A stretch of 64,000 nt of DNA from positions 1 to 64,000 of the forward strand of contig DAIDKF010000003.1 of assembly GCA_027450185.1 (NCBI GenBank), given 5' to 3'. Below the pieces are notes generated by a model, which had not been told where the DNA came from, searched no databases, and was given only the letters and a program-made list of their open reading frames with translations. The position numbers and the translations under genes were made by a program. The DNA comes from Granulicella sp. (GTDB taxonomy: Bacteria; Acidobacteriota; Terriglobia; Terriglobales; Acidobacteriaceae). Shown one piece after another: positions 1 to 64,000 of the stretch (positions within the stretch are counted from its first letter, which is position 1; each line of letters starts with the position of its first letter).

Positions 1-3
1 CAT

Positions 4-594
4 ATGGCAACGCGGGGGCCTGCTCATGCTTTAGCAATGGCGAGCCAGATGGAACAGGGACTCAGCGTGTTGATGCTTTGTCTCTTGCTGTTTGTATGCT
101 TCGCTACTCGTTATCTGGGGCTTACCTACAGGAGTCACATCTTCGGTGTGAGCCTGGGGCTAGGTATCTACGCTGTGACTGAGTTGGTCGAATCCGCTTG
201 GATTACGACCAGAGGTGTGGCGTCGTTTTATTCTCCGGTCTATCTTTTCAGTGCTATCGGGGCCTGTGTGGTGTTGTTGACGTGGGGGACGTACTTTGCG
301 ATGCCGGTGCCGGAGCGGAAGATGGTTCTGCTGCCGACGACTTCTCCGTTCTTCCTGTGGAACCGCATCTCGGAGGCGCTGGGCGATGAGCCGGGGTTTG
401 TTGCCATTGCGGGCTTCAAGCCGGATATGCTGGCACCCGCGGAGTTGACCGCGTTTATGGCTGGCTCGCGGAGTGCGAAGGAGCGGGAGTTGGAGCGTGA
501 GCACGCGGCGCGTGATGAGCGCGAGGCGGAGATTGCGAGCGCGAGCGCTGCGCAGCAGGCCATGGGCATCCATCAAGTAGCCATGCAGCGGTAG
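4..594 (+). CDS. Hypothetical membrane protein (5' end may extend beyond the window)
   Basis: ORF with several hydrophobic N-terminal segments and a charged C-terminus; starts at the window edge. Confidence 0.6.
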   Translation: MATRGPAHALAMASQMEQGLSVLMLCLLLFVCFATRYLGLTYRSHIFGVSLGLGIYAVTELVESAWITTRGVASFYSPVYLFSAIGACVVLLTWGTYFAMPVPERKMVLLPTTSPFFLWNRISEALGDEPGFVAIAGFKPDMLAPAELTAFMAGSRSAKERELEREHAARDEREAEIASASAAQQAMGIHQVAMQR

Positions 595-603
595 CGGTGT
601 TCG

Positions 604-1800
604 ATGGAGCCTGTAACGCATCTGCTTACGGGCGCTTGTCTGTCGCGAGCGGGGCTCAATCGCCGTGCGGCTTATGCCACGCTGACGATGGTGGTGGCGG
701 CGGAGTTTCCCGATATCGATACGCTGTGGGCGCTGCGCGGACCGGTTGAGGGGTTTCAGCACCATCGAGGAATTACACATGCATTTCTGGGGCTGCCACT
801 CGAGGCGGCCCTGATTGTGGGTGGGGTGTATGCGTGGCATCGGTGGCGGGTGGGGAGAGCAAGTACACGAACAACGGCGGCAGGCACTGCGGTGGTGAAG
901 GCGTTGACGGCGGCTCCGGTGCGTTGGGGAGTGCTGTATGGGCTGGCGCTGGTGGCGCTGCTGAGCCATCTGCTGCTGGACTACACGAATAACTACGGAC
1001 TGAGGCCGTTCTTTCCGTTCGATGACCGATGGTATGCGGCGTCGATTGTGTTCATCTTCGATCCGGTGATGTTTGCGCTGCTGGTGGGAGCGCTGGTTGC
1101 GCCGTCGCTGTTTGGGATGGTGAGCGCGGAGGTGGGCGCGAAGAAACAGCCGTTTGCGGCGCGGGGATGGGCGATTGCAGCGTTGCTGGGCGTGGTGGCG
1201 TGGTGGGGATTGCGCAGCGTGGAGCATGCGCGCGCGGTGCAGATGGCCATGACGCAGAGCATTCCAGCGCCGGCGGAGAGTGCTGGCGCCTGGCCTCCAA
1301 ATCAGGACAGTTTGACAATCTCAGGACAGGCCAAGGTGCACTCCGATGCGCCGATGGAGACTGTGCCGGTGTACTTGCAGGCGCAGCGGGCGTTGGCGAG
1401 CCCTGATCCGCTGAGTCCGTTTCGATGGTCGGCGGTGATGGACTTTGGACCGGTGTATCAGTTGGCGGCGGTGGACACGCTGGGCGGAACGGTGACGATG
1501 GGGGCGACGACGTATCCGAAGCCGGGGCGCAGCGCGGTGGTGCTGGCGGCGGAGATGAGCAAGCTGGGGCGGGCGTATATGGACTGGTCGCCGATGCCGA
1601 TTGTGCAGGTGACGGAAACAGACAGTGGGCCGATGGCGGGCCGCGATGGGACGGTGGAACAGGTGGTGTCGTTTCGCGATCCGCGGTTTATGGGCGGGTG
1701 GCTGAGCGGTGCGGGATGGCAGCCGCTGATGGGGACGGTGGAGATGGATGCGGCGGGGAGGGTGGTGCGCCAGTCGATGGATGGGCGCGTGGAGCCGTAG
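604..1800 (+). CDS. YdjM/DUF457-type metal-dependent hydrolase, membrane protein
   Basis: N-terminus MEPVTHLLTGACLSRAG...EFPDIDTL...HHRGITHAFLG typical of the family; multiple TM segments. Confidence 0.75.
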   Translation: MEPVTHLLTGACLSRAGLNRRAAYATLTMVVAAEFPDIDTLWALRGPVEGFQHHRGITHAFLGLPLEAALIVGGVYAWHRWRVGRASTRTTAAGTAVVKALTAAPVRWGVLYGLALVALLSHLLLDYTNNYGLRPFFPFDDRWYAASIVFIFDPVMFALLVGALVAPSLFGMVSAEVGAKKQPFAARGWAIAALLGVVAWWGLRSVEHARAVQMAMTQSIPAPAESAGAWPPNQDSLTISGQAKVHSDAPMETVPVYLQAQRALASPDPLSPFRWSAVMDFGPVYQLAAVDTLGGTVTMGATTYPKPGRSAVVLAAEMSKLGRAYMDWSPMPIVQVTETDSGPMAGRDGTVEQVVSFRDPRFMGGWLSGAGWQPLMGTVEMDAAGRVVRQSMDGRVEP

Positions 1801-1931
1801 CGGCTTGGGTGGCGGAGAGAGTTTGATGGGGTGAAAGTGCTTCTGCTGACGAGCGCTGGGGCTCAGGCTACAATCGTGGAGAGCGGTAGCAGTGCGTCGC
1901 CGCGAACCCCAGCTACGAAGGCTAAACCATC

Positions 1932-2483
1932 ATGCCAGCAATTGTTGTTCTACTCTTAGCCGCTTTGAGCCGCCTTCTGCCGCACGTCTTCCATAATCTT
2001 GCGTTCAACTTTACGGCGGTGGGCGCCGGACTGCTGTTCTTCGGCTCACGCAGGCCGCGCTGGCAGACGGTGCTGGCGGTTGCGGTGATGGCGCTGATGG
2101 ATGTCTACCTGACGACGAAGGTGTATGGGTACGCGTTTCACCTGAGCGGCTATGTGACGACCTGGGTGTGGTATGGGGCGGTGTGTTTGATGGGCAGTGT
2201 GCTGCTGCGTAAGGTGACGGCGCTGCGGGTGGCCGGCGGGGTGCTGGCCTCGGCGACGAGCTTCTTCCTGCTGAGCAACTTCATGGTGTGGATGGGCGGC
2301 GGGAGCATGGTGATGTATCCGCACAGTGCGGTGGGGCTGGTGAGCTGCTATGCGGCGGCGCTGCCGTTCTATGGGAACGATCTGATGTCGACAGGTTTGT
2401 TCGCAGCGGCGTTCTTTGGGCTGCCGGTGCTGGCGACGCGGATGGCGGAGTGGATGCAGCCGGAGCATGGGGCAGTAGCGTAG
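1932..2483 (+). CDS. Small integral membrane protein (DUF6580-like)
   Basis: Hydrophobic 183-aa ORF; N-terminus RLLPHVFHNLAFNFTAVGAGLLFFG resembles this family. Confidence 0.55.
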   Translation: MPAIVVLLLAALSRLLPHVFHNLAFNFTAVGAGLLFFGSRRPRWQTVLAVAVMALMDVYLTTKVYGYAFHLSGYVTTWVWYGAVCLMGSVLLRKVTALRVAGGVLASATSFFLLSNFMVWMGGGSMVMYPHSAVGLVSCYAAALPFYGNDLMSTGLFAAAFFGLPVLATRMAEWMQPEHGAVA

Positions 2484-2507
2484 ACGCTGCGAAGAGGATG
2501 GATGGAG

Positions 2508-2532
2508 GGCCGCGCCGGGTGCGCGGCCTTTG
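2508..2532 (+). terminator. Rho-independent terminator
   Basis: GGCCGCGC-CGGGT-GCGCGGCC followed by TTTGTCTT just after the stop at 2483. Confidence 0.7.
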
Positions 2533-2546
2533 TCTTGGGTGCGGGA

Positions 2547-3194
2547 TTATTCGCAGGAGGGGGTGTTGCCCTTGCGGCTGTCGAAGACCATGCGGACGAT
2601 GTAGAAGACCAGCGCGAGGAGGACGGCTGCGGCGAGGCTCAGGATCACGCGGCGGTGGCCGTGCAGGAGATGCCTGTAGGTGTGGACGATGGTGGGGCCG
2701 AACCAGATGAGAAGCAGCGACCAACTGAGGAACTGAACGAGTTTGCCGAGGAAGGTTGCCAGAACGAAGGGCAGGGACTTCATCTCAAAGACACCGGCGG
2801 CGAACTGGATGACTTTGAGCGGCGTGGGCGGAGGGCCCATGGACGGGATCAGGATGGCGAGAAACTCCTGACGCTCGAAGCGGTCGCGCAGTTGCTCGTA
2901 ACGCTTGCGATCGATGCGCTTCATCAGGAAGAGCTCTCCACCGGCACGGCCAATGAAGAAGGGGACCAGAGAGCCGAGCGCGGCAGCGGCGGCACCCACC
3001 AGGCTGTAAACGATGAAGAGGCTGTGGTTGGCCTTGACGTATACGGTGAGAACGCCGTCGAGGCCGCCGGGGATGGGAATCAGCGCGGAGTCGATGAGGG
3101 CGAGGCCGGCGACGCCCCAGATGCCGAGGGGAATGAGGAAGGCCAGCAGGAGTGCGGAGAACTTATGCAAAAGAACGATGGGATGCAGTTTCAC
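2547..3194 (-). CDS. VTT/DedA-like membrane protein
   Basis: 215-aa ORF with TM segments, GRAGGELFLMKRID and PSMGPPPTPLKVIQFAAGVF motifs. Confidence 0.6.
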   Translation of the reverse strand: MKLHPIVLLHKFSALLLAFLIPLGIWGVAGLALIDSALIPIPGGLDGVLTVYVKANHSLFIVYSLVGAAAAALGSLVPFFIGRAGGELFLMKRIDRKRYEQLRDRFERQEFLAILIPSMGPPPTPLKVIQFAAGVFEMKSLPFVLATFLGKLVQFLSWSLLLIWFGPTIVHTYRHLLHGHRRVILSLAAAVLLALVFYIVRMVFDSRKGNTPSCE

Positions 3195-3206
3195 GGAATC
3201 TTCATT

Positions 3207-3716
3207 CTATCGTTCGCGAGTATGTGCTGTGTGGCCTGCGAGGAGATCGAGGGCGTGGGGCAGGAGCGGAAGGACGGCTCGCAGGGAACTTTCAGCTCCT
3301 TCCGGGCTGCCGGGGAGATTGATAATAAGGCAGTTAGAGGCGATACCGGATACGCCGCGGCTGAGGGCGGCGAAGGGAGTGCGGGTGGCGCCGTCCTGGC
3401 GGATGAGTTCGGCGAGGCCGGGGACGAGGCGGGTGCAGACGGCGAGTGTGGCTTCGGGGGTGATGTCGCGGGCGGCGAGGCCGGTGCCGCCAGTGGTGAG
3501 GACCAGCGAAGCGCGGGAGGCTGCGGCGTGCAGCGCGGGGATGAGCTGCGCGGTCTCGTCGGGGAGGGTGAGCGCGTCGATGATCTGGGCGCCAGCCTGG
3601 GTGAGGAGATGGGCGAGGGCGGGGCCGGAGAGGTCGGTCTGTGTGCCGGCGAAGCAGCGGTCGCTGACGGTGAGGATGATGGCGGTGCGGCCGGCGAGAG
3701 ACTTGGGGGACGGCAT
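3207..3716 (-). CDS. MogA/MoaB family molybdenum cofactor biosynthesis protein
   Basis: [21 protein letters not shown] and [20 protein letters not shown] motifs. Confidence 0.85.
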
Positions 3717-3852
3717 AGATCAAGAATAACTGCGGGTGGGCGGAATCGTTCCAAAGATGAGAAAATAGACAGGCCAGCGTCTTTTTGGTCTGGCGATTGG
3801 TCGCGGTGCGCAACCTTGGCAGCGGCTGGTCCGTCACAGACTAAACGACCCG

Positions 3853-4995
3853 ATGCAGCCAACACCCCCACAGATCGATCCCGAGTCCCCGCGCGCCGAA
3901 CCTGAGACCCCGCAAGATGGGGCCGCTTCAAGCGGCGCAGGGAAGCTCGCTACAGACGCGGCCACGCAAGCCGGAGAGGCTGCGGAGTCCGGTGCGGTGC
4001 TGTCGGTGGTGCCGCATGAGGCAAAGAGCGGGGTGGTATCTGCGCCGGTTCGGATTCGCACGAATCGCTATGGCGACCTGGAGGAACATGAACTCATCCG
4101 GCTGCTGGACACGATTGAGGATGAGCGTGCACGCGGACGGTTTCGCGAGTCGATCTACATCTCGATGTTTGTGTGGATTGCGATTGCGTGGGTGCTGTTT
4201 TATGGGCCGAAGTATCTGTGGCACTCTCCGCAACTGATCACCCCGACAACCGCGCTGCAGCAGCAGGCGCTGGTGCAGTTGAATGCGCCGCGGCTGCCGC
4301 ACCGGGCGGTTTCGCCGCCACCGAAGATCGACAAGGGAACGCTGGCGAAGCTGCGCGCGATGGAGCCGAAGCCGCTGCCAGCCCCGGTTGCACCGCCGCC
4401 GCCGCCACCTGCGCCTGCGGCGATGACGCCGACGCCTCCGGTTCCGGCTCCGCAGATGCCCTTGCCGACAGCCCCGAAGCCGCATGTGGCGGAGCCCGAA
4501 CCCAATGCGCCGCTGCCGCAGGCCCCGAGCCGTCCAATCTTCAACACGCCTTCGACCGCGAGCGACAATCTACGTCAGGCCATGCGTGGATCGGAGGGTG
4601 CGGGGAGCGATCGCAGCCTGGGCATACAGGGTGGTGGTGGCGGCACCAAGCTGGGCCAGGGCGTTGACATCCTCTCGGATAGGCAGGGAGTTGACTTCCA
4701 GCCGTATCTGCAACGGATCCTGCGCGAGATCTATCAGCAGTGGATTCCGCTGATCCCTGAAGAGGCGCGGCCTCCGCTGCGCAAACAGGGTACGACGCAG
4801 ATTCGCTTTACGATCAATGCGGATGGAACGATTGCAGCGATGCACCTGGATGGATCGAGCCATGACGATGCGCTGAACCGTGCGGCGTGGGGATCGATTA
4901 CAGGCGTGGGACAGTTTCCGCCGCTGCCGAAGCAGTTCCACGGACCGAACCTGGAGCTGCGCATTCATTATCTGGTCAATCAGGACACGGAGTAG
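3853..4995 (+). CDS. TonB-like energy transducer protein
   Basis: One TM, Pro-rich linker (PPPPPPAPAAMTPTPPVPAP), C-terminal TonB-like domain (TTQIRFTINADGTIAAMHLDGSSHDDALNRAA). Confidence 0.7.
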   Translation: MQPTPPQIDPESPRAEPETPQDGAASSGAGKLATDAATQAGEAAESGAVLSVVPHEAKSGVVSAPVRIRTNRYGDLEEHELIRLLDTIEDERARGRFRESIYISMFVWIAIAWVLFYGPKYLWHSPQLITPTTALQQQALVQLNAPRLPHRAVSPPPKIDKGTLAKLRAMEPKPLPAPVAPPPPPPAPAAMTPTPPVPAPQMPLPTAPKPHVAEPEPNAPLPQAPSRPIFNTPSTASDNLRQAMRGSEGAGSDRSLGIQGGGGGTKLGQGVDILSDRQGVDFQPYLQRILREIYQQWIPLIPEEARPPLRKQGTTQIRFTINADGTIAAMHLDGSSHDDALNRAAWGSITGVGQFPPLPKQFHGPNLELRIHYLVNQDTE

Positions 4996-5000
4996 CGGCG

Positions 5001-5237
5001 ATGCAGGGCTCTCAGCCAGGCGACGAGCAACGCGCAGCACCACCGCAGCGGCCGCCGCTGACCCCGGAGTTTCTGCGCGAGCGCGCGGAGTACGAACAGT
5101 ATCGCAGGCAGCGGGAGGCGATCGAGCGCAGAAGCATGGTGCGTGGATTGATCCTGCTGGCGGTGGTGGTGCTGCTTGGAAGCATGGTGCGCGCAGGGTT
5201 GGATAGGGTGTTTGTGCAGGGCTGGTGGAAACCTTAG
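5001..5237 (+). CDS. Small single-TM hypothetical protein
   Basis: ATG at 5001 gives MQGSQPGDEQ...MVRGLILLAVVVLLGSMVRAGLDRVF; sits between the TonB-like gene and miaA. Confidence 0.55.
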   Translation: MQGSQPGDEQRAAPPQRPPLTPEFLRERAEYEQYRRQREAIERRSMVRGLILLAVVVLLGSMVRAGLDRVFVQGWWKP

Positions 5238-6283
5238 CTTCCGCCACCACTGCGGAGAGAGAGGCGCCGCACGCAACGCAGGAGAACGAGAACGTGCCGG
5301 AGAATTGGGTGACGGAGCGCGGAGAGAATGAGTGTCCGCTGCTGGTGGTGGCGGGGCCGACGGCGAGCGGGAAGACGGCGCTGGCGCTGCGGCTCGGCGA
5401 AGAGTTGGGCGGCGAGATTGTGAGCTGCGACTCGGTTGCGGTCTATCGGCTGATGGAGATTGGCGCGGCCAAGCCGACGCCGGAAGAACGCGCACGCGTC
5501 ACCCATCATTGCATCGATTTGTATTGGCCGGATGAGGCGTGTACGGCGGGCGACTATGCGCGGCATGCGCGTGAGGCCCTTGCGGGGATCCGCGAGCGCG
5601 GACGGATTCCGATTGTTGCGGGCGGGACGGGGTTGTATCTGCGTGCGCTGCTGGAGGGACTGGCGCCCGCACCGCAGCGCGATGAGGTGCTGCGCTCGCG
5701 GCTGCGGGAGCGTGTGACGCGTAGGGGATCGGCGTGGCTGCATCGCGTGCTGCGACGGCTCGATCCACGCGCCGCGGAGTTGATCCATGCCAATGATGTG
5801 CCGAAACTGATTCGCAGTATTGAGGTGACGTTGGCGGCACGGCAGCCGCAGACCGAGCAGTGGCAGGCGGGACGCGATGCGCTGCGCGGGTATCGCGTGC
5901 TACAGATGGGACTTGCACCGACGGCTTCCAAAGAGATGCGCGAGAGGCTGTATGCGCGTATCAACGACCGCGCGGCGGAGATGTTCGAGCGTGGATTGAT
6001 GGCGGAGACGGAGATGCTGCGCGAGCGATTCGGCGATGAGTGCCGTGCGCTTGGAGCGTTGGGCTATGCGCAGGCCATGGCCGTGCTGCGCGGCGAGATG
6101 ACGTTGGATGCGGCGTTGGCTGCGGCCCAGCAGGGGCATCGCAATTATGCCAAGCGGCAGGGAACATGGTTTCGGCGCGAGGCCGCGATGCGATGGCTGC
6201 CGGGCTTTGGCGATGATGCGGCGGTGCAGGAAGAGGCGTTGGCATTGGCGCGCGAGTTGATGACGGGAGGCCGCGCTGCATGA
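5225..6283 (+). CDS. miaA: tRNA dimethylallyltransferase
   Basis: VVAGPTASGKTALALRLGEELGGEIVSCDSVAVYRLMEIGAAKP P-loop and substrate motifs; true start may be internal. Confidence 0.93.
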   Translation: METLASATTAEREAPHATQENENVPENWVTERGENECPLLVVAGPTASGKTALALRLGEELGGEIVSCDSVAVYRLMEIGAAKPTPEERARVTHHCIDLYWPDEACTAGDYARHAREALAGIRERGRIPIVAGGTGLYLRALLEGLAPAPQRDEVLRSRLRERVTRRGSAWLHRVLRRLDPRAAELIHANDVPKLIRSIEVTLAARQPQTEQWQAGRDALRGYRVLQMGLAPTASKEMRERLYARINDRAAEMFERGLMAETEMLRERFGDECRALGALGYAQAMAVLRGEMTLDAALAAAQQGHRNYAKRQGTWFRREAAMRWLPGFGDDAAVQEEALALARELMTGGRAA

Positions 6284-6657
6284 ATGGTGTGCGGATCGAC
6301 AAGTGGCTGTGGGCGGCGAGGTTCTTCAAGACGCGGGCGCTGGCGTCGAGGGCATGCGAGCTGGGACGCGTGCAGTCGAATGGTGTGGTGGCCAAGGCAG
6401 CGCGAGAGGTGCGCACGGGCGACCTGCTGCAGGTTCGCAATGAAGGCGGGGATTTTGTGATCGAGGTGCTGACGCTGAGCGAGATACGTGGGCCAGCGGC
6501 CGCTGCGCAGGGGCTGTATCGCGAGACGGACGAGAGCAAGGCGGCGCGGGCGAAGGTGGCCGAAGAGCGCAAGGCAATGTTTGCGGCGGAGGCTGCGCCA
6601 GCAAGCAGACCGTCGAAGCGCGATCGGCGCGAGATCAACCGGTTTCGCGGACGGTGA
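6280..6657 (+). CDS. S4 domain RNA-binding protein (Hsp15/HslR-like)
   Basis: MNGVRIDKWLWAARFFKTRALASRACELGRVQSNG S4 motif. Confidence 0.85.
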   Translation: MNGVRIDKWLWAARFFKTRALASRACELGRVQSNGVVAKAAREVRTGDLLQVRNEGGDFVIEVLTLSEIRGPAAAAQGLYRETDESKAARAKVAEERKAMFAAEAAPASRPSKRDRREINRFRGR

Positions 6658-6681
6658 GGCTGCGGCGTCAGGGCTGTGGTA

Positions 6682-7851
6682 TCAGGGCTGTGGTGTCGAG
6701 GCGCCGCCGTTGGCGTTGACCCAGTAGCCGTCGCGGGCTTCGACGGAGAGCTTGGAGGCGTCGCGCAGCTTCAGCACGATGGTGTGAAAGCCGGGCGTGG
6801 GCAACTGCGGCTGGAAGGTTAGCACGTAGCGGTTTGGAATGTGGTTGGCGATGGTCAGCAGGTCGTGGTCGAGCGTCTTCACGTTCTTGAACTTGAAGTA
6901 CTCGCCGCCGGTGAGATGCGCGACGGACTCGGAGATGTTGCGGCGAAGGGCGTGGCGCGCGGCGATCTCGGCGAGATGGGCAAGCCGTAACGGCGGAAGA
7001 AGTTCTTCGACGCAGTTCAGATCCTGCGAGCCAACGCTCTCGGTGGGCTTGATGGGATTGCCGTCGGCGTCTTTGCCGAGGTCGCGGCTGAAGCAGCCGT
7101 GCTGGGGCCCGGGCTCGTCGGAATTGAACTTGGCGGCCTCGCTGCCTTCGTCGGTGCCGGTGGTGTGGAAGCCGACACTGTAGATGACGGTGTTGGTGTC
7201 GCTGATGGCGCGCAGAGCGTCGACCAGCGGGGTTTGGCTGCCGTTGTCGGTGGTCTGCGAGAGCAGCAGGATGGCGCGGCGATAGGTGGTGGGCTGCTGG
7301 CTGAGCAGGTTGACGGCGAAGGTGATGGCGTCGAGGACAGCAGCCTTGTTGTCGCCGGGATCGAGGATGTCGAGGGAGTGGGAGATGAAGGCGAGATTGG
7401 GCGTGAAGCCGTGCAGCAGGATGGGGGTGCTGTCGAAACCTACGACTGCAACCTCATGCTGAATGCCGCCGAGCATGTTGTCGAGCATGGGCTCGAGGCC
7501 CTGATACTGGTCGAGATGAACGGCAGCGTCGCCGCCGGTTTGCACGATGACGACCATGGCAAGCGGCTGGCCGCCGGTATTCTGCTCAAGGCGAAGTTTC
7601 TGCTCGACACCGTCATCGGTGAGGATGAAGTCCTTGGCCTGAAGGGTATAGACGAGCTCTCCCGATTTGTTGCGGACCAGTGCCGGAACCACGACCAGAT
7701 TGGATCTGACCGTGATGGTGTTCAGGGGCAAACTCGATTCGGTGGCCGCCTGGGCGTCGTCCGAAGCCGTGGGGCCTGGCGAGGTGGAGGCGGGCGCCTG
7801 TGCAAGGGCGACGGACGCGGCGAAGAACACGAGAGCGGCGAGGGGCTTCAT
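6682..7851 (-). CDS. VWA domain-containing protein, acidobacterial TIGR03436-like
   Basis: Signal peptide; FILTDDGVEQKLRLEQNTGGQPLAMVVIVQTGGD and YVLTFQPQLPTPGFHTIVLKLRD. Confidence 0.8.
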   Translation of the reverse strand: MKPLAALVFFAASVALAQAPASTSPGPTASDDAQAATESSLPLNTITVRSNLVVVPALVRNKSGELVYTLQAKDFILTDDGVEQKLRLEQNTGGQPLAMVVIVQTGGDAAVHLDQYQGLEPMLDNMLGGIQHEVAVVGFDSTPILLHGFTPNLAFISHSLDILDPGDNKAAVLDAITFAVNLLSQQPTTYRRAILLLSQTTDNGSQTPLVDALRAISDTNTVIYSVGFHTTGTDEGSEAAKFNSDEPGPQHGCFSRDLGKDADGNPIKPTESVGSQDLNCVEELLPPLRLAHLAEIAARHALRRNISESVAHLTGGEYFKFKNVKTLDHDLLTIANHIPNRYVLTFQPQLPTPGFHTIVLKLRDASKLSVEARDGYWVNANGGASTPQP

Positions 7852-8018
7852 AGTGGAGGGTAGGGCCTGTGGTTATGGATTCATTGCCAGTGTACCTGTG
7901 AAGGTTGGACGAGGCAGAAGCGCGGACGTTGCAGAGGGCCGTTGCGGCACCAACGAGAAGCGGCCCATCGTGAGGATGAGCCGCTCTGGCATGCGTGGGA
8001 GGTGATGCGTCGATGTGG

Positions 8019-8933
8019 CTACGGATTGTGCACGATGAGCGGATCTGCGAGGCGGAAGTGGACGACGGATTCGGCGGGAATGTTGATGTCGCTGTTGCCG
8101 GTGAGGCCGGCGATTGCGGTACCAGTGCCAGCGCCTGCTGCGGCGCCGATAGCCAGGCCGACACCGCCTGTAGCGAGGCCGCCGATAAGCATGCCTGCGC
8201 CCGTCATGCCGCCGATGATGGCAGCGGAGCGACGTCCCTTGCCGCGCTTGGTCTGAACATTATCGCGGGTATCGATCGGGTACTCATAGCCGCCGAGGGT
8301 CATGGAGGTAAGCCGCAGTTCAAGGAAGGAGCGTCCTTTGAAATGACCGCGGCGATGAGCTTCATCGACACGGCCTGCGACCTCGGTGCCGCGCGGAATG
8401 ACGACGGAGCCGTTGCTGACGATGGGCTCGACCACGTTGCCGTTGAAGTGGTCTCCGGCACGGCTGGTCTTGACGCTGATGCGCTGATCGATGCGGATGG
8501 CGAGCTCGGTGCCGGCGGGAATCTGGATGGAGACGGGCGGCGGCTGGTTGGGCTGCATGCCGGGCTGGCCGCCGGGTTGGCCACCTTCGGCGGCGTCAGG
8601 TTGGCCATTGCCGTAGGGCTGCGGCTGCCCATATGAGCCAAGAGGAGTGATTGTGGGGTCTGTGCTGTGCGGCTTGGAGCCGGGTGGCGGCGGGGAGATC
8701 AGCGTCGAAATCGCGGGCTGCTGGCCCTTGGCGTACGGTGGTTGAACGGTCTTGGTCACCGTGTTGCCATCGCTGTCGATGTACTGCACCTGCTGCGGAA
8801 TATTGGTCGAGATGGCTTGCGCCTTGGCCTGGTCGATGGCCTTTTCCTGCTTGCTTGCGCAGCCTGCCAGCAGAATCAGCGCAGTCATCCCTGCGCCTGC
8901 GAGAAGCGTGCGAAGTGTCTTTTGAATTGCCAT
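8019..8933 (-). CDS. Glycine-zipper lipoprotein-like protein
   Basis: ATG at 8933 gives MAIQKTLRTLLAGAGMTALILLAGCASKQ lipobox; C-terminal GGMTGAGMLIGGLATGGVGLAIGAAAGAGTGTA glycine zipper. Confidence 0.65.
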   Translation of the reverse strand: MAIQKTLRTLLAGAGMTALILLAGCASKQEKAIDQAKAQAISTNIPQQVQYIDSDGNTVTKTVQPPYAKGQQPAISTLISPPPPGSKPHSTDPTITPLGSYGQPQPYGNGQPDAAEGGQPGGQPGMQPNQPPPVSIQIPAGTELAIRIDQRISVKTSRAGDHFNGNVVEPIVSNGSVVIPRGTEVAGRVDEAHRRGHFKGRSFLELRLTSMTLGGYEYPIDTRDNVQTKRGKGRRSAAIIGGMTGAGMLIGGLATGGVGLAIGAAAGAGTGTAIAGLTGNSDINIPAESVVHFRLADPLIVHNP

Positions 8934-9062
8934 AAATCTCCTTCCACAACGGTATGTGGCTTGCAAAGGGCGGTGAGTGAAGAAATGTTTCCTCTAAATT
9001 GGATGCAGCCGAGCTGTGGATTACTGCCTGACAAGCAGAGAAAGGTTTAGCATCGAAGCACT

Positions 9063-10301
9063 ATGAGCATCGTGACTACTCCATTGCAAACGACATCGAC
9101 GAAGCGTACACAATTGGCCCACCTGACGGCGCAGTTAGAGGACTTGCGCGCGCGTGGAACCTACTTCAAGCTGCGTGTGCTGGACGATGCGCAGGGGCCG
9201 GTGTGCCACTATGACGGCCGCGAGGTGATCAATCTTGCATCGAATAATTACCTCGGGCTGTGCGACCATCCGAAGCTGCGCGAAGCGGCGATTGCGGCGA
9301 TCGGGAAGTATGGCGTGGGCTCGGGCGCGGTGCGCACCATTGCCGGAACGATGCGGATTCACATGGAGCTTGAAGAGAAGATTGCGCGCTTCAAGGGGGT
9401 CGAGGCGTGCGTGGTGTTTCAATCGGGCTTCACGGCGAATGCGGGAACGGTGTCGAGCATCCTGGGGAAGGACGATTTCATTCTCTCCGACGAGTTGAAT
9501 CACGCCAGCATTATCGACGGAGCGAGGCTCTCTCGCGCCAGGATCAAGGTGTTCCGGCATAAGGACGTGGCCCACGCGGAGGAGTTGTTGAAGGAAATTC
9601 AACACGAATCCGGGCAAAAGCTGGTGATTACCGACGGTGTGTTTTCGATGGACGGGGACATCGGGCCCGTGAGAGCGCTGGCGGAGCTGTGCGACAAGTA
9701 TGGCGCGATCATGATGGTGGACGATGCCCATGCGAGCGGCGTTCTGGGGCGCAACGGGCGCGGCAGCGTGGACCACTTCGGCTGCACGCAGCGGGTGGAT
9801 GTGCAGGTGGGAACGTTGTCAAAGGCCATTGGAGCGCTGGGCGGCTATGTGTGCGGCTCGCGGGATTTGATTGACTACCTCTACCATCGTGCGCGGCCGT
9901 TTTTGTTTTCCACGTCGCATCCGCCGAGTGTTGCGGCGAGCTGCATCGCTGCGTTCGACATCCTGGAGAATGAGCCCGAACGGATCGAGCGGCTATGGGC
10001 GAATACGAAGTATTTTCAGGAGCAGTTGAGGCTGGCGGGATTTGATATCGGCGGCAGGACGACGCCGAAGAGCGAGACGCCGATCACGCCGATCATCATT
10101 GGCGACGGGCGCAAGACGATGGACTACAGCCGGGCACTGTTTGAGCAGGGCCTGATGGCGACCGGGATTGCGTTCCCCACCGTGCCCGAAGGCAAGGCAC
10201 GCGTTCGCTGCATCATGACAAGCGAGCACACCCGCGCGCAGATCGATAAGGCGTTGGAGATTTTGACGAGTACGGCGAAGGGGATGGAGCTGCTGGGATG
10301 A
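9063..10301 (+). CDS. Glycine C-acetyltransferase / 8-amino-7-oxononanoate synthase family
   Basis: NLASNNYLGLCDHPKL, GTMRIHMELEEKIARFKG, VDDAHASGVLGRNGRGS and GTLSKAIGALGGY motifs of alpha-oxoamine synthases (closest to KBL). Confidence 0.88.
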   Translation: MSIVTTPLQTTSTKRTQLAHLTAQLEDLRARGTYFKLRVLDDAQGPVCHYDGREVINLASNNYLGLCDHPKLREAAIAAIGKYGVGSGAVRTIAGTMRIHMELEEKIARFKGVEACVVFQSGFTANAGTVSSILGKDDFILSDELNHASIIDGARLSRARIKVFRHKDVAHAEELLKEIQHESGQKLVITDGVFSMDGDIGPVRALAELCDKYGAIMMVDDAHASGVLGRNGRGSVDHFGCTQRVDVQVGTLSKAIGALGGYVCGSRDLIDYLYHRARPFLFSTSHPPSVAASCIAAFDILENEPERIERLWANTKYFQEQLRLAGFDIGGRTTPKSETPITPIIIGDGRKTMDYSRALFEQGLMATGIAFPTVPEGKARVRCIMTSEHTRAQIDKALEILTSTAKGMELLG

Positions 10302-10329
10302 AAACGTCAGACGCTCTGCGGACTAAACG

Positions 10330-12801
10330 CTAGACCTTCTGCACGCGGTGCACGGTGCGGACGCCCGGGACCTTGCGCAGGTTCTGGGTGATGCGCGTGA
10401 GGTGGCGAAGGTCGAGGGTTTCGATGACGAAGTCGATGTTGACGGCGTCGTCCTCGGCGGGGCGGGTCTCGACGGATTTGATGTTGGTGCCGTCCTCGGA
10501 GATGATGGCGGCAAACTCTTTGAGCAGCCCGGCGCGGTCGTCGACGAGGATGACGAGCTTGACGGGATAGGTGGTGGGTTTGGCGGCGTTGGGTGAGTTG
10601 GGGTTGGCGGATTCGGCCCATGCAACGTCGATGCGGCGGTCGGCCTCGTAGAGCAGGTTCTGCACGTTGGGACAACTGCGTGCGTGGACTGCGACGCCCT
10701 TGCCGCGGGTGACGTAGCCGATGATCTCCTCGCCGCGAATCGGATTGCAACAGCGGGCGCGATAGACCAGCAGATCGTCCTGGCCCTCGACCTGCAGCGA
10801 GTCCGAACCTTTGCCGAAGAAGACGCGCTTTACCGCCTCCGACATGTGCGCGAGTGTGTTGCCTGGCGTTCCGGCTTCGTTCGCCGGAGCTTCAACGGGG
10901 AGGGTGCTGCCTGGTTCCAGTTTGTTGAGCACCTGACGCGCCGAGTACTTGCCAAAGCCAATGCCGGCGAGCATATCCTGCACCGAGCCGAGGCCGTATT
11001 CGGTGGCGATGCGTTCGTAGTCCGTGGGTTTGAACTTGTCCAGCGAGAGCTTGTAGCGGCGGGCCTCGCGCTGCAGCAGCTTGTTGCCGATCTCGATAGC
11101 GCGGGTGCGCTGATTCTCGTTGAGCCAGTGCTTGATCTTGTTGCGCGCGCGCGAACTTTTGGTGAAGCTGAGCCAGTCGCGCGAGGGCGAGTGCCCGGCC
11201 TGGGTGGAGACCTCGACGATGTCGCCGTTACGCAGCCGCGTGCGCAGCGGAACGATGCGGCCGTTCACCTTTGCGCCAATGGTCGCATGGCCGACGTCGG
11301 TGTGGATGGCGTAGGCGAAGTCGATGGGGCTGGCGTCCTTGGGCAGAACGATGACCTTGCCTTTGGGCGTAAAGGTGTAGACCTCCTCGGGGTACAGGTC
11401 GATGCGCAGGGTCGACATGAACTCGTTGGGGTCGGTCATCTCGCGCTGCCACTCCATGAGCTGGCGTACCCATGCGAGACGCTGCTCGTCCTTGGCGCTG
11501 ACGTTGTCGGTGGCCTTGTACTTCCAGTGCGCGGCGATGCCTTCTTCGGCGACGCGGTGCATGTCCTCGGTGCGAATCTGCACCTCGAACTGATGGCCGC
11601 CTTCGGCGATCAGCGTAGTGTGCAGCGACTGGTACAGGTTGGGCCGCGGCATCGCGATGAAGTCTTTGAATCGGCCCGGAACAGGCCGCCAGATGCTGTG
11701 CAGCAGGCCGAGCACGGCATAACAGTCGGACTCGGTTTCGGTGATGACGCGGACGGCAAAGAGGTCGAAGACCTGCTCTACGGGAATGCCGTGCGCGACG
11801 AGCTTCTGCTGGATCGAGTAGAGGCGCTTGATGCGCGATTCGACGCGGGCCTTGAGGCCGGCTTCGTGCAATTTGCTCTCGAGAGTGGCGACGGTGCGCT
11901 CCAGAAACGCCTCGCCTTCGCCGCGCAGGGAGTCGACTTCGGAAGAGAGCTGCGTGTAGGCGAAGGGATCGATGTAACGGAAGGCGAGGTCTTCGAGTTC
12001 GCCGCGCAGCTTGCCCATGCCGAGACGATGCGCGAGCGGAGCGTAGACGTCGAGCGTCTCGCGAGCAATGCGCTTCTGCTTCTCTGCGCTCAGGTGCTCG
12101 AGCGTGCGCATGTTGTGCAGGCGGTCGGCGAGCTTGATGATGACCACACGCAGGTCGGTGACCATGGCGAGCAGCATCTTGCGGATGTTCTCGGCTTGGT
12201 GATCTTCGCGGTTGGCGAACTTGATCTTGTCGAGCTTGGTGACGCCTTCGACGATATGTGCGACCTGCTCGCTGAAGCGCCGTGCGATCTCGCCGGTGGT
12301 GACGTCAGTGTCTTCGACCGCGTCGTGGAGCAGGCCGGCGGCGATGGCGGTCGCGTCCATCTTGAGTTCAGCGAGCACCTGAGCGACTTCAAGGGGATGA
12401 CCGATGTAGGCCTCGCCTGAGGCGCGGCGCTGGCCCTCATGCTTCTGCATGGAGAAGGCCCAGGCTGAGCGAATGAGATTGAGATCGTCAGCGGGACGGT
12501 TGGTCCTGACGGTCTCGATGAGATGCTCGAAGCGGGCATCGAGATCGTCGCCGCTGATTGACGGCGTTGATGCGGGCGGTTCAGGTGGAGTGGCGGAGAG
12601 CAACTCCACCACGGGCTCGTTGAGGACCACGCAAGACTCGGAGATGCGAGCAGGCACACCCTCAGGATGCGAGACCGCGGGGAGCGCTGCATCGAGCTCC
12701 GTGCCGGTTTCGCTGCTTTGGGGTGCGCCAGGGGGAGCGGCCGCACGAGATTCCGGAGCGCTGGAGACAGGTGTCTCCGGCTGCGCAATATCCATACGCA
12801 A
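10330..12801 (-). CDS. Bifunctional (p)ppGpp synthetase/hydrolase RelA/SpoT
   Basis: HD motif GLLHDAVEDTDVTTGEIARRF, synthetase RIKRLYSIQQKL...DLFAVRVITET, TGS and ACT domains; start uncertain. Confidence 0.93.
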   Translation of the reverse strand: MRMDIAQPETPVSSAPESRAAAPPGAPQSSETGTELDAALPAVSHPEGVPARISESCVVLNEPVVELLSATPPEPPASTPSISGDDLDARFEHLIETVRTNRPADDLNLIRSAWAFSMQKHEGQRRASGEAYIGHPLEVAQVLAELKMDATAIAAGLLHDAVEDTDVTTGEIARRFSEQVAHIVEGVTKLDKIKFANREDHQAENIRKMLLAMVTDLRVVIIKLADRLHNMRTLEHLSAEKQKRIARETLDVYAPLAHRLGMGKLRGELEDLAFRYIDPFAYTQLSSEVDSLRGEGEAFLERTVATLESKLHEAGLKARVESRIKRLYSIQQKLVAHGIPVEQVFDLFAVRVITETESDCYAVLGLLHSIWRPVPGRFKDFIAMPRPNLYQSLHTTLIAEGGHQFEVQIRTEDMHRVAEEGIAAHWKYKATDNVSAKDEQRLAWVRQLMEWQREMTDPNEFMSTLRIDLYPEEVYTFTPKGKVIVLPKDASPIDFAYAIHTDVGHATIGAKVNGRIVPLRTRLRNGDIVEVSTQAGHSPSRDWLSFTKSSRARNKIKHWLNENQRTRAIEIGNKLLQREARRYKLSLDKFKPTDYERIATEYGLGSVQDMLAGIGFGKYSARQVLNKLEPGSTLPVEAPANEAGTPGNTLAHMSEAVKRVFFGKGSDSLQVEGQDDLLVYRARCCNPIRGEEIIGYVTRGKGVAVHARSCPNVQNLLYEADRRIDVAWAESANPNSPNAAKPTTYPVKLVILVDDRAGLLKEFAAIISEDGTNIKSVETRPAEDDAVNIDFVIETLDLRHLTRITQNLRKVPGVRTVHRVQKV

Positions 12802-12882
12802 TTATACGGGCGGCCTGCGCGAGTGTCGTGAACCGTTGCCAAGCGGGCGCCGGGGAGCGAACACAGCGGAATCTGCCAGCGG

Positions 12883-14169
12883 CTACGGCTTGAGCACGCC
12901 CGGCGTGGGGCGCTGTCCACCGTTGGCCCAGCGCACCATCTCGTCGAAGGCGTCTCCCACTTCGTCTTGCGTAAAGTTGCAATGTCCCTCGCGGTCGACG
13001 ACCTGCTGGACGAGGTTGTCTCCAAAGCCAACCTCCTGCACCTGGTGGTTGTAGAGGGCGAGTTGGCTGGGCTCGACGATGGGGTCGTAGATGGTGTGGA
13101 GCGCGAGCATGGGACGGCCCAGGTGTCCGTTGGGCGTGTAGTGGCGCATCAGGTAGGCACGGGCGCGCGGCTCCGCGGCGTAACGCCTGACCTTCTCGTT
13201 CAACTCGAAGTCGCCGCTGGAGCCGTTGAGGCTGGTGCCCGTGTAGATATGGTTGCGGTTGTCAAAAGGGTTGCCCCCGGCGCGGCGTTGCAGGTCGCCA
13301 ATCACGAAGGTCCAGTAGGCGATGTCGTGGGCCAGATCCTGATCGGAACGGAGACCCATGAGGTTGCGCAGTCGCATGGCGTCCTCCGGGTTGGCGTGCA
13401 CGGCGGCGAGCACGCGATCATAGTCGGCGTGGGTATCCTCGTAATCGGCGGGCACGGGAACCAGCGGTGGCATGACTCCGGGGAAGTAGGCATCGAAGGC
13501 AGCGCGCATGGCGAAGCGCCGCTCCATGGCCTGGTACGTCGGCCCGACAGCGCCGCAGAGATCCAGCCCGCCAAGGTAAGGCTTGGGATTCAGCTCCAGC
13601 GTGATCGCCACCAGGTCGCCGCCCATCGAGCGTCCAACGGCATAGGTCGCGGTCGGCTGTCCATACTGCCTGGTGAAGTAGCGCCGCAGCGATTCAGTCT
13701 CCGGGTAGGCCTGCTGCAAGGCCCATCCGGGCGTCGAGTAGGCGCTCTGGACGACTGCATAGTGGCGCTCGAAGAATGGTATCTGCTCGGGGGACAGGCG
13801 CGCGGCGATGTGGAAGCTCACGGGTTGCTGCGCGTAACCGTGGTAGAAGACCACCAGCGCGTGATTCCAGTGGGTGGGCACGTCGACGCGATAGGCTGCA
13901 CCATCGAGCATGCCCACTTCAGTGAAGCCGTAGGTGGACTGGAGTGTCTGCCTTTGCGCGGATCGCGGCTTCGGCGCGGCGGCCTGCAAGTGAAGCGCGG
14001 ACAGCACTAGGGCCGCCGTCAGGCGTCGTCCTGCAATGGCGGCGATGCTGGGTCGTCGTGCAGCCTGGGACATGATGCGTTGCATCATTCTAGCGCTTCG
14101 GCTTCGCTCCGGTTCTGCGCGAGGAAGATCGTTGACCGTGGTACGCGGCTGATCGGGAGCTGCGTGCAC
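12883..14169 (-). CDS. Alpha/beta hydrolase family protein
   Basis: GRSMGGDL nucleophile elbow, HALVVFYHGYAQQP; start possibly internal. Confidence 0.65.
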   Translation of the reverse strand: MHAAPDQPRTTVNDLPRAEPERSRSARMMQRIMSQAARRPSIAAIAGRRLTAALVLSALHLQAAAPKPRSAQRQTLQSTYGFTEVGMLDGAAYRVDVPTHWNHALVVFYHGYAQQPVSFHIAARLSPEQIPFFERHYAVVQSAYSTPGWALQQAYPETESLRRYFTRQYGQPTATYAVGRSMGGDLVAITLELNPKPYLGGLDLCGAVGPTYQAMERRFAMRAAFDAYFPGVMPPLVPVPADYEDTHADYDRVLAAVHANPEDAMRLRNLMGLRSDQDLAHDIAYWTFVIGDLQRRAGGNPFDNRNHIYTGTSLNGSSGDFELNEKVRRYAAEPRARAYLMRHYTPNGHLGRPMLALHTIYDPIVEPSQLALYNHQVQEVGFGDNLVQQVVDREGHCNFTQDEVGDAFDEMVRWANGGQRPTPGVLKP

Positions 14170-14180
14170 AGAGACAGAAA

Positions 14181-14204
14181 GGCGGCCGCTGTAAAGCGGC
14201 CGCC
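14181..14204 (-). terminator. Terminator downstream of fumC
   Basis: Perfect 10-bp inverted repeat GGCGGCCGCT-GTAA-AGCGGCCGCC; minus-strand continuation is TTTCTGTCT. Confidence 0.7.
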
Positions 14205-14239
14205 TCTGTACTGCGCGATGCGTGTGAGACCCCGGTGGA

Positions 14240-15667
14240 CTAGCCCTGTGCGCTGGTCATCTTCTCCGGCCGCATGTACTTGTCGAACTCCTCTTCGGTC
14301 AGGTAGCCCAGCTTGCGGTTGGCCTCGCGCAAGGAGAGACCCTCGTGGTGCGCCGTCTTGGCCAGCTTCGCCGCCTTGTCATAGCCAATGTGCTGATTGA
14401 GCGCGGTCACCAGCATCAGGCACTTCTCGACATACTCGTTGATGCGCTGGAGATTGGCTTCGATCCCGCTCACGCAGAACTCGACGAACATGTGGCAGGT
14501 GTCGGTCAAAAGCCGCGCCGAGTGCATGAAGTTGTAGATCATCACCGGCTTGAAGACGTTGAGCTCGAAGTTGCCCTGGCTGCCGCCAAAGGCGATGGCC
14601 GCGTTGTTGCCATGCACCTGCACGGCGACCATCGTCATCGCTTCGCTTTGCGTGGGGTTCACCTTGCCCGGCATGATCGAGCTGCCGGGCTCGTTCTCTG
14701 GAATCGTCAACTCGCCCAGGCCGCAGCGGGGCCCGGAGCTGAGCCACCTAACATCGTTGGCGATCTTCATCAGGGAAGCCGAGAGCGTCACCAGCGAGCC
14801 GCTTGCGAACACCAGTTCGTCATGCGCCGAGAGTGCGGCGAACTTATTCGGATGCGAGCGGAAGGGCAGCTTCGTCAGATCGGCGATCTTCGCTGCGGCG
14901 CGGTCTGCGAACTCGGGATGCGTGTTCAGTCCAGTGCCCACGGCGGTGCCGCCAATCGCCAGTTCGTAGAGGCCGAAGAGCGACATCTCCATGCGCGCGA
15001 TGTCGCGTTCCAGCAGGCTGGCCCAGCCGCCGATCTCCTGCCCGAGCGTGAGCGGCGTTGCATCCTGCAGGTGGGTTCGTCCAATCTTGACGATGGCCTC
15101 AAACTCCTTCGCCTTGGCCGCAATCGCATCGTGGAGATGTTGCACTGCCGGGATCAGCCGCTCCTTCACCACGGTGGCCGCAGCAATATACATCGCCGCC
15201 GGGAAGGTGTCGTTGGAGGACTGCGACATATTTACATGGTCGTTCGGATGAACGGGCTTCTTGCTGCCCATCTCGCCGCCCGCAATCTCAATCGCGCGGT
15301 TCGAGATCACCTCGTTGACGTTCATATTAGTCTGGGTGCCAGAGCCCGTCTGCCAGATGCGCAGCGGAAATTCCTCGTTGTGCTCGCCTGCAATGATCTC
15401 GTCGCAGGCGCGAACGATCAACTGCATGGTGTCCTTCGGAAGCTTCCCCAGATCGTAATTGACCAGTGCTGCCGCCTTCTTGAGGATCGCGAAGGAACGG
15501 ATCAACTCTAGCGGCATGCGGTCGTCGCCGATCGCAAAGTGATGCAGGGAGCGCTCCGTCTGCGCACCCCAGTAATGATTGGCTGGAACTTCAATCTGGC
15601 CCATGCTGTCAGACTCGATACGTACACCCTGCTTCGTCTCTGCGATCATTTCGATTGTCCTGTTCAT
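14240..15667 (-). CDS. fumC: Class II fumarate hydratase
   Basis: [17 protein letters not shown] signature; [24 protein letters not shown]-terminus. Confidence 0.95.
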
Positions 15668-16104
15668 GAATTAATTTCCCTCATCCTGCGTACCGCGTTC
15701 CGCCAAAGTAAGTTCCACTGGGTTATCCAATCGAAGAAGGCGTAGTCGCGGAGAGCTCGAGCTGTCTTTATCGCAAAGAATTATATCGACCTACTTTGAC
15801 GATTCGCTTTTGATCAGGCTTGGAGCGCGTCGATATACGGCTACGTGCTCGATCGATTAATTAATAATGCGCGCTCCGGTAATCGACCGAGGAAAAGGTA
15901 TGCAGGCCGCGAGTTTTTGAAACTTGCCATAAGATTCTCGGGAGAGATATTCGGGTCATCGAAGTTGCGTAATTGCACAAAGCCCGGTCTCTTTTTTAGA
16001 ACCCGAGTTATCGTGCGGCCTGATTAGGTCACAGGTCACGCAGGCGTGCTTGGTGAACCCATAAAAGTCGCAAGGATATTTTCTAGCCTTGAATAGATAT
16101 CAAT

Positions 16105-16120
16105 TGTGACAGCGGTCACA
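16105..16120. promoter_or_regulatory. CRP/FNR-family operator upstream of gltA
   Basis: Perfect TGTGA-CAGCGG-TCACA, 52 nt before the gltA ATG. Confidence 0.75.
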
Positions 16121-16172
16121 GCCAACAATAATCACAGAGGAAGATTGTTTACCAATCAAAGGGGAGTACTTC

Positions 16173-17492
16173 ATGGATAACACCGTAACAGTAATTGATA
16201 ACCGCACAGAAAAACAATATACGTTTCCGGTCACGCATGACACCATCCGAGCGATGGATCTACGCAAGATCAAAGTGAACCCTGATGATTTCGGGATGAT
16301 GTCCTATGATCCAGCCTTCATGAACACAGCATCCTGCCAGAGCAAGATCACGTACATCGATGGAGACAAGGGCATACTGCGTTATCGCGGGTATGATATT
16401 GCCGATCTGGCCGAGCATTGCACGTTCCCCCAGGTGGCCTATCTCGTCATCCATGGCGAACTGCCCACCCCGGAGCAGGAGGCAGAGTGGCTTGCAGCCA
16501 TCCGCATCCACATGGGCATCTTTGAAAACATCAAGAAGTTCATGGAAGGCTTCCGCTACGATGCGCATCCCATGGGCATGCTGGTCAGCACGATTGCAGC
16601 GCTCTCGACCTTCTATCCCGATGCGAAACACGTACGCAACCATGACAATCAGATGCACAGTATTCACCGGATCATTGGAAAGATTCCGATTATTGCTGCC
16701 TATGGATACCGTCATAGCAAGGGTCTCGACTATATTGCTCCCGAGCCGAATCTAGGCTATGCGGAGAACTTCATGCACATGATGTGGGACCGCAGCCCGC
16801 TGCAGCATCTGAAGCATCCGGTGCTGGCGCGCGCGCTCGACGTACTGTTTATACTCCACATCGATCACGAGCAGAATTGTTCCACCAATGCGATGCGCGC
16901 TGTAGGCAGTTCCGAGGCAGACCCGTTCCTTTCGACCGCCGCAGCAGCATCGGCGCTGGCTGGCCCGCTGCATGGGGGCGCTAACGAAGCGGTGCTCAAG
17001 ATGCTCGATGAGATTGGCTCCAAGGAGAATATTCCCGCCTTCATCAAGGGCGTGAAGGAAGGCAAGGAGAAGCTGATGGGCTTCGGGCATCGTGTGTATA
17101 AGAACTACGACCCGCGCGCCCGCATGATCAAGAAGACAGCAGAGTCGGTCTTCGAGATCACAGGTCGGAACAAAAAGATCGACCTGGCTATGGAACTGGA
17201 ACGGATCGCCCTCAGCGACGAGTATTTTATCTCCCGTAAGCTCTATCCGAACGTCGACTTCTACTCCGGCATCATCTACGAGGCCATGGGACTTGAGCCC
17301 AAGATGTTCACCGTGCTGTTTGCGATTCCGCGCGCAGTCGGCTGGCTGGCGCAGTGGCAGGAGTTGATCAACGATCCCGAGCAGAAGATCGCGCGGCCAC
17401 GGCAGGTATATACCGGGTACGACCAGAGGCCGCTGCCTGACTCCTATACCTACGGAGCGAGGACGGAAGAAGCTCTGGTATCCACACACTAA
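16173..17492 (+). CDS. gltA: Citrate synthase
   Basis: GDKGILRYRGYDIADLAEH, GPLHGGANEAVLKML, MGFGHRVYKNYDPRA motifs. Confidence 0.95.
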   Translation: MDNTVTVIDNRTEKQYTFPVTHDTIRAMDLRKIKVNPDDFGMMSYDPAFMNTASCQSKITYIDGDKGILRYRGYDIADLAEHCTFPQVAYLVIHGELPTPEQEAEWLAAIRIHMGIFENIKKFMEGFRYDAHPMGMLVSTIAALSTFYPDAKHVRNHDNQMHSIHRIIGKIPIIAAYGYRHSKGLDYIAPEPNLGYAENFMHMMWDRSPLQHLKHPVLARALDVLFILHIDHEQNCSTNAMRAVGSSEADPFLSTAAAASALAGPLHGGANEAVLKMLDEIGSKENIPAFIKGVKEGKEKLMGFGHRVYKNYDPRARMIKKTAESVFEITGRNKKIDLAMELERIALSDEYFISRKLYPNVDFYSGIIYEAMGLEPKMFTVLFAIPRAVGWLAQWQELINDPEQKIARPRQVYTGYDQRPLPDSYTYGARTEEALVSTH

Positions 17493-17651
17493 GTCGATGC
17501 AAGCGGTAGATGGTGTTTTGAACATTTTCCGGGCGGCCTGCTGTCATGAAATTCCATGGCGGTAGGCCGCTTCCGGATAGTGACCCTGCAACACAGTTCT
17601 GAACCAGCACGTCCACATTGCAACTCCACAGAAAAAGGAAGGTAATTTTCG

Positions 17652-19172
17652 ATGGCCGCGACAAGCTCCAGAATATTGAACTCCACTCTCGCAAAGCTCG
17701 TGATGAGTGCGGAAGAGGCTGCCGCTCTGATCCAGCCGGGATCAATCCTCGGTATGAGTGGTTTTACGGGATCGGGATATCCCAAGGCCGTGCCAACGGC
17801 GCTGGCCGAACGAATTACGGCGGCCAACGAGCGAGGCCAGGGCTTCAAGGTAAGCGTCTTTACAGGTGCTTCGACCGGCCCTGAACTCGATGGTGCGCTG
17901 GCCCTCGTGGATGGCGTCAATCTGCGGCTGCCGTACAACGGCGACGGCGAGATGCGCAAACGCATCAATGCGGGTGAGGCGAATTACATGGACATCCACC
18001 TCAGCCACGTTGCTCAGTTGGTGGACTACGGGTTCCTCGGCAAGATGGATACGGCGATCATCGAGGTGACGGCGATCCTGGAAGATGGGCGCGTCGTTCC
18101 CAGCTCCTCGATGGGCAACAATACGACCTGGATCGACCGTGCAGACAAGATCATTCTGGAGGTCAACTCTGACCAGCCCTTGGAGCTGGAGGGTATGCAT
18201 GACATCTACTACGGGCTGGGACTCCCCCCCAACCGCACGCCCATTCCGCTGGTCAAGTCAGACCAGAGGATTGGTACGCCGTATCTGAAGGTGCCGATGG
18301 AGAAGGTGATTGCGGTTGTGTGTACGGACATCGGAGACCGTGCCAGCCCATTCAAGGCACCCGACGAAGCCTCGCGCAAGATTGCTGGCCACATCATCAA
18401 CTTCCTGGAGTCGGAGGTGAAGAAGGGCCACATGCCGTCAACGCTGTTCCCGCTGCAATCCGGTGTCGGCAACATTGCCAACGCGGTGCTCTTCGCGCTG
18501 GAGGCTGCGCCCTTTGAGGGTATGACTGCCTACACGGAGGTCATTCAGGATGGCATGGTGCATCTGCTCGACAAGGGCAAGCTGGCCAGCCTCTCGGCTA
18601 CGGCCTTCTCGCTGAGTCCCGATGGAATCGAGAAGATCATGCCGAGGATCGGCAGCTACCGGAACCAGATCGTGATCCGGCAGCAGGAGATCTCAAATAA
18701 TCCTGAGATCATCCGCCGGCTTGGGGTTCTGTCGATGAACGCCATGATCGAAGGCGATATCTACGGCAACGTCAACTCGACGCACATGATGGGTTGCAGT
18801 ATGCAGAACGGGATTGGCGGCTCGGGCGATTTCACGCGCAATGCCTTCATCTCGTTCATGATGGCGCCATCGACAGCCAAGGGCGGAGCCATCTCGACGA
18901 TCGTCCCGATGGTGTCGCACATCGACCACACCGAGCACGATCTCCAGGTCATGGTCACTGACCAGGGGCTGGCCGACCTGCGCGGACGTTCACCTAAGCA
19001 GAGGGCACAACTCATCATTGAGAACTGTTCGCACCCCGATTTCCGTCCGGCATTGCGCGATTACTACAACCGTGCAGAAAAGCTGGCACCTGGAAAACAC
19101 ACCCCCCACCTCCTCGACGAGTCCTTGTCGTGGCACAGTCGGTTCCTGCGCACGGGAAGCATGTTGGCTTAG
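17652..19172 (+). CDS. Acetyl-CoA hydrolase/transferase family, likely succinyl-CoA:acetate CoA-transferase
   Basis: SAEEAAALIQPGSILGMSGFTGSGYPKAVP, GVGNIANAV, GDIYGNVNSTHMMG, GNIANAVLFAL motifs typical of AarC/Cat1-type enzymes. Confidence 0.88.
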   Translation: MAATSSRILNSTLAKLVMSAEEAAALIQPGSILGMSGFTGSGYPKAVPTALAERITAANERGQGFKVSVFTGASTGPELDGALALVDGVNLRLPYNGDGEMRKRINAGEANYMDIHLSHVAQLVDYGFLGKMDTAIIEVTAILEDGRVVPSSSMGNNTTWIDRADKIILEVNSDQPLELEGMHDIYYGLGLPPNRTPIPLVKSDQRIGTPYLKVPMEKVIAVVCTDIGDRASPFKAPDEASRKIAGHIINFLESEVKKGHMPSTLFPLQSGVGNIANAVLFALEAAPFEGMTAYTEVIQDGMVHLLDKGKLASLSATAFSLSPDGIEKIMPRIGSYRNQIVIRQQEISNNPEIIRRLGVLSMNAMIEGDIYGNVNSTHMMGCSMQNGIGGSGDFTRNAFISFMMAPSTAKGGAISTIVPMVSHIDHTEHDLQVMVTDQGLADLRGRSPKQRAQLIIENCSHPDFRPALRDYYNRAEKLAPGKHTPHLLDESLSWHSRFLRTGSMLA

Positions 19173-19330
19173 GAAAGGCATGTTGAACCCGTGTTAACCA
19201 CTCCACCCGCGCCAGCAGGCCCATTGCCAGAGAGAGTTCTGCCCCATTGAGCCAATGGCTAACCCAACCGCTTGCGCGGGTGGGTTGCACTACATGCAGC
19301 AAAACATCTTCACATCTTTAACGGAGGCTT

Positions 19331-21196
19331 ATGATGCAAAAAAAGATTCACATCTTATGGGCAAGCCTGGGCATGGCCTTGCTCACTTCTGCCTTGATAC
19401 CTGTCCTGGCGCAACAGCCGGGCAGTCCATCCAGCAGTACGGCGGTGCAGAGTGCGTCGCCAGCGGCGTCCACCGATCAGTCCAGTCAGAAACTGGCCGA
19501 CATTCTGCTGCGCCGGGGCGTGATCTCTCAGGATGAATATAACCAGTTGACGGGGAAGAAGGCTGGAACTCCGGTTCCCGCTGTGTCCACTGCTCCGGCG
19601 CTGCCTAGTCCGGCGGCCGTCTCATCTGTTCCCGAAGTACAGGCCGAAGCCCAGCACCCCTCTGCCGCCACCACCTGGCTGAACCCCGAGGAGCCCCCGT
19701 ACGCCACTGAGCCAGGCGCACCCAGCTTTGTGGAGAGAGTTCCGTCCACGACGGTGAACGAAGCACTTTCACCGATTCGCGTCTTCCCCATTGGTGGCTT
19801 GCAAATTGACGAGCATCCAGCCTTCAAGGCAGATGGGGTCGGAATTACGCCCTATGGCTTTATCAAAGCAACCTTCGATGAGGACAGTTCCTCTCCCAAC
19901 GGAGACGACTTTCCGCTTCCCGGATTTCTGACTGACACGGGTCCCAATGGGGCTCCAGAGTTTCATATCAAGGCCCGTAGCACCCGGTTCGGCGCCAACT
20001 TCCAATGGTATGACCACAATCCAAAGTGGGTTGTTACCGGCAAGATCGAGATGGATTTTGAAGGCAACTTCAACCGCTCGGATAACCGCAATCTATCCAG
20101 TTTGCGTTCCAATAACCCAGGGCTCCGGCTGGCCTATGTCCGCATGGACTACCACTTCAACGCCAAGGACACCTTCTCTGCGGTGTTCGGGCAGGACTGG
20201 ACCACCTATGGATCATCCACGCTGCCGAACATCCTCGAGACGACCGGGCTGGGCGTAGCGTTTGGCTCAATGTACGAGCGCGACCCGCAGATGCGCGCGG
20301 GCTTTACGCACAAGATGGGTGGCATATCCATCACGCCGGAGTTCGCGTTCGATATGCCGTTCTCGGGTCTTCCACCCAGTGCCGCCAACATCTCCGATCA
20401 GCTCGGTTATGGCGAACGGCAGGGTCCGGACTCGAATCGTCCAGAGTACCAGGGACGGCTTGTGTTGCAGTGGCAGTTGGATCACGCCAAGGGTGTGCCT
20501 CCGGCCCAGGTCATCTTCAGCGGCTTTGAGGGTCGTCGGGCTGGCATTGTTCTGGCCTCTGCGGTTCCCACCGCCTATGCGACTACCTTCGCTACCGGAG
20601 TAGAGGCTGGCAGCAAGCAGGACGGGTGGGACTTTGAATGGCAACTGCCTTCAAGATGGTTCACTCTTGTCGGGAAATTCTACAGCGGCGCTGACCTGAG
20701 ATACTTCTTCGCCGGCCAGCTATATTCCTTCTTCAACGACACCAAAGGTCTCACCGATACCGTTACGGTAGCCACAGAAGATGGTGCCTCCAACGTGGTC
20801 TTTGGTACCAATGCGGGTGGTCAGCAGGTGGTCGCGCCTCAGCGTCCGGTTCGTTCCGAAGGCGGGTTCGCTGAGTTAGGCCTTCCGCTTTCGCGTATCT
20901 TCAATGCCGATCCTGCAGGCCGCAACGCAGGCTGGTCGCTCTATGCTACCTACGGAGTTGACCAGGCTAAGACCCGCGATCTGGATGAGGCTACGCTCAA
21001 GGGAAATCGTCGCTACAGCACCATGGCGATCGGAACGCTCAACTACAAGTTGAACCGCTGGCTGGCCTTCTCCTATGAGCAGTCGCTCTACACCACGCAT
21101 GCCAACCCCGAAGAAGCACTGCCGCTCTTCCGTGGCGTTCCCTCTCGCGAGTGGAACGATGTCCGCGAAGAGGGTGGTCCGATCTTCACCTTCTAA
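19331..21196 (+). CDS. Outer-membrane porin (DcaP-like)
   Basis: Signal peptide, LADILLRRGVISQDEYNQLTGK N-terminal helix, beta-barrel-like repeats, terminal Phe. Confidence 0.65.
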   Translation: MMQKKIHILWASLGMALLTSALIPVLAQQPGSPSSSTAVQSASPAASTDQSSQKLADILLRRGVISQDEYNQLTGKKAGTPVPAVSTAPALPSPAAVSSVPEVQAEAQHPSAATTWLNPEEPPYATEPGAPSFVERVPSTTVNEALSPIRVFPIGGLQIDEHPAFKADGVGITPYGFIKATFDEDSSSPNGDDFPLPGFLTDTGPNGAPEFHIKARSTRFGANFQWYDHNPKWVVTGKIEMDFEGNFNRSDNRNLSSLRSNNPGLRLAYVRMDYHFNAKDTFSAVFGQDWTTYGSSTLPNILETTGLGVAFGSMYERDPQMRAGFTHKMGGISITPEFAFDMPFSGLPPSAANISDQLGYGERQGPDSNRPEYQGRLVLQWQLDHAKGVPPAQVIFSGFEGRRAGIVLASAVPTAYATTFATGVEAGSKQDGWDFEWQLPSRWFTLVGKFYSGADLRYFFAGQLYSFFNDTKGLTDTVTVATEDGASNVVFGTNAGGQQVVAPQRPVRSEGGFAELGLPLSRIFNADPAGRNAGWSLYATYGVDQAKTRDLDEATLKGNRRYSTMAIGTLNYKLNRWLAFSYEQSLYTTHANPEEALPLFRGVPSREWNDVREEGGPIFTF

Positions 21197-21240
21197 TCTC
21201 GCCGACGCACGAAGTTCGTGTGGAAGCAAGCCGTATCGAC

Positions 21241-21278
21241 AGTTGCAGCAGGTGGTACTCACACCATCTGCTGCAACT
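21241..21278 (+). terminator. Stem-loop after porin gene
   Basis: AGTTGCAGCAGGTGGT...ACCATCTGCTGCAACT, 16-bp stem with one wobble; weak T-tract. Confidence 0.5.
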
Positions 21279-21436
21279 GATTTAAGCCCGGCTCGCGACC
21301 TGCGGCAACCTGCCGAAATGGTGCTCCGAGCCATCCTTGACCGTCGCTTCCAATGAGTTTACGGTCGAGAAAGATCGTATGTGAGCATGCAGCAAGCGGT
21401 CTCGCCACAGGCCCTGCACAGCCGCCGCTACGGTCC

Positions 21437-21452
21437 TGTGATTCGAGTCACA
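21437..21452. promoter_or_regulatory. CRP/FNR-family operator upstream of hemY
   Basis: Perfect TGTGA-TTCGAG-TCACA about 110 nt before the hemY start. Confidence 0.7.
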
Positions 21453-21562
21453 GTGGCGAAGTTCATCCCCCGATACCCTTAGGGTGATGACGAACTCACG
21501 GGCTTGCGCAATGGGCGAGCCTATCTCCCAGGAGTCAGAATGCTGACTAGAAGTGTGACAGC

Positions 21563-23035
21563 GTGATGAGGAAGACAGTCGTCATCGGCGGAGGAATCTC
21601 AGGTCTAGCGACCGCGTATGCCCTCCAAACCTCCGCAGGCACGGACGCCAATTACCTCTTGCTGGAGAGCTCCGGTCATCTTGGCGGCAAGATCACGACT
21701 GACTCTGCTGACGGGTTCCTGATCGAAGGCGGCCCCGATTCTTTCCTGACGCAAAAGCGCGCAGCAGTGGATCTTTGCCGTGAGCTGGGGCTAGGCGACC
21801 AGATCATCGGCTCCAACCACACAGCGACGCCCTCCACCTATGTTCTGAACCGCGGCCGCCTGCATCCCATGCCCGAGGGCATGATGTTAATGGCGCCGAC
21901 GATGATCCTTCCCATTCTGCGCTCGCGACTGATCTCCTGGCCGGGCAAACTGCGCATGGGGTTGGAGATTTTCGTGGGAAGGAACGAAACGAACCCCGAC
22001 GAGAGCCTTGCCAGCTTTGTGCGCCGACGCATGGGGTCTGAGCTACTGGACAAGATTGCCGGGCCGCTGATGGCTGGAATTCACGCCGGCGACCCCGAGC
22101 GTCTCAGCCTGCGCAGCACCTTCCCGATCTTCTCGGACATGGAGAAGACCCATCGCAGCCTGGTGCTGGGCATGATGAAGCGGAAGAAGGCGCAGGCAGG
22201 CCAGGCGTCCAAGGCGGCGAAGACGTCAACGGCTAAGCCGCCGTCGATGTTCACTACGCTCTCCGGCGGCCTGCAACAGCTTCCTGACGCCATCGCGGCG
22301 CGGCTCAATCCGCAGCAGGTGAGGCTCAACTGTCGCGTGCAATCACTGGCCATGGAAGGCGATCAGTACAGCGTTCGGCTGGCCGATGGGTCGTCCATTC
22401 TGGCCGACAACATCGTCTTCGCTACTCCCGCGTATGTGACTGCGGACATCATTCAGCAGCTTGATCCCGCACTGGCCGGGAGGCTGCGCGCCATCCGCTA
22501 TGTTTCTACCTCGACGGTCTCGCTCGCCTTTCGCCGCAGCGAACTGACCTGCGCTCTCGACGGCTTTGGCTTCATCGTGCCCGCCGCAGAGGGCCGCAAG
22601 ATCAACGCGTGCTCGTGGTCCTCCACGAAGTTCAGTCATCGTGCGCCTGAAGACTATGTGCTGATACGCGTTTTTATCGGCGGCGCTCTCACGGAAGATC
22701 TGGCCGAGCAGGATGAGGCGACGCTGATCGACATTGCGCGGCAGGAGTTGCGCGAGATCATGGGCATCACCGCAACGCCGGTGCTGGCCCGGGCCTACCG
22801 TTGGAGGAAATCCAACCCGCAATACAATGTCGGCCACAGCGTGCTGGTCGATGAGATCGATCGCAGCGTCGCGGAGCATCCGGGGCTGTATCTCGCAGGC
22901 GCGGCCTTCCGAGGCTCTGGAATTCCGGACTGCATTCAGAGCGGAATGGACACAGCCAGAAAGATCATGCAGCAGCCACCCATCCCCTCGCGCAGCATTG
23001 AAGCCAACGCATCACCCGTTCCTGTCACATCTTAG
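21563..23035 (+). CDS. hemY: Protoporphyrinogen/coproporphyrinogen III oxidase
   Basis: KTVVIGGGISGLATAYAL FAD motif, GGKITTDSADGFLIEGGPDSFLTQK, C-terminal GLYLAGAAFRGSGIPDCIQSG. Confidence 0.92.
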   Translation: MMRKTVVIGGGISGLATAYALQTSAGTDANYLLLESSGHLGGKITTDSADGFLIEGGPDSFLTQKRAAVDLCRELGLGDQIIGSNHTATPSTYVLNRGRLHPMPEGMMLMAPTMILPILRSRLISWPGKLRMGLEIFVGRNETNPDESLASFVRRRMGSELLDKIAGPLMAGIHAGDPERLSLRSTFPIFSDMEKTHRSLVLGMMKRKKAQAGQASKAAKTSTAKPPSMFTTLSGGLQQLPDAIAARLNPQQVRLNCRVQSLAMEGDQYSVRLADGSSILADNIVFATPAYVTADIIQQLDPALAGRLRAIRYVSTSTVSLAFRRSELTCALDGFGFIVPAAEGRKINACSWSSTKFSHRAPEDYVLIRVFIGGALTEDLAEQDEATLIDIARQELREIMGITATPVLARAYRWRKSNPQYNVGHSVLVDEIDRSVAEHPGLYLAGAAFRGSGIPDCIQSGMDTARKIMQQPPIPSRSIEANASPVPVTS

Positions 23036-23045
23036 GAGAACTCCC

Positions 23046-24203
23046 ATGTCATCCCCAATTTCGTCTGTAGATATTCGAACGATCCCCACTCCCGCTCCGG
23101 CGAGGCAAGGACATCCGTCCACTCATCCGCACCACTCCGCCAACCATGACTACTCCAGCCAGCCAATGCTGGTGTACTGGGAGATGACGCAGGCGTGCGG
23201 CCTGGCGTGCCGTCACTGTCGCGCCGAGGCTGTCTCAACACCGCATCCCGACGAACTCACCTACGAGGAAGGACGGAACCTGCTGCGTCAAATCGCGGCC
23301 TTCGACAGACCCACGCCGCATCTGGTCTTTACCGGCGGCGACCCTCTCCGCCGCACGGATCTGTTTGACCTGCTGGACTACGCGCGCTCTCTTGGCATCA
23401 ACGTCTCCATCACCCCCAGCGCAACCTCCGACCTCACGCTCGACGTGATGGCCCGCCTCAGGGATCATGGGATCGACAGCTTCGGGCTCAGCCTGGACGG
23501 GTCCACGGCTGCTCGCCACGAGGCTGTGCGCGGCGTCGAAGGCTGCTTCGACTGGACCATCGCAGCAGCAAAAAATGCAGCCAGCCTCGGCGTTCCCATA
23601 CAGATCAACACCCTGGTCGCCGAGGAGACCGTCGACGACATTCCTGCGATCTACGAGTTGCTGAAGAGCACCTTCCCGGTGATGCGCTGGAGCCTCTTCT
23701 TCCTGATCGAAGTGGGCCGCGGCAAGGTTTTGCAGCCCATCTCCAGTGAGCGCGGCGAGCAGTTGATGAACTGGATCTACGATCAATCGAAGATCGCTCC
23801 GTTTGCGGTTGCAACCACCGAGGCGCCGTCCTATCGCCGCGTTGCGCTGAGCCGCATGCGCGCGGCGGGCATGGTCGCCGCCGAGATCGAGCGCACTCCC
23901 GTCTATCGCGGCTTCGGCATCCGCGACGGCCACGGCATCATGTTCATCTCCAACCAGGGTGATATCTGCCCTGCTGGCTTCCTTCCGCTGGCTATGGGCA
24001 ACGTCCGCACCGATCAGCTTCAGGATATCTACCGCAATGCTCCGATGTTCCAGGCGCTTCACAATCCGAATCTGTTCAAGGGCAAGTGCGGACGCTGCGA
24101 GTATCGCGCTCTGTGCGGCGGATCGCGCGCGCGAGCCTTCGCCGCAACCGGTGATGCGCTGGCCAGCGATCCGTTCTGCCACTACGAACCCGCCGTCCAC
24201 TAA
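23046..24203 (+). CDS. Radical SAM/SPASM protein (NirJ/AhbD-like, TIGR04053-like)
   Basis: ATG at 23046; WEMTQACGLACRHCRAEA (CxxxCxxC), C-terminal GKCGRCEYRALCGGSRARAFA SPASM cysteines. Confidence 0.85.
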   Translation: MSSPISSVDIRTIPTPAPARQGHPSTHPHHSANHDYSSQPMLVYWEMTQACGLACRHCRAEAVSTPHPDELTYEEGRNLLRQIAAFDRPTPHLVFTGGDPLRRTDLFDLLDYARSLGINVSITPSATSDLTLDVMARLRDHGIDSFGLSLDGSTAARHEAVRGVEGCFDWTIAAAKNAASLGVPIQINTLVAEETVDDIPAIYELLKSTFPVMRWSLFFLIEVGRGKVLQPISSERGEQLMNWIYDQSKIAPFAVATTEAPSYRRVALSRMRAAGMVAAEIERTPVYRGFGIRDGHGIMFISNQGDICPAGFLPLAMGNVRTDQLQDIYRNAPMFQALHNPNLFKGKCGRCEYRALCGGSRARAFAATGDALASDPFCHYEPAVH

Positions 24204-24229
24204 CATATAGCCAGCAAACCATACCGGTA

Positions 24230-24264
24230 GATCAGGTCTGCGCGCCATGCACAGACCTGATCTG
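24230..24264. terminator. Bidirectional stem-loop between convergent genes
   Basis: Perfect 12-bp inverted repeat AGATCAGGTCTG...CAGACCTGATCT. Confidence 0.55.
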
Positions 24265-24353
24265 TTGAGTGAGTTTGTCCATCCGGTTCCAGTTCGCGCA
24301 ATCACCTCACTGAAGCTGGGATCGCGGGCAGTTTCGATGCAGCCGCTCGAGAT

Positions 24354-25271
24354 TCAAATCTGGCATTCCGGGTCGGGATCAGCATCGAACAGGATCGTCA
24401 TGACAGGGCAGGGAGCCTCCGCAATAATCCGGTACACAATGGGCAGTGGATCATCAGCAGAGAGGACGCTGGCGCGGCGAACACCAAGAAGGATTAGGCT
24501 TGCTGCCTGTTGCCGCGCATAATCCACGACTGCGTTGGAGATCTCGCTTCCGAAGCTCACGTGATAGACCGACTCTTCGATATGAATGGGACTGGTCGCC
24601 ACGAGATGCTTTAATGCGCAGGTCAGAAGCTCGGGCAGCGTTTGATCGCCGGGTGCCGGTTGCAGAGTTCGCGGCAGTACGTGGAGACAGTGCAACCGCA
24701 AGTCTGTACTCTTGCAATATGAGACGGCAAGGTGAATCGCCTGCCGTGTGACGGAATGAAAGTCTGTGGCAAAGATTGCCGGCCCACGCGAAGGGTTAGG
24801 CGTCATCAGATCGGCGGCCACCAGTCCCACGGTCATAATCGGACATGTAGCCTTGCGCATTACCTTTTCCGCGGTTGGTCCAAAGGCAAGACGCTTGGAT
24901 CCGCGAGGTTCGCTTGTACCCAGAATTGCCAGGTCGATCTGTGCCGATTCAATCTCCGCAAGGATCTTCTCAGATGCGACTCCGGTCTCGAGCCGGGTTG
25001 TGCAACTCACACCTATTGCAGCCGCACGATCCTTCATCTGCCGCAGCAGTCGTAACGCAGCCTTCTCCCTTGCGCCTGCGTCGGTAAACAGTGCGGCGTC
25101 GGTAGCGGTTGCAGCGTCCACCTTGCAAACATGCAGGATTCGCAGCGAAGCCTTATTCATCTGACAGAAATTGAGTGCTGCCTGGAGTGCGCCCTCAAAC
25201 CCCGTGGAGAAATTGCTGGCGAACAGAACCCGCCTAAAGGGAGATCGCACCTTCCTGGCCAAATTGGGCAT
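24354..25271 (-). CDS. Universal stress protein with tandem Usp domains
   Basis: FRRVLFASNFSTGFEGALQAA, DLAILGTSEPRGSKRLAFGPTAEKVMRKATCPIMTVG, second half repeats the fold. Confidence 0.85.
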   Translation of the reverse strand: MPNLARKVRSPFRRVLFASNFSTGFEGALQAALNFCQMNKASLRILHVCKVDAATATDAALFTDAGAREKAALRLLRQMKDRAAAIGVSCTTRLETGVASEKILAEIESAQIDLAILGTSEPRGSKRLAFGPTAEKVMRKATCPIMTVGLVAADLMTPNPSRGPAIFATDFHSVTRQAIHLAVSYCKSTDLRLHCLHVLPRTLQPAPGDQTLPELLTCALKHLVATSPIHIEESVYHVSFGSEISNAVVDYARQQAASLILLGVRRASVLSADDPLPIVYRIIAEAPCPVMTILFDADPDPECQI

Positions 25272-25416
25272 CTTCCTTTACTCCTATCTCAGCGCTGATG
25301 CACTCATTCGCCGCTGCACTCGGAAAGCGAACCCTATCCATCGCACCGTTCTGACTGGCGTAACGTATGCAGGTGGAAATCGTGTTTTGATTCAATGCGG
25401 TTTGAAAGGCAATAGC

Positions 25417-25432
25417 AGTGATAGTTGTCACA
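25417..25432. promoter_or_regulatory. CRP/FNR-family operator upstream of usp
   Basis: AGTGA-TAGTTG-TCACA, one mismatch to the perfect palindrome, 146 nt before the usp start. Confidence 0.55.
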
Positions 25433-25607
25433 AGCCACCACAGATGAACGATTTAATAGATGACGATGTAGTTATCGAAGGGGCAATAGGCTGCGACGCG
25501 GCAACGCGCACCTCGACAGACGACCTCCCGTTGTATGCGGGTGCGCACGCCTAGGCACAGGCCGTTGAGCGACGCACCAAGTTCTGCACGAACAGGTCTT
25601 CCCTTTC

Positions 25608-26321
25608 CTACGTAGAGAGACTCTCGAGTCCAGCCGCTGAAACCACACGGAAGGACGAACCGTGAATCTCGATCAAGCCATCCTTCTGGAACCTGCCGAG
25701 GGCGCGGGTCACGGTCTCTCGCGACGTTCCCGCCAGATTCGCCAGCTCTTCATGTGTCAGCGCCATCGTGAAGCGCATATCCGTGCCATTGCAGCCCGCC
25801 GCAGCGCGGCCCCATTCGAGCAGCACTCCAGCCAGTCTCCCCGCCGTGGAGCCCGACAGTGCGAGTCGTCGCGCATCGAAGAATGCCGACTTGTACTCCT
25901 CTGATAGCGCCTTTGCCGCCAGCATGCTCGCCTGACCATACTTTTCGAGGAACGCCAGAAGCTCACTGCGGCGAATCTTCTTCACCACGCACGGCTCGAT
26001 GGTCTCCGCTGTCACCTCGAAGTGCGTTCCCGAGATCGCCGCACCCAGCCCCAGCAGGTCTCCCGGAACCGCTATCTTCAGAATGTGTGTCTTGCCTTCG
26101 CGCGAGGTGCAGGACAGCTTCACCTGTCCCATGCAGACAATCGTGGCGGCGTCACACACATCATCTTCCTGGAAGATGATCGATCGCTTTGGCAGCTTCA
26201 TCTGCATGCCCAGCGACTCGAAGTCCACCCTCGCCGGGCCTGAGAGATCGCACAGGATACGCAGCGACCGATCCGAACAGTTCTTGCAGCTGGTGTTTGC
26301 GTATTGTTGAACAAATGTCAT
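25608..26321 (-). CDS. Crp/Fnr family transcriptional regulator
   Basis: N-terminal CKNCSDRSLRILC cysteines, cNMP-like barrel, HTH EELANLAGTSRETVTRALGRFQKDGLIEI. Confidence 0.92.
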   Translation of the reverse strand: MTFVQQYANTSCKNCSDRSLRILCDLSGPARVDFESLGMQMKLPKRSIIFQEDDVCDAATIVCMGQVKLSCTSREGKTHILKIAVPGDLLGLGAAISGTHFEVTAETIEPCVVKKIRRSELLAFLEKYGQASMLAAKALSEEYKSAFFDARRLALSGSTAGRLAGVLLEWGRAAAGCNGTDMRFTMALTHEELANLAGTSRETVTRALGRFQKDGLIEIHGSSFRVVSAAGLESLST

Positions 26322-26406
26322 AAAAGTCTGCTCGCTAGATGGGAATATGGGGCCGGGGTTGCTGCAGGTGCCGCTTCAGCGCCACACGACATCCCGATGG
26401 TTCGCC

Positions 26407-26422
26407 TGTGACCGTGGTCACT
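26407..26422. promoter_or_regulatory. CRP/FNR-family operator between regulator gene and a small divergent ORF
   Basis: TGTGA-CCGTGG-TCACT, one mismatch, 86 nt upstream of the regulator start. Confidence 0.6.
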
Positions 26423-26468
26423 GCTATTTTCAGTGCAGGCTGTAAAGTTGCTCAAGAGGGCAAGGGTC

Positions 26469-26621
26469 ATGCCAGTGAAACGGGAGGGGCTTGTGCGTGA
26501 GGCTTCAGATTTCTGGGAACGGCTAACGGTTGGTGGCGTCGTGGTCATTCTTGTTGCATTTCTGGTTCTGTTCATCGCCAATCTAGCTACAACCATCTGC
26601 TTCGCCCAACTTCCAAGATAA
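26469..26621 (+). CDS. Small single-TM hypothetical protein
   Basis: MPVKREGLVREASDFWERLTVGGVVVILVAFLVLFIANLATTICFAQLPR, plausible TM; divergent from the regulator. Confidence 0.35.
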   Translation: MPVKREGLVREASDFWERLTVGGVVVILVAFLVLFIANLATTICFAQLPR

Positions 26622-26843
26622 CGCCCACGCGGCGTTCGAATGTAGTGTCTGGCGTCGGGCTCCCGTACAGGTGCAGCCGGCCCAGCAACGTGCACTATGA
26701 CAACCTGCGCTGCTGTTTTTGATTCCGCAATCATAATCTACTCCGTCGGCTGATGGCATCACCATGCAACAGGCCCGTAAGCGGAGCTGCTACAACGCAA
26801 CTTTCCAGTCCTCCCTATAGAATGCTCAGGGTGAACATCCTGC

Positions 26844-26859
26844 TGTGATGCTCATCACA
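26844..26859. promoter_or_regulatory. CRP/FNR-family operator
   Basis: Perfect TGTGA-TGCTCA-TCACA in the 0.5-kb intergenic region before the decaheme cytochrome. Confidence 0.7.
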
Positions 26860-26861
26860 TT

Positions 26862-26896
26862 GGACGATATACGCACAACTCCACCGTATATCGTCC
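26862..26896. repeat. Perfect 11-bp inverted repeat, 13-nt spacer
   Basis: GGACGATATAC ... GTATATCGTCC directly adjacent to the operator at 26844. Confidence 0.7.
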
Positions 26897-26997
26897 TAAG
26901 ATTCAGTCTTCTATATTTGTGTAAGATGTTTTTTATCAATGCTTTGATGCCATCATGCATGTCAACATAACAATTGCGTCATTTTTTATTTGCCTTT

Positions 26998-27013
26998 TGT
27001 GATGAAAGTCACA
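26998..27013. promoter_or_regulatory. CRP/FNR-family operator upstream of the cytochrome cluster
   Basis: Perfect TGTGA-TGAAAG-TCACA about 107 nt before the decaheme gene start. Confidence 0.75.
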
Positions 27014-27119
27014 GGTGGTTCGAGGCGGCTGAACTATGGTTGCTCCTGTTGATGGGATGGCCGACTTCAAGCAGTAGATTGTGCAACAAAACTAACGCGC
27101 CAAACAGAGGTGTTACCGT

Positions 27120-28064
27120 ATGTGGCAATTGCCCCGCAAAATAACGATGTTCTTCCTTCTGGTTGCGGCGGTCGGAGTTCTGACCGCGTGCGGTGCCCGC
27201 GTGGCAACTGCACAGACGCAGCCCCAGACGCAAACCCTGAAACATTCGCCCACCGCAGCGCCAGCCGCTGCTGACAACGGGTACGTAGGCAACGATACCT
27301 GCGCAACCTGCCACCAGGACAAGGCCGATGCTATGGCCAACAATCCGCACTCCAAGCTGGCGCTCAAGCACGGGGGAACCGGAGCTACCTGCGAGAGCTG
27401 CCATGGACCAGGTCAGGCCCATGTGGACGGCGGTGGCGATGTTACCAAGATCGTCCGCTTCGAGAAACTGACGCCGCAGCAGATCGACAAGACCTGCCTG
27501 GGCTGCCACGCCAATACGCATCCAAACTTCCTGCGTTCGCCGCATGCCAAGGCAGACGTAAGCTGCCTGAGCTGCCACAGTATCCACAAATCAGTGCCCG
27601 ATACGAAGCTGCTGGTAGCCAAGCAGCCGACCCTCTGCTTCAAGTGTCACACTGACATCAAGCCGGCGTTCGATATGCCCTTCCACCATCGGGTAAATGA
27701 AGGCCTTCTGCAGTGCAGCGACTGCCACAATGTTCACGGCACGTTCCTGAATAACAACATCAAGAACACCGCCGATCAGAATGCGATCTGCACCAAGTGC
27801 CATATGGAGACGCGCGGACCCTTTGTGTACGAGCATCCTCCGGTCCGGGCTGAAGGTTGCCTGGCGTGCCATACACCCCACGGCTCGCAGAACGCTCGGC
27901 TGTTGAATGTGCCCAACATCAATACGTTGTGCAACCAGTGCCATAGCCCGGTGGGCGCGGATAACATCCACGGCCAGGGCCAGGGTTCTTCCGAGATCAC
28001 GCCCTGCACCGACTGCCACACCATGATCCACGGGTCCAATATCAATGCCGCTTTCATCCGGTAG
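27120..28064 (+). CDS. DmsE/MtrA-family decaheme c-type cytochrome
   Basis: Signal peptide and exactly ten CxxCH motifs (CATCH, CESCH, CLGCH, CLSCH, CFKCH, CSDCH, CTKCH, CLACH, CNQCH, CTDCH). Confidence 0.92.
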   Translation: MWQLPRKITMFFLLVAAVGVLTACGARVATAQTQPQTQTLKHSPTAAPAAADNGYVGNDTCATCHQDKADAMANNPHSKLALKHGGTGATCESCHGPGQAHVDGGGDVTKIVRFEKLTPQQIDKTCLGCHANTHPNFLRSPHAKADVSCLSCHSIHKSVPDTKLLVAKQPTLCFKCHTDIKPAFDMPFHHRVNEGLLQCSDCHNVHGTFLNNNIKNTADQNAICTKCHMETRGPFVYEHPPVRAEGCLACHTPHGSQNARLLNVPNINTLCNQCHSPVGADNIHGQGQGSSEITPCTDCHTMIHGSNINAAFIR

Positions 28065-28075
28065 TGAACCCGCAG

Positions 28076-28109
28076 GCCACGCCGTCCAGCCTGAATAGGA
28101 CGGCGTGGC
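28076..28109 (+). repeat. Intercistronic stem-loop between decaheme and barrel genes
   Basis: Perfect 12-bp inverted repeat GCCACGCCGTCC-AGCCTGAATA-GGACGGCGTGGC. Confidence 0.75.
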
Positions 28110-28145
28110 TCAGATCCCGCACCGCAGGTACGCCCAGATGGATGG

Positions 28146-30785
28146 GTGCAACGCCAGCAAAGAGTACTTCAAATGAGGCTTGAGATGACAACGATGGATC
28201 GGATTTCCCGGTTACCCAAGGAACGCCCCACCCGCACCAGAGCTCAACGGGTTGCAGGGGGCATGGTAGCCGCCGTGCTACTACTAATGACAGGAATCGC
28301 AGTTGCCCAGGGCCCAACCCTGACATCGGGCGGCTCCACTAACACGCTGCAGACAACCCCCGTGGTCCAGAACGGATATGTGGTCCACCAGGCCGTCGAT
28401 CTGGGTGGCCATGTCGCCGGAATCTTCGGCAGCAAGGACATGTACGATACGCTGGTCAACATCCAGTCCGGACCCCGCGTCCTCGGTGAGACCTTTACGC
28501 TGCGGGCGGTTCCGGGCAGCAAGCATCCGCTGTTCGACACCTTGACGGCCTTTAGTTCCGGCTTCGGTGGCGACCCGAACAACTTTGCCAAGATGGACTT
28601 CTCCAAGGGCAAGATCTATGAGTTCTCGGGCATGTTCCGGCGCGACCGCCAGTACTTCGACTACGATCTGCTGGGCAACGCGCTGATCCCGGGTGGGCAG
28701 TCGATTCCCATCGGGCCGGGCGGCTCGCTGGGCTCCTACGCATGGCCGCAAATGAACGAAACGCCTTTCAAGTTCAACACTGTGCGCCGGATGACCGACA
28801 CCAACCTGACGATCTTCCCGATCTCCAAGGTGACCTTCCGCGTAGCCTATTCGCAGAACATCTTTCAGGGACCGACGTTGAGCCCCGGAGGCTATGGGCC
28901 GGGTGTCTTCGGCATGCTCACGCAGGAGAACATGCGCAACAGTAACGATGATTTCATCGGCGCCGTTGACTGGAAGCCCTGGCAGCAGACCAAGTTCACC
29001 TTTGAGGAAGAGGTTAACCACTACAAGGAAGACTCCTATTACACACTCGCCCCGGGCACGCTGAATGTGCAGGAGCCCGACGGCATGCCGGTCTCTCTGG
29101 GAGGCTATAACAGCACCTCGCCCTATGCTGCCAGCAACTGCAGCTCCAGCATCGCCACCCCCGGCGTCATTCTCACCTCGGCCTCCGGAACGAGCGGCCT
29201 ACCCGTAGTGGATCCGGCCTGCGCTGTGAATGCAAGCTACCTCCGCTCGCAGCCTACGCGCATCCTCTACCCGACGGAGATCTTCCGCTTCCAAAGCTCC
29301 AGCATCAAGAACATCGCAGTGAATGGCAGCTTTCACTATACGGAGGCGAGATCCAATCTGCCCAACTACTACGAACGCTGGACTGGGATTGACGGAGCCG
29401 TTCGTTCCGAGACGTTTACAGGCTATGCTTCTGCCAAGCGGCATGATGTAGGCGCCGAGTACGGCATGACCTGGCAGGCACTCAAGAAGTTGAGCTTCTC
29501 CGACCAGGTCTACTTCTCCAACGTCCACGAGCCAGGCAGCACCGATGTTACCGGCGTCAGCTACAGCACGCCAACGACGGCAGGTAGCGAGACCATCAAC
29601 TACGCCGGTACGCTGACGGCCGGAACGGCCACCATCGAGGGCAACAGCAATGGTGTCCTCTCCTACGGCTACTTTGGCCAGAAGATCCTGACCAACAACC
29701 TGACAGCGACCTGGGACGCTTCGTCTCGCGCCACCATCTCGCTCACCTACCGCTACGGAACCGACACTATTGTTCAGGGCGCCGCCGTATCGACGAGCCC
29801 CGCCAATAGCAACTGGACGATCTTTGAAAATGGCGGCATCCTCAACGTCGCGCTGCGTCCCACCTCGCACTGGGATGTCAATGGAACCGTCGAGGCGATC
29901 TACGACAATAACGTGCTCACCCCGCTCGATCCACGCCAGACGCAGCACTACAGGTTCCACACCCTGTATCGGCCAAGGCCGTGGGCGTCAGCGTCCCTTG
30001 CCTACAATGACCTGGAACGGCACGACAACACCAACAACTCCGGCGACTGGTCCAAACAGTCCGGTGGCGTCTATATCGGCCCCGGCCTACCGCCGACCGC
30101 CGCGGGCAGCGCGGCAGGTCCGCTCGATCACGTCGACCACAGCCGGGTGTTGAGCATGGGCCTTGTACTGGCGCCGAGCGAGCGCTACGGGCTTGACATC
30201 AACTACGCCTACTCGGATGTGTATACGTCAACCAACGTCTGCTACGATGCCGCATCCTCCACTACACTGCCCGGTGCAGCTACGGCCAGCGGAACGGCTT
30301 GCCCTGGAGCTACCGTCCGTGGAGCGTCCTACTATGAGTTTGGGCCGACCAAGGACTTCATGGATGCACCCACGCAGTATGCCTCCGTTGGTCTGCTGCT
30401 GTCCCCGGTCAACTCGGTCCATGGTGGTCTGGGATATCGCATCAGCGCCGTCAGCGGAAATCAGATGTTCAACAACGCACAGGCGGTCAACGGTTCCTTG
30501 CAGTCGGCCTATCAATCGCCCTACGTCAACCTTGCCTGGACGGTTCATCCGGGATGGATCTGGAAGGCGGAGTACGACTACTACGGATACGGTGAGGGCG
30601 GTCCTTCCGGCACACCTTACTGTAGCGTCAACAACCCCACCCTCTCCACTCCGGCAACCGTGGTTCCATGCAACTCTACTACGCTCACGGGCCCAACCGG
30701 CCTTACCGAACCCTCGTCCGGCCTGAGCGCTCCACGGAACTTCCACGCCAACCTTCTTACCATCTCCATGCACTATGAGTTCTAG
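28146..30785 (+). CDS. MtrB/PioB-like outer-membrane beta-barrel
   Basis: About 880 aa, signal peptide, alternating beta-strand pattern, C-terminal HYEF, directly after the decaheme gene; start may be internal. Confidence 0.75.
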   Translation: MQRQQRVLQMRLEMTTMDRISRLPKERPTRTRAQRVAGGMVAAVLLLMTGIAVAQGPTLTSGGSTNTLQTTPVVQNGYVVHQAVDLGGHVAGIFGSKDMYDTLVNIQSGPRVLGETFTLRAVPGSKHPLFDTLTAFSSGFGGDPNNFAKMDFSKGKIYEFSGMFRRDRQYFDYDLLGNALIPGGQSIPIGPGGSLGSYAWPQMNETPFKFNTVRRMTDTNLTIFPISKVTFRVAYSQNIFQGPTLSPGGYGPGVFGMLTQENMRNSNDDFIGAVDWKPWQQTKFTFEEEVNHYKEDSYYTLAPGTLNVQEPDGMPVSLGGYNSTSPYAASNCSSSIATPGVILTSASGTSGLPVVDPACAVNASYLRSQPTRILYPTEIFRFQSSSIKNIAVNGSFHYTEARSNLPNYYERWTGIDGAVRSETFTGYASAKRHDVGAEYGMTWQALKKLSFSDQVYFSNVHEPGSTDVTGVSYSTPTTAGSETINYAGTLTAGTATIEGNSNGVLSYGYFGQKILTNNLTATWDASSRATISLTYRYGTDTIVQGAAVSTSPANSNWTIFENGGILNVALRPTSHWDVNGTVEAIYDNNVLTPLDPRQTQHYRFHTLYRPRPWASASLAYNDLERHDNTNNSGDWSKQSGGVYIGPGLPPTAAGSAAGPLDHVDHSRVLSMGLVLAPSERYGLDINYAYSDVYTSTNVCYDAASSTTLPGAATASGTACPGATVRGASYYEFGPTKDFMDAPTQYASVGLLLSPVNSVHGGLGYRISAVSGNQMFNNAQAVNGSLQSAYQSPYVNLAWTVHPGWIWKAEYDYYGYGEGGPSGTPYCSVNNPTLSTPATVVPCNSTTLTGPTGLTEPSSGLSAPRNFHANLLTISMHYEF

Positions 30786-30828
30786 ATCAACTCTGGACAA
30801 TAGCTGCATGCAGGCTAGGAGATTGACT

Positions 30829-31149
30829 ATGAAGATAAACCTGGGACTTGGATTGGTCGCTGCCATGGCAGCGACCAATCTCCCTGCTGTCGCCCAGAAC
30901 TCGGGCGCGGCGACCTATAACGCCAAGTGTCAGATGTGCCACGCGGCGGATGGTTCGGGCAGCGCTCCTGCCGGAAAGGCGATGAAGGCTCCGTCTTTTC
31001 TGTCCCCGGCTGCTGTAAAAGAGCCAACCGCAAATCTGATTGCGATTACCTCCACTGGCAAAGGCAAGATGCCCGCTTACTCGGGAAAGCTTACCGATGC
31101 CCAGATCAAGGATGTGGTCGCGTACATCCGCACGCTACAGAAGAAATAG
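30829..31149 (+). CDS. Monoheme class I c-type cytochrome (copy 1)
   Basis: Signal peptide, CQMCH, GKMPAYSGKLTDAQIKDVVAYIRTL. Confidence 0.88.
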   Translation: MKINLGLGLVAAMAATNLPAVAQNSGAATYNAKCQMCHAADGSGSAPAGKAMKAPSFLSPAAVKEPTANLIAITSTGKGKMPAYSGKLTDAQIKDVVAYIRTLQKK

Positions 31150-31159
31150 GAGCATCACA

Positions 31160-31468
31160 GTGAAAGTTAATTTTGTTACGATTGCAGCCTCGCTTCTCGC
31201 TGTTTCCATGGCAATGCCGGTGCTTGCCCAATCATCGGGAGCCACCATCTACAAGGGTAAGTGTCAGATGTGCCATATGGCAGACGGTACCGGGAACAAG
31301 GCGATGAAAGTACCTGCTTTCAGCGCCGCTGCCCCCGAGGCAAAACTGATTGCTGCCGTCAAAAACGGCATCAGTACGGGCCCTGTCAAGATGCCAGCCT
31401 ACGCTGGCAAGCTGACCGATGCTGACATCACTTCGGTTGTTGCTTACATCAAGACACTCAAAAAGTAG
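31160..31468 (+). CDS. Monoheme class I c-type cytochrome (copy 2, GTG start)
   Basis: Signal peptide, CQMCH, VKMPAYAGKLTDADITSVVAYIKTL. Confidence 0.87.
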   Translation: MKVNFVTIAASLLAVSMAMPVLAQSSGATIYKGKCQMCHMADGTGNKAMKVPAFSAAAPEAKLIAAVKNGISTGPVKMPAYAGKLTDADITSVVAYIKTLKK

Positions 31469-31475
31469 CGGACGT

Positions 31476-31515
31476 CGCGCTGCGTGATCTTCCTCTCCGA
31501 GGATCACGCAGTGCG
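31476..31515 (+). repeat. Intercistronic stem-loop between monoheme copies 2 and 3
   Basis: CGCGCTGCGTGATC...GATCACGCAGTGCG, 14-bp stem with one wobble. Confidence 0.65.
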
Positions 31516-31616
31516 TAAAATTCTAGATGATTGTATCCGGTACTATGGAACGAAAGTTGGATGCGACAGCCTGCATCTCGCGAGTCGTTCAACCTCACAA
31601 TTAGACAGGAGCAATC

Positions 31617-31934
31617 ATGAAACTCATTCTTTCCGCCGCAGCCGCCTCCCTTCTCGCCGTCTCGTTTGTTGCCCCAGCAGTTGCGCAGAGTGCAGGTGCG
31701 GCCACCTACAAGGCAAAGTGTCAGATGTGCCATGGTGCTGATGGCCAGCCCACGATGCCTGGAAAATCGATGAAGGCGATGCCCTTCAAGTCCCCGGAAC
31801 TGATCAGTGCCTCCAATGCAACGCTGATCGCCTCGGTCACCAACGGCAAAGGCAAGATGCCGGCCTACGCAGGCAAACTCAGTGCTGGAGAGATCAAGGA
31901 TGTAGTAGCGTACATCCGCACGCTGCAGAAGTAA
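31617..31934 (+). CDS. Monoheme class I c-type cytochrome (copy 3)
   Basis: Signal peptide, CQMCH, GKMPAYAGKLSAGEIKDVVAYIRTL. Confidence 0.88.
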   Translation: MKLILSAAAASLLAVSFVAPAVAQSAGAATYKAKCQMCHGADGQPTMPGKSMKAMPFKSPELISASNATLIASVTNGKGKMPAYAGKLSAGEIKDVVAYIRTLQK

Positions 31935-32263
31935 CGATGTGAAAGAGGCAGGTCATGTATCCGTCAGGTAAATACCGGAGAGACTGGGTCAAGCCCCTTC
32001 TCTTCAGCAGGTTGAAGCCAGCGAGATTGTCACAGCCAGAAAAGCATCCAGCTTCCACGATTCCGCCGATTCTTCTCCCCGCAAATTACCTGATGGGTCA
32101 GACCCCACCTTCTCAGCACCGCCATCTTCAAGACACAAACAATTGCTGGCACGAGCTTTTCTGCCTGCGATCTATCTTCGACCGCCTCAGTAATATTCCT
32201 ATCCAGGTTGCCGGGTTTCTGCTGCGCTGCGACGAGCAGGGCTCAAGAGATCCGGCAACAGCG

Positions 32264-33439
32264 ATGGGGCCCTCTTTATGGGCATGGCACACAGCGGCAT
32301 GCGCCGTGCTGTTTCTACTCGCGGTCCCGTCAGTCTTGCATGCACAAACCGACTGTCTCTCCTGCCACGGCGACGTCACTATGCAGGACGCATCCGGTAA
32401 CAATGTGGGTGTTGATGCCCCAACGTTTCATTCCAGCGTGCATGGCAGCCTGGAGTGTAGCGCCTGCCACACATCCATCACGGCTTACCCGCATCCAGAC
32501 CATCCGCAAGCTGTGAAATGTGCCTCCTGCCATGCAGATGAGGCAGCAGCGGTTGTGGGCAGCGTGCATGAAAACGCGTCGGATCATCCTTGCACCAGTT
32601 GTCATGGAAGCGCGCACGCTATCCTGCCCAAGGACAACCCTAGGTCCGCGGTCTACCCCCTGAACATTCCTGCTACCTGCGGCAAGTGCCATGGCGATGC
32701 AGCGATGGCGAAGAAGAATCATCTGGCCAATGTCTACCCGACGTACATGGATTCCATCCATGGATACGCCGTGAGCAAAGAAGGATTGTTGGTCGCCGCT
32801 AATTGCGAGAGTTGCCACGGATCGCACCACATCCTCAGCCATACCAGCCCGCAGAGTCCCACCTACAAGACCAATATTCCAGACACCTGCGGAAAATGTC
32901 ATGCAGGAATCCAGGCGAAATACATGGCGGGCATCCATGGCAAGGCTCTTGCCAGCGGAAACCTGAAGGCTCCAGCATGCACCAACTGTCACACCGCGCA
33001 TGCCATTGCGCAGCCGTCGATGGCGCTGTCCACGCCGATGTGCGGCTCCTGCCATAAGGCCCAGCTATCCACCTATCGTGACACGTTTCACTCCCAGGTA
33101 AGTGATCTGGGCAGCTACGTCGAGGTGGCACGTTGCTCCGATTGTCATGGGGAGCACGATATTCTGCCAGCGTCCGATCCTCGCTCGCCGGTCAACCCTG
33201 CCAACCTCGTCAAGACCTGCGGCAGGTGCCACCAGAATGCCAACGCCGGCTTTGTGAAGTATGAGCCGCACGCGAACCCCCACAACCGCCGCTCGTCTCC
33301 GGTGCTCTACTACATTCGGCTCTTCATGGTGCTGCTGATCAGCGGTGTGATGACGTTCTTCCTGCTCCACACCTTACTGTGGCTGATCCGCTCTCTGGTG
33401 GAGAAGACCAACGGTGGATTTGCCAAAGGAGGGAAATGA
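32264..33439 (+). CDS. Membrane-anchored multiheme c-type cytochrome, 11 CxxCH motifs
   Basis: Start at MGPSLWAWHTAACAVLFLLAVPSVLHAQ signal; eleven CxxCH motifs; C-terminal TM YYIRLFMVLLISGVMTFFLLHTLLW; ORF extends upstream to 31955. Confidence 0.85.
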   Translation: MGPSLWAWHTAACAVLFLLAVPSVLHAQTDCLSCHGDVTMQDASGNNVGVDAPTFHSSVHGSLECSACHTSITAYPHPDHPQAVKCASCHADEAAAVVGSVHENASDHPCTSCHGSAHAILPKDNPRSAVYPLNIPATCGKCHGDAAMAKKNHLANVYPTYMDSIHGYAVSKEGLLVAANCESCHGSHHILSHTSPQSPTYKTNIPDTCGKCHAGIQAKYMAGIHGKALASGNLKAPACTNCHTAHAIAQPSMALSTPMCGSCHKAQLSTYRDTFHSQVSDLGSYVEVARCSDCHGEHDILPASDPRSPVNPANLVKTCGRCHQNANAGFVKYEPHANPHNRRSSPVLYYIRLFMVLLISGVMTFFLLHTLLWLIRSLVEKTNGGFAKGGK

Positions 33440-34338
33440 TGGCTGACCAGACAAAAACCGTAACGGGAAGCTCGGCGTCTCATCAGGCAGTCGCAGGAGA
33501 ACCTTACGTTCAAGGTTCGGGTGGCGAGCGTTACTTCTTCCGTTTCACGTTGATGCAGCGATATATGCATGCGATCATGTTCACCACGTTTCTAGGCCTG
33601 GCGGCGACAGGGCTGACGATACGCTTCAGCACCAATGCGTGGGCCCAGCATTTCGCATTTGCTATTGGTGGATTCGGAGCCATCCTTTTCATTCATAAGC
33701 TCTGCGCCGTTACTCTCACATTGGAGTTCCTCTACCACGTGAAGGATATTGCGGTTCGTATCCTGTTTCGAAAGGAAAAGGGCCTGCTGTGGGGGCCGAG
33801 TTCCATGGTGCCCAACCTGCAGGATCTCAAGGACATTATCGGAAACTTCCGTTGGTTCTTCGGCTTAGGTCCGAAGCCGGAGATTGGACGCTACGCTTAC
33901 TGGGAAAAGTTCGACTACTGGGCAGTTTTCTGGGGAATGATCATCATCGGATTCTCCGGCTATGTCATGTGGTTTGGACCCTTCTTCGGCCGGTTCCTTC
34001 CGGGCTGGGCATTGAACGCTGTGCAGATCGTCCATGGTGAAGAAGCCCTTCTTGCCATCACCTTTATCTTTTCAATTCACTTCGTGAATTCACACCTGCG
34101 TCCAGACAATTTCCCTATGGATACAACGATCTTCACAGGTGTCATGACTGAAGATGAGTTCAAGGAACGGCACGGCCACGAATATAACAAGCTCGCAACT
34201 GAGGGCAAGCTGGACGAGAAGCTTACAACCAGGCCGCCTACGTGGCTCGTGAACTTCAGCAGATTGGTAGGGTTTACGGCCGTCTTCATTGGGCTCGTCC
34301 TACTTGTACTAACAGTCAGTGCTTATTTTCGAGAATAA
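33439..34338 (+). CDS. b-type cytochrome (FdnI/HydC/cytochrome b561-like membrane subunit)
   Basis: ATGA overlap with preceding gene; about four to five TMs with His residues (QRYMHAIMF, FIHKLCAV, IVHGEEALLA, FSIHFVNSHLRPDNFPMD). Confidence 0.82.
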   Translation: MADQTKTVTGSSASHQAVAGEPYVQGSGGERYFFRFTLMQRYMHAIMFTTFLGLAATGLTIRFSTNAWAQHFAFAIGGFGAILFIHKLCAVTLTLEFLYHVKDIAVRILFRKEKGLLWGPSSMVPNLQDLKDIIGNFRWFFGLGPKPEIGRYAYWEKFDYWAVFWGMIIIGFSGYVMWFGPFFGRFLPGWALNAVQIVHGEEALLAITFIFSIHFVNSHLRPDNFPMDTTIFTGVMTEDEFKERHGHEYNKLATEGKLDEKLTTRPPTWLVNFSRLVGFTAVFIGLVLLVLTVSAYFRE

Positions 34339-34443
34339 ACAAAACACGTGCGAGGTATGGCAGCATCTTAGTAGGATGGTTGTCAGTCGCACGCCGCAAA
34401 CATCTGTAATCAGGAACGAAAATCCCGCAACGAGGCGTCCTTA

Positions 34444-35880
34444 GTGTCTTTATTCGATAACTTCACCAAACGTTGGCTGCAACCCTTCTTCTTTTTAGGA
34501 AAAAATAATCTCAGTCTTGTCGGCGGCGCGATTACGACTGCGTCTGCCTTTGTCATGGTTGGCTTCTGGATGGTCGATGTCCTCGGCCACGGGGGCTCAG
34601 CCAACCCGTACCTTGGCATTATCACCTTTCTGATTCTGCCGGCATTTTTCATCGTGGGTCTCATCATGATCCCGATCGGCATCGCCATTCAGCGGAGAAA
34701 GTTGCTCGTTATTGGCCGCCTGCCATCCATCTATCCCGACATCGATTTCAACGAGCCCATGTTCCGTCATGCGCTCAACTTTGTTGTTGTCGCTACCTTC
34801 ATTAATTTCGTCATTGTTGGCATCGCCAGTTACCGTGGCGTCGCCTACATGGATACGCCGGGATTCTGCGGTGCAGCCTGCCATGTTCCCATGCAGCCCC
34901 AGTGGGTCGCATACCAACACTCTCCGCATTCCCATGTGGACTGCGTTGAGTGTCACGTGGGCAGCGGTGCCGGGAATTATTTCCACGCCAAGATGGCAGG
35001 CATGAAGCAGTTGGTCGGCGTCACGTTCGATACCTACCCGCGCCCCATCCTTGCACCTCTCTCAGAGCTGCGGCCGGCGCGCGCCACCTGCGAAGCGTGC
35101 CACGCACCCAAGCGCTTCGTCGGGGATCGTCTGCTGGTCAAGACCACCTTTGCCGACGACGATAAGAACACCATGACCAAGACCATCCTGGTCCTGCACC
35201 TGGGCGGAGTCGATTCCCTCTCGCGCTTGAGCGGCATCCACGGCCACCACCTCAATCACTTTGAGTACGTCGCCACCGATGATGAAGATCAGACCATCGT
35301 TGCAGTCTACGAGCCCGGCCCTAACGGTTCCCAGACCGAGTACCTCAGTTCTGACTGGAAGGGTCCCGTCAAGGGTGTGCGCCGCGTGATGGACTGCATG
35401 GATTGTCACAATCAGGCAGCCCACGCCTATCAGACCGCAGAAGATGCAGTGGACGAATCCATGGCGATCGGTACGCCCAGTGCCGATCTTCCCTTCGTCC
35501 ACAAGCAGGGTCTGCAGCTAATCCAGGCCAAGTACTCCTCGCAGCGTGAGGCCGCCACCAAGATTCAGGCGGGCCTTGAGGACTTCTACCGCACCCAATA
35601 TCCCGCCGTCTGGACCGCCCAGCATGATCAGGTGGAAAAGGCCGCACAGACCCTCATCACCATCTACAAACAGAATGTCTTCCCCGACATGAAGGTGACC
35701 TGGGGTACGTACCCGAACAACATCGGGCACACGAACTTCCCGGGTTGCTTCCGCTGTCATGATGGCAACCATACCTCCAAGGATGGCAAGACCATCACCA
35801 ACGACTGCTCCGCTTGCCATAATCTTCTGGCTGTGGATGAATCGAATCCGAAGCTGTTGAGCGAGATGGGCTTCCAGTAA
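34444..35880 (+). CDS. NapC/NirT-like membrane multiheme c-type cytochrome (ImcH-like architecture)
   Basis: N-terminal TMs, FCGAACHVPM (CxxxCH) plus CVECH, CEACH, CMDCH, CFRCH, CSACH; GTG start. Confidence 0.82.
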   Translation: MSLFDNFTKRWLQPFFFLGKNNLSLVGGAITTASAFVMVGFWMVDVLGHGGSANPYLGIITFLILPAFFIVGLIMIPIGIAIQRRKLLVIGRLPSIYPDIDFNEPMFRHALNFVVVATFINFVIVGIASYRGVAYMDTPGFCGAACHVPMQPQWVAYQHSPHSHVDCVECHVGSGAGNYFHAKMAGMKQLVGVTFDTYPRPILAPLSELRPARATCEACHAPKRFVGDRLLVKTTFADDDKNTMTKTILVLHLGGVDSLSRLSGIHGHHLNHFEYVATDDEDQTIVAVYEPGPNGSQTEYLSSDWKGPVKGVRRVMDCMDCHNQAAHAYQTAEDAVDESMAIGTPSADLPFVHKQGLQLIQAKYSSQREAATKIQAGLEDFYRTQYPAVWTAQHDQVEKAAQTLITIYKQNVFPDMKVTWGTYPNNIGHTNFPGCFRCHDGNHTSKDGKTITNDCSACHNLLAVDESNPKLLSEMGFQ

Positions 35881-35894
35881 ACCCCTGCCCTCAG

Positions 35895-35930
35895 CGCGGC
35901 ATCCTGTCTCCACAGGGTGCCGCGTTGTTG
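35895..35930 (+). terminator. Terminator at end of cytochrome cluster
   Basis: CGCGGCATCCTGT...ACAGGGTGCCGCG hairpin followed by TTGTTGTCT. Confidence 0.6.
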
Positions 35931-36306
35931 TCTGTATCGGACGGCATCACCTGGCTGGGCCTTCTTGATTTGTGTGACACCCATCCTTGCGGCAGACCGC
36001 TCTTCTGCGTCTTATGGATCAGGAAGCCTGGAGAGGGCAATCCTTGAGCTTCAAGAGAGGACGAGCACATGGGCTCGCTCTTTTCGCGCACGCAGGATGG
36101 ATATCCGCAGCAGGGGTTTGCTCCCAACCTTTATCTGCTCCACGCTTTGGTCAAAGTGCGGCAGCGGTTTCCTGCAATTCCCGTGGCCGTCTGCTGGCCG
36201 CATAGCACCATCGCACTGGCCGGCTACTGATCCTGCAAAAGCCAGGGCGCAGAACACAGACTGAGACGGGCCGTGGACCGTGTGTGGACATCACGGACTG
36301 CAACAC

Positions 36307-37890
36307 CTACGGGGTCGCAGCAACCTGTTTCGCCGCTGCATTCGAGGTCACCTTCGATGCCGCCGGTAGCTGCGTCACATCCCATCCCCCACCCAGAGCC
36401 TGCACCAGTTGCACCGCCGCCGTCATCTCGCTTATCCGCAGCGTCATTTGTGTTTGCTGATCGTTCAGCAATGTTGTCTGTGCCGAAACTACATTCAGAT
36501 ATGGATCAAGTCCCGTCTCATAACGCGATGTCGCTATATCCAGATAGCGCTGCGCTGACTTTACCGCACCATCCTCCTGCTGAATTTGTTGCGACGTCAC
36601 CCGCAGCGTCGCAACGTAATCCTCCACCTGCTGGAACGCAGTCAGCACGGTCTCCCGGTAGTTCGCAACATCCGCGTTGAACGTTGCCGTATACTGCGCG
36701 ACCGTAGCGTTGCGCAGACCTGCATCAAAGATCGTCTCCGTCATCGACGAGCCTACCGACCAGAACAGAGCGGGTACCGAGAACAGCGAACCCAGCGTAG
36801 CGGATTCCACCCCTCCCGCTCCGGTCAGAGCCAGATTGGGATAGTATGCGGCCGTCTCCACACCAATCAACGCATTGGCCTGCGCCATCGTTCGCTCGGC
36901 AGCCGCAATATCCGGCCTGCGCTGGAGCAACTGCGATGGCACACCCACTGGAATCGCGGGTAGGGGCGTCGTCAGGCCCTTCACGGGCATGGAAAAACTG
37001 GATGCTGGCTTGCCGATCAGCGTTGCCATCGCATGCTCATAGATCGCGCGGTTGGTAGCAATGCCTGTCGCGGTCTCTTGGGCATCTTCCAGCGTGACCT
37101 CTGCCTGCGCAACTGCCTCATCGTTGTCCATCCCCGTCTCATACAGCGCCTTGGTTAAATCCAGAGACTTCTGGTCTGCGGCGACGGTCTGGGTGAAAAT
37201 ATTCTGCAACGCATCCTGGCCACGCAGCAGGAAATAGTATTCCGCCAAAGAAGCCTGTTCGCTTAGCCGAATATTTTCAAGATCCGCAGCACTTACCTGC
37301 GCGGCATACTGGGCTTCGCGCATTTCATTCCGGACCTTGCCCCACAGGTCCGGTGCCCACGCCGCATCCAACGGAAACGCATAGTTGTTCGCCGTTACCC
37401 CGGTAGTGGAGGCGGCAACCGACCCACGCTCGGCGGCCGGCGTCTTTGCTCGCGCATAATTAGGACCGCCCGTCACTGTCGGATAGAACTGCGACTTCGC
37501 CTCGCTGACTACATCCCGCGCAGCCATGAAATTTTGAAAGTACAGCGCGATGTTCTGATTGTTGATGTCCAACTGATCTTCAAGTGCATTCAGTTCGGGT
37601 TCGTTGAAGATCTCCCACCACTTGCCCTTGACTACCGCGTCCTGTGGCTGCGCTGGTTGCCATGTGCCAGAAGAGGCGTTGCTATAGGCCGCTGGCGATG
37701 ACTCCTTGAACTCTGGCGGCGCTGGCGCAGTGGGCTTTACATACTTCGGCCCAACGCGGCAACCACCCAGAAGCATCGCTGCCATGGAGACCGCGCAGGC
37801 TATACTCTTCGCGCCAGGAAAATACCGCGCGTCAGTAATGCTCATCTTGCCTGCCATCGACCTTTTAGACGTCATCCTTCTCACTCTCAT
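36307..37890 (-). CDS. RND efflux outer-membrane factor (NodT/OprM family)
   Basis: Lipobox LGGCRVGPKYVKP; PDIAAAERTMAQANALIGVETAAYYPNLALTG. Confidence 0.9.
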   Translation of the reverse strand: MRVRRMTSKRSMAGKMSITDARYFPGAKSIACAVSMAAMLLGGCRVGPKYVKPTAPAPPEFKESSPAAYSNASSGTWQPAQPQDAVVKGKWWEIFNEPELNALEDQLDINNQNIALYFQNFMAARDVVSEAKSQFYPTVTGGPNYARAKTPAAERGSVAASTTGVTANNYAFPLDAAWAPDLWGKVRNEMREAQYAAQVSAADLENIRLSEQASLAEYYFLLRGQDALQNIFTQTVAADQKSLDLTKALYETGMDNDEAVAQAEVTLEDAQETATGIATNRAIYEHAMATLIGKPASSFSMPVKGLTTPLPAIPVGVPSQLLQRRPDIAAAERTMAQANALIGVETAAYYPNLALTGAGGVESATLGSLFSVPALFWSVGSSMTETIFDAGLRNATVAQYTATFNADVANYRETVLTAFQQVEDYVATLRVTSQQIQQEDGAVKSAQRYLDIATSRYETGLDPYLNVVSAQTTLLNDQQTQMTLRISEMTAAVQLVQALGGGWDVTQLPAASKVTSNAAAKQVAATP

Positions 37891-37900
37891 AGGCCTGCCT

Positions 37901-40900
37901 TCATTGCGCCGTCGCCGGAGACGCGGTGAACAGCCGTGCCTCCTTGTCGCCCTTGATCTTAAGGCGCAGATTGTCCATAAACAGGTAGATCACCGGGGTC
38001 GTATACAGCGTCAGCACCTGGCTCACCAGCAGCCCGCCGATGATGGAAATGCCAAGTGGCCGCCGCAGTTCCGATCCCATGCCGCTACCCAGAGCCAGCG
38101 GTACCGCTCCAAATAGCGCTGCCATGGTTGTCATCATGATCGGGCGGAAGCGCAGCATCGATGCTTCAAAGATCGAGTCCCGCGTATTTCTGCCGTCGTT
38201 CCGCTCCGCGTTCAGTGCAAAGTCGACCATCATAATGGCATTCTTCTTAACGATACCAATCAGCAAAATGATCCCGATGATCGACATCACATCCAGGTCC
38301 GTCCTCGTAATCCGCAATGCCAGCATCGCTCCCAGGCTAGCCGGTGGCAGGGTCGAGAGAATCGTAATCGGATGCACCAGGCTTTCATACAAAATTCCCA
38401 GTACGATATACACCGCCAGCACCGCCGTCAGTACCAGGTAGGGCTCACTTCCCAGTGATGCTTTATAGGCTTGCAGTGTGCCCGCATACTCTCCATGCAC
38501 TGATTCCGGAACTCCCATCTTCTGCTGAATCGCGTTGATCTGCTTGGTTGCCTGTCCCAGCGAGACCCCTGGCGCAAGGTTGAAGCTCACCGTCACGGAA
38601 GGGAACAGGCCCGTGTGATTCACCGCCAGCGGACTCGTCGAAGGAGCATAGCTCATCAACGAGTTCAGCGGAATCGCACCGCCACCGCTCTTCGGAATAA
38701 TGTACGTATCCTTTAGCCCCTCCGGGGACTGCCAGTACTTCGGCGCGACCTCCATCACCACGTAGTACTGATTCAATTCCGTATCGATCACCGATACTTC
38801 AGCCTGGCCAAACGCGTCATAGAGCGTGCTGTCGATCATCTGCGGTGTAACGCCCAGCCGGGCAGCCGTTGGCCTGTCGTAGGTCAGCAGCGCCTGCAGT
38901 CCATCATTCTGCTGGTCCGTGTTCGCATCCTGAAATCCAGGTTCCTTACGCAGCGCGGCCAACAGTTCCGGCCCATACTTTTGTAGCTCGCCTGTTGTCT
39001 CGGCTTGCAGCGTGTATTGATACATCGCGTTCGAGCTTCGTCCGCCGATCCGAATATCCTGCACCGCCTGTAGATACGTAGCAGCTCCCGGCACCTTCGC
39101 CAGTTGCGGCCGCAGACGATCAATGATCTGGGCGGCGCTTTCCTTTCGCTCATCCAGCGGCTTCAGCGCAACGAATGTGAATCCTGCGTTGGTCGATCCG
39201 CTGCCGCCGGTGAACGCCATCGCGTTCATCACCCCAGGATCATGCGCAATGATCAGGTTAGCCGCGTGGACTGCCTTGTTCATCGCATAGAACGACGCAT
39301 CCTGCGGCCCCTGCATGCCTCCCATCATCAGGCCGGTATCTTGTTGTGGAAAGAACCCCGTGGGCGCCGTTCGGATCAGATACACATTTAGCACCAGTGT
39401 CGTCAGGAAGACCAGCAGCATCGGTGCGGGGTGGTTCAGCACCCACGTCAACGTCCGGCGATAGCCATTCAGCATCGCAGTGAAGCCCCGCTCGCTCCAT
39501 CTGTAGATCCGACCATGCCGCACGTTCTCTTCCGAGCGCATCACCCGCGAGCACATCATCGGCGTGGTGGTCAGCGATATCACCATCGACATCAGGATGG
39601 CGGTCGAGAGCGTGATGGCGAACTCGCGGAACAGCCGCCCGATGATGCCTCCCATCAGCAGCAGAGGAATAAAAACCGCAATCAGCGAGATGCTGATCGA
39701 AAACACTGTAAACCCGATCTCCTGTGCGCCCCGCAGCGATGCCTGTATTGGCGTCATCCCCGCCTCCACATGGCGCGAGATATTTTCCATCACCACAATC
39801 GCATCGTCCACTACGAATCCGCTTGCGATAGCCAGCGCCATCAGAGATAAATTGTCCAGTGAAAATCCGCTCAGGTACATCACCGTGCAGGTACCGATCA
39901 GCGAAACTGGAACTGCAACTGCCGGCACCAGCGTCGCAGGAATATTCCGCAGGAACAGGAACACAACCAGAATTACGAGTACGACCGAGATGATCAGCGT
40001 CATCTCAATGTTGAGCACAGATGCACGAATCGTCAGCGTCTTATCTAGAATCGTGAACAGGTGTTGGCCTTTGGGAATCGATGCCTGCAGCGAGGGCAGT
40101 GCTGCCTTGATGGCATCCACGGTCGTAATGATATTGGCACCCGGTTGCCTGAAGACGATAAGCAGCACAGCATGTCTGCCATTGAGATATCCGGCCTGTC
40201 GCACCGATTGCTGCGAGTCGATCACATCGGCCACGTCTTCCAGTCGCACCGCGCCGCCATTGTGATATCCCACAATCAACGGTTTGTACGCCGCTGCTTT
40301 CGATATCTGATCGTTGGTCAGAATATCCGCAGTTGTGGAGCCGCTCGAGAGTTGCCCCTTCGCGATATCCGCGTTCTGTCCTGAGATCACCGCCTGCACC
40401 GCTGTCAGGTCTATCCCGTAACTGTTCAGTTGTGTCGGGTTTAACTCAACCCGGACTGCAGGCAGCGATGCTCCAACGGCGTGCACCTCACCCACTCCGG
40501 AGATCTGCGAAATGCGCTGCTGGATCACCGTCGATGCTTCGTCGTACAGCGTAGGAATGTCGTAGATGTCCGATTGCAGCCCGATCACCATGATGGGCGA
40601 ATCGGCCGGATTCACCAATCGATACGTCGGGTTCTGCGGCAGGTTCGCAGGCAGGTAGGTGCGCGCCGCATTGATCCCTGCCTCCACGTCGCGCGCCGCT
40701 CCGTTGATGTCGCGATTCAGATCGAACTGGAGCGTCACGCTGGTCGAGCCCAGCGAGCTAGCCGATGTCATCTCCGTGATGCCCGCGATATGCGCAAACT
40801 GACGTTCCAGCGGAGTCGCCACCGACGAAGCCATGATGTCCGGACTCGCTCCGGGCAACGCCGCTCCCACACTGATCGTCGGAAAATCTACCTGTGGCAG

Positions 40901-41008
40901 CGGAGACACCGGCAGCACGCCGAACGCGATGATGCCTGCAATCGCAACGGCAATTGTGAGCAGCGTCGTCGCTACCGGGCGCTCGATGAATACGCGCGAG
41001 GGGTTCAT
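37901..41008 (-). CDS. RND multidrug efflux permease (MdtB/MdtC-like)
   Basis: MNPSRVFIERPVATTLLTIAVAIAGI, GIVKKNAIMMVDFAL, 12-TM RND architecture. Confidence 0.92.
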   Translation of the reverse strand: MNPSRVFIERPVATTLLTIAVAIAGIIAFGVLPVSPLPQVDFPTISVGAALPGASPDIMASSVATPLERQFAHIAGITEMTSASSLGSTSVTLQFDLNRDINGAARDVEAGINAARTYLPANLPQNPTYRLVNPADSPIMVIGLQSDIYDIPTLYDEASTVIQQRISQISGVGEVHAVGASLPAVRVELNPTQLNSYGIDLTAVQAVISGQNADIAKGQLSSGSTTADILTNDQISKAAAYKPLIVGYHNGGAVRLEDVADVIDSQQSVRQAGYLNGRHAVLLIVFRQPGANIITTVDAIKAALPSLQASIPKGQHLFTILDKTLTIRASVLNIEMTLIISVVLVILVVFLFLRNIPATLVPAVAVPVSLIGTCTVMYLSGFSLDNLSLMALAIASGFVVDDAIVVMENISRHVEAGMTPIQASLRGAQEIGFTVFSISISLIAVFIPLLLMGGIIGRLFREFAITLSTAILMSMVISLTTTPMMCSRVMRSEENVRHGRIYRWSERGFTAMLNGYRRTLTWVLNHPAPMLLVFLTTLVLNVYLIRTAPTGFFPQQDTGLMMGGMQGPQDASFYAMNKAVHAANLIIAHDPGVMNAMAFTGGSGSTNAGFTFVALKPLDERKESAAQIIDRLRPQLAKVPGAATYLQAVQDIRIGGRSSNAMYQYTLQAETTGELQKYGPELLAALRKEPGFQDANTDQQNDGLQALLTYDRPTAARLGVTPQMIDSTLYDAFGQAEVSVIDTELNQYYVVMEVAPKYWQSPEGLKDTYIIPKSGGGAIPLNSLMSYAPSTSPLAVNHTGLFPSVTVSFNLAPGVSLGQATKQINAIQQKMGVPESVHGEYAGTLQAYKASLGSEPYLVLTAVLAVYIVLGILYESLVHPITILSTLPPASLGAMLALRITRTDLDVMSIIGIILLIGIVKKNAIMMVDFALNAERNDGRNTRDSIFEASMLRFRPIMMTTMAALFGAVPLALGSGMGSELRRPLGISIIGGLLVSQVLTLYTTPVIYLFMDNLRLKIKGDKEARLFTASPATAQ

Positions 41009-44000
41009 ACCTGTGCCGCTCCGTGGCCGCCGTTGCCATCAGCACCGGGGACCGTCGTCCCATTCGTCCGTCGCATGAACCAACCGGCGAGATTATCGAA
41101 GAAGATATAGATCACCGGCGTTGTGTACAGCGTAAGCACCTGGCTGAACAGCAGTCCGCCCACCATTGCCACGCCCAGCGGCTTGCGCAGCTCCGATCCA
41201 ATGCCGCTTCCAAACGCCAGCGGAATTCCGCTGAGCAGTGCGGCCATCGTCGTCATCAGAATCGGACGGAAGCGCAGCAGTGACGCCTGGTAGATCGCCT
41301 CGGTCGCATCCAGCCCATGCTGGCGCTCGCCCTCCAGCGCGAAGTCCACCATCATGATGCCGTTCTTCTTCACAATACCGATCAGCAGAATGATGCCGAT
41401 GATCGCAACAATATCCAGATCAAGATGGAAAAACTCCAGCGCCAGCAATGCGCCTACACCAGCCGAGGGCAGTGTCGACAGAATGGTGATTGGGTGCACA
41501 AAGCTCTCGTACAAAACGCCCAGCACGATATACACCGTCGCCAGCGCGGCCAGAATCAGCAGACCCTCATTTGAGAGCGATCCCTCGAACGCCGCCGCCG
41601 TTCCTTGATAGTTCGAGACCACGCTGGTCGGAAGGTTCTCCTCTTGAATCACCTTGTCAATCGCCGTCAGTGCTTCTCCAAGTGAATACCCCGTGTTCAA
41701 ATTGAATGAGATCGTCACGGCAGGGAACTGGCCCATGTGATTGATCGAGAGCGATTCGCTCGTTGGCACAAAGTGCGTAAACGCACTCAGCGGAACCGGC
41801 GTTGCAAGCGAGCTGCTGTTAGCGGAACTGCCCGATCCACCCCCGCCACCGGAGCCGCCGCTGCTCGACGAACTCGGCCGCGATGTTCCACTCAGCGACG
41901 TGGTCGCACTCGATGACGTTCCGGTACTCGTGCTCACGCTCGATAGCGTCGTTTGATTTGTCCCCAACGTTGACGCACCCGAAAGCGCCGAGCTGGGGTT
42001 CACGCTCGAGGTCGCAAGCACCACGCTCGTATTGCCCGACGCCAGCGCCGACGTCGATGGCGTGGTCGTCGAGATTCCATTCGTTGCCGAAGCTGTCAGC
42101 AGTGACCGAGTTGCTCCTCCCGCAGCCGATCCCGCACCCGACGACGATCCCGCCGTATTTGTTGCCGTCGCCGCCACCGTCCCCGTCGTCGTCGCCTGCA
42201 CATAAATGTCGTTCAATTTCTGAGGGTCTAGCTGAAACTTCGGATCAGCTTCCAGAATCACGTGGTACTGGTTCAATTGCGTAAACGTCGTATTGATCTG
42301 GCGTTGTCCGAACGCGTCGTACAGCGTGTTGTCGATCGTCGACGGCGTTACTCCAAACCGCGACGCCGTGGCTCGATCGATCTCCACAGCTTCCGCAGCA
42401 GCGCCCAGTTGCTGGTCCGTCACAACATCGGCCAGTTGCGGCAGTGTCTTCAGTTTCGCAACCAGCTTTCGCGCCGTCTCATTCAACTCCGCCTGGTTGG
42501 GGTCTTCCAGCGTGTACTGATACTCCGTGCGGCTCACCATGTCGTCCACCGTCAGGTCCTGAACCGGCTGCATGTAGAGCTTGATCCCGGGCACCTTCTC
42601 CAGCTTCGGCGCCAGCCTGTCGATGACCTCGGTCGCAGAGATCTTGCGTTCTTCCAGCGGCTTCAGATCGATCTGAATGCGTCCGCTGTTGAGCGTCGTA
42701 TTCGTTCCGTCCGCTCCAATGAACGACGAGATCCCCTGCACCGCGGGGTCAGCCAGCAGCACCTTCGCAATCGCCTGCTGACTCTGCTCCATCGCCTCAA
42801 ACGAGATCGATGGTGAGGCTTGCGTGATGCCCTGAATGATGCCCGTATCCTGCGTCGGGAAGAAGCCCTTCGGAATCTCGATATACAGCAGCACGGTCAG
42901 CACCAGGGTCGCCACGGCCACCAGCAGCGTGATCGTCTGGTAGCGCAGCACCCAGCGCAGCGTGCGTCCATAGAACGCAATGATGTCCTCGAAGACCTTC
43001 TCCGACTTCCTGTAGAACCAGCCCTGCTGGCTCTCAGGCTTATGCTTAAGAATGCGTGCCGACATCATCGGAGTCAGAGTCAATGACACGAACGCCGATA
43101 AGATGATCGTCACGGCCAGCGTCACCGCAAACTGGCGGAACAGCCGTCCCGCAACGTCGCCCATGAACAGCAGCGGAATCAGCACCGCGATCAGCGAGAC
43201 TGTCAGCGATAGAATCGTGAATCCGATCTGCTCCGCGCCGATCAGCGCTGCCTCCATCGGCGCCATGCCTTCTTCGATGTAGCGCGAGATGTTCTCGATC
43301 ATCACAATCGCGTCGTCCACTACAAACCCTGTGGAGATCGTCAACGCCATCATCGTCAGATTATTCAGGCTGTAGCCCGCCAGATACATCACGCCGAAGG
43401 TGCCCACCAGCGACAGCGGCACTGCGATGCTCGGAATGATTGTGGCCGTCAGGCTGCGCAGGAACAGGAAGATCACCATCACCACCAGAGCGATGACCAG
43501 CATGAGTTCGAACTCGACGTCCTTCACCGATGCGCGGATGTCCGTCGTGCGGTCGGTAACGATCTTCACATGCACCGACTTCGGCAGCGTCGACTCCAGT
43601 TGCGGCAGCAGCTTCTCAATACTGTCCACCACCTGGATCGTGTTCGCTCCCGGCTGTCGCTGAATATTAAGAATCACTGCGGGCGCTGTGTCGTTCCACG
43701 CGGCCAGCTTGTTGTTCTCAACCCCATCCACCACCCGCGCAACATCGGCCAGCATCACCGGCGCGCCATTCCGATACGCCACCACTACCGATTTGTAGTC
43801 GCCGCTGGTCAGCAGTTGGTCGTTGGAGTTGATCGTGTAATCCTGTGCCGGCCCATCGAAGTTACCCTTCGCGGCGTCGAGGCTGTTGGCGACCAATGCG
43901 TTGCGCAGGTCTTCCATGTTGATGCCGTACGAGGCCATCGCCGTTGGATTCGCCTGAATACGCACGGCCGGCTTCTCTCCGCCGGAGATGCTCACCAACC

Positions 44001-44517
44001 CCACGCCCGACACCTGCGAAATCTTCGGCGACAGTTGCGTGTCCGCCAGGTCCTCCACCTTCGATAGCGGCATCTCTGTCGAACTCAGGGCCAGCGTCAG
44101 CACCGGCGCATCCGCAGGATTCGATTTGCTGTAGATCGGAGGCGCTGGCAGGTCCGCAGGCAGATAACTCTGCGCCGCGTTGATGGCCGCCTGCACCTCT
44201 TCCTCGGCCACATCGATATCCAGGCTCAGTTGAAACTGCATCACGATGATCGACGAACCGCCTGAACTCGTCGACGTCATCTGGCTCAGCCCCGCCACCT
44301 GGCCGAACTGCCGCTCCAGCGGCGCCGTCACCGCCGACGCCACTACATCCGGACTCGCTCCCGGATAGAACGTCACCACCTGAATCGTCGGGTAGTCCAC
44401 CTCCGGCAGCGCCGACACCGGCAGTTGGAAGTACGCAACGCCGCCCGCCAGAAAAATTGCCGCCATCAGCAGTGCCGTCGCAACCGGACGGAGAATAAAT
44501 GGACGCGAAGGACTCAT
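41005..44517 (-). CDS. RND multidrug efflux permease (MdtB/MdtC-like) with low-complexity insertion
   Basis: MSPSRPFILRPVATALLMAAIFLAGGVAYFQLPVSALPEVDYPTIQV; GIVKKNGIMMVDFAL; 1170 aa. Confidence 0.92.
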   Translation of the reverse strand: MSPSRPFILRPVATALLMAAIFLAGGVAYFQLPVSALPEVDYPTIQVVTFYPGASPDVVASAVTAPLERQFGQVAGLSQMTSTSSGGSSIIVMQFQLSLDIDVAEEEVQAAINAAQSYLPADLPAPPIYSKSNPADAPVLTLALSSTEMPLSKVEDLADTQLSPKISQVSGVGLVSISGGEKPAVRIQANPTAMASYGINMEDLRNALVANSLDAAKGNFDGPAQDYTINSNDQLLTSGDYKSVVVAYRNGAPVMLADVARVVDGVENNKLAAWNDTAPAVILNIQRQPGANTIQVVDSIEKLLPQLESTLPKSVHVKIVTDRTTDIRASVKDVEFELMLVIALVVMVIFLFLRSLTATIIPSIAVPLSLVGTFGVMYLAGYSLNNLTMMALTISTGFVVDDAIVMIENISRYIEEGMAPMEAALIGAEQIGFTILSLTVSLIAVLIPLLFMGDVAGRLFRQFAVTLAVTIILSAFVSLTLTPMMSARILKHKPESQQGWFYRKSEKVFEDIIAFYGRTLRWVLRYQTITLLVAVATLVLTVLLYIEIPKGFFPTQDTGIIQGITQASPSISFEAMEQSQQAIAKVLLADPAVQGISSFIGADGTNTTLNSGRIQIDLKPLEERKISATEVIDRLAPKLEKVPGIKLYMQPVQDLTVDDMVSRTEYQYTLEDPNQAELNETARKLVAKLKTLPQLADVVTDQQLGAAAEAVEIDRATASRFGVTPSTIDNTLYDAFGQRQINTTFTQLNQYHVILEADPKFQLDPQKLNDIYVQATTTGTVAATATNTAGSSSGAGSAAGGATRSLLTASATNGISTTTPSTSALASGNTSVVLATSSVNPSSALSGASTLGTNQTTLSSVSTSTGTSSSATTSLSGTSRPSSSSSGGSGGGGGSGSSANSSSLATPVPLSAFTHFVPTSESLSINHMGQFPAVTISFNLNTGYSLGEALTAIDKVIQEENLPTSVVSNYQGTAAAFEGSLSNEGLLILAALATVYIVLGVLYESFVHPITILSTLPSAGVGALLALEFFHLDLDIVAIIGIILLIGIVKKNGIMMVDFALEGERQHGLDATEAIYQASLLRFRPILMTTMAALLSGIPLAFGSGIGSELRKPLGVAMVGGLLFSQVLTLYTTPVIYIFFDNLAGWFMRRTNGTTVPGADGNGGHGAAQV

Positions 44518-45815
44518 GGGGCTGTGCTACCGCCCGTTGTTCCGGCCGCCCTGGGCTTGCCCCCGTGCACCTGCACGGACGCGCCATTCTCCAGCCTGTC
44601 GAACCCGCTGGTCGCAAGCGTTACACCCGGATTCACGCCGGTCACCGCGGTCACGTTGTCATTGCTTGTCACCACGGTCACCGGCTGCACGCTCACAGTA
44701 TTGTTCGCGTTCACGATATACACAAACGGCGCCGTGCCGTTGTACTGCACCGCAGCCGTCGGAGCCAGTGTGGCATTGTTCAGCGTTCGTACCAACAGCC
44801 GCGCATTCACAAACTGATTTGGAAACAGTTCCAGTTGCTGGTTCGGAAAATCCGCGCGAAACTTCACCGTCCCTGTCGTCGTGTCAATCTCGTTATCCAG
44901 CGACGTGAGCTTGCCCGTTGCGATGATGTTCTCATTGGCGCGATCGAACGCGTCCACCTGCATCGTCCTGTTGTGTTTCAGTTCGGTCTGCACCGGTGGA
45001 AGATCGTCTTCTGAAACATCGAACACCACGGTGATCGGCTGCAACTGCGTAATCACCACCAGCGTCGAACTGCTTCCCGAGAACACTGTGTTGCCGGGGT
45101 CCACCAGCCGCAGTCCCACACGCCCATTGATCGGCGAAACGATGTGGCAGTATGCCAACTCCACCTTGTCGTAGTTCACCGTGCCCTGGTCTGCCTGCAC
45201 GGTGCCCTGGTCCTGGAGGACGGCCTTCTCCTGATCGTCCAGAATCTGTTTTGCAATCGCGTTTCGCGCATACGCCGCCTGGTAGCGCGACAGGTCCATC
45301 TGCGCCTGCGCCAGCACGCCCTGGTCGTGCAGCAGTTGTCCTTCGGCCTGGTCCAGCGTTGCCTGATAGGGCCGCGGATCGATATCCACCAGAGGATCGC
45401 CCCTGCGCACGATCTGCCCCTCGCGGTAGTGCACTGACATCACCACGCCGGTGATCTGGCTGTACAGCGTGATCGTCGCAATCGGCGTCACCGTCCCCAG
45501 CGCATCCACGTACATGTTGATGTTGCCCGTCGCCGACTTGCCCACCGTGATTGCCGCCGGCCCGTTCTGCCCACGACCTGCACCGTCTGTCGCAGCACCG
45601 CTCCCCGACGTTGGTTTGGTGAAGTGATACACCAGGAATGCAGCCAGCAGCGCGCCCGCCATCAGGATGACCCACAGCGTCGCGTGCGACTTCTTCTTCT
45701 CCTCGACAATCACCGTTGAGCCAGCCGTCGAGTCCGTGTTCCTGTCTTGCGCCTGCGACGACGGGCCCCGATCTTCACCGTGCGGTCGTGTATCCCGGCT
45801 ATCTTCCAGAGCCAT
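44514..45815 (-). CDS. RND efflux periplasmic adaptor subunit (MdtA-like)
   Basis: VDALGTVTPIATITLYSQITGVVMSVHYREGQIVRRGDPLVDIDPRPYQATLDQAEGQL. Confidence 0.92.
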   Translation of the reverse strand: MALEDSRDTRPHGEDRGPSSQAQDRNTDSTAGSTVIVEEKKKSHATLWVILMAGALLAAFLVYHFTKPTSGSGAATDGAGRGQNGPAAITVGKSATGNINMYVDALGTVTPIATITLYSQITGVVMSVHYREGQIVRRGDPLVDIDPRPYQATLDQAEGQLLHDQGVLAQAQMDLSRYQAAYARNAIAKQILDDQEKAVLQDQGTVQADQGTVNYDKVELAYCHIVSPINGRVGLRLVDPGNTVFSGSSSTLVVITQLQPITVVFDVSEDDLPPVQTELKHNRTMQVDAFDRANENIIATGKLTSLDNEIDTTTGTVKFRADFPNQQLELFPNQFVNARLLVRTLNNATLAPTAAVQYNGTAPFVYIVNANNTVSVQPVTVVTSNDNVTAVTGVNPGVTLATSGFDRLENGASVQVHGGKPRAAGTTGGSTAP

Positions 45816-46144
45816 TCCTTAATCCTTTTCAATGTGTCGTTTGTAGGACGCGCAACTGCCCGTCGTTGGGAATCGTTATATCTATGGATGGTTCAACGAG
45901 CGAAAAAGTTTCGATCACGCCGCAGCGCGCAAATTAAGCGAAGATGATTTCCGCTAACCTTCCCGGAATCTTCCACACGCCAACTCTCCATCCCCCAGGC
46001 TTCCTGTGGGCGGATAATGACTATGTTGATTATCTGTTAGCGTTGGCGGCGGCGCCAATTTTTCACTCAGCTTCTTTTACCGGAAATTCATGGCCTTCAT
46101 GAACTCGTTCAACCCACTTGGCGCACCCAAAGGACCGAACCGCG

Positions 46145-46951
46145 ATGACCGATTTCACCACCCTCACCACCCTGCACTGTACGCTTGACGGCGCTGTTGC
46201 CACCATTACCCTCGACCGGCCCGAGGTCCTCCACGCCCTCAACGCCCGGATGTTCGATGAACTCGAGGACCTCTTCACCAGTCTCGCCGCCGACCCCGCC
46301 ATTCGCGTCGTCCTGCTCACCGGCTCCGGTGACCGCGCCTTCGCCGCTGGCGCCGACATCCGAGCCCTGGCTGAAACCGACGCCATCTCCGGCCGTGCCA
46401 ACGCCGAGCGTGGCCACGCTGTCTTCGCCCTCATCGAGTCGCACCTTGAGCGTGCAGGCAAGCCCGTCATCGCTGCCGTCAACGGCGTCGCCCTCGGCGG
46501 CGGTTGCGAACTCGCCCTTGCCTGCACCCTCCGCATCGCCGGGGACAAGGCCCGTCTTGGCTTCCCCGAGGTCAAGCTCGGCCTAATCCCCGGCTACGGC
46601 GGAACCCAGCGCCTCACGCGCCTCATCGGCCGCAGCGCAGCACTCCGCATCATGCTCTCCGCGCAGTTTATCGACGCCGCCGAAGCCCTCCGTCTCGGCA
46701 TGGTCGACGAACTCGTCCCTGCCGCCGAACTCCTTCCCCGCGCCCACGCCTTGGCCGACACCATCGCCTCCATGGCTCCGCTCGCCGTCGCCGGCGTCCT
46801 CGAGGCGGTCCACCGCGGCGAAGGCCAACCCCTCCCCGAAGCTCTCCGCGCCGAGGCCGAAATCTTCGGCCGCCTCTGCGCCACCGCCGACAAGCACGAA
46901 GGCGTCACCGCCTTCCTCGCCAAACGCCCCGCTCTCTGGAAAAGCCGCTAA
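46145..46951 (+). CDS. Enoyl-CoA hydratase/isomerase family protein
   Basis: AAGADIRALAE, IAAVNGVALGGGCELALACTLRIAGDKARLGFPEVKLGLIPGYGGTQRLTRLIG. Confidence 0.92.
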   Translation: MTDFTTLTTLHCTLDGAVATITLDRPEVLHALNARMFDELEDLFTSLAADPAIRVVLLTGSGDRAFAAGADIRALAETDAISGRANAERGHAVFALIESHLERAGKPVIAAVNGVALGGGCELALACTLRIAGDKARLGFPEVKLGLIPGYGGTQRLTRLIGRSAALRIMLSAQFIDAAEALRLGMVDELVPAAELLPRAHALADTIASMAPLAVAGVLEAVHRGEGQPLPEALRAEAEIFGRLCATADKHEGVTAFLAKRPALWKSR

Positions 46952-48108
46952 GGCGATGCCCCTGCACCGTGCGAGTGCGACGTAAGGTCGCGGAGCACGA
47001 ACTCCTGCATCACGTGCGCAAATCCTGTGCCCAGAATGTTCAGTCCCGCATTCGCAAACGTCAAACCCGCTCCGTGCCGATCGCTGGGCGCATAGTACAA
47101 ATTTGCCAGCGCACCCGAGGTCAGGCTGCCCAGTATCCCCGAGTAGTTTGTCTGCCATCGGCCATTGTCGCCCATGCAGATCACCGACGTTGCCATCGCA
47201 TACTCGAACCGCTGCCACTTGGTTCCCGTGCCCTTGTAGTAATACCGTGGGTCCTGGTGGAACAGCGACGGGTAGATCGAATCGCGAAACATCACGCCGG
47301 TTGTCTCGCCGGCCAGCGAAGCTCCATACCGCTTACCGTACGCAGCCGGTCCCGATCCATACCCTGGAAAGATATTGGCTGCCTGCTCAATACCCGCCGC
47401 CGCTCCCGCAAACAGAAAGCTCGTCGGGTCCAGCAGTTCATGGAATCCCAGGCTGAACATTTGCTTCGAATCCAGCGGCACCGGATGCTTGTCATAGGTG
47501 ACAAAGTAATTCGGCACAAACCCCAACACGCGCTGCGACTCTTCAACCTTCACCTCTTGCTGCGCAATCTGGTGCTCGGTCTGCGGCGTCACCGTGATCT
47601 CGGTGTTCGAAGTCGCCTTCAGCCTCACCGGTGGCGCGTCATAGACCGCACCCGGCTCCAGTGTGCCGCTGATCGTCCCCTCCGACATGCCCTGTGCCGA
47701 AGCCTTGATCTGAAACGCCCCTGCCGCCACACCCGAAAACTGAAACCGCCCTTCATTATCGGAGACGGCCCTGCGTTCACCCTTCAAATCAGTGCTGGTC
47801 AGTGTCACCTGCGCGTCCGGAATCAGTGCGCCGTCGCTGTCGGTCACGCTCCCGAAGATCATGCCCGCGACCTGCCCATTCACCAACTGTCCGGTCGCTG
47901 TCCCCTGCCCCTGTACGTTCTGCGGGGTTGTTGCGCCGGCCTTCGCCGTCTGCGCCGCAGCGTTCTGTTGTGCCACAGCGTTCTGCCGTGCCCACGCCGC
48001 CGACGTCACCCAGCAGCAAGCCACCACCACCCATGCCGCACTGCTTCCGGCTCTTACCCAACCGCGCTTACGCCCCAAACCCAGTCCCATACAGCCGCAC
48101 AAGCCCAT
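46948..48108 (-). CDS. Carboxypeptidase-regulatory-like domain protein (paralog A)
   Basis: GSVTDSDGALIPDAQVTLTSTDLKGERRAVSDNEGRFQFSGVAAGAFQIKASAQGM; C-terminal DPRYYYKGTGTKWQR. Confidence 0.7.
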   Translation of the reverse strand: MGLCGCMGLGLGRKRGWVRAGSSAAWVVVACCWVTSAAWARQNAVAQQNAAAQTAKAGATTPQNVQGQGTATGQLVNGQVAGMIFGSVTDSDGALIPDAQVTLTSTDLKGERRAVSDNEGRFQFSGVAAGAFQIKASAQGMSEGTISGTLEPGAVYDAPPVRLKATSNTEITVTPQTEHQIAQQEVKVEESQRVLGFVPNYFVTYDKHPVPLDSKQMFSLGFHELLDPTSFLFAGAAAGIEQAANIFPGYGSGPAAYGKRYGASLAGETTGVMFRDSIYPSLFHQDPRYYYKGTGTKWQRFEYAMATSVICMGDNGRWQTNYSGILGSLTSGALANLYYAPSDRHGAGLTFANAGLNILGTGFAHVMQEFVLRDLTSHSHGAGASP

Positions 48109-48200
48109 CCTCTCAGCATAGCCTCTCAGTCTCCGCCCGGATATGAACGTTCCGTCAGCGCCGACGCAAACCGCAAAGCAGCTTGCATTTCGTCAACTTT

Positions 48201-49253
48201 TCACGGCTGCGGAGTTCCATGCGATCGAATCCCCGAGCTGATCTTCTTCAACACAAACTCCTGCAATAGGTTCGCCACGCCGTCGAACGCCACCGAGAGC
48301 ATCCCATTCTCCATCGTCAGCGCAACGCCACTCTGGTCGCTCGCCGGGTAGTAAAGATTCGAGATCGCGCCGGATGAAAAATCTCCCAAAACGCTTGCAT
48401 ACGCCGGTTGCCATTTGCCGTTATCGCCGCGCGCAATTACCGCGGTCGAGAGGGCATATCGCGCGCGCTGCCACACCGTCCCCGTGCCCTTGTAAAAGTA
48501 CCGCGGGTCCTGGTGAAATAACACTGGAAACACCGCTCCACCCAGAAATCCGCCGATACTGGTATCGGCCAGCCCCGCGCCGTAGCGTTTCCCGTACCCT
48601 GTCCAGCCCGGCCCATAACCGCTGAACTCATTGGTCGCCTGTTCAATCCCCGCAAACCCAGCCACGATCGCAAGCGTCGCCGGATCCACGAGCGCCCGCG
48701 TCGCCAGCTTGAACTTCTGCTTCGGGGTCAACGCCGCGGCCTTCCAGTCGTAGCTCACATAAAAGTTCGGAATCACTCCCAGCAGCCGCTGCTTCTCCTC
48801 CTGCTTCATCTGCAACTCCGCCAGCTCCTGCTCGTTCAGCGACGACACCTCCACCTGCTCGCTGGCCGCCCCCACCCGCAGCACAATCGCCGGCAACTCC
48901 TCCGACTCGTCCGCATTCAGCGTCCCGGCCTGCGTTGTACTCTCCATCCCAGTGGCCGAGACGGTCAGCGAGTACCCTCCCGCCTCCACGCCGCTGAAGC
49001 TGAAGTGCCCATCCTGTCCCGTCACGGTGCTGCGTGGCTGGTTCGCTGCCGCGCTCCGGAGCGTCACCTTGGCCCCCGGCAGCAGCGCCCCATCCGCATC
49101 CGTCACCACTCCGCTCAGGGTCCGTTCCGCCTGGATCTCGGCCTGCGTCACCACTCCATTTGTTGCCGCCTGGCCACCCGGCGTCTGTTGAGCCATCGCC
49201 GGTCCAGGCCCCCAGACCGTCACACAGCAAATCAGCGCCAAAACAAATCTCAT
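48201..49253 (-). CDS. Carboxypeptidase-regulatory-like domain protein (paralog B)
   Basis: GVVTDADGALLPGAKVTLRSAAANQPRSTVTGQDGHFSFSGVEAGGYSLTVSATGM; DPRYFYKGTGTVWQR. Confidence 0.7.
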   Translation of the reverse strand: MRFVLALICCVTVWGPGPAMAQQTPGGQAATNGVVTQAEIQAERTLSGVVTDADGALLPGAKVTLRSAAANQPRSTVTGQDGHFSFSGVEAGGYSLTVSATGMESTTQAGTLNADESEELPAIVLRVGAASEQVEVSSLNEQELAELQMKQEEKQRLLGVIPNFYVSYDWKAAALTPKQKFKLATRALVDPATLAIVAGFAGIEQATNEFSGYGPGWTGYGKRYGAGLADTSIGGFLGGAVFPVLFHQDPRYFYKGTGTVWQRARYALSTAVIARGDNGKWQPAYASVLGDFSSGAISNLYYPASDQSGVALTMENGMLSVAFDGVANLLQEFVLKKISSGIRSHGTPQP

Positions 49254-49405
49254 CCTTCGAGCATATCCGTTTTGAATCTCCGCAAGGCCGCGCCACCAGC
49301 CACTGGGCCAACCGGGGCTACTGGCACGGTGGCCGAGGCAGAGGCCGCCCCGGTCACTCAATCCAGCCGCACCAAACATCCTTCCGCGCTTGATATCCTG
49401 TAACT

Positions 49406-49945
49406 GTGCTGAAACCGCGAACCATCGCCTCCTCCATCCTCCCAGCGCTTCTGTTCGTATTCACTGGCTGCCACGGCCACCCCGTACCGCTTGCCCCATC
49501 GCAGGTCCGCGCCGAGCATACCGCCGAACTCGAAACCCAGCGCGAGCAACTCGATCGTATCCCTGCTCCCACCAAGAGCACCTTCATGGCCGTCCACTCC
49601 TTTGACAGTTGGCAGAACCCCGTCCTCACCGTGCAGCCCGGCATGTTGGAGCTTCACGTCCTGCTGGCCGACGCCAACACCACCCCCATCGGTGTCGGCG
49701 GCATGTTCCGTCCCGTCAACGCCCGCCGCCAGGAGCTCAACATCAGCCTCGACTCTCTCGGTCAGGCAATCTCTGCCATTCCTCAGTCCTCCTGGCCCTA
49801 CGGCCGCGTCGTCGCCATCGAAGAGGCCAACAACACCCCACCCTCCGCTGAGCCCGCCGTCCGTCGCAACGTGGAAGGCACCATTAGCAAACTCAACGAC
49901 CTCGGCATCGTCGTCTACGATCTCAGCAGTGGCAAGGTGCAATAG
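49406..49945 (+). CDS. Hypothetical lipoprotein
   Basis: Lipobox-like LLFVFTGCHGHP; 179 aa. Confidence 0.55.
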   Translation: MLKPRTIASSILPALLFVFTGCHGHPVPLAPSQVRAEHTAELETQREQLDRIPAPTKSTFMAVHSFDSWQNPVLTVQPGMLELHVLLADANTTPIGVGGMFRPVNARRQELNISLDSLGQAISAIPQSSWPYGRVVAIEEANNTPPSAEPAVRRNVEGTISKLNDLGIVVYDLSSGKVQ

Positions 49946-50012
49946 TCCCGCCAGCGCCTATCATCCCCGCACCGCCTCTGTACATCGAGTCCACGTAGGT
50001 AGAGAATTTTAG

Positions 50013-50822
50013 TTGTTCGAGGTGATTGCCATGCGAGACAAGATCGACGCAGCCAAAGAACCCACCCCAACTCCTCCTCCCATTCCAGACGATGTTCTGC
50101 TGCCCGACGAAAAGGAGCTGGCCCCGGCGGTCATCGAACACTCCGGCGTCCAGGTCGGCGGTGACGCCGTCGAGTCCCTCATCGCCGAAAAGCGCATCGG
50201 TCTGCGCATCCGCGCCCTGCGCCAGAAGGCGGGCCTTGGCCTGGCTGAACTTGGCCGCCACACCGGTCTCTCCTCCAGCTTTCTCTCCCAGCTTGAAACC
50301 GGTCGCGTCGTCCCCACACTGCGCAACCTCGCCCGCATCGCGATGGTCTTCAGCCGGGACCTCAACTACTTCTTCAGCCCCATTCCCCAGACCCTCTTCC
50401 GCATCCACCGCGCGGCCGAGCGCGTGCGCCTTCCGCAGTCCGGCTCCGACGACCCCCGCTACTTCTTCGAGAGCCTCGGCTACCTCGTCCCCGACCGCCA
50501 ACTCGACCCCTACCTCGCCGAGTTCCAGCCGGGCAAGGGCCCCGACAACAACTTCCATCAGCACGGCGGCTTCGAGTTCCTCTACGTCATCGCTGGCTGC
50601 CTCGGCATCCAGCACGGCGAAGTCCTCCACGAACTCCGCACCGGCGACTCGGTCTACTTCGACTCTTCCACCATCCACAGCTACGCCTGCGTCGGCGACC
50701 AACCTGCGACCGCCCTCATTGTCACCCTTCTGCAGCCCGTCAGCGTCGCGTCTTCCCGGTCCAGCCGCCCAGTCGGCAGCCTGCGCACCGAAGCCCTGCC
50801 TATCCGCAAGAAGCTCCAGTAG
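50013..50822 (+). CDS. XRE-family transcriptional regulator with C-terminal cupin
   Basis: IRALRQKAGLGLAELGRHTGLSSSFLSQLETGRVVPTL HTH; cupin FHQHGGFEFLYVIAGCLGIQHGEVLHELRTGDSVYFDSSTIHSY; start may be 50031. Confidence 0.88.
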   Translation: MFEVIAMRDKIDAAKEPTPTPPPIPDDVLLPDEKELAPAVIEHSGVQVGGDAVESLIAEKRIGLRIRALRQKAGLGLAELGRHTGLSSSFLSQLETGRVVPTLRNLARIAMVFSRDLNYFFSPIPQTLFRIHRAAERVRLPQSGSDDPRYFFESLGYLVPDRQLDPYLAEFQPGKGPDNNFHQHGGFEFLYVIAGCLGIQHGEVLHELRTGDSVYFDSSTIHSYACVGDQPATALIVTLLQPVSVASSRSSRPVGSLRTEALPIRKKLQ

Positions 50823-50945
50823 CTCCGGCGAAGCTGCTGTCATCGCGGCCAAAGCCAAACGCCTACGTTGTTTGGTGCAGCGGAGAGACCCTCAGCTTCG
50901 CTCGCATTGGAAGACTTGCCCCCCTCGGAGCGCATCCCCTCGCCC

Positions 50946-52595
50946 CTACCGCCGCCTTCGGCCGTGCCTCGTCGTCGCCGGCGATCCGGCGGCGCACGTC
51001 TGTCCCGCACCCCACGTCCGCGAGCACGTCACATCAATCTTCATCACCCTGGCTCCCGCGCCTGGTCCGTCGTCGAACTTTGCCAGCACCTCCGGCAACC
51101 CATCGCCGAGCGGCGGCGCCGTCGCCACCAGGGCCATCACCTGCGCCTCGGTCGCCGTCCCGCTCAGCCGCTCCGTGTACCCCTGCTTCGTCGCCGACCC
51201 ACTCAGCATCAGCGCCGGTACCTTTCCCGGTCCCGTCAGGCTCAGCGGCTCCAGCACAAACTCCTCCCCGCTGCCCGTCACGGCCACCGCATGCACCGTC
51301 GCCGCGCCCTCCACCGGCTTCCACGGCAACGCTCCGTCGATCTCCCCATGAAACTCACCCTGCCACTCCGCCAGCTCACCCTTCCCCGCGCCGGCCATCA
51401 GCACACTGCCGCTGATCGCCCCCCCAGGCCGCTCACTGGCCGGAATCCGCTGCGAAAACAGCCTCACCCAATCCAGCAGCCACGCATCCGGAACACTCGT
51501 CATCCCCACCCGCAGCCCAGCCGCCTTCAGCGCCGAAAGATCTACCGTGTCCGCAATCATCACCACTCGTCCCGCCGCCTTCGCTCCCTCCGCCGCAGGC
51601 GTTGCCACCGAGCAATCCGGGTTCCGCACCACGGTCGTTGTCACATCCACCGTCCCGCCGCACTCCGCGCGCACATCCATCGTCGCCAGCGGGACAAACT
51701 CAGCGCGCCGCAGCTCCTCCATATGAATCTTCGTGTTCAGTCCGGCCGCGCCCAGGGTCCCCACCAGCGTCGCCTCCACGCTCAGATTTCCGCGCCAGCC
51801 CGCATCCGCCCCGGTCAGCAGCTTGCTCGCCTCGCCCATCGGAGCACCCTGCCAGCTCGCCGTCAAATCCACTGGAACCTCTCTCATCGTGGCCGCCCTC
51901 CGCAACGACCCCTCCACCTTCACCGTTCCCGGGTCGGACACATTCGTGTCCGTGCGTGTCGGCTTGCCCACCAGCCGCACTCTCCACTCCTGCGGCGGCG
52001 TCAACCACAGCGCAAAGTCCGCCTCGGTCAGCGAGAAAGGTTTCTTCTCCTCGCCCAGCTTTACATTCACCCGCGCCCCGGTCGCCTCGATATACGGAAA
52101 CCGCGGCTCCGGCCCGGCCTTCCGCTGCGCTGTCGGAGCCGTCTCCACGCTCGCCGCATGCATCAGCAGGCTCTGCACGTTCCACTCGCCCGCCGCGTCG
52201 CGTACCAGGTTCAGGCTCGGTTCCTCAAACTTGATCGTTGAAAACTCTACATGCCGCCGCCACAGCGAACTCGGCCGCAGCGTCACCTCCACCTCATTGG
52301 CTCGGATCACCGGTTCGGCCCCAAACTCCGTCTCCTCACCCACTACCAGGTTCTCCAGCGTAAATCCCGGCATGGGCAGTAAATGCAGCGACACCCGGTC
52401 CAACGTTACGGGCCGTCCCAGGCTGGCGCTGATGCTCGTCGCAATCCGCCGCTGCAGCCGGTTCACATTGATCATCGGCGGCGTAAACACCAGCAGCAGC
52501 ACCACCACTACCGCAACCAGCGTCCACACCAGCCGCCGCCGCCCACGCGGCCTCCCACCTGTCTCCGTATTCGTCTCTCTATCCGGTGCCGGCAA
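50946..52595 (-). CDS. AsmA-like protein
   Basis: N-terminal TM, INVNRLQRRIATSISASLGRPVTLDRVSLHLLPMPGFTLENLVVGEE typical AsmA N-terminus. Confidence 0.75.
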   Translation of the reverse strand: MPAPDRETNTETGGRPRGRRRLVWTLVAVVVVLLLVFTPPMINVNRLQRRIATSISASLGRPVTLDRVSLHLLPMPGFTLENLVVGEETEFGAEPVIRANEVEVTLRPSSLWRRHVEFSTIKFEEPSLNLVRDAAGEWNVQSLLMHAASVETAPTAQRKAGPEPRFPYIEATGARVNVKLGEEKKPFSLTEADFALWLTPPQEWRVRLVGKPTRTDTNVSDPGTVKVEGSLRRAATMREVPVDLTASWQGAPMGEASKLLTGADAGWRGNLSVEATLVGTLGAAGLNTKIHMEELRRAEFVPLATMDVRAECGGTVDVTTTVVRNPDCSVATPAAEGAKAAGRVVMIADTVDLSALKAAGLRVGMTSVPDAWLLDWVRLFSQRIPASERPGGAISGSVLMAGAGKGELAEWQGEFHGEIDGALPWKPVEGAATVHAVAVTGSGEEFVLEPLSLTGPGKVPALMLSGSATKQGYTERLSGTATEAQVMALVATAPPLGDGLPEVLAKFDDGPGAGARVMKIDVTCSRTWGAGQTCAAGSPATTRHGRRRR

Positions 52596-52637
52596 CGTCT
52601 TCTCTATCCTCTAGCCTCTGCGCTCTGTCCTCTACAC

Positions 52638-53456
52638 TTACCGAATCACGTGGAACGTCCGGCTCCACCGCGTATCCGTAAAGATGTGGGTCACAATGTG
52701 CAGCATGAAACTGATTCGGTCGCCAATCGAGGTCTTGTCCTCCTGGTCCGCCGGTGTGCGGAACGACCAGTACACAAACAGCGGCCGGCCCAGAATATTC
52801 TGCTGCGGCACGAACCCCCAGTAGCGTCCATCCAGGCTCTCGGTCCGGTTGTCGCCCATGGCAAACACCATCCCCGGCGGCACCACCAGATCATCACCCT
52901 GAATGTGCGTCGGCAACTCCTCGCGCCACAGCTCGGTCACCTGTTCTTCGGGCGAGGGCGTCACCGACGGAAAGTCGTCGCGGTAGGGTTGATACGCATC
53001 CTGAGGGTTCGCATCATCGTTCGGCATTCCCGCATACGGCTCATTCTGCGCCACGCCATTCAGGTATACCACCCCATGCCGCAGGTGGATCCGGTCGCCC
53101 GGAATCCCGATCGCACGCTTCACCAGGATCAGGTCCGGCGTCTCCGGATTGGGCTTCATGAACACAATCACATCCCCGCGCCGCACCGGCCGATAGTGCA
53201 CAAACGGGGCCCACGTCGTTGGCGGCGCCAGTGTAATCCGGTCCACCACCACATGGTCGCCGATCAGCAGCGTCTTCTCCATCGACCCCGAGGGAATCTC
53301 GAAGTTCTGGAAGATGAAGGCCATCACAAACAGCCCCGCCGCAAGGATCGTGCAGATCGAAGCCAGCGCCTCCAGCGGCGTCTCCGTAGGCTCATGCCTG
53401 GCCACAGCCTGCCCGGCAGCCACAGTCTCCGTTTGCAATGCTCTCTCGATGCTCAA
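52638..53456 (-). CDS. lepB: Signal peptidase I (copy 1)
   Basis: EIPSGSMEKTLLIGDHVVVDR, GDVIVFMKPNP, VKRAIGIPGDRIHLR, FAMGDNRTESLDGRYWGFVPQ. Confidence 0.92.
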   Translation of the reverse strand: MSIERALQTETVAAGQAVARHEPTETPLEALASICTILAAGLFVMAFIFQNFEIPSGSMEKTLLIGDHVVVDRITLAPPTTWAPFVHYRPVRRGDVIVFMKPNPETPDLILVKRAIGIPGDRIHLRHGVVYLNGVAQNEPYAGMPNDDANPQDAYQPYRDDFPSVTPSPEEQVTELWREELPTHIQGDDLVVPPGMVFAMGDNRTESLDGRYWGFVPQQNILGRPLFVYWSFRTPADQEDKTSIGDRISFMLHIVTHIFTDTRWSRTFHVIR

Positions 53457-53787
53457 CGAACGCGTCTCCTCAAAGTCTGCCGTTATAACTCAGCCACAAA
53501 TACCACGGCCTCGCTCCAACAGCGAAGCCAACGGCACAGTCAGTGTATCCTGCTCCGCGAAAATGACCTCTCAAGCCATCCCTTCACTCCGTCGCTCCAC
53601 CAACGTGTACGCGCGCGCCCCGCCATCGTCATCTCGACCGAAGCCCTGCTGCCTTTCGCTCGGCAGGGAACGGGGTTCTGCCCCGGCCTTTGCTTTTCTT
53701 TCCGGCAGACTGCCATAAGTCCACCCTTAATCATCCGGGGTAGAGTATTTTTGAGAAAAAGTACAGGGGAGCGGCGCCTGCACAGGT

Positions 53788-54510
53788 CTACCGCACCAGA
53801 CGCCAGCTCCGCACCCCGGCCCGGATCGTCTTCCGCACCCGCTCCAGCATCGACGCGCCGCTCAGATCCTCGGCCAGCGGAAGCGTAAAGTACACCAGCA
53901 GCGGCCGCCCCACGATCGCGCTTCGCGGCACAAACCCCCAGTACCGGCTGTCCTCGCTGTCATTGCGATTGTCGCCCAACACGAAGAACTCATTCGGAGG
54001 AACGGTTATCGCCGCGTCGCGCACCGTCTCCCGCAACTCGATCCACCACCGCAGGTCCACATTCGGATCCGCCTCCAGCAGGGAAGGGAAGTTGTCGCGG
54101 AACCCGTTTGGCCGCGACGGCGAGTAGTACGCATAGGGCTCGCTCAGCGGCCGTCCGTTTACCAGCACTCGCCCTTCGCGCAGCCTGATCCGGTCGCCCG
54201 GCAGTCCCACCACCCGCTTCACCAGGTGCAGACCCGGGTCCACCGGATAGTGAAACACCACCAGGTCGCCGCGCCTGACCCGCGTGCCCGGCAGCAGCAA
54301 CCGGTCCAGCTCTCCCCCCGGCCCATACGATTGCTTATCCACCAGCAAAAAATCTCCCACTCGCAGCGTCGGTTCCATCGATCCTGACGGAATCCGAAAC
54401 GGCTGCACCACAAATGTCACCAGAAAAACCGTAAACACAACAATCTCGAGGATGGACTTCAGTGTCGTGAACACATCCTCTTGTTCCAGTTCATGATGCG
54501 ACGCACTCAA
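53788..54510 (-). CDS. lepB: Signal peptidase I (copy 2)
   Basis: RIPSGSMEPTLRVGDFLLVDK, GDLVVFHYP, VKRVVGLPGDRIRLREG, FVLGDNRNDSEDSRYWGFVPR. Confidence 0.92.
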   Translation of the reverse strand: MSASHHELEQEDVFTTLKSILEIVVFTVFLVTFVVQPFRIPSGSMEPTLRVGDFLLVDKQSYGPGGELDRLLLPGTRVRRGDLVVFHYPVDPGLHLVKRVVGLPGDRIRLREGRVLVNGRPLSEPYAYYSPSRPNGFRDNFPSLLEADPNVDLRWWIELRETVRDAAITVPPNEFFVLGDNRNDSEDSRYWGFVPRSAIVGRPLLVYFTLPLAEDLSGASMLERVRKTIRAGVRSWRLVR

Positions 54511-55388
54511 CGCGTGCCTCGCGTCCCGGCCTCGCTCGCTTTGTTCCAGTGCAGCAGCGCCAGCTCCGCCGCACGCTGTTGCGCCTCCTTCTTGCTTGAC
54601 CCCTCCGCCGCAGCCAGGACGCGTTCTCCTGCCTCATCTTCCAGCCGCGCCTCCACTGAAAACACCCGCTGATGCGCTGGCCCGCTCTGGGCCGTGTCGA
54701 CGTACCGCAGCTTCCCAGCCCCCTCAGCCTGCACCCGCTCCTGCAGCAGCGTCTTGTGGTCGCGCATCGCACCGCGTCCCGCGCCTCCGGCCAGCGCCGC
54801 GCGCATCGCCTCCATCTCCGGCCGCACCAGGTAGCGCTCGGCGATGGCCTGCAACACCGCCAATCCGTCCTTGCCCGCGTCCAGATACACCGCCGCGAGC
54901 ACCGCCTCCGCAGCATTGGCCAGTAGCGCTGGCTTACGTCGACCCCCATTCTGCTCTGCGCTCCGTCCCATCAGCAGCGCCTCGGCCAGCCCCAGCTCCA
55001 GGCCCATCTCGGCCATCCGCTTACGGCTCACCAGATTCGACCGCAGGCGCGTCAGTTCACCCTCGCTGCACTGCGGAAACTCCCGGAATAGCGCCTCGGT
55101 CACCACCATTCCGAGCACAGCATCGCCCAGAAACTCCATCTGCTCATTGTCCGTGCCCGGAGCGTTACGCTGGTCCCTCTGCTCCGGATGTGCCGGCAGG
55201 ATCACTGCCGGAGCCCCATTGCGTGCCTCATACGTATGCGATCGATGGGTCAGCGCCAGCTCCAGCAGCTCCGGCCGCTGGAACCGATGGCCCAGCTTGT
55301 CCTCCAGCGCTTGCCGTCCGGCCCCATTTTCAGGCACTCCAGCTACCCGATTTCTCTGCGTGCTGCGCGTCCTGCGTGCCGTGGTCAT
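54507..55388 (-). CDS. rnc: Ribonuclease III
   Basis: NEQMEFLGDAVLGMVVTEALF signature and C-terminal dsRBD. Confidence 0.92.
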   Translation of the reverse strand: MTTARRTRSTQRNRVAGVPENGAGRQALEDKLGHRFQRPELLELALTHRSHTYEARNGAPAVILPAHPEQRDQRNAPGTDNEQMEFLGDAVLGMVVTEALFREFPQCSEGELTRLRSNLVSRKRMAEMGLELGLAEALLMGRSAEQNGGRRKPALLANAAEAVLAAVYLDAGKDGLAVLQAIAERYLVRPEMEAMRAALAGGAGRGAMRDHKTLLQERVQAEGAGKLRYVDTAQSGPAHQRVFSVEARLEDEAGERVLAAAEGSSKKEAQQRAAELALLHWNKASEAGTRGTR

Positions 55389-55539
55389 CGCCCCTTCGTC
55401 CTCGAACCCGGTTATCAGACCCTGTCCTCTGCTCTTACTCTACGCGGCGAGCACCGCAGATTGAGACTCCAGGAACGCAGGTGAACCTGAGGCGGAACCA
55501 TTCTTCAGCGTCTGCTGCGTGGAGGCCGCTCGGCAGACC

Positions 55540-57396
55540 CTACTGCGGAGCCGGCGGCTTGTACGCCTGCTTCTCCGCCTTGCCTGTAGGATCGAACGGC
55601 TGGCTGTCATCCGTGGGCGATTCCCGCTGCGGCAGCATGAACGGCCTTGCAATCCCGTTCGCGGCGGCCTGCTTGGTGTCCGGGCGCGCGTCCCTCACGG
55701 TCATCGCTGCCTCGTACTCAGTCACCGCCTTGGCCCGTTCCGGCGGCTGCATTGTGTCATACAGCCGCCCCAGGTAGATGTGGCACCACGCCAGCGTGCG
55801 CGGGTCCTTGCTCAGGGCCAGCGTCTTCTGGAACCCCTGCGACGCCTTGTCCGGATCCCCCTCCATCAGGTCGATCCGCGCCAGCAGGTAGGTAGCCCTC
55901 GCATGGTCTCCGGCCGGGTCCGCCAGCGCCTTCTCCGCCAGGTCCGCTGCATCATCGCGGTCGCCCTTCATCAGGTCCAACTCCGCCAGTTCCATCCCCG
56001 TGATCTCATGAGGCTGCTCCGGTGGGCGCAGAGGGTCCGGGGGCACGCTCTTCACAAATAGAATCTGTTCCGCAGCCTTCTTTTCTCGCTGCACATCCAT
56101 GCCGTAGATCATCGGCGCCATCTCGTCCCGCAGCCCGTCGCCATTGTGCTGCATCAAGGTCAGCCCAAGGTAGAAATAGCGCGTCAGCACCCATCCCTGA
56201 CGCTCATCCAACGTGACCAGTTCGTCGCGTGCCACGGTCGTCTTGGCGTCGTAGGCAGCCTTCTCGACATCGTAGGCCGCCTCATCTTCGCGATCCTTTG
56301 TGCCCGAAACCTTCTTCGGCGGCGGCTCGGGAATCAGGTATAAATGCGCCTCGATGGCCTTGATCACGCTCTCCGTCATCAGCGCGACGATGTCGCTCTT
56401 GTAAAAGAACTCCAGCGGCGCGTCCTGAACGGTTGTCAGCAGTGGTTGCATACGCTCCATTGCTGCGCCGCGGCTGTAGACCAGAGGTTCTACGATGTAG
56501 TGCAGATAGATGTGGCGAATCTGGGCCATGCTCACCGGATCGCCCGTGGTGCTGTTGTCCGGCGACATGACGATGATGTAGTCGGTGCCGTACACCCGCG
56601 CATTCGTCAGGTTCGGTGACAGCATCGGCTCCAGCAGCACCAGAAATCTCCTGCCGTCGAACGTGCTAACCGGCTGATGCAGATAGAGGTTCGTGTCGAG
56701 AATCATGTCCGTCATCGGATCATGTACCCGCGCAGTCAGCGCCTCGTACTCCGCGCGATGCTTGAGCCAGATGAAGTGCAGGTCGATCTCTTCCGCGAAG
56801 GTGCGCAGCAGCGGAAGCACATTCACCACCTCTGCGGCCTGTGGAGGCAGTTGTGTCAGATCGACGTTCGGCGTCAGCTCGGGGGGCGGAGAAAGATACA
56901 GCGCCAGCGATACGTACTGTCCCACATCCAGCCCCACGTCATTGAGATGATGGATCCCAATGTAAGCGCACAGCTTGTCGCGGCTGTCCCGTGCCGTCTC
57001 GGACGCAGTCAGCGCAGCATTCATATCTGCGCGGACCTCTGTGCGCACCGCTGCCGATTTGTTCAGATCAGCATCGTATCCGCAGGCATTCAGTGCAGCA
57101 GCGACCTGGAAGAGAGGCTCGCTGACTTCCAGCGTTACAGCAGCGCCGCCGCGCTCAACCTGCGCTACCCGTGGGCGATCCACCGGGTTCACGGTGTCCG
57201 GCGAGCGGTTGTCCAGCGTGGGCGTGGGCGTGGTCGATGGCGACGAGGAGGAAGACGATGAACTCTGCGCCATCGCACTCCGGCCAACGGACGCGCACAG
57301 GCTCAGCAACACAACGCCGAACAGGTGCAATCCAGGCTGCGCAATCTGCCGAGAAACGATAGGGGACGTAAGTTTCACAATACTGATTCGACGCAC
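55540..57396 (-). CDS. TPR-like hypothetical protein
   Basis: Signal-like N-terminus and C-terminal helical repeats (ELAELDLMKGDRDDAADLAEKALADPAGDHARATYLLARIDLMEGDPDKASQGFQKTL). Confidence 0.6.
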   Translation of the reverse strand: MRRISIVKLTSPIVSRQIAQPGLHLFGVVLLSLCASVGRSAMAQSSSSSSSSPSTTPTPTLDNRSPDTVNPVDRPRVAQVERGGAAVTLEVSEPLFQVAAALNACGYDADLNKSAAVRTEVRADMNAALTASETARDSRDKLCAYIGIHHLNDVGLDVGQYVSLALYLSPPPELTPNVDLTQLPPQAAEVVNVLPLLRTFAEEIDLHFIWLKHRAEYEALTARVHDPMTDMILDTNLYLHQPVSTFDGRRFLVLLEPMLSPNLTNARVYGTDYIIVMSPDNSTTGDPVSMAQIRHIYLHYIVEPLVYSRGAAMERMQPLLTTVQDAPLEFFYKSDIVALMTESVIKAIEAHLYLIPEPPPKKVSGTKDREDEAAYDVEKAAYDAKTTVARDELVTLDERQGWVLTRYFYLGLTLMQHNGDGLRDEMAPMIYGMDVQREKKAAEQILFVKSVPPDPLRPPEQPHEITGMELAELDLMKGDRDDAADLAEKALADPAGDHARATYLLARIDLMEGDPDKASQGFQKTLALSKDPRTLAWCHIYLGRLYDTMQPPERAKAVTEYEAAMTVRDARPDTKQAAANGIARPFMLPQRESPTDDSQPFDPTGKAEKQAYKPPAPQ

Positions 57397-57455
57397 TCGT
57401 ACAGTCTATGGAAGCGTGTGCGGCCGGTGCAATGCGGAAACGCAGTGGCCTTCGC

Positions 57456-58187
57456 TTATCCGCGCACGGAGACCCCGGTATAGGTCATCACCACATGGCC
57501 CCGCACCGGAACGCCAAAGACGGTTGCCGGCTTGAACACACTGCTCAGCAGGTTGGTTTCGACTTTCACCTTCACCTGCGGGTCCTGAGATCCCTGGAGA
57601 ATGGAATAGCCATATACCCGCCCACCGCTGTCGACCATTGCCTCCACAACAATCGGCATGTCCCGCTGCGTGCTGATCGGCTCCGGAGGCACCTGTGAGT
57701 ACAGGTAGCGCGGTGCCACCAGGTGTGCCATGGCGTCATCGTTGGCATGCACGGCAATCGGCGCGCCGAAGATCCAACTCAATCCACCCACAAGGACGAC
57801 CGTCGCTGCCAGGCCACCACTCAGCCTCAGGGCCATCGGCGCCACCGAAGTCCTCCATAGCATGAGAGCTCTCTGCACGAGGGGCAAATGCGCCCCACGT
57901 TCTCGTTCGGCTGCAATGGCCGCCTGCAATCGAGCCTGTAGCCTCGCGGGCGGTTGCTCCGGCCCCAACCCGCCCAGAGATCGTTGTACCTCGCGCCACA
58001 CGTTGAAATCTGCCGCACACGCGCTGCAACGCTCCAGGTGATCCGAGATTGTAGCCATCTCCACGCCGCTCATTGCGCCATCCAGGTAGGCTGAGAACCC
58101 TGAGCGTACCAACGCGCACTCGCTGCGTTCAGCCTCGCCTGATCGCTGCGAAGTAATCCGTTTCGGACTGTACTTGTGCCAGGTCAT
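57456..58187 (-). CDS. Anti-sigma factor with zinc-finger-like domain
   Basis: SDHLERCSACAADF HxxxCxxC motif, one TM, ATG overlap with sigma gene; C-terminal TonB-like segment. Confidence 0.75.
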   Translation of the reverse strand: MTWHKYSPKRITSQRSGEAERSECALVRSGFSAYLDGAMSGVEMATISDHLERCSACAADFNVWREVQRSLGGLGPEQPPARLQARLQAAIAAERERGAHLPLVQRALMLWRTSVAPMALRLSGGLAATVVLVGGLSWIFGAPIAVHANDDAMAHLVAPRYLYSQVPPEPISTQRDMPIVVEAMVDSGGRVYGYSILQGSQDPQVKVKVETNLLSSVFKPATVFGVPVRGHVVMTYTGVSVRG

Positions 58188-58852
58188 CGTGTGAGCCTAT
58201 GGAATGCATCCGTCTTGCGTAAGCACGAACCCTTCGCCGCCGCTGCTTCATCGCGCAACGCCTCGCGCAAGGCCGCGCGCCCGCGCATCAACCTGCTCTT
58301 CACCGTGCCCAGATTCACATCCAGCATCTCGGCGATCTCTTCGTATCCAAAGCCTTCAATCTCGCGCAGCACGACCACCTCACGAAACGCCTCAGGAAGG
58401 GTACGCAAAGCAGCAACGACTCGTTCCCCAAGCTGTGCATGCGCTGCCCGCTCGTAGGGCGAAGCATCTCGTGCCGCCAGCGCGTCGGCCATGCAGAAGG
58501 TCTCGCCTTCGTCATTCTCCAACTGCTCGTCGATGGTCAATTCCTGCTGTTTGTGGCGGCTCCACCAGCGCCGCTGGTTGCTGGCCTCATGCAGCGCAAT
58601 CCGGTAAATCCACGTCCGCAGGCTCGCATCTCCATGGAAGCTGGAGATGTTGCGGAAGACCTTGACGAAGACCTCCTGAGTCACATCGGCAGCGTCCGCC
58701 GGATCGCGCAGACTGCGCGCTATCAGAGAGTAGATGGGGTGGCTGTACTGTGCCAGCAAGAGCGCAAACGCCTGCTCTGACCCAGACTTCAGCTCCGCGA
58801 CGAGGTCCTGCTCCTCTGCCCGGATTCCGATCGCGCTCGCCAGATCGCTCAT
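58184..58852 (-). CDS. ECF RNA polymerase sigma factor
   Basis: Region 2 DPADAADVTQEVFVKVFRNISSFHGDASLRTWIYRIALHEASNQRR; region 4 REIEGFGYEEIAEMLDVNLGTVKSRLMRGRAALRE. Confidence 0.9.
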   Translation of the reverse strand: MSDLASAIGIRAEEQDLVAELKSGSEQAFALLLAQYSHPIYSLIARSLRDPADAADVTQEVFVKVFRNISSFHGDASLRTWIYRIALHEASNQRRWWSRHKQQELTIDEQLENDEGETFCMADALAARDASPYERAAHAQLGERVVAALRTLPEAFREVVVLREIEGFGYEEIAEMLDVNLGTVKSRLMRGRAALREALRDEAAAAKGSCLRKTDAFHRLTR

Positions 58853-59290
58853 TGCTGTTCCTGTCCGCGGCTGGAGTGCCAACTCCGCGAATGCTATTAA
58901 AGTAGGCGCTGACTCCGTTCTCTGTCCAGCGGCATCCCTGCAACCCGACCGCTCGCCGAGGCCGAAAATGTCTCCCCCCGGGCAAACTGCTTGCTCTGCT
59001 CCGGGCAGGCTGATCATCCATCTTCAGCCTGCCCGCTCAGGCTCCTTCAGGCTCATCTTGGGTTGGAAGAGAGTTACCCTTTCTCAAAATCGCGTTTTCG
59101 TGGATAATAAGGGAGGACGAGCGTGTGCCTGACCGCTTGGCTATCCCGTAGGAAAAATTCAGGAATATTGAGGTTGCAGGGACCTTAACCCTGCGTCGCG
59201 GCGTGTCAGAGGAACGGAGTTGAAAGGCTCCGGCTTCAGGGCAAGCTGCTTGCCAGCCGAGGTGGCTGGCCAAACTGGAAAGGAAGTAGC

Positions 59291-59440
59291 ATGCGCGAGA
59301 TCATTACCCTGCAATGTCCGGAGTGCAAGAACCGGAACTATTCGACGACCAAGAACAAGAAGACCACGACGGGTCGGTTGGAGTTCTCCAAGTTTTGCAA
59401 TACGTGCCGCAAGCATACGCCGCACAAAGAGACAAAGTAG
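59291..59440 (+). CDS. rpmG: 50S ribosomal protein L33
   Basis: [49 protein letters not shown]. Confidence 0.95.
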
Positions 59441-59444
59441 TAAG

Positions 59445-59516
59445 GGCAGCTTCTAGCTGCCAGCTTCGAGCTAAGACGAGCTTCCCCTTCAGGGGAGCGT
59501 TGAGCTAGAAGCTGCC
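59445..59516. repeat. Nested palindromic element between rpmG and tRNA-Trp
   Basis: Perfect 14-bp arms GGCAGCTTCTAGCT/AGCTAGAAGCTGCC with inner TCCCC-TTCA-GGGGA hairpin. Confidence 0.7.
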
Positions 59517-59529
59517 AGCTGGCTTTTAC

Positions 59530-59605
59530 AGGGGCGTAAGCTCAACGGTTAAACTGTCGGTCTCCAAAACCGAACTTCTCGGTTCGAATCCGAGCGCCCC
59601 TGCCA
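59530..59605 (+). tRNA. tRNA-Trp (CCA anticodon), CCA tail encoded
   Basis: Acceptor AGGGGCG/CGCCCCT, anticodon loop CTCCAAA, T-loop GGTTCGAATCC. Confidence 0.93.
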
Positions 59606-59664
59606 GACCTATCGAACGACGAGCCGGATGAGGGCTCGAACGCAGCAGTTTGAGGAGTCATTCC

Positions 59665-59925
59665 ATGGCGAAAGCCGCCGTAGTCGAAACGAACGAACAG
59701 GGAACGATGCAGCGTGTGACTGCCGGGCCGGAGCGGTTCATTGAGTTTCTCAAGGAGACGCGGCAGGAGATGACGAAGGTGCATACGCCGACGCGCGGCG
59801 AGGTGCAGTCGACGACTGTTGTGGTGATTGTCGCGGTGTTTTTGTTTGCAGCGTACTTCGAGGCGGTGGATCTGATCTTTGGCCGGGCCATCGACCAGAT
59901 GTTTCTGCATCTGACAAAGCACTAG
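59665..59925 (+). CDS. secE: Preprotein translocase subunit SecE
   Basis: RFIEFLKETRQEMTKVHTPTRGEVQSTTVVVIVAVFLFAAYF. Confidence 0.93.
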   Translation: MAKAAVVETNEQGTMQRVTAGPERFIEFLKETRQEMTKVHTPTRGEVQSTTVVVIVAVFLFAAYFEAVDLIFGRAIDQMFLHLTKH

Positions 59926-60026
59926 CGCTGCGCGCAACGCGCCAGGGATCGAGGCGTTACGCACGAAGGACCATAGAGAACTTGCAGCATCGAGCACGAT
60001 GAGGGACGCGTGCGGAAGGTAAAGGG

Positions 60027-60749
60027 ATGGCAAACAAGTTGAAGCAAACCGAGCAGCAGACCGAAGAGGCCGAGACTCCGATAGTGGGTGAGGGCGAAAC
60101 GGGGGGTGATGCCGCGCTGGCCGCTGATGTCGCCGCTGATCCGGAGACAGCGGTTGCGGGCGAGGCTGTGGGTGGAGAAGAGACGGCTGCAGGGACTGCG
60201 ACGCCGGCGAATGACAGTTTCAAGTGGTACATCATTCACGCGTACTCGGGGTTTGAGCGCAAGGTGAAGGAGTCGCTGATGAGCCGCGTGGCGGCGTATC
60301 ACCTGGAGGACAAGGTGGGACGCATCGAGATTCCGACCGAGCCGACCACCGAGATGCGCAATGGCAAGAAGTACACGATCGATAGGGTGTTTCTGCCGGG
60401 GTATGTGTTTGTCGAGATGGCGCTGGATAACGACATGTGGCATGTGGTGAAAAATACGCCGCGGGTTACGGGATTTTTGCAGACCGGCGATCAGCCCAAT
60501 GCGCTCTCAGAGGCAGAGGTAAATGCGATGTTGAATCGCGCCGATGTGACCAAGGAGAAGCCGAAGCTCAAGCTCAAGTTTGCCAAGGGTGAGCAGGTAC
60601 GTATTACCGAAGGGCCGTTCAATAACTTCAATGGCGCGGTCGATGATGTGAACGAGGACAAGCAGACACTGAAGGTGATGGTGTCGATCTTTGGAAGGCC
60701 GACGCCGACCGAGGTTTCGTTCGCAAATGTCGAGAAGGCGGAAGAGTAA
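60027..60749 (+). CDS. nusG: Transcription termination/antitermination protein NusG
   Basis: KWYIIHAYSGFERKVKESL, FLPGYVFVEM, KOW RITEGPFNNFNGAVDDV. Confidence 0.95.
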   Translation: MANKLKQTEQQTEEAETPIVGEGETGGDAALAADVAADPETAVAGEAVGGEETAAGTATPANDSFKWYIIHAYSGFERKVKESLMSRVAAYHLEDKVGRIEIPTEPTTEMRNGKKYTIDRVFLPGYVFVEMALDNDMWHVVKNTPRVTGFLQTGDQPNALSEAEVNAMLNRADVTKEKPKLKLKFAKGEQVRITEGPFNNFNGAVDDVNEDKQTLKVMVSIFGRPTPTEVSFANVEKAEE

Positions 60750-60965
60750 CAGGGATTGAGTGTAGAGCGTAAGGGATAGAGAAAGACAGGTGCTCGCTGG
60801 GCGAGCATGGGAAGAACGAATTTAGCAGGACGCAGGACAAAGTTTGGGAGTCGCAGCCCGGCCGCTTCACCGGACCTTCTAACTCCTTGAGTCGTACGAG
60901 CGGTAAAAAAATCATGCGAGGCGCAGCCCTGGTGCTGGCCCGCAACATTGAGAAGGATTACGAAT

Positions 60966-61403
60966 ATGGCACCGAAGAAGGTTCAGGGATACGTCAAGCT
61001 GCAGATCATTGCCGGCAAGGCGACGCCGGCACCGCCGGTTGGACCCGCGCTGGGTCAGGCGCAGGTCAACATCATGGAGTTTTGCAAGCAGTTCAACGAG
61101 CGTACGAGCAAGGATCCGGCGATGGCCGGGTTGACAATTCCAGTCGTCATTACGGTGTATGCGGACCGTACGTTCTCTTTTATTACGAAGACGCCGCCGG
61201 CGCCGGTGCTGCTGCTGAAGGCGGCGGGGATTGCGAAAGGCTCGGGGACTCCGAACAAGGAGAAGCTGGGCAAGGTGACGGAGAAGCAGATTCTGGAGAT
61301 TGCAAAACAGAAGATGCCGGACATGAATGCGAACTCGGTGGAGTCGGCTGCGAAGAGTATTCGCGGGACGGCACGCTCGATGGGCATTGAAGTCGTCGCG
61401 TAA
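60966..61403 (+). CDS. rplK: 50S ribosomal protein L11
   Basis: [37 protein letters not shown]. Confidence 0.97.
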
Positions 61404-61423
61404 GAGTTTTTGTAAGTGTTTTA

Positions 61424-61478
61424 GGGTGCAGAGATATTTGGTGGCTTGCCACTGAATGACTCTGCACCCGTTTTGTTT
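61424..61478 (+). terminator. Rho-independent terminator after rplK
   Basis: Perfect 10-bp arms GGGTGCAGAG/CTCTGCACCC followed by GTTTTGTTTT. Confidence 0.75.
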
Positions 61479-61484
61479 TAGGGA

Positions 61485-62120
61485 CTAGTGACGGAGTGGT
61501 GTGGATACTTTGGCGTCTGACTCGGCGCGGTCGATGGCGGCGTACAGGGTAGCGGGGTTGGTAACTTCAATCCATTCCTTATTGGTGGCTACGACGATGG
61601 TGGGTGTGTGGCGGATGCCGAGACGGATGGCAACGTCGCAGTCGGCCTGAACCTCGGCGGCGCAGCGGCCGGCGGGATCGATCAGGAAAGGCATCTTTAG
61701 ATTGTGGGAGTGGAACCACTTGCGGGTAAAGCTCTGCAGGTCATCCTGATTGGAGATCATGGCCTGGTTGCCGAAGATGTCGCGGCGAAAATCCTCGGCC
61801 AGCTTTGGAGAAACTTTATCTTCCAGATAGCGAGCGTTGATGGCTGCGGCCCGTGACCAGTTGTGGCCCTGGATCAGGGAGTCGTAATGAACCAGGGGGA
61901 TCTTGTACTGCTTCATTGCAGAGCGAACGATTGGAGAGGCGTAGGCGCAGTAGGGGCATTCGAGGTCTTCAAACTCGATGATTGCGATCTTTGTTCCGGC
62001 CGGGGGCTTGAGCATCGAGGTGTCCCGGAAGGGAGTTGCGTCCTGCGGTGGCATCGCAATCTGGGCGGTTAGAGGGAGGGCTGCTGACATGAGAATAGCA
62101 ATGCCGACATAGGTTTTCAT
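61485..62120 (-). CDS. DsbA-like thioredoxin-fold protein
   Basis: Signal peptide; IIEFEDLECPYCAYASPIV active site CPYC. Confidence 0.82.
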   Translation of the reverse strand: MKTYVGIAILMSAALPLTAQIAMPPQDATPFRDTSMLKPPAGTKIAIIEFEDLECPYCAYASPIVRSAMKQYKIPLVHYDSLIQGHNWSRAAAINARYLEDKVSPKLAEDFRRDIFGNQAMISNQDDLQSFTRKWFHSHNLKMPFLIDPAGRCAAEVQADCDVAIRLGIRHTPTIVVATNKEWIEVTNPATLYAAIDRAESDAKVSTPLRH

Positions 62121-62307
62121 GCGTCGGTTATATCAGAATGCAACGTGCGGGTACGGGTGATTTTGGTGGGGCATGCGCGCGTTGAGAGTTGGGTGGAGAA
62201 GTAATCGGACTGTTCAATACGAGGGTGTGTGCGGGATAATGGCTGCTTGCCGCGCGGAGCTTTGGCTTGCGGGCTATCTAGCGGGTAGGTTGTGCGCGGA
62301 GCTGCCG

Positions 62308-63288
62308 ATGTTTGTTCCTTCTACGTTTGCTGTGGCGCTGTTAATGACAGTTCTCAGCACAATCTGTTGGGGATCGTTTGCGAATACGTTCAAGGGGACG
62401 AAGAACTATCGGTTTGAGTTGTACTACTGGGACTATGCGCTGGGGATTTTTTTGATGGCGTTGGCGCTGGCCTTCACGATGGGCAGCTATAAGGGAGGGC
62501 CGACGGCGTTTGTTGCGAATGTGCGCTCAGCCGATGATTTGAATTTGTTGTATGCGGCGCTGGGTGGGTTCATCTTCAATATCGCGAACGTGCTGCTGAT
62601 TGCAGGGATCGAGATGGTGGGGCTGGCCGTGGCGTTTCCGATCTCGATTGGGCTTGCGCTGGTGGAGGGCGTGGTGCTGAGTTACGCGCTGCAGCCGAGG
62701 GGAAATGCGATGCTGCTTGCGACGGGCGTGTTGATGGCCGTGGTGGCGGTGGTGCTGGTAGGGAAGTCGTATGGGGCGCTGAGGACTGGGTCTGAGGCGG
62801 TGTCGAAAAGAGGCGTGTGGGTGTGCGTGGTGTCGGGATTTTTGATGGGGATCTTTGCGCCGTTTGTGACGCGGGCGATGACGCGCGGGAACACTCTGAC
62901 GCCTTATACGACGGCGGTGTATCTGACTGGAGGAGCATTTGTGTGCTGCTTCTTCTTCAATACGATTCTGATGCGGCGGCCGATTGTGGGAAGTCCGGTG
63001 GCGGCGGCAGATTATCTTCACGCGCCGGCGGGATATCATGCGCTGGGGCTTCTGGGCGGGGCGATCTGGGGACTGGGGACGGTGCTGAATTTTGTGGCGG
63101 CGAGCCTGGTGGGAGTGGCGATCTCTTATGCGATCGGGCAGGCGTCGCCGATGGTGGCTTGTCTGTGGGGGGTGTTTGCGTGGAAGGAGTTCAGGGGCGC
63201 GGATCACAAAGCAAAGGGATATTTGGCGGCGATGGTGATGTGCTATGTGATGGCGCTGGTGCTGATTGCTCGCGCTTATGCTGGATGA
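62308..63288 (+). CDS. GRP-family sugar transporter
   Basis: About ten TMs; TVLSTICWGSFANTFKGTKNYRFELYYWDYALGIFLMAL. Confidence 0.75.
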   Translation: MFVPSTFAVALLMTVLSTICWGSFANTFKGTKNYRFELYYWDYALGIFLMALALAFTMGSYKGGPTAFVANVRSADDLNLLYAALGGFIFNIANVLLIAGIEMVGLAVAFPISIGLALVEGVVLSYALQPRGNAMLLATGVLMAVVAVVLVGKSYGALRTGSEAVSKRGVWVCVVSGFLMGIFAPFVTRAMTRGNTLTPYTTAVYLTGGAFVCCFFFNTILMRRPIVGSPVAAADYLHAPAGYHALGLLGGAIWGLGTVLNFVAASLVGVAISYAIGQASPMVACLWGVFAWKEFRGADHKAKGYLAAMVMCYVMALVLIARAYAG

Positions 63289-63314
63289 GTGCATAGGAAG
63301 ATGGAGGATGGCGC

Positions 63315-63617
63315 GTGGTACTTGAGGCAGCGATTCTAAATGTGATTCCTGGGGAGGAGGCGGCGTTTGAGGACGCAATGCAGGTTGCTCGGCCGCTGAT
63401 TGCAGCTACACCAGGCTTTGTGGCAATCGACGTTCGCCGCTGCATGGAGACGACGAACCGGTATTTGCTGCTGGTTCAGTGGAGAAGCCTGGAGGACCAC
63501 ACGGTGGGCTTCCGTCAATCGGACCGCTTTCCGCGGTGGCGCGAGCTGCTGCATCATTTTTACGATCCGGCTCCTGTGGTGCAGCACTATGGCGATTCGA
63601 TTTTGCCGAAGGACTGA
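63315..63617 (+). CDS. Antibiotic biosynthesis monooxygenase-like (ABM) protein
   Basis: 100-aa ferredoxin-like fold pattern with YLLLVQWRSLEDHTVGFRQSDRFPRWRELLHHFY. Confidence 0.75.
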   Translation: MVLEAAILNVIPGEEAAFEDAMQVARPLIAATPGFVAIDVRRCMETTNRYLLLVQWRSLEDHTVGFRQSDRFPRWRELLHHFYDPAPVVQHYGDSILPKD

Positions 63618-63628
63618 GACGGAGAGGC

Positions 63629-64000
63629 ATGGGGAAAAAGATTGTAGTGCTGGGAAGCTTTGTGGCGGACGTGGCATTTCGGGCGGCGCGGCTGCCGGCC
63701 TGGGGAGAGACGCTGATGGGCAGCGGATTTGCGCTGGGGCCTGGAGGCAAGGGGTCGAACCAGGCGGTGGCAGCGGCGAGGGCAGGCGCGCAGGTGCAGA
63801 TGATCTCGCGGCTCGGTGACGATGCGTTTGGAAGGCTGGCGCGGGAGACATGGGCGGCGGATGGGATCGATGCGTCGTTGGTGGAGAACTGCGACATGGC
63901 GACGGGGTCAGCGGTGATTTTGATTGACGAGGTACGTGGGGAGAACGCGATTATCGTGGTGCCGGGAGCCTGCTTTACGCTGACGGCGGAGGATGTGGAT
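63629..64000 (+). CDS. Ribokinase / PfkB family sugar kinase (3' truncated)
   Basis: KIVVLGSFVADVAFRAARLPAWGETLMGSGFALGPGGKGSNQAVAAARAGA; runs off window end. Confidence 0.88.
   Translation, partial: MGKKIVVLGSFVADVAFRAARLPAWGETLMGSGFALGPGGKGSNQAVAAARAGAQVQMISRLGDDAFGRLARETWAADGIDASLVENCDMATGSAVILIDEVRGENAIIVVPGACFTLTAEDVD

Follow-up and report, generated by a model that had tools for sequence, protein, structure and literature searches.

A predicted four-cysteine CRP/FNR-type regulator with CRP-like operators at an acidobacterial electron-transfer locus

Our results indicate that the CRP/FNR-superfamily regulator encoded in the analysed 64-kb stretch of DNA (hereafter, the window) is probably a four-cysteine activator that responds to redox state or O2 and controls an electron-transfer regulon through CRP-type sites, with a cluster that is probably [4Fe-4S]; we give this reading a probability of roughly 0.7. 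A redox regulator acting on CRP-like sites had been proposed in an original prediction made from the sequence, and this part is well supported by four co-conserved cysteines, the lack of a cAMP cassette, a CRP-type helix, footprinted operators and respiratory targets, whereas the fourth cysteine had been misassigned. The host draft genome (2.17 Mb, 54% complete) can be ascribed to a Granulicella-like member of the Acidobacteriota, since ten public Granulicella/Acidobacteria genomes have an ortholog 84-97% identical to the regulator. The features discussed below are located in Table 1.

Table 1. Coordinates of the regulator gene, its proposed functional residues, the operators and the predicted target genes; positions are those of the window unless a contig is given.
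Feature	Position	Strand	Remarks
CRP/FNR-superfamily regulator gene	25608..26321	-	237 aa; ORF, Pfam domains, orthologs
Recognition helix SRETVTR (residues 200-206)	25704..25724	-	R-E-x3-R as CRP R180/E181/R185
Codon C12	26286..26288	-	aligned with FNR ligand C20
Codon C15	26277..26279	-	aligned with FNR ligand C23
Codon C24	26250..26252	-	third N-terminal Cys; x8 spacing, FNR x5
Codon C63, proposed fourth ligand	26133..26135	-	aligned with FNR R72
Codon C111, ligand of the original prediction; probably no ligand	25989..25991	-	aligned with CRP C92 / FNR S119
Operator TGTGACCGTGGTCACT upstream of regulator (putative autoregulation)	26407..26422	.	one mismatch; conservation 100% in half-sites, 49% in flanks (11 sequences)
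Operator TGTGATGAAAGTCACA, proximal site of cytochrome operon	26998..27013	.	exact palindrome; conserved in orthologs
-10-like hexamer TATGGT	27035..27040	+	first base 29.5 bp from proximal operator centre
Operator TGTGATGCTCATCACA, distal site of cytochrome operon	26844..26859	.	exact; half-sites 98% conserved, N6 52%
Operator AGTGATAGTTGTCACA upstream of universal stress protein gene	25417..25432	.	one mismatch; TTGAAT/TTCAAT conserved at a distance of 29.5 bp
Operator TGTGATTCGAGTCACA upstream of protoporphyrinogen oxidase	21437..21452	.	exact palindrome
Operator TGTGACAGCGGTCACA upstream of citrate synthase	16105..16120	.	exact palindrome
Four exact sites outside the window (L053-L056)	G000 C4:124475, C4:129329, C18:13194, C22:6958		nuo, ccm, pyruvate:ferredoxin oxidoreductase genes
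Citrate synthase, predicted target	16173..17492	+	NCBIfam PRK05614
Protoporphyrinogen oxidase, predicted target	21563..23035	+	TIGR00562
Radical SAM protein directly after protoporphyrinogen oxidase	22950-24203		TIGR04053; heme b synthase AhbD as runner-up match
Universal stress protein, two Usp domains, predicted target	24354..25271	-	Pfam Usp
DmsE-family decaheme c-type cytochrome, predicted target	27120..28064	+	TIGR03508, 266 bits
Large 879-aa protein	28146..30785	+	ORF; MtrB/PioB-like porin partner by context only
Remaining electron-transfer cluster	30832..35880	+	small c-type cytochromes, multiheme cytochrome, cytochrome b561-like, NapC/NrfH-like

The regulator displays the two domains of the CRP/FNR superfamily, a cNMP_binding beta-roll (PF00027, 4.8e-16) and a Crp-type winged helix (HTH_Crp_2, PF13545, 4.4e-19), both well above the Pfam cut-off. 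None of the curated NCBIfam models attains its cut-off on this protein, and the canonical Fnr model, PRK11161, gives 51.9 bits against a cut-off of 228 bits; by its predicted ligand set (Cx2Cx8C plus C63), we place the regulator outside canonical FNR. Its family was sampled with 108 members from Acidobacteriota, aligned together with E. coli FNR and CRP using MAFFT. The C12-x2-C15-x8-C24 arrangement near the N-terminus, recognised by the original prediction, is found in the translation, and C12 and C15 pair with the FNR ligands C20 and C23 both in MAFFT alignment with E. coli FNR and CRP and in profile-profile comparison (hhalign), so that the Cx2C element of canonical FNR is present. The third cysteine is found at x8 across the family, not at the x5 spacing of canonical FNR (C29), and the C24 column is Cys in 96 of 109 homologs. 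Four plasmid relatives are either ordinary FNR (Cx2Cx5C with C122) or devoid of these cysteines, and none has the Cx2Cx8C plus C63 set.

C63, overlooked by the original prediction, goes with the three N-terminal cysteines. When every column past residue 26 was tested against the intact triad (211 columns, 108 homologs), C63 ranked first (p=7.8e-11; next column, 4.8e-4), being present in 93/93 triad-bearing homologs vs 5/15 triad-less ones. Losses were mapped on a tree built leaving out the cysteine columns concerned, and all five inferred losses of C63 occurred in clades without the triad; since triad-less branches constitute 20% of the tree length, the chance of this pattern is about 3e-4. 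A strict independent-pairs test, whose pairs are too few for significance, gave 2-3 in the same direction and 0 in the opposite one. The alignment pairs C63 with FNR R72, where a beta-roll strand ends; in the jelly-roll fold, we take this strand to adjoin the one bearing FNR C122. The structure predicted by AlphaFold (14 sequences; mean pLDDT 59, N-terminus <50) was too poor to place the cysteines. Judging from the sequence data, C63 is the likeliest fourth ligand.

The original prediction had proposed C111 as the fourth ligand, equivalent to FNR C122. This cysteine is indeed present within EPCVVKKIRR, and 59 of 109 homologs, as well as 8 of the 10 closest orthologs, share it; however, it falls on FNR S119 (MAFFT and hhalign) and on CRP C92 (MAFFT), the by-eye placement being three residues off, and the position of FNR C122 is taken by K114, with C63 co-conserved instead. 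Furthermore, C111 is replaced by Ala in the Granulicella orthologs L041 and L042 and by Thr in the next relatives, L004-L008, though all of them retain the triad, and its association with the triad ranks 160 of 211 columns (p=0.77; p 0.7-1 over the tests). Loss of the cysteines in orthologs had been named beforehand as grounds for abandoning the proposal: C12, C15 and C24 are kept in orthologs, while C111 is lost in close ones. C111 was ruled out as a ligand on the grounds of its alignment, its conservation pattern and the missing association with the triad, and its equivalence to C122 appears scarcely credible.

The same four cysteines could alternatively constitute a thiol-disulfide switch or a structural zinc site in place of an Fe-S centre, with TGTGA-N6-TCACA still being read. 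By sequence they suit zinc or paired disulfides equally, and FixK2 is regulated by a redox-active thiol without Fe-S (PMC12937710), but the CxxC pair aligns with two FNR ligands, three N-terminal cysteines plus one distal cysteine is the FNR pattern, and the target set is made up of respiratory, heme and cytochrome genes; we consider this alternative unlikely.

The SRETVTR recognition helix had been described as CRP-like, as indeed it is: it carries Arg, Glu and Arg at the positions of CRP R180, E181 and R185, and not the V-E-x2-S-R helix of canonical FNR. Superfamily-wide, the operator bases G3 and A6 show a correlation with R180 and E181 (PMC1274295). The cAMP-contacting residues of CRP (E72, R82 and S83) are not conserved in the regulator, in which GLGAAIS-GTHFEVT replaces GELGLFEEGQERSAW. 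Clear cAMP-binding residues, also named beforehand as contrary evidence, were not found in the protein, and regulation by cAMP was ruled out by the absence of the phosphate-binding cassette. The C-terminal cysteine cluster of the Bacillus-type Fnr is likewise lacking, there being no Cys beyond C177.

The operators agree with this helix. Pattern searches of the 2.17-Mb draft, with the reversed pattern as control, yielded eight exact TGTGA-N6-TCACA palindromes vs 0 control matches; four of these are inside the window, at citrate synthase, protoporphyrinogen oxidase and the cytochrome operon (two). Together with two one-mismatch sites, the window holds six TGTGA-type sites vs 1.64 expected from shuffles, bearing out the expectation of such operators around the gene. 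That they would not be of the FNR TTGAT type proved equally correct, since the window search for TTGAT-N4-ATCAA returned no match, even allowing one mismatch, and FNR-type sites were ruled out there.

The operators of the regulator, cytochrome, stress-protein and heme promoters each have a counterpart at the corresponding position in orthologous loci. Their half-sites are 93-100% conserved vs an intergenic mean of 58% (11-sequence alignment; ten orthologous loci), and conservation drops in the N6 spacer of the distal cytochrome site. At the cytochrome promoter, the top -10-like hexamer is spaced by exactly 29.5 bp from the centre of the operator and reads TAnnnT in 11/11 sequences; at the stress promoter the top hexamer is likewise exactly 29.5 bp off, with TTSAAT in 9/9 sequences, and at the heme promoter TAMCCT occupies the same offset in most sequences. 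As read from these hexamers, the 29.5-bp spacing is that of class II activators, with a predicted centre at -41.5. The same search found no -10-like element at class II spacing for the regulator's own site, which may thus act otherwise, and the centre of the citrate synthase operator is located 60.5 bp ahead of the start.

A second palindrome, GGACGATATACG-N11-CGTATATCGTCC, was observed at 26862-26896, its centre lying 27.5 bp from that of the distal TGTGA site. It is conserved as approximately YGATAWTCG-N11-CGAWTATCR at the same distance in 9 of 10 orthologs, occupies the place of a decayed TGTGA site in locus L036, and shows no enrichment elsewhere in the genome; it is probably the operator of another regulator of the cytochrome operon.

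With regard to the predicted targets, the 879-aa protein has no Pfam or NCBIfam match and sits between the decaheme cytochrome and the small cytochromes, the position of an MtrB/PioB-type porin; from its gene content, the cytochrome cluster resembles a conduit carrying electrons to the cell exterior. The ORF translations reveal three consecutive, mutually similar small c-type cytochrome genes at 30832-31934. Citrate synthase is followed by succinyl-CoA:acetate CoA-transferase (16173-19172), acetate-linked TCA genes adjoining the regulon. The palindrome is also that of HcpR1, which binds exactly TGTGA-N6-TCACA and probably employs heme (PMC5701242), and the regulator might be a heme-binding NO sensor of this kind; nevertheless, the FNR-type cysteine motif is missing in HcpR proteins (PMC1274295) and conserved here, and no hcp or nap genes were observed among the targets, making this alternative very improbable.

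Of the other four exact sites, all outside the window, one lies between nuoH and nuoJ and another ahead of nuoE; a third separates nuoA from a divergently oriented pyruvate:ferredoxin oxidoreductase gene, and the fourth marks the junction of ccmB with ccmC (the nuo, ccm and oxidoreductase genes were named by reading translated ORFs, not from HMM results). Their location suggests that the putative respiratory regulon extends beyond the window.

The TGTGA sites might instead belong to a different CRP/FNR protein encoded in the genome, with the regulator controlling something else. Family genomes carry several paralogs, with as many as six copies in one genome; where a close family member is missing, sites still occur at 0.87/Mb vs 0.20 for the control; and the host draft is incomplete. 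Against this, in every ortholog the regulator gene has footprinted sites on either side, and a survey of all Crp-type helices in three relatives (G497, G273 and G147) found R-E-x3-R only in members of this cysteine family, including cysteine-degenerate ones, with the cAMP cassette in none of those proteins. Moreover, 120 family genomes contain 1264 TGTGA-type sites vs 84 control matches, and genomes with more family members have denser sites (Spearman 0.62 vs 0.04 for the control pattern, a correlation that ignores phylogeny). Foreign ownership of the sites is conceivable but doubtful, and a sister member of the same cysteine family is a possible occupant. Nine homologs (L015, L029, L058, L077, L086, L101, L105, L108 and L110) have lost both the intact triad and C63 and retained the R-E-x3-R helix; they are apparently cluster-free sisters, which could compete for the same TGTGA sites.

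From these residue patterns, sites and target genes, we infer Fe-S ligation by the cysteines, an O2 or redox signal, binding under anaerobic conditions and occupancy of the sites by this protein, not a sister; the identity of the cluster, the signal and the sign of regulation are likewise drawn by analogy. The regulator would be a homodimeric CRP/FNR-fold transcription activator. Its N-terminal Cx2Cx8C loop, together with C63 of the beta-roll, would ligate a redox-active metal centre, for which an O2-labile [4Fe-4S] cluster is the likeliest candidate. On the model of FNR, the protein would carry the cluster when reduced or anoxic, dimerise, bind TGTGA-N6-TCACA via the SRETVTR helix, and bring RNA polymerase to class II promoters with the site centre at about -41.5, activating the decaheme-cytochrome electron-transfer operon, the universal stress protein and heme biosynthesis; it would also bind its own promoter.

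Beyond this protein, we favour, with moderate confidence, the existence of a CRP/FNR lineage, widespread in Acidobacteriota, whose Fe-S ligand architecture (Cx2Cx8C and a beta-strand cysteine at FNR position 72) would be a third type, apart from those of Gram-negative FNR and the Gram-positive Fnr, and combined with CRP-type DNA recognition. Our literature search found no paper on an FNR of Acidobacteria, on a displaced fourth ligand or on the Cx2Cx8C plus C63 set, nor one naming an O2/redox regulator of the Acidobacteriota. If true, the lineage would represent a main anaerobic/redox regulator family of a phylum abundant in soils and bogs, controlling extracellular electron transfer; the family and its operator provide a testable anaerobic regulon, among whose members are the decaheme cytochrome conduit, complex I, a pyruvate:ferredoxin oxidoreductase and heme-synthesis genes. 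Should C63 be a ligand, the CRP/FNR fold would gain a further cluster seat, and ligand position and DNA code would evolve separately.

Among known systems, the Gram-negative FNR (E. coli; Aliivibrio fischeri 5E44) shares with the regulator the CRP fold, the CxxC at C20/C23, a third N-terminal cysteine, one distal cysteine, the class II activator geometry and respiratory targets. It differs in its x5 third cysteine (x8 in the regulator), its distal ligand C122 (K in the regulator, with C63 at FNR R72), and its V-E-x2-S-R helix and TTGAT-N4-ATCAA sites, as opposed to R-E-x3-R and TGTGA-N6-TCACA, and identity between both proteins is about 24% in the profile alignment. The Gram-positive Fnr of Bacillus, with a C-terminal cluster bound by three cysteines and Asp141 (PMC3520743), is a precedent for a [4Fe-4S] protein in the superfamily but differs in its C-terminal ligands, of which the regulator has none; a Thermoanaerobacter Fnr ortholog has been linked with CRP-like sites (PMC1274295). 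HcpR1 of Desulfovibrio shares the R-E-x3-R helix, the exact palindrome and binding to its own promoter (PMC5701242), but it is devoid of the FNR-type cysteine motif conserved in the regulator and is probably a heme sensor. E. coli CRP shares the SRETVxR helix and the operator, and differs in having E72, R82 and S83 and no N-terminal cysteine loop. The description of the regulator as a hybrid is thus apt in that a CRP-like helix and sites accompany an FNR-like cysteine set, but overstated as an exception: the pairing of an Fe-S sensor with CRP-like sites is no novelty, since the Gram-positive Fnr and HcpR1 are precedents. As predicted from the sequence, it is the Cx2Cx8C plus C63 set that constitutes a defined departure from canonical FNR.
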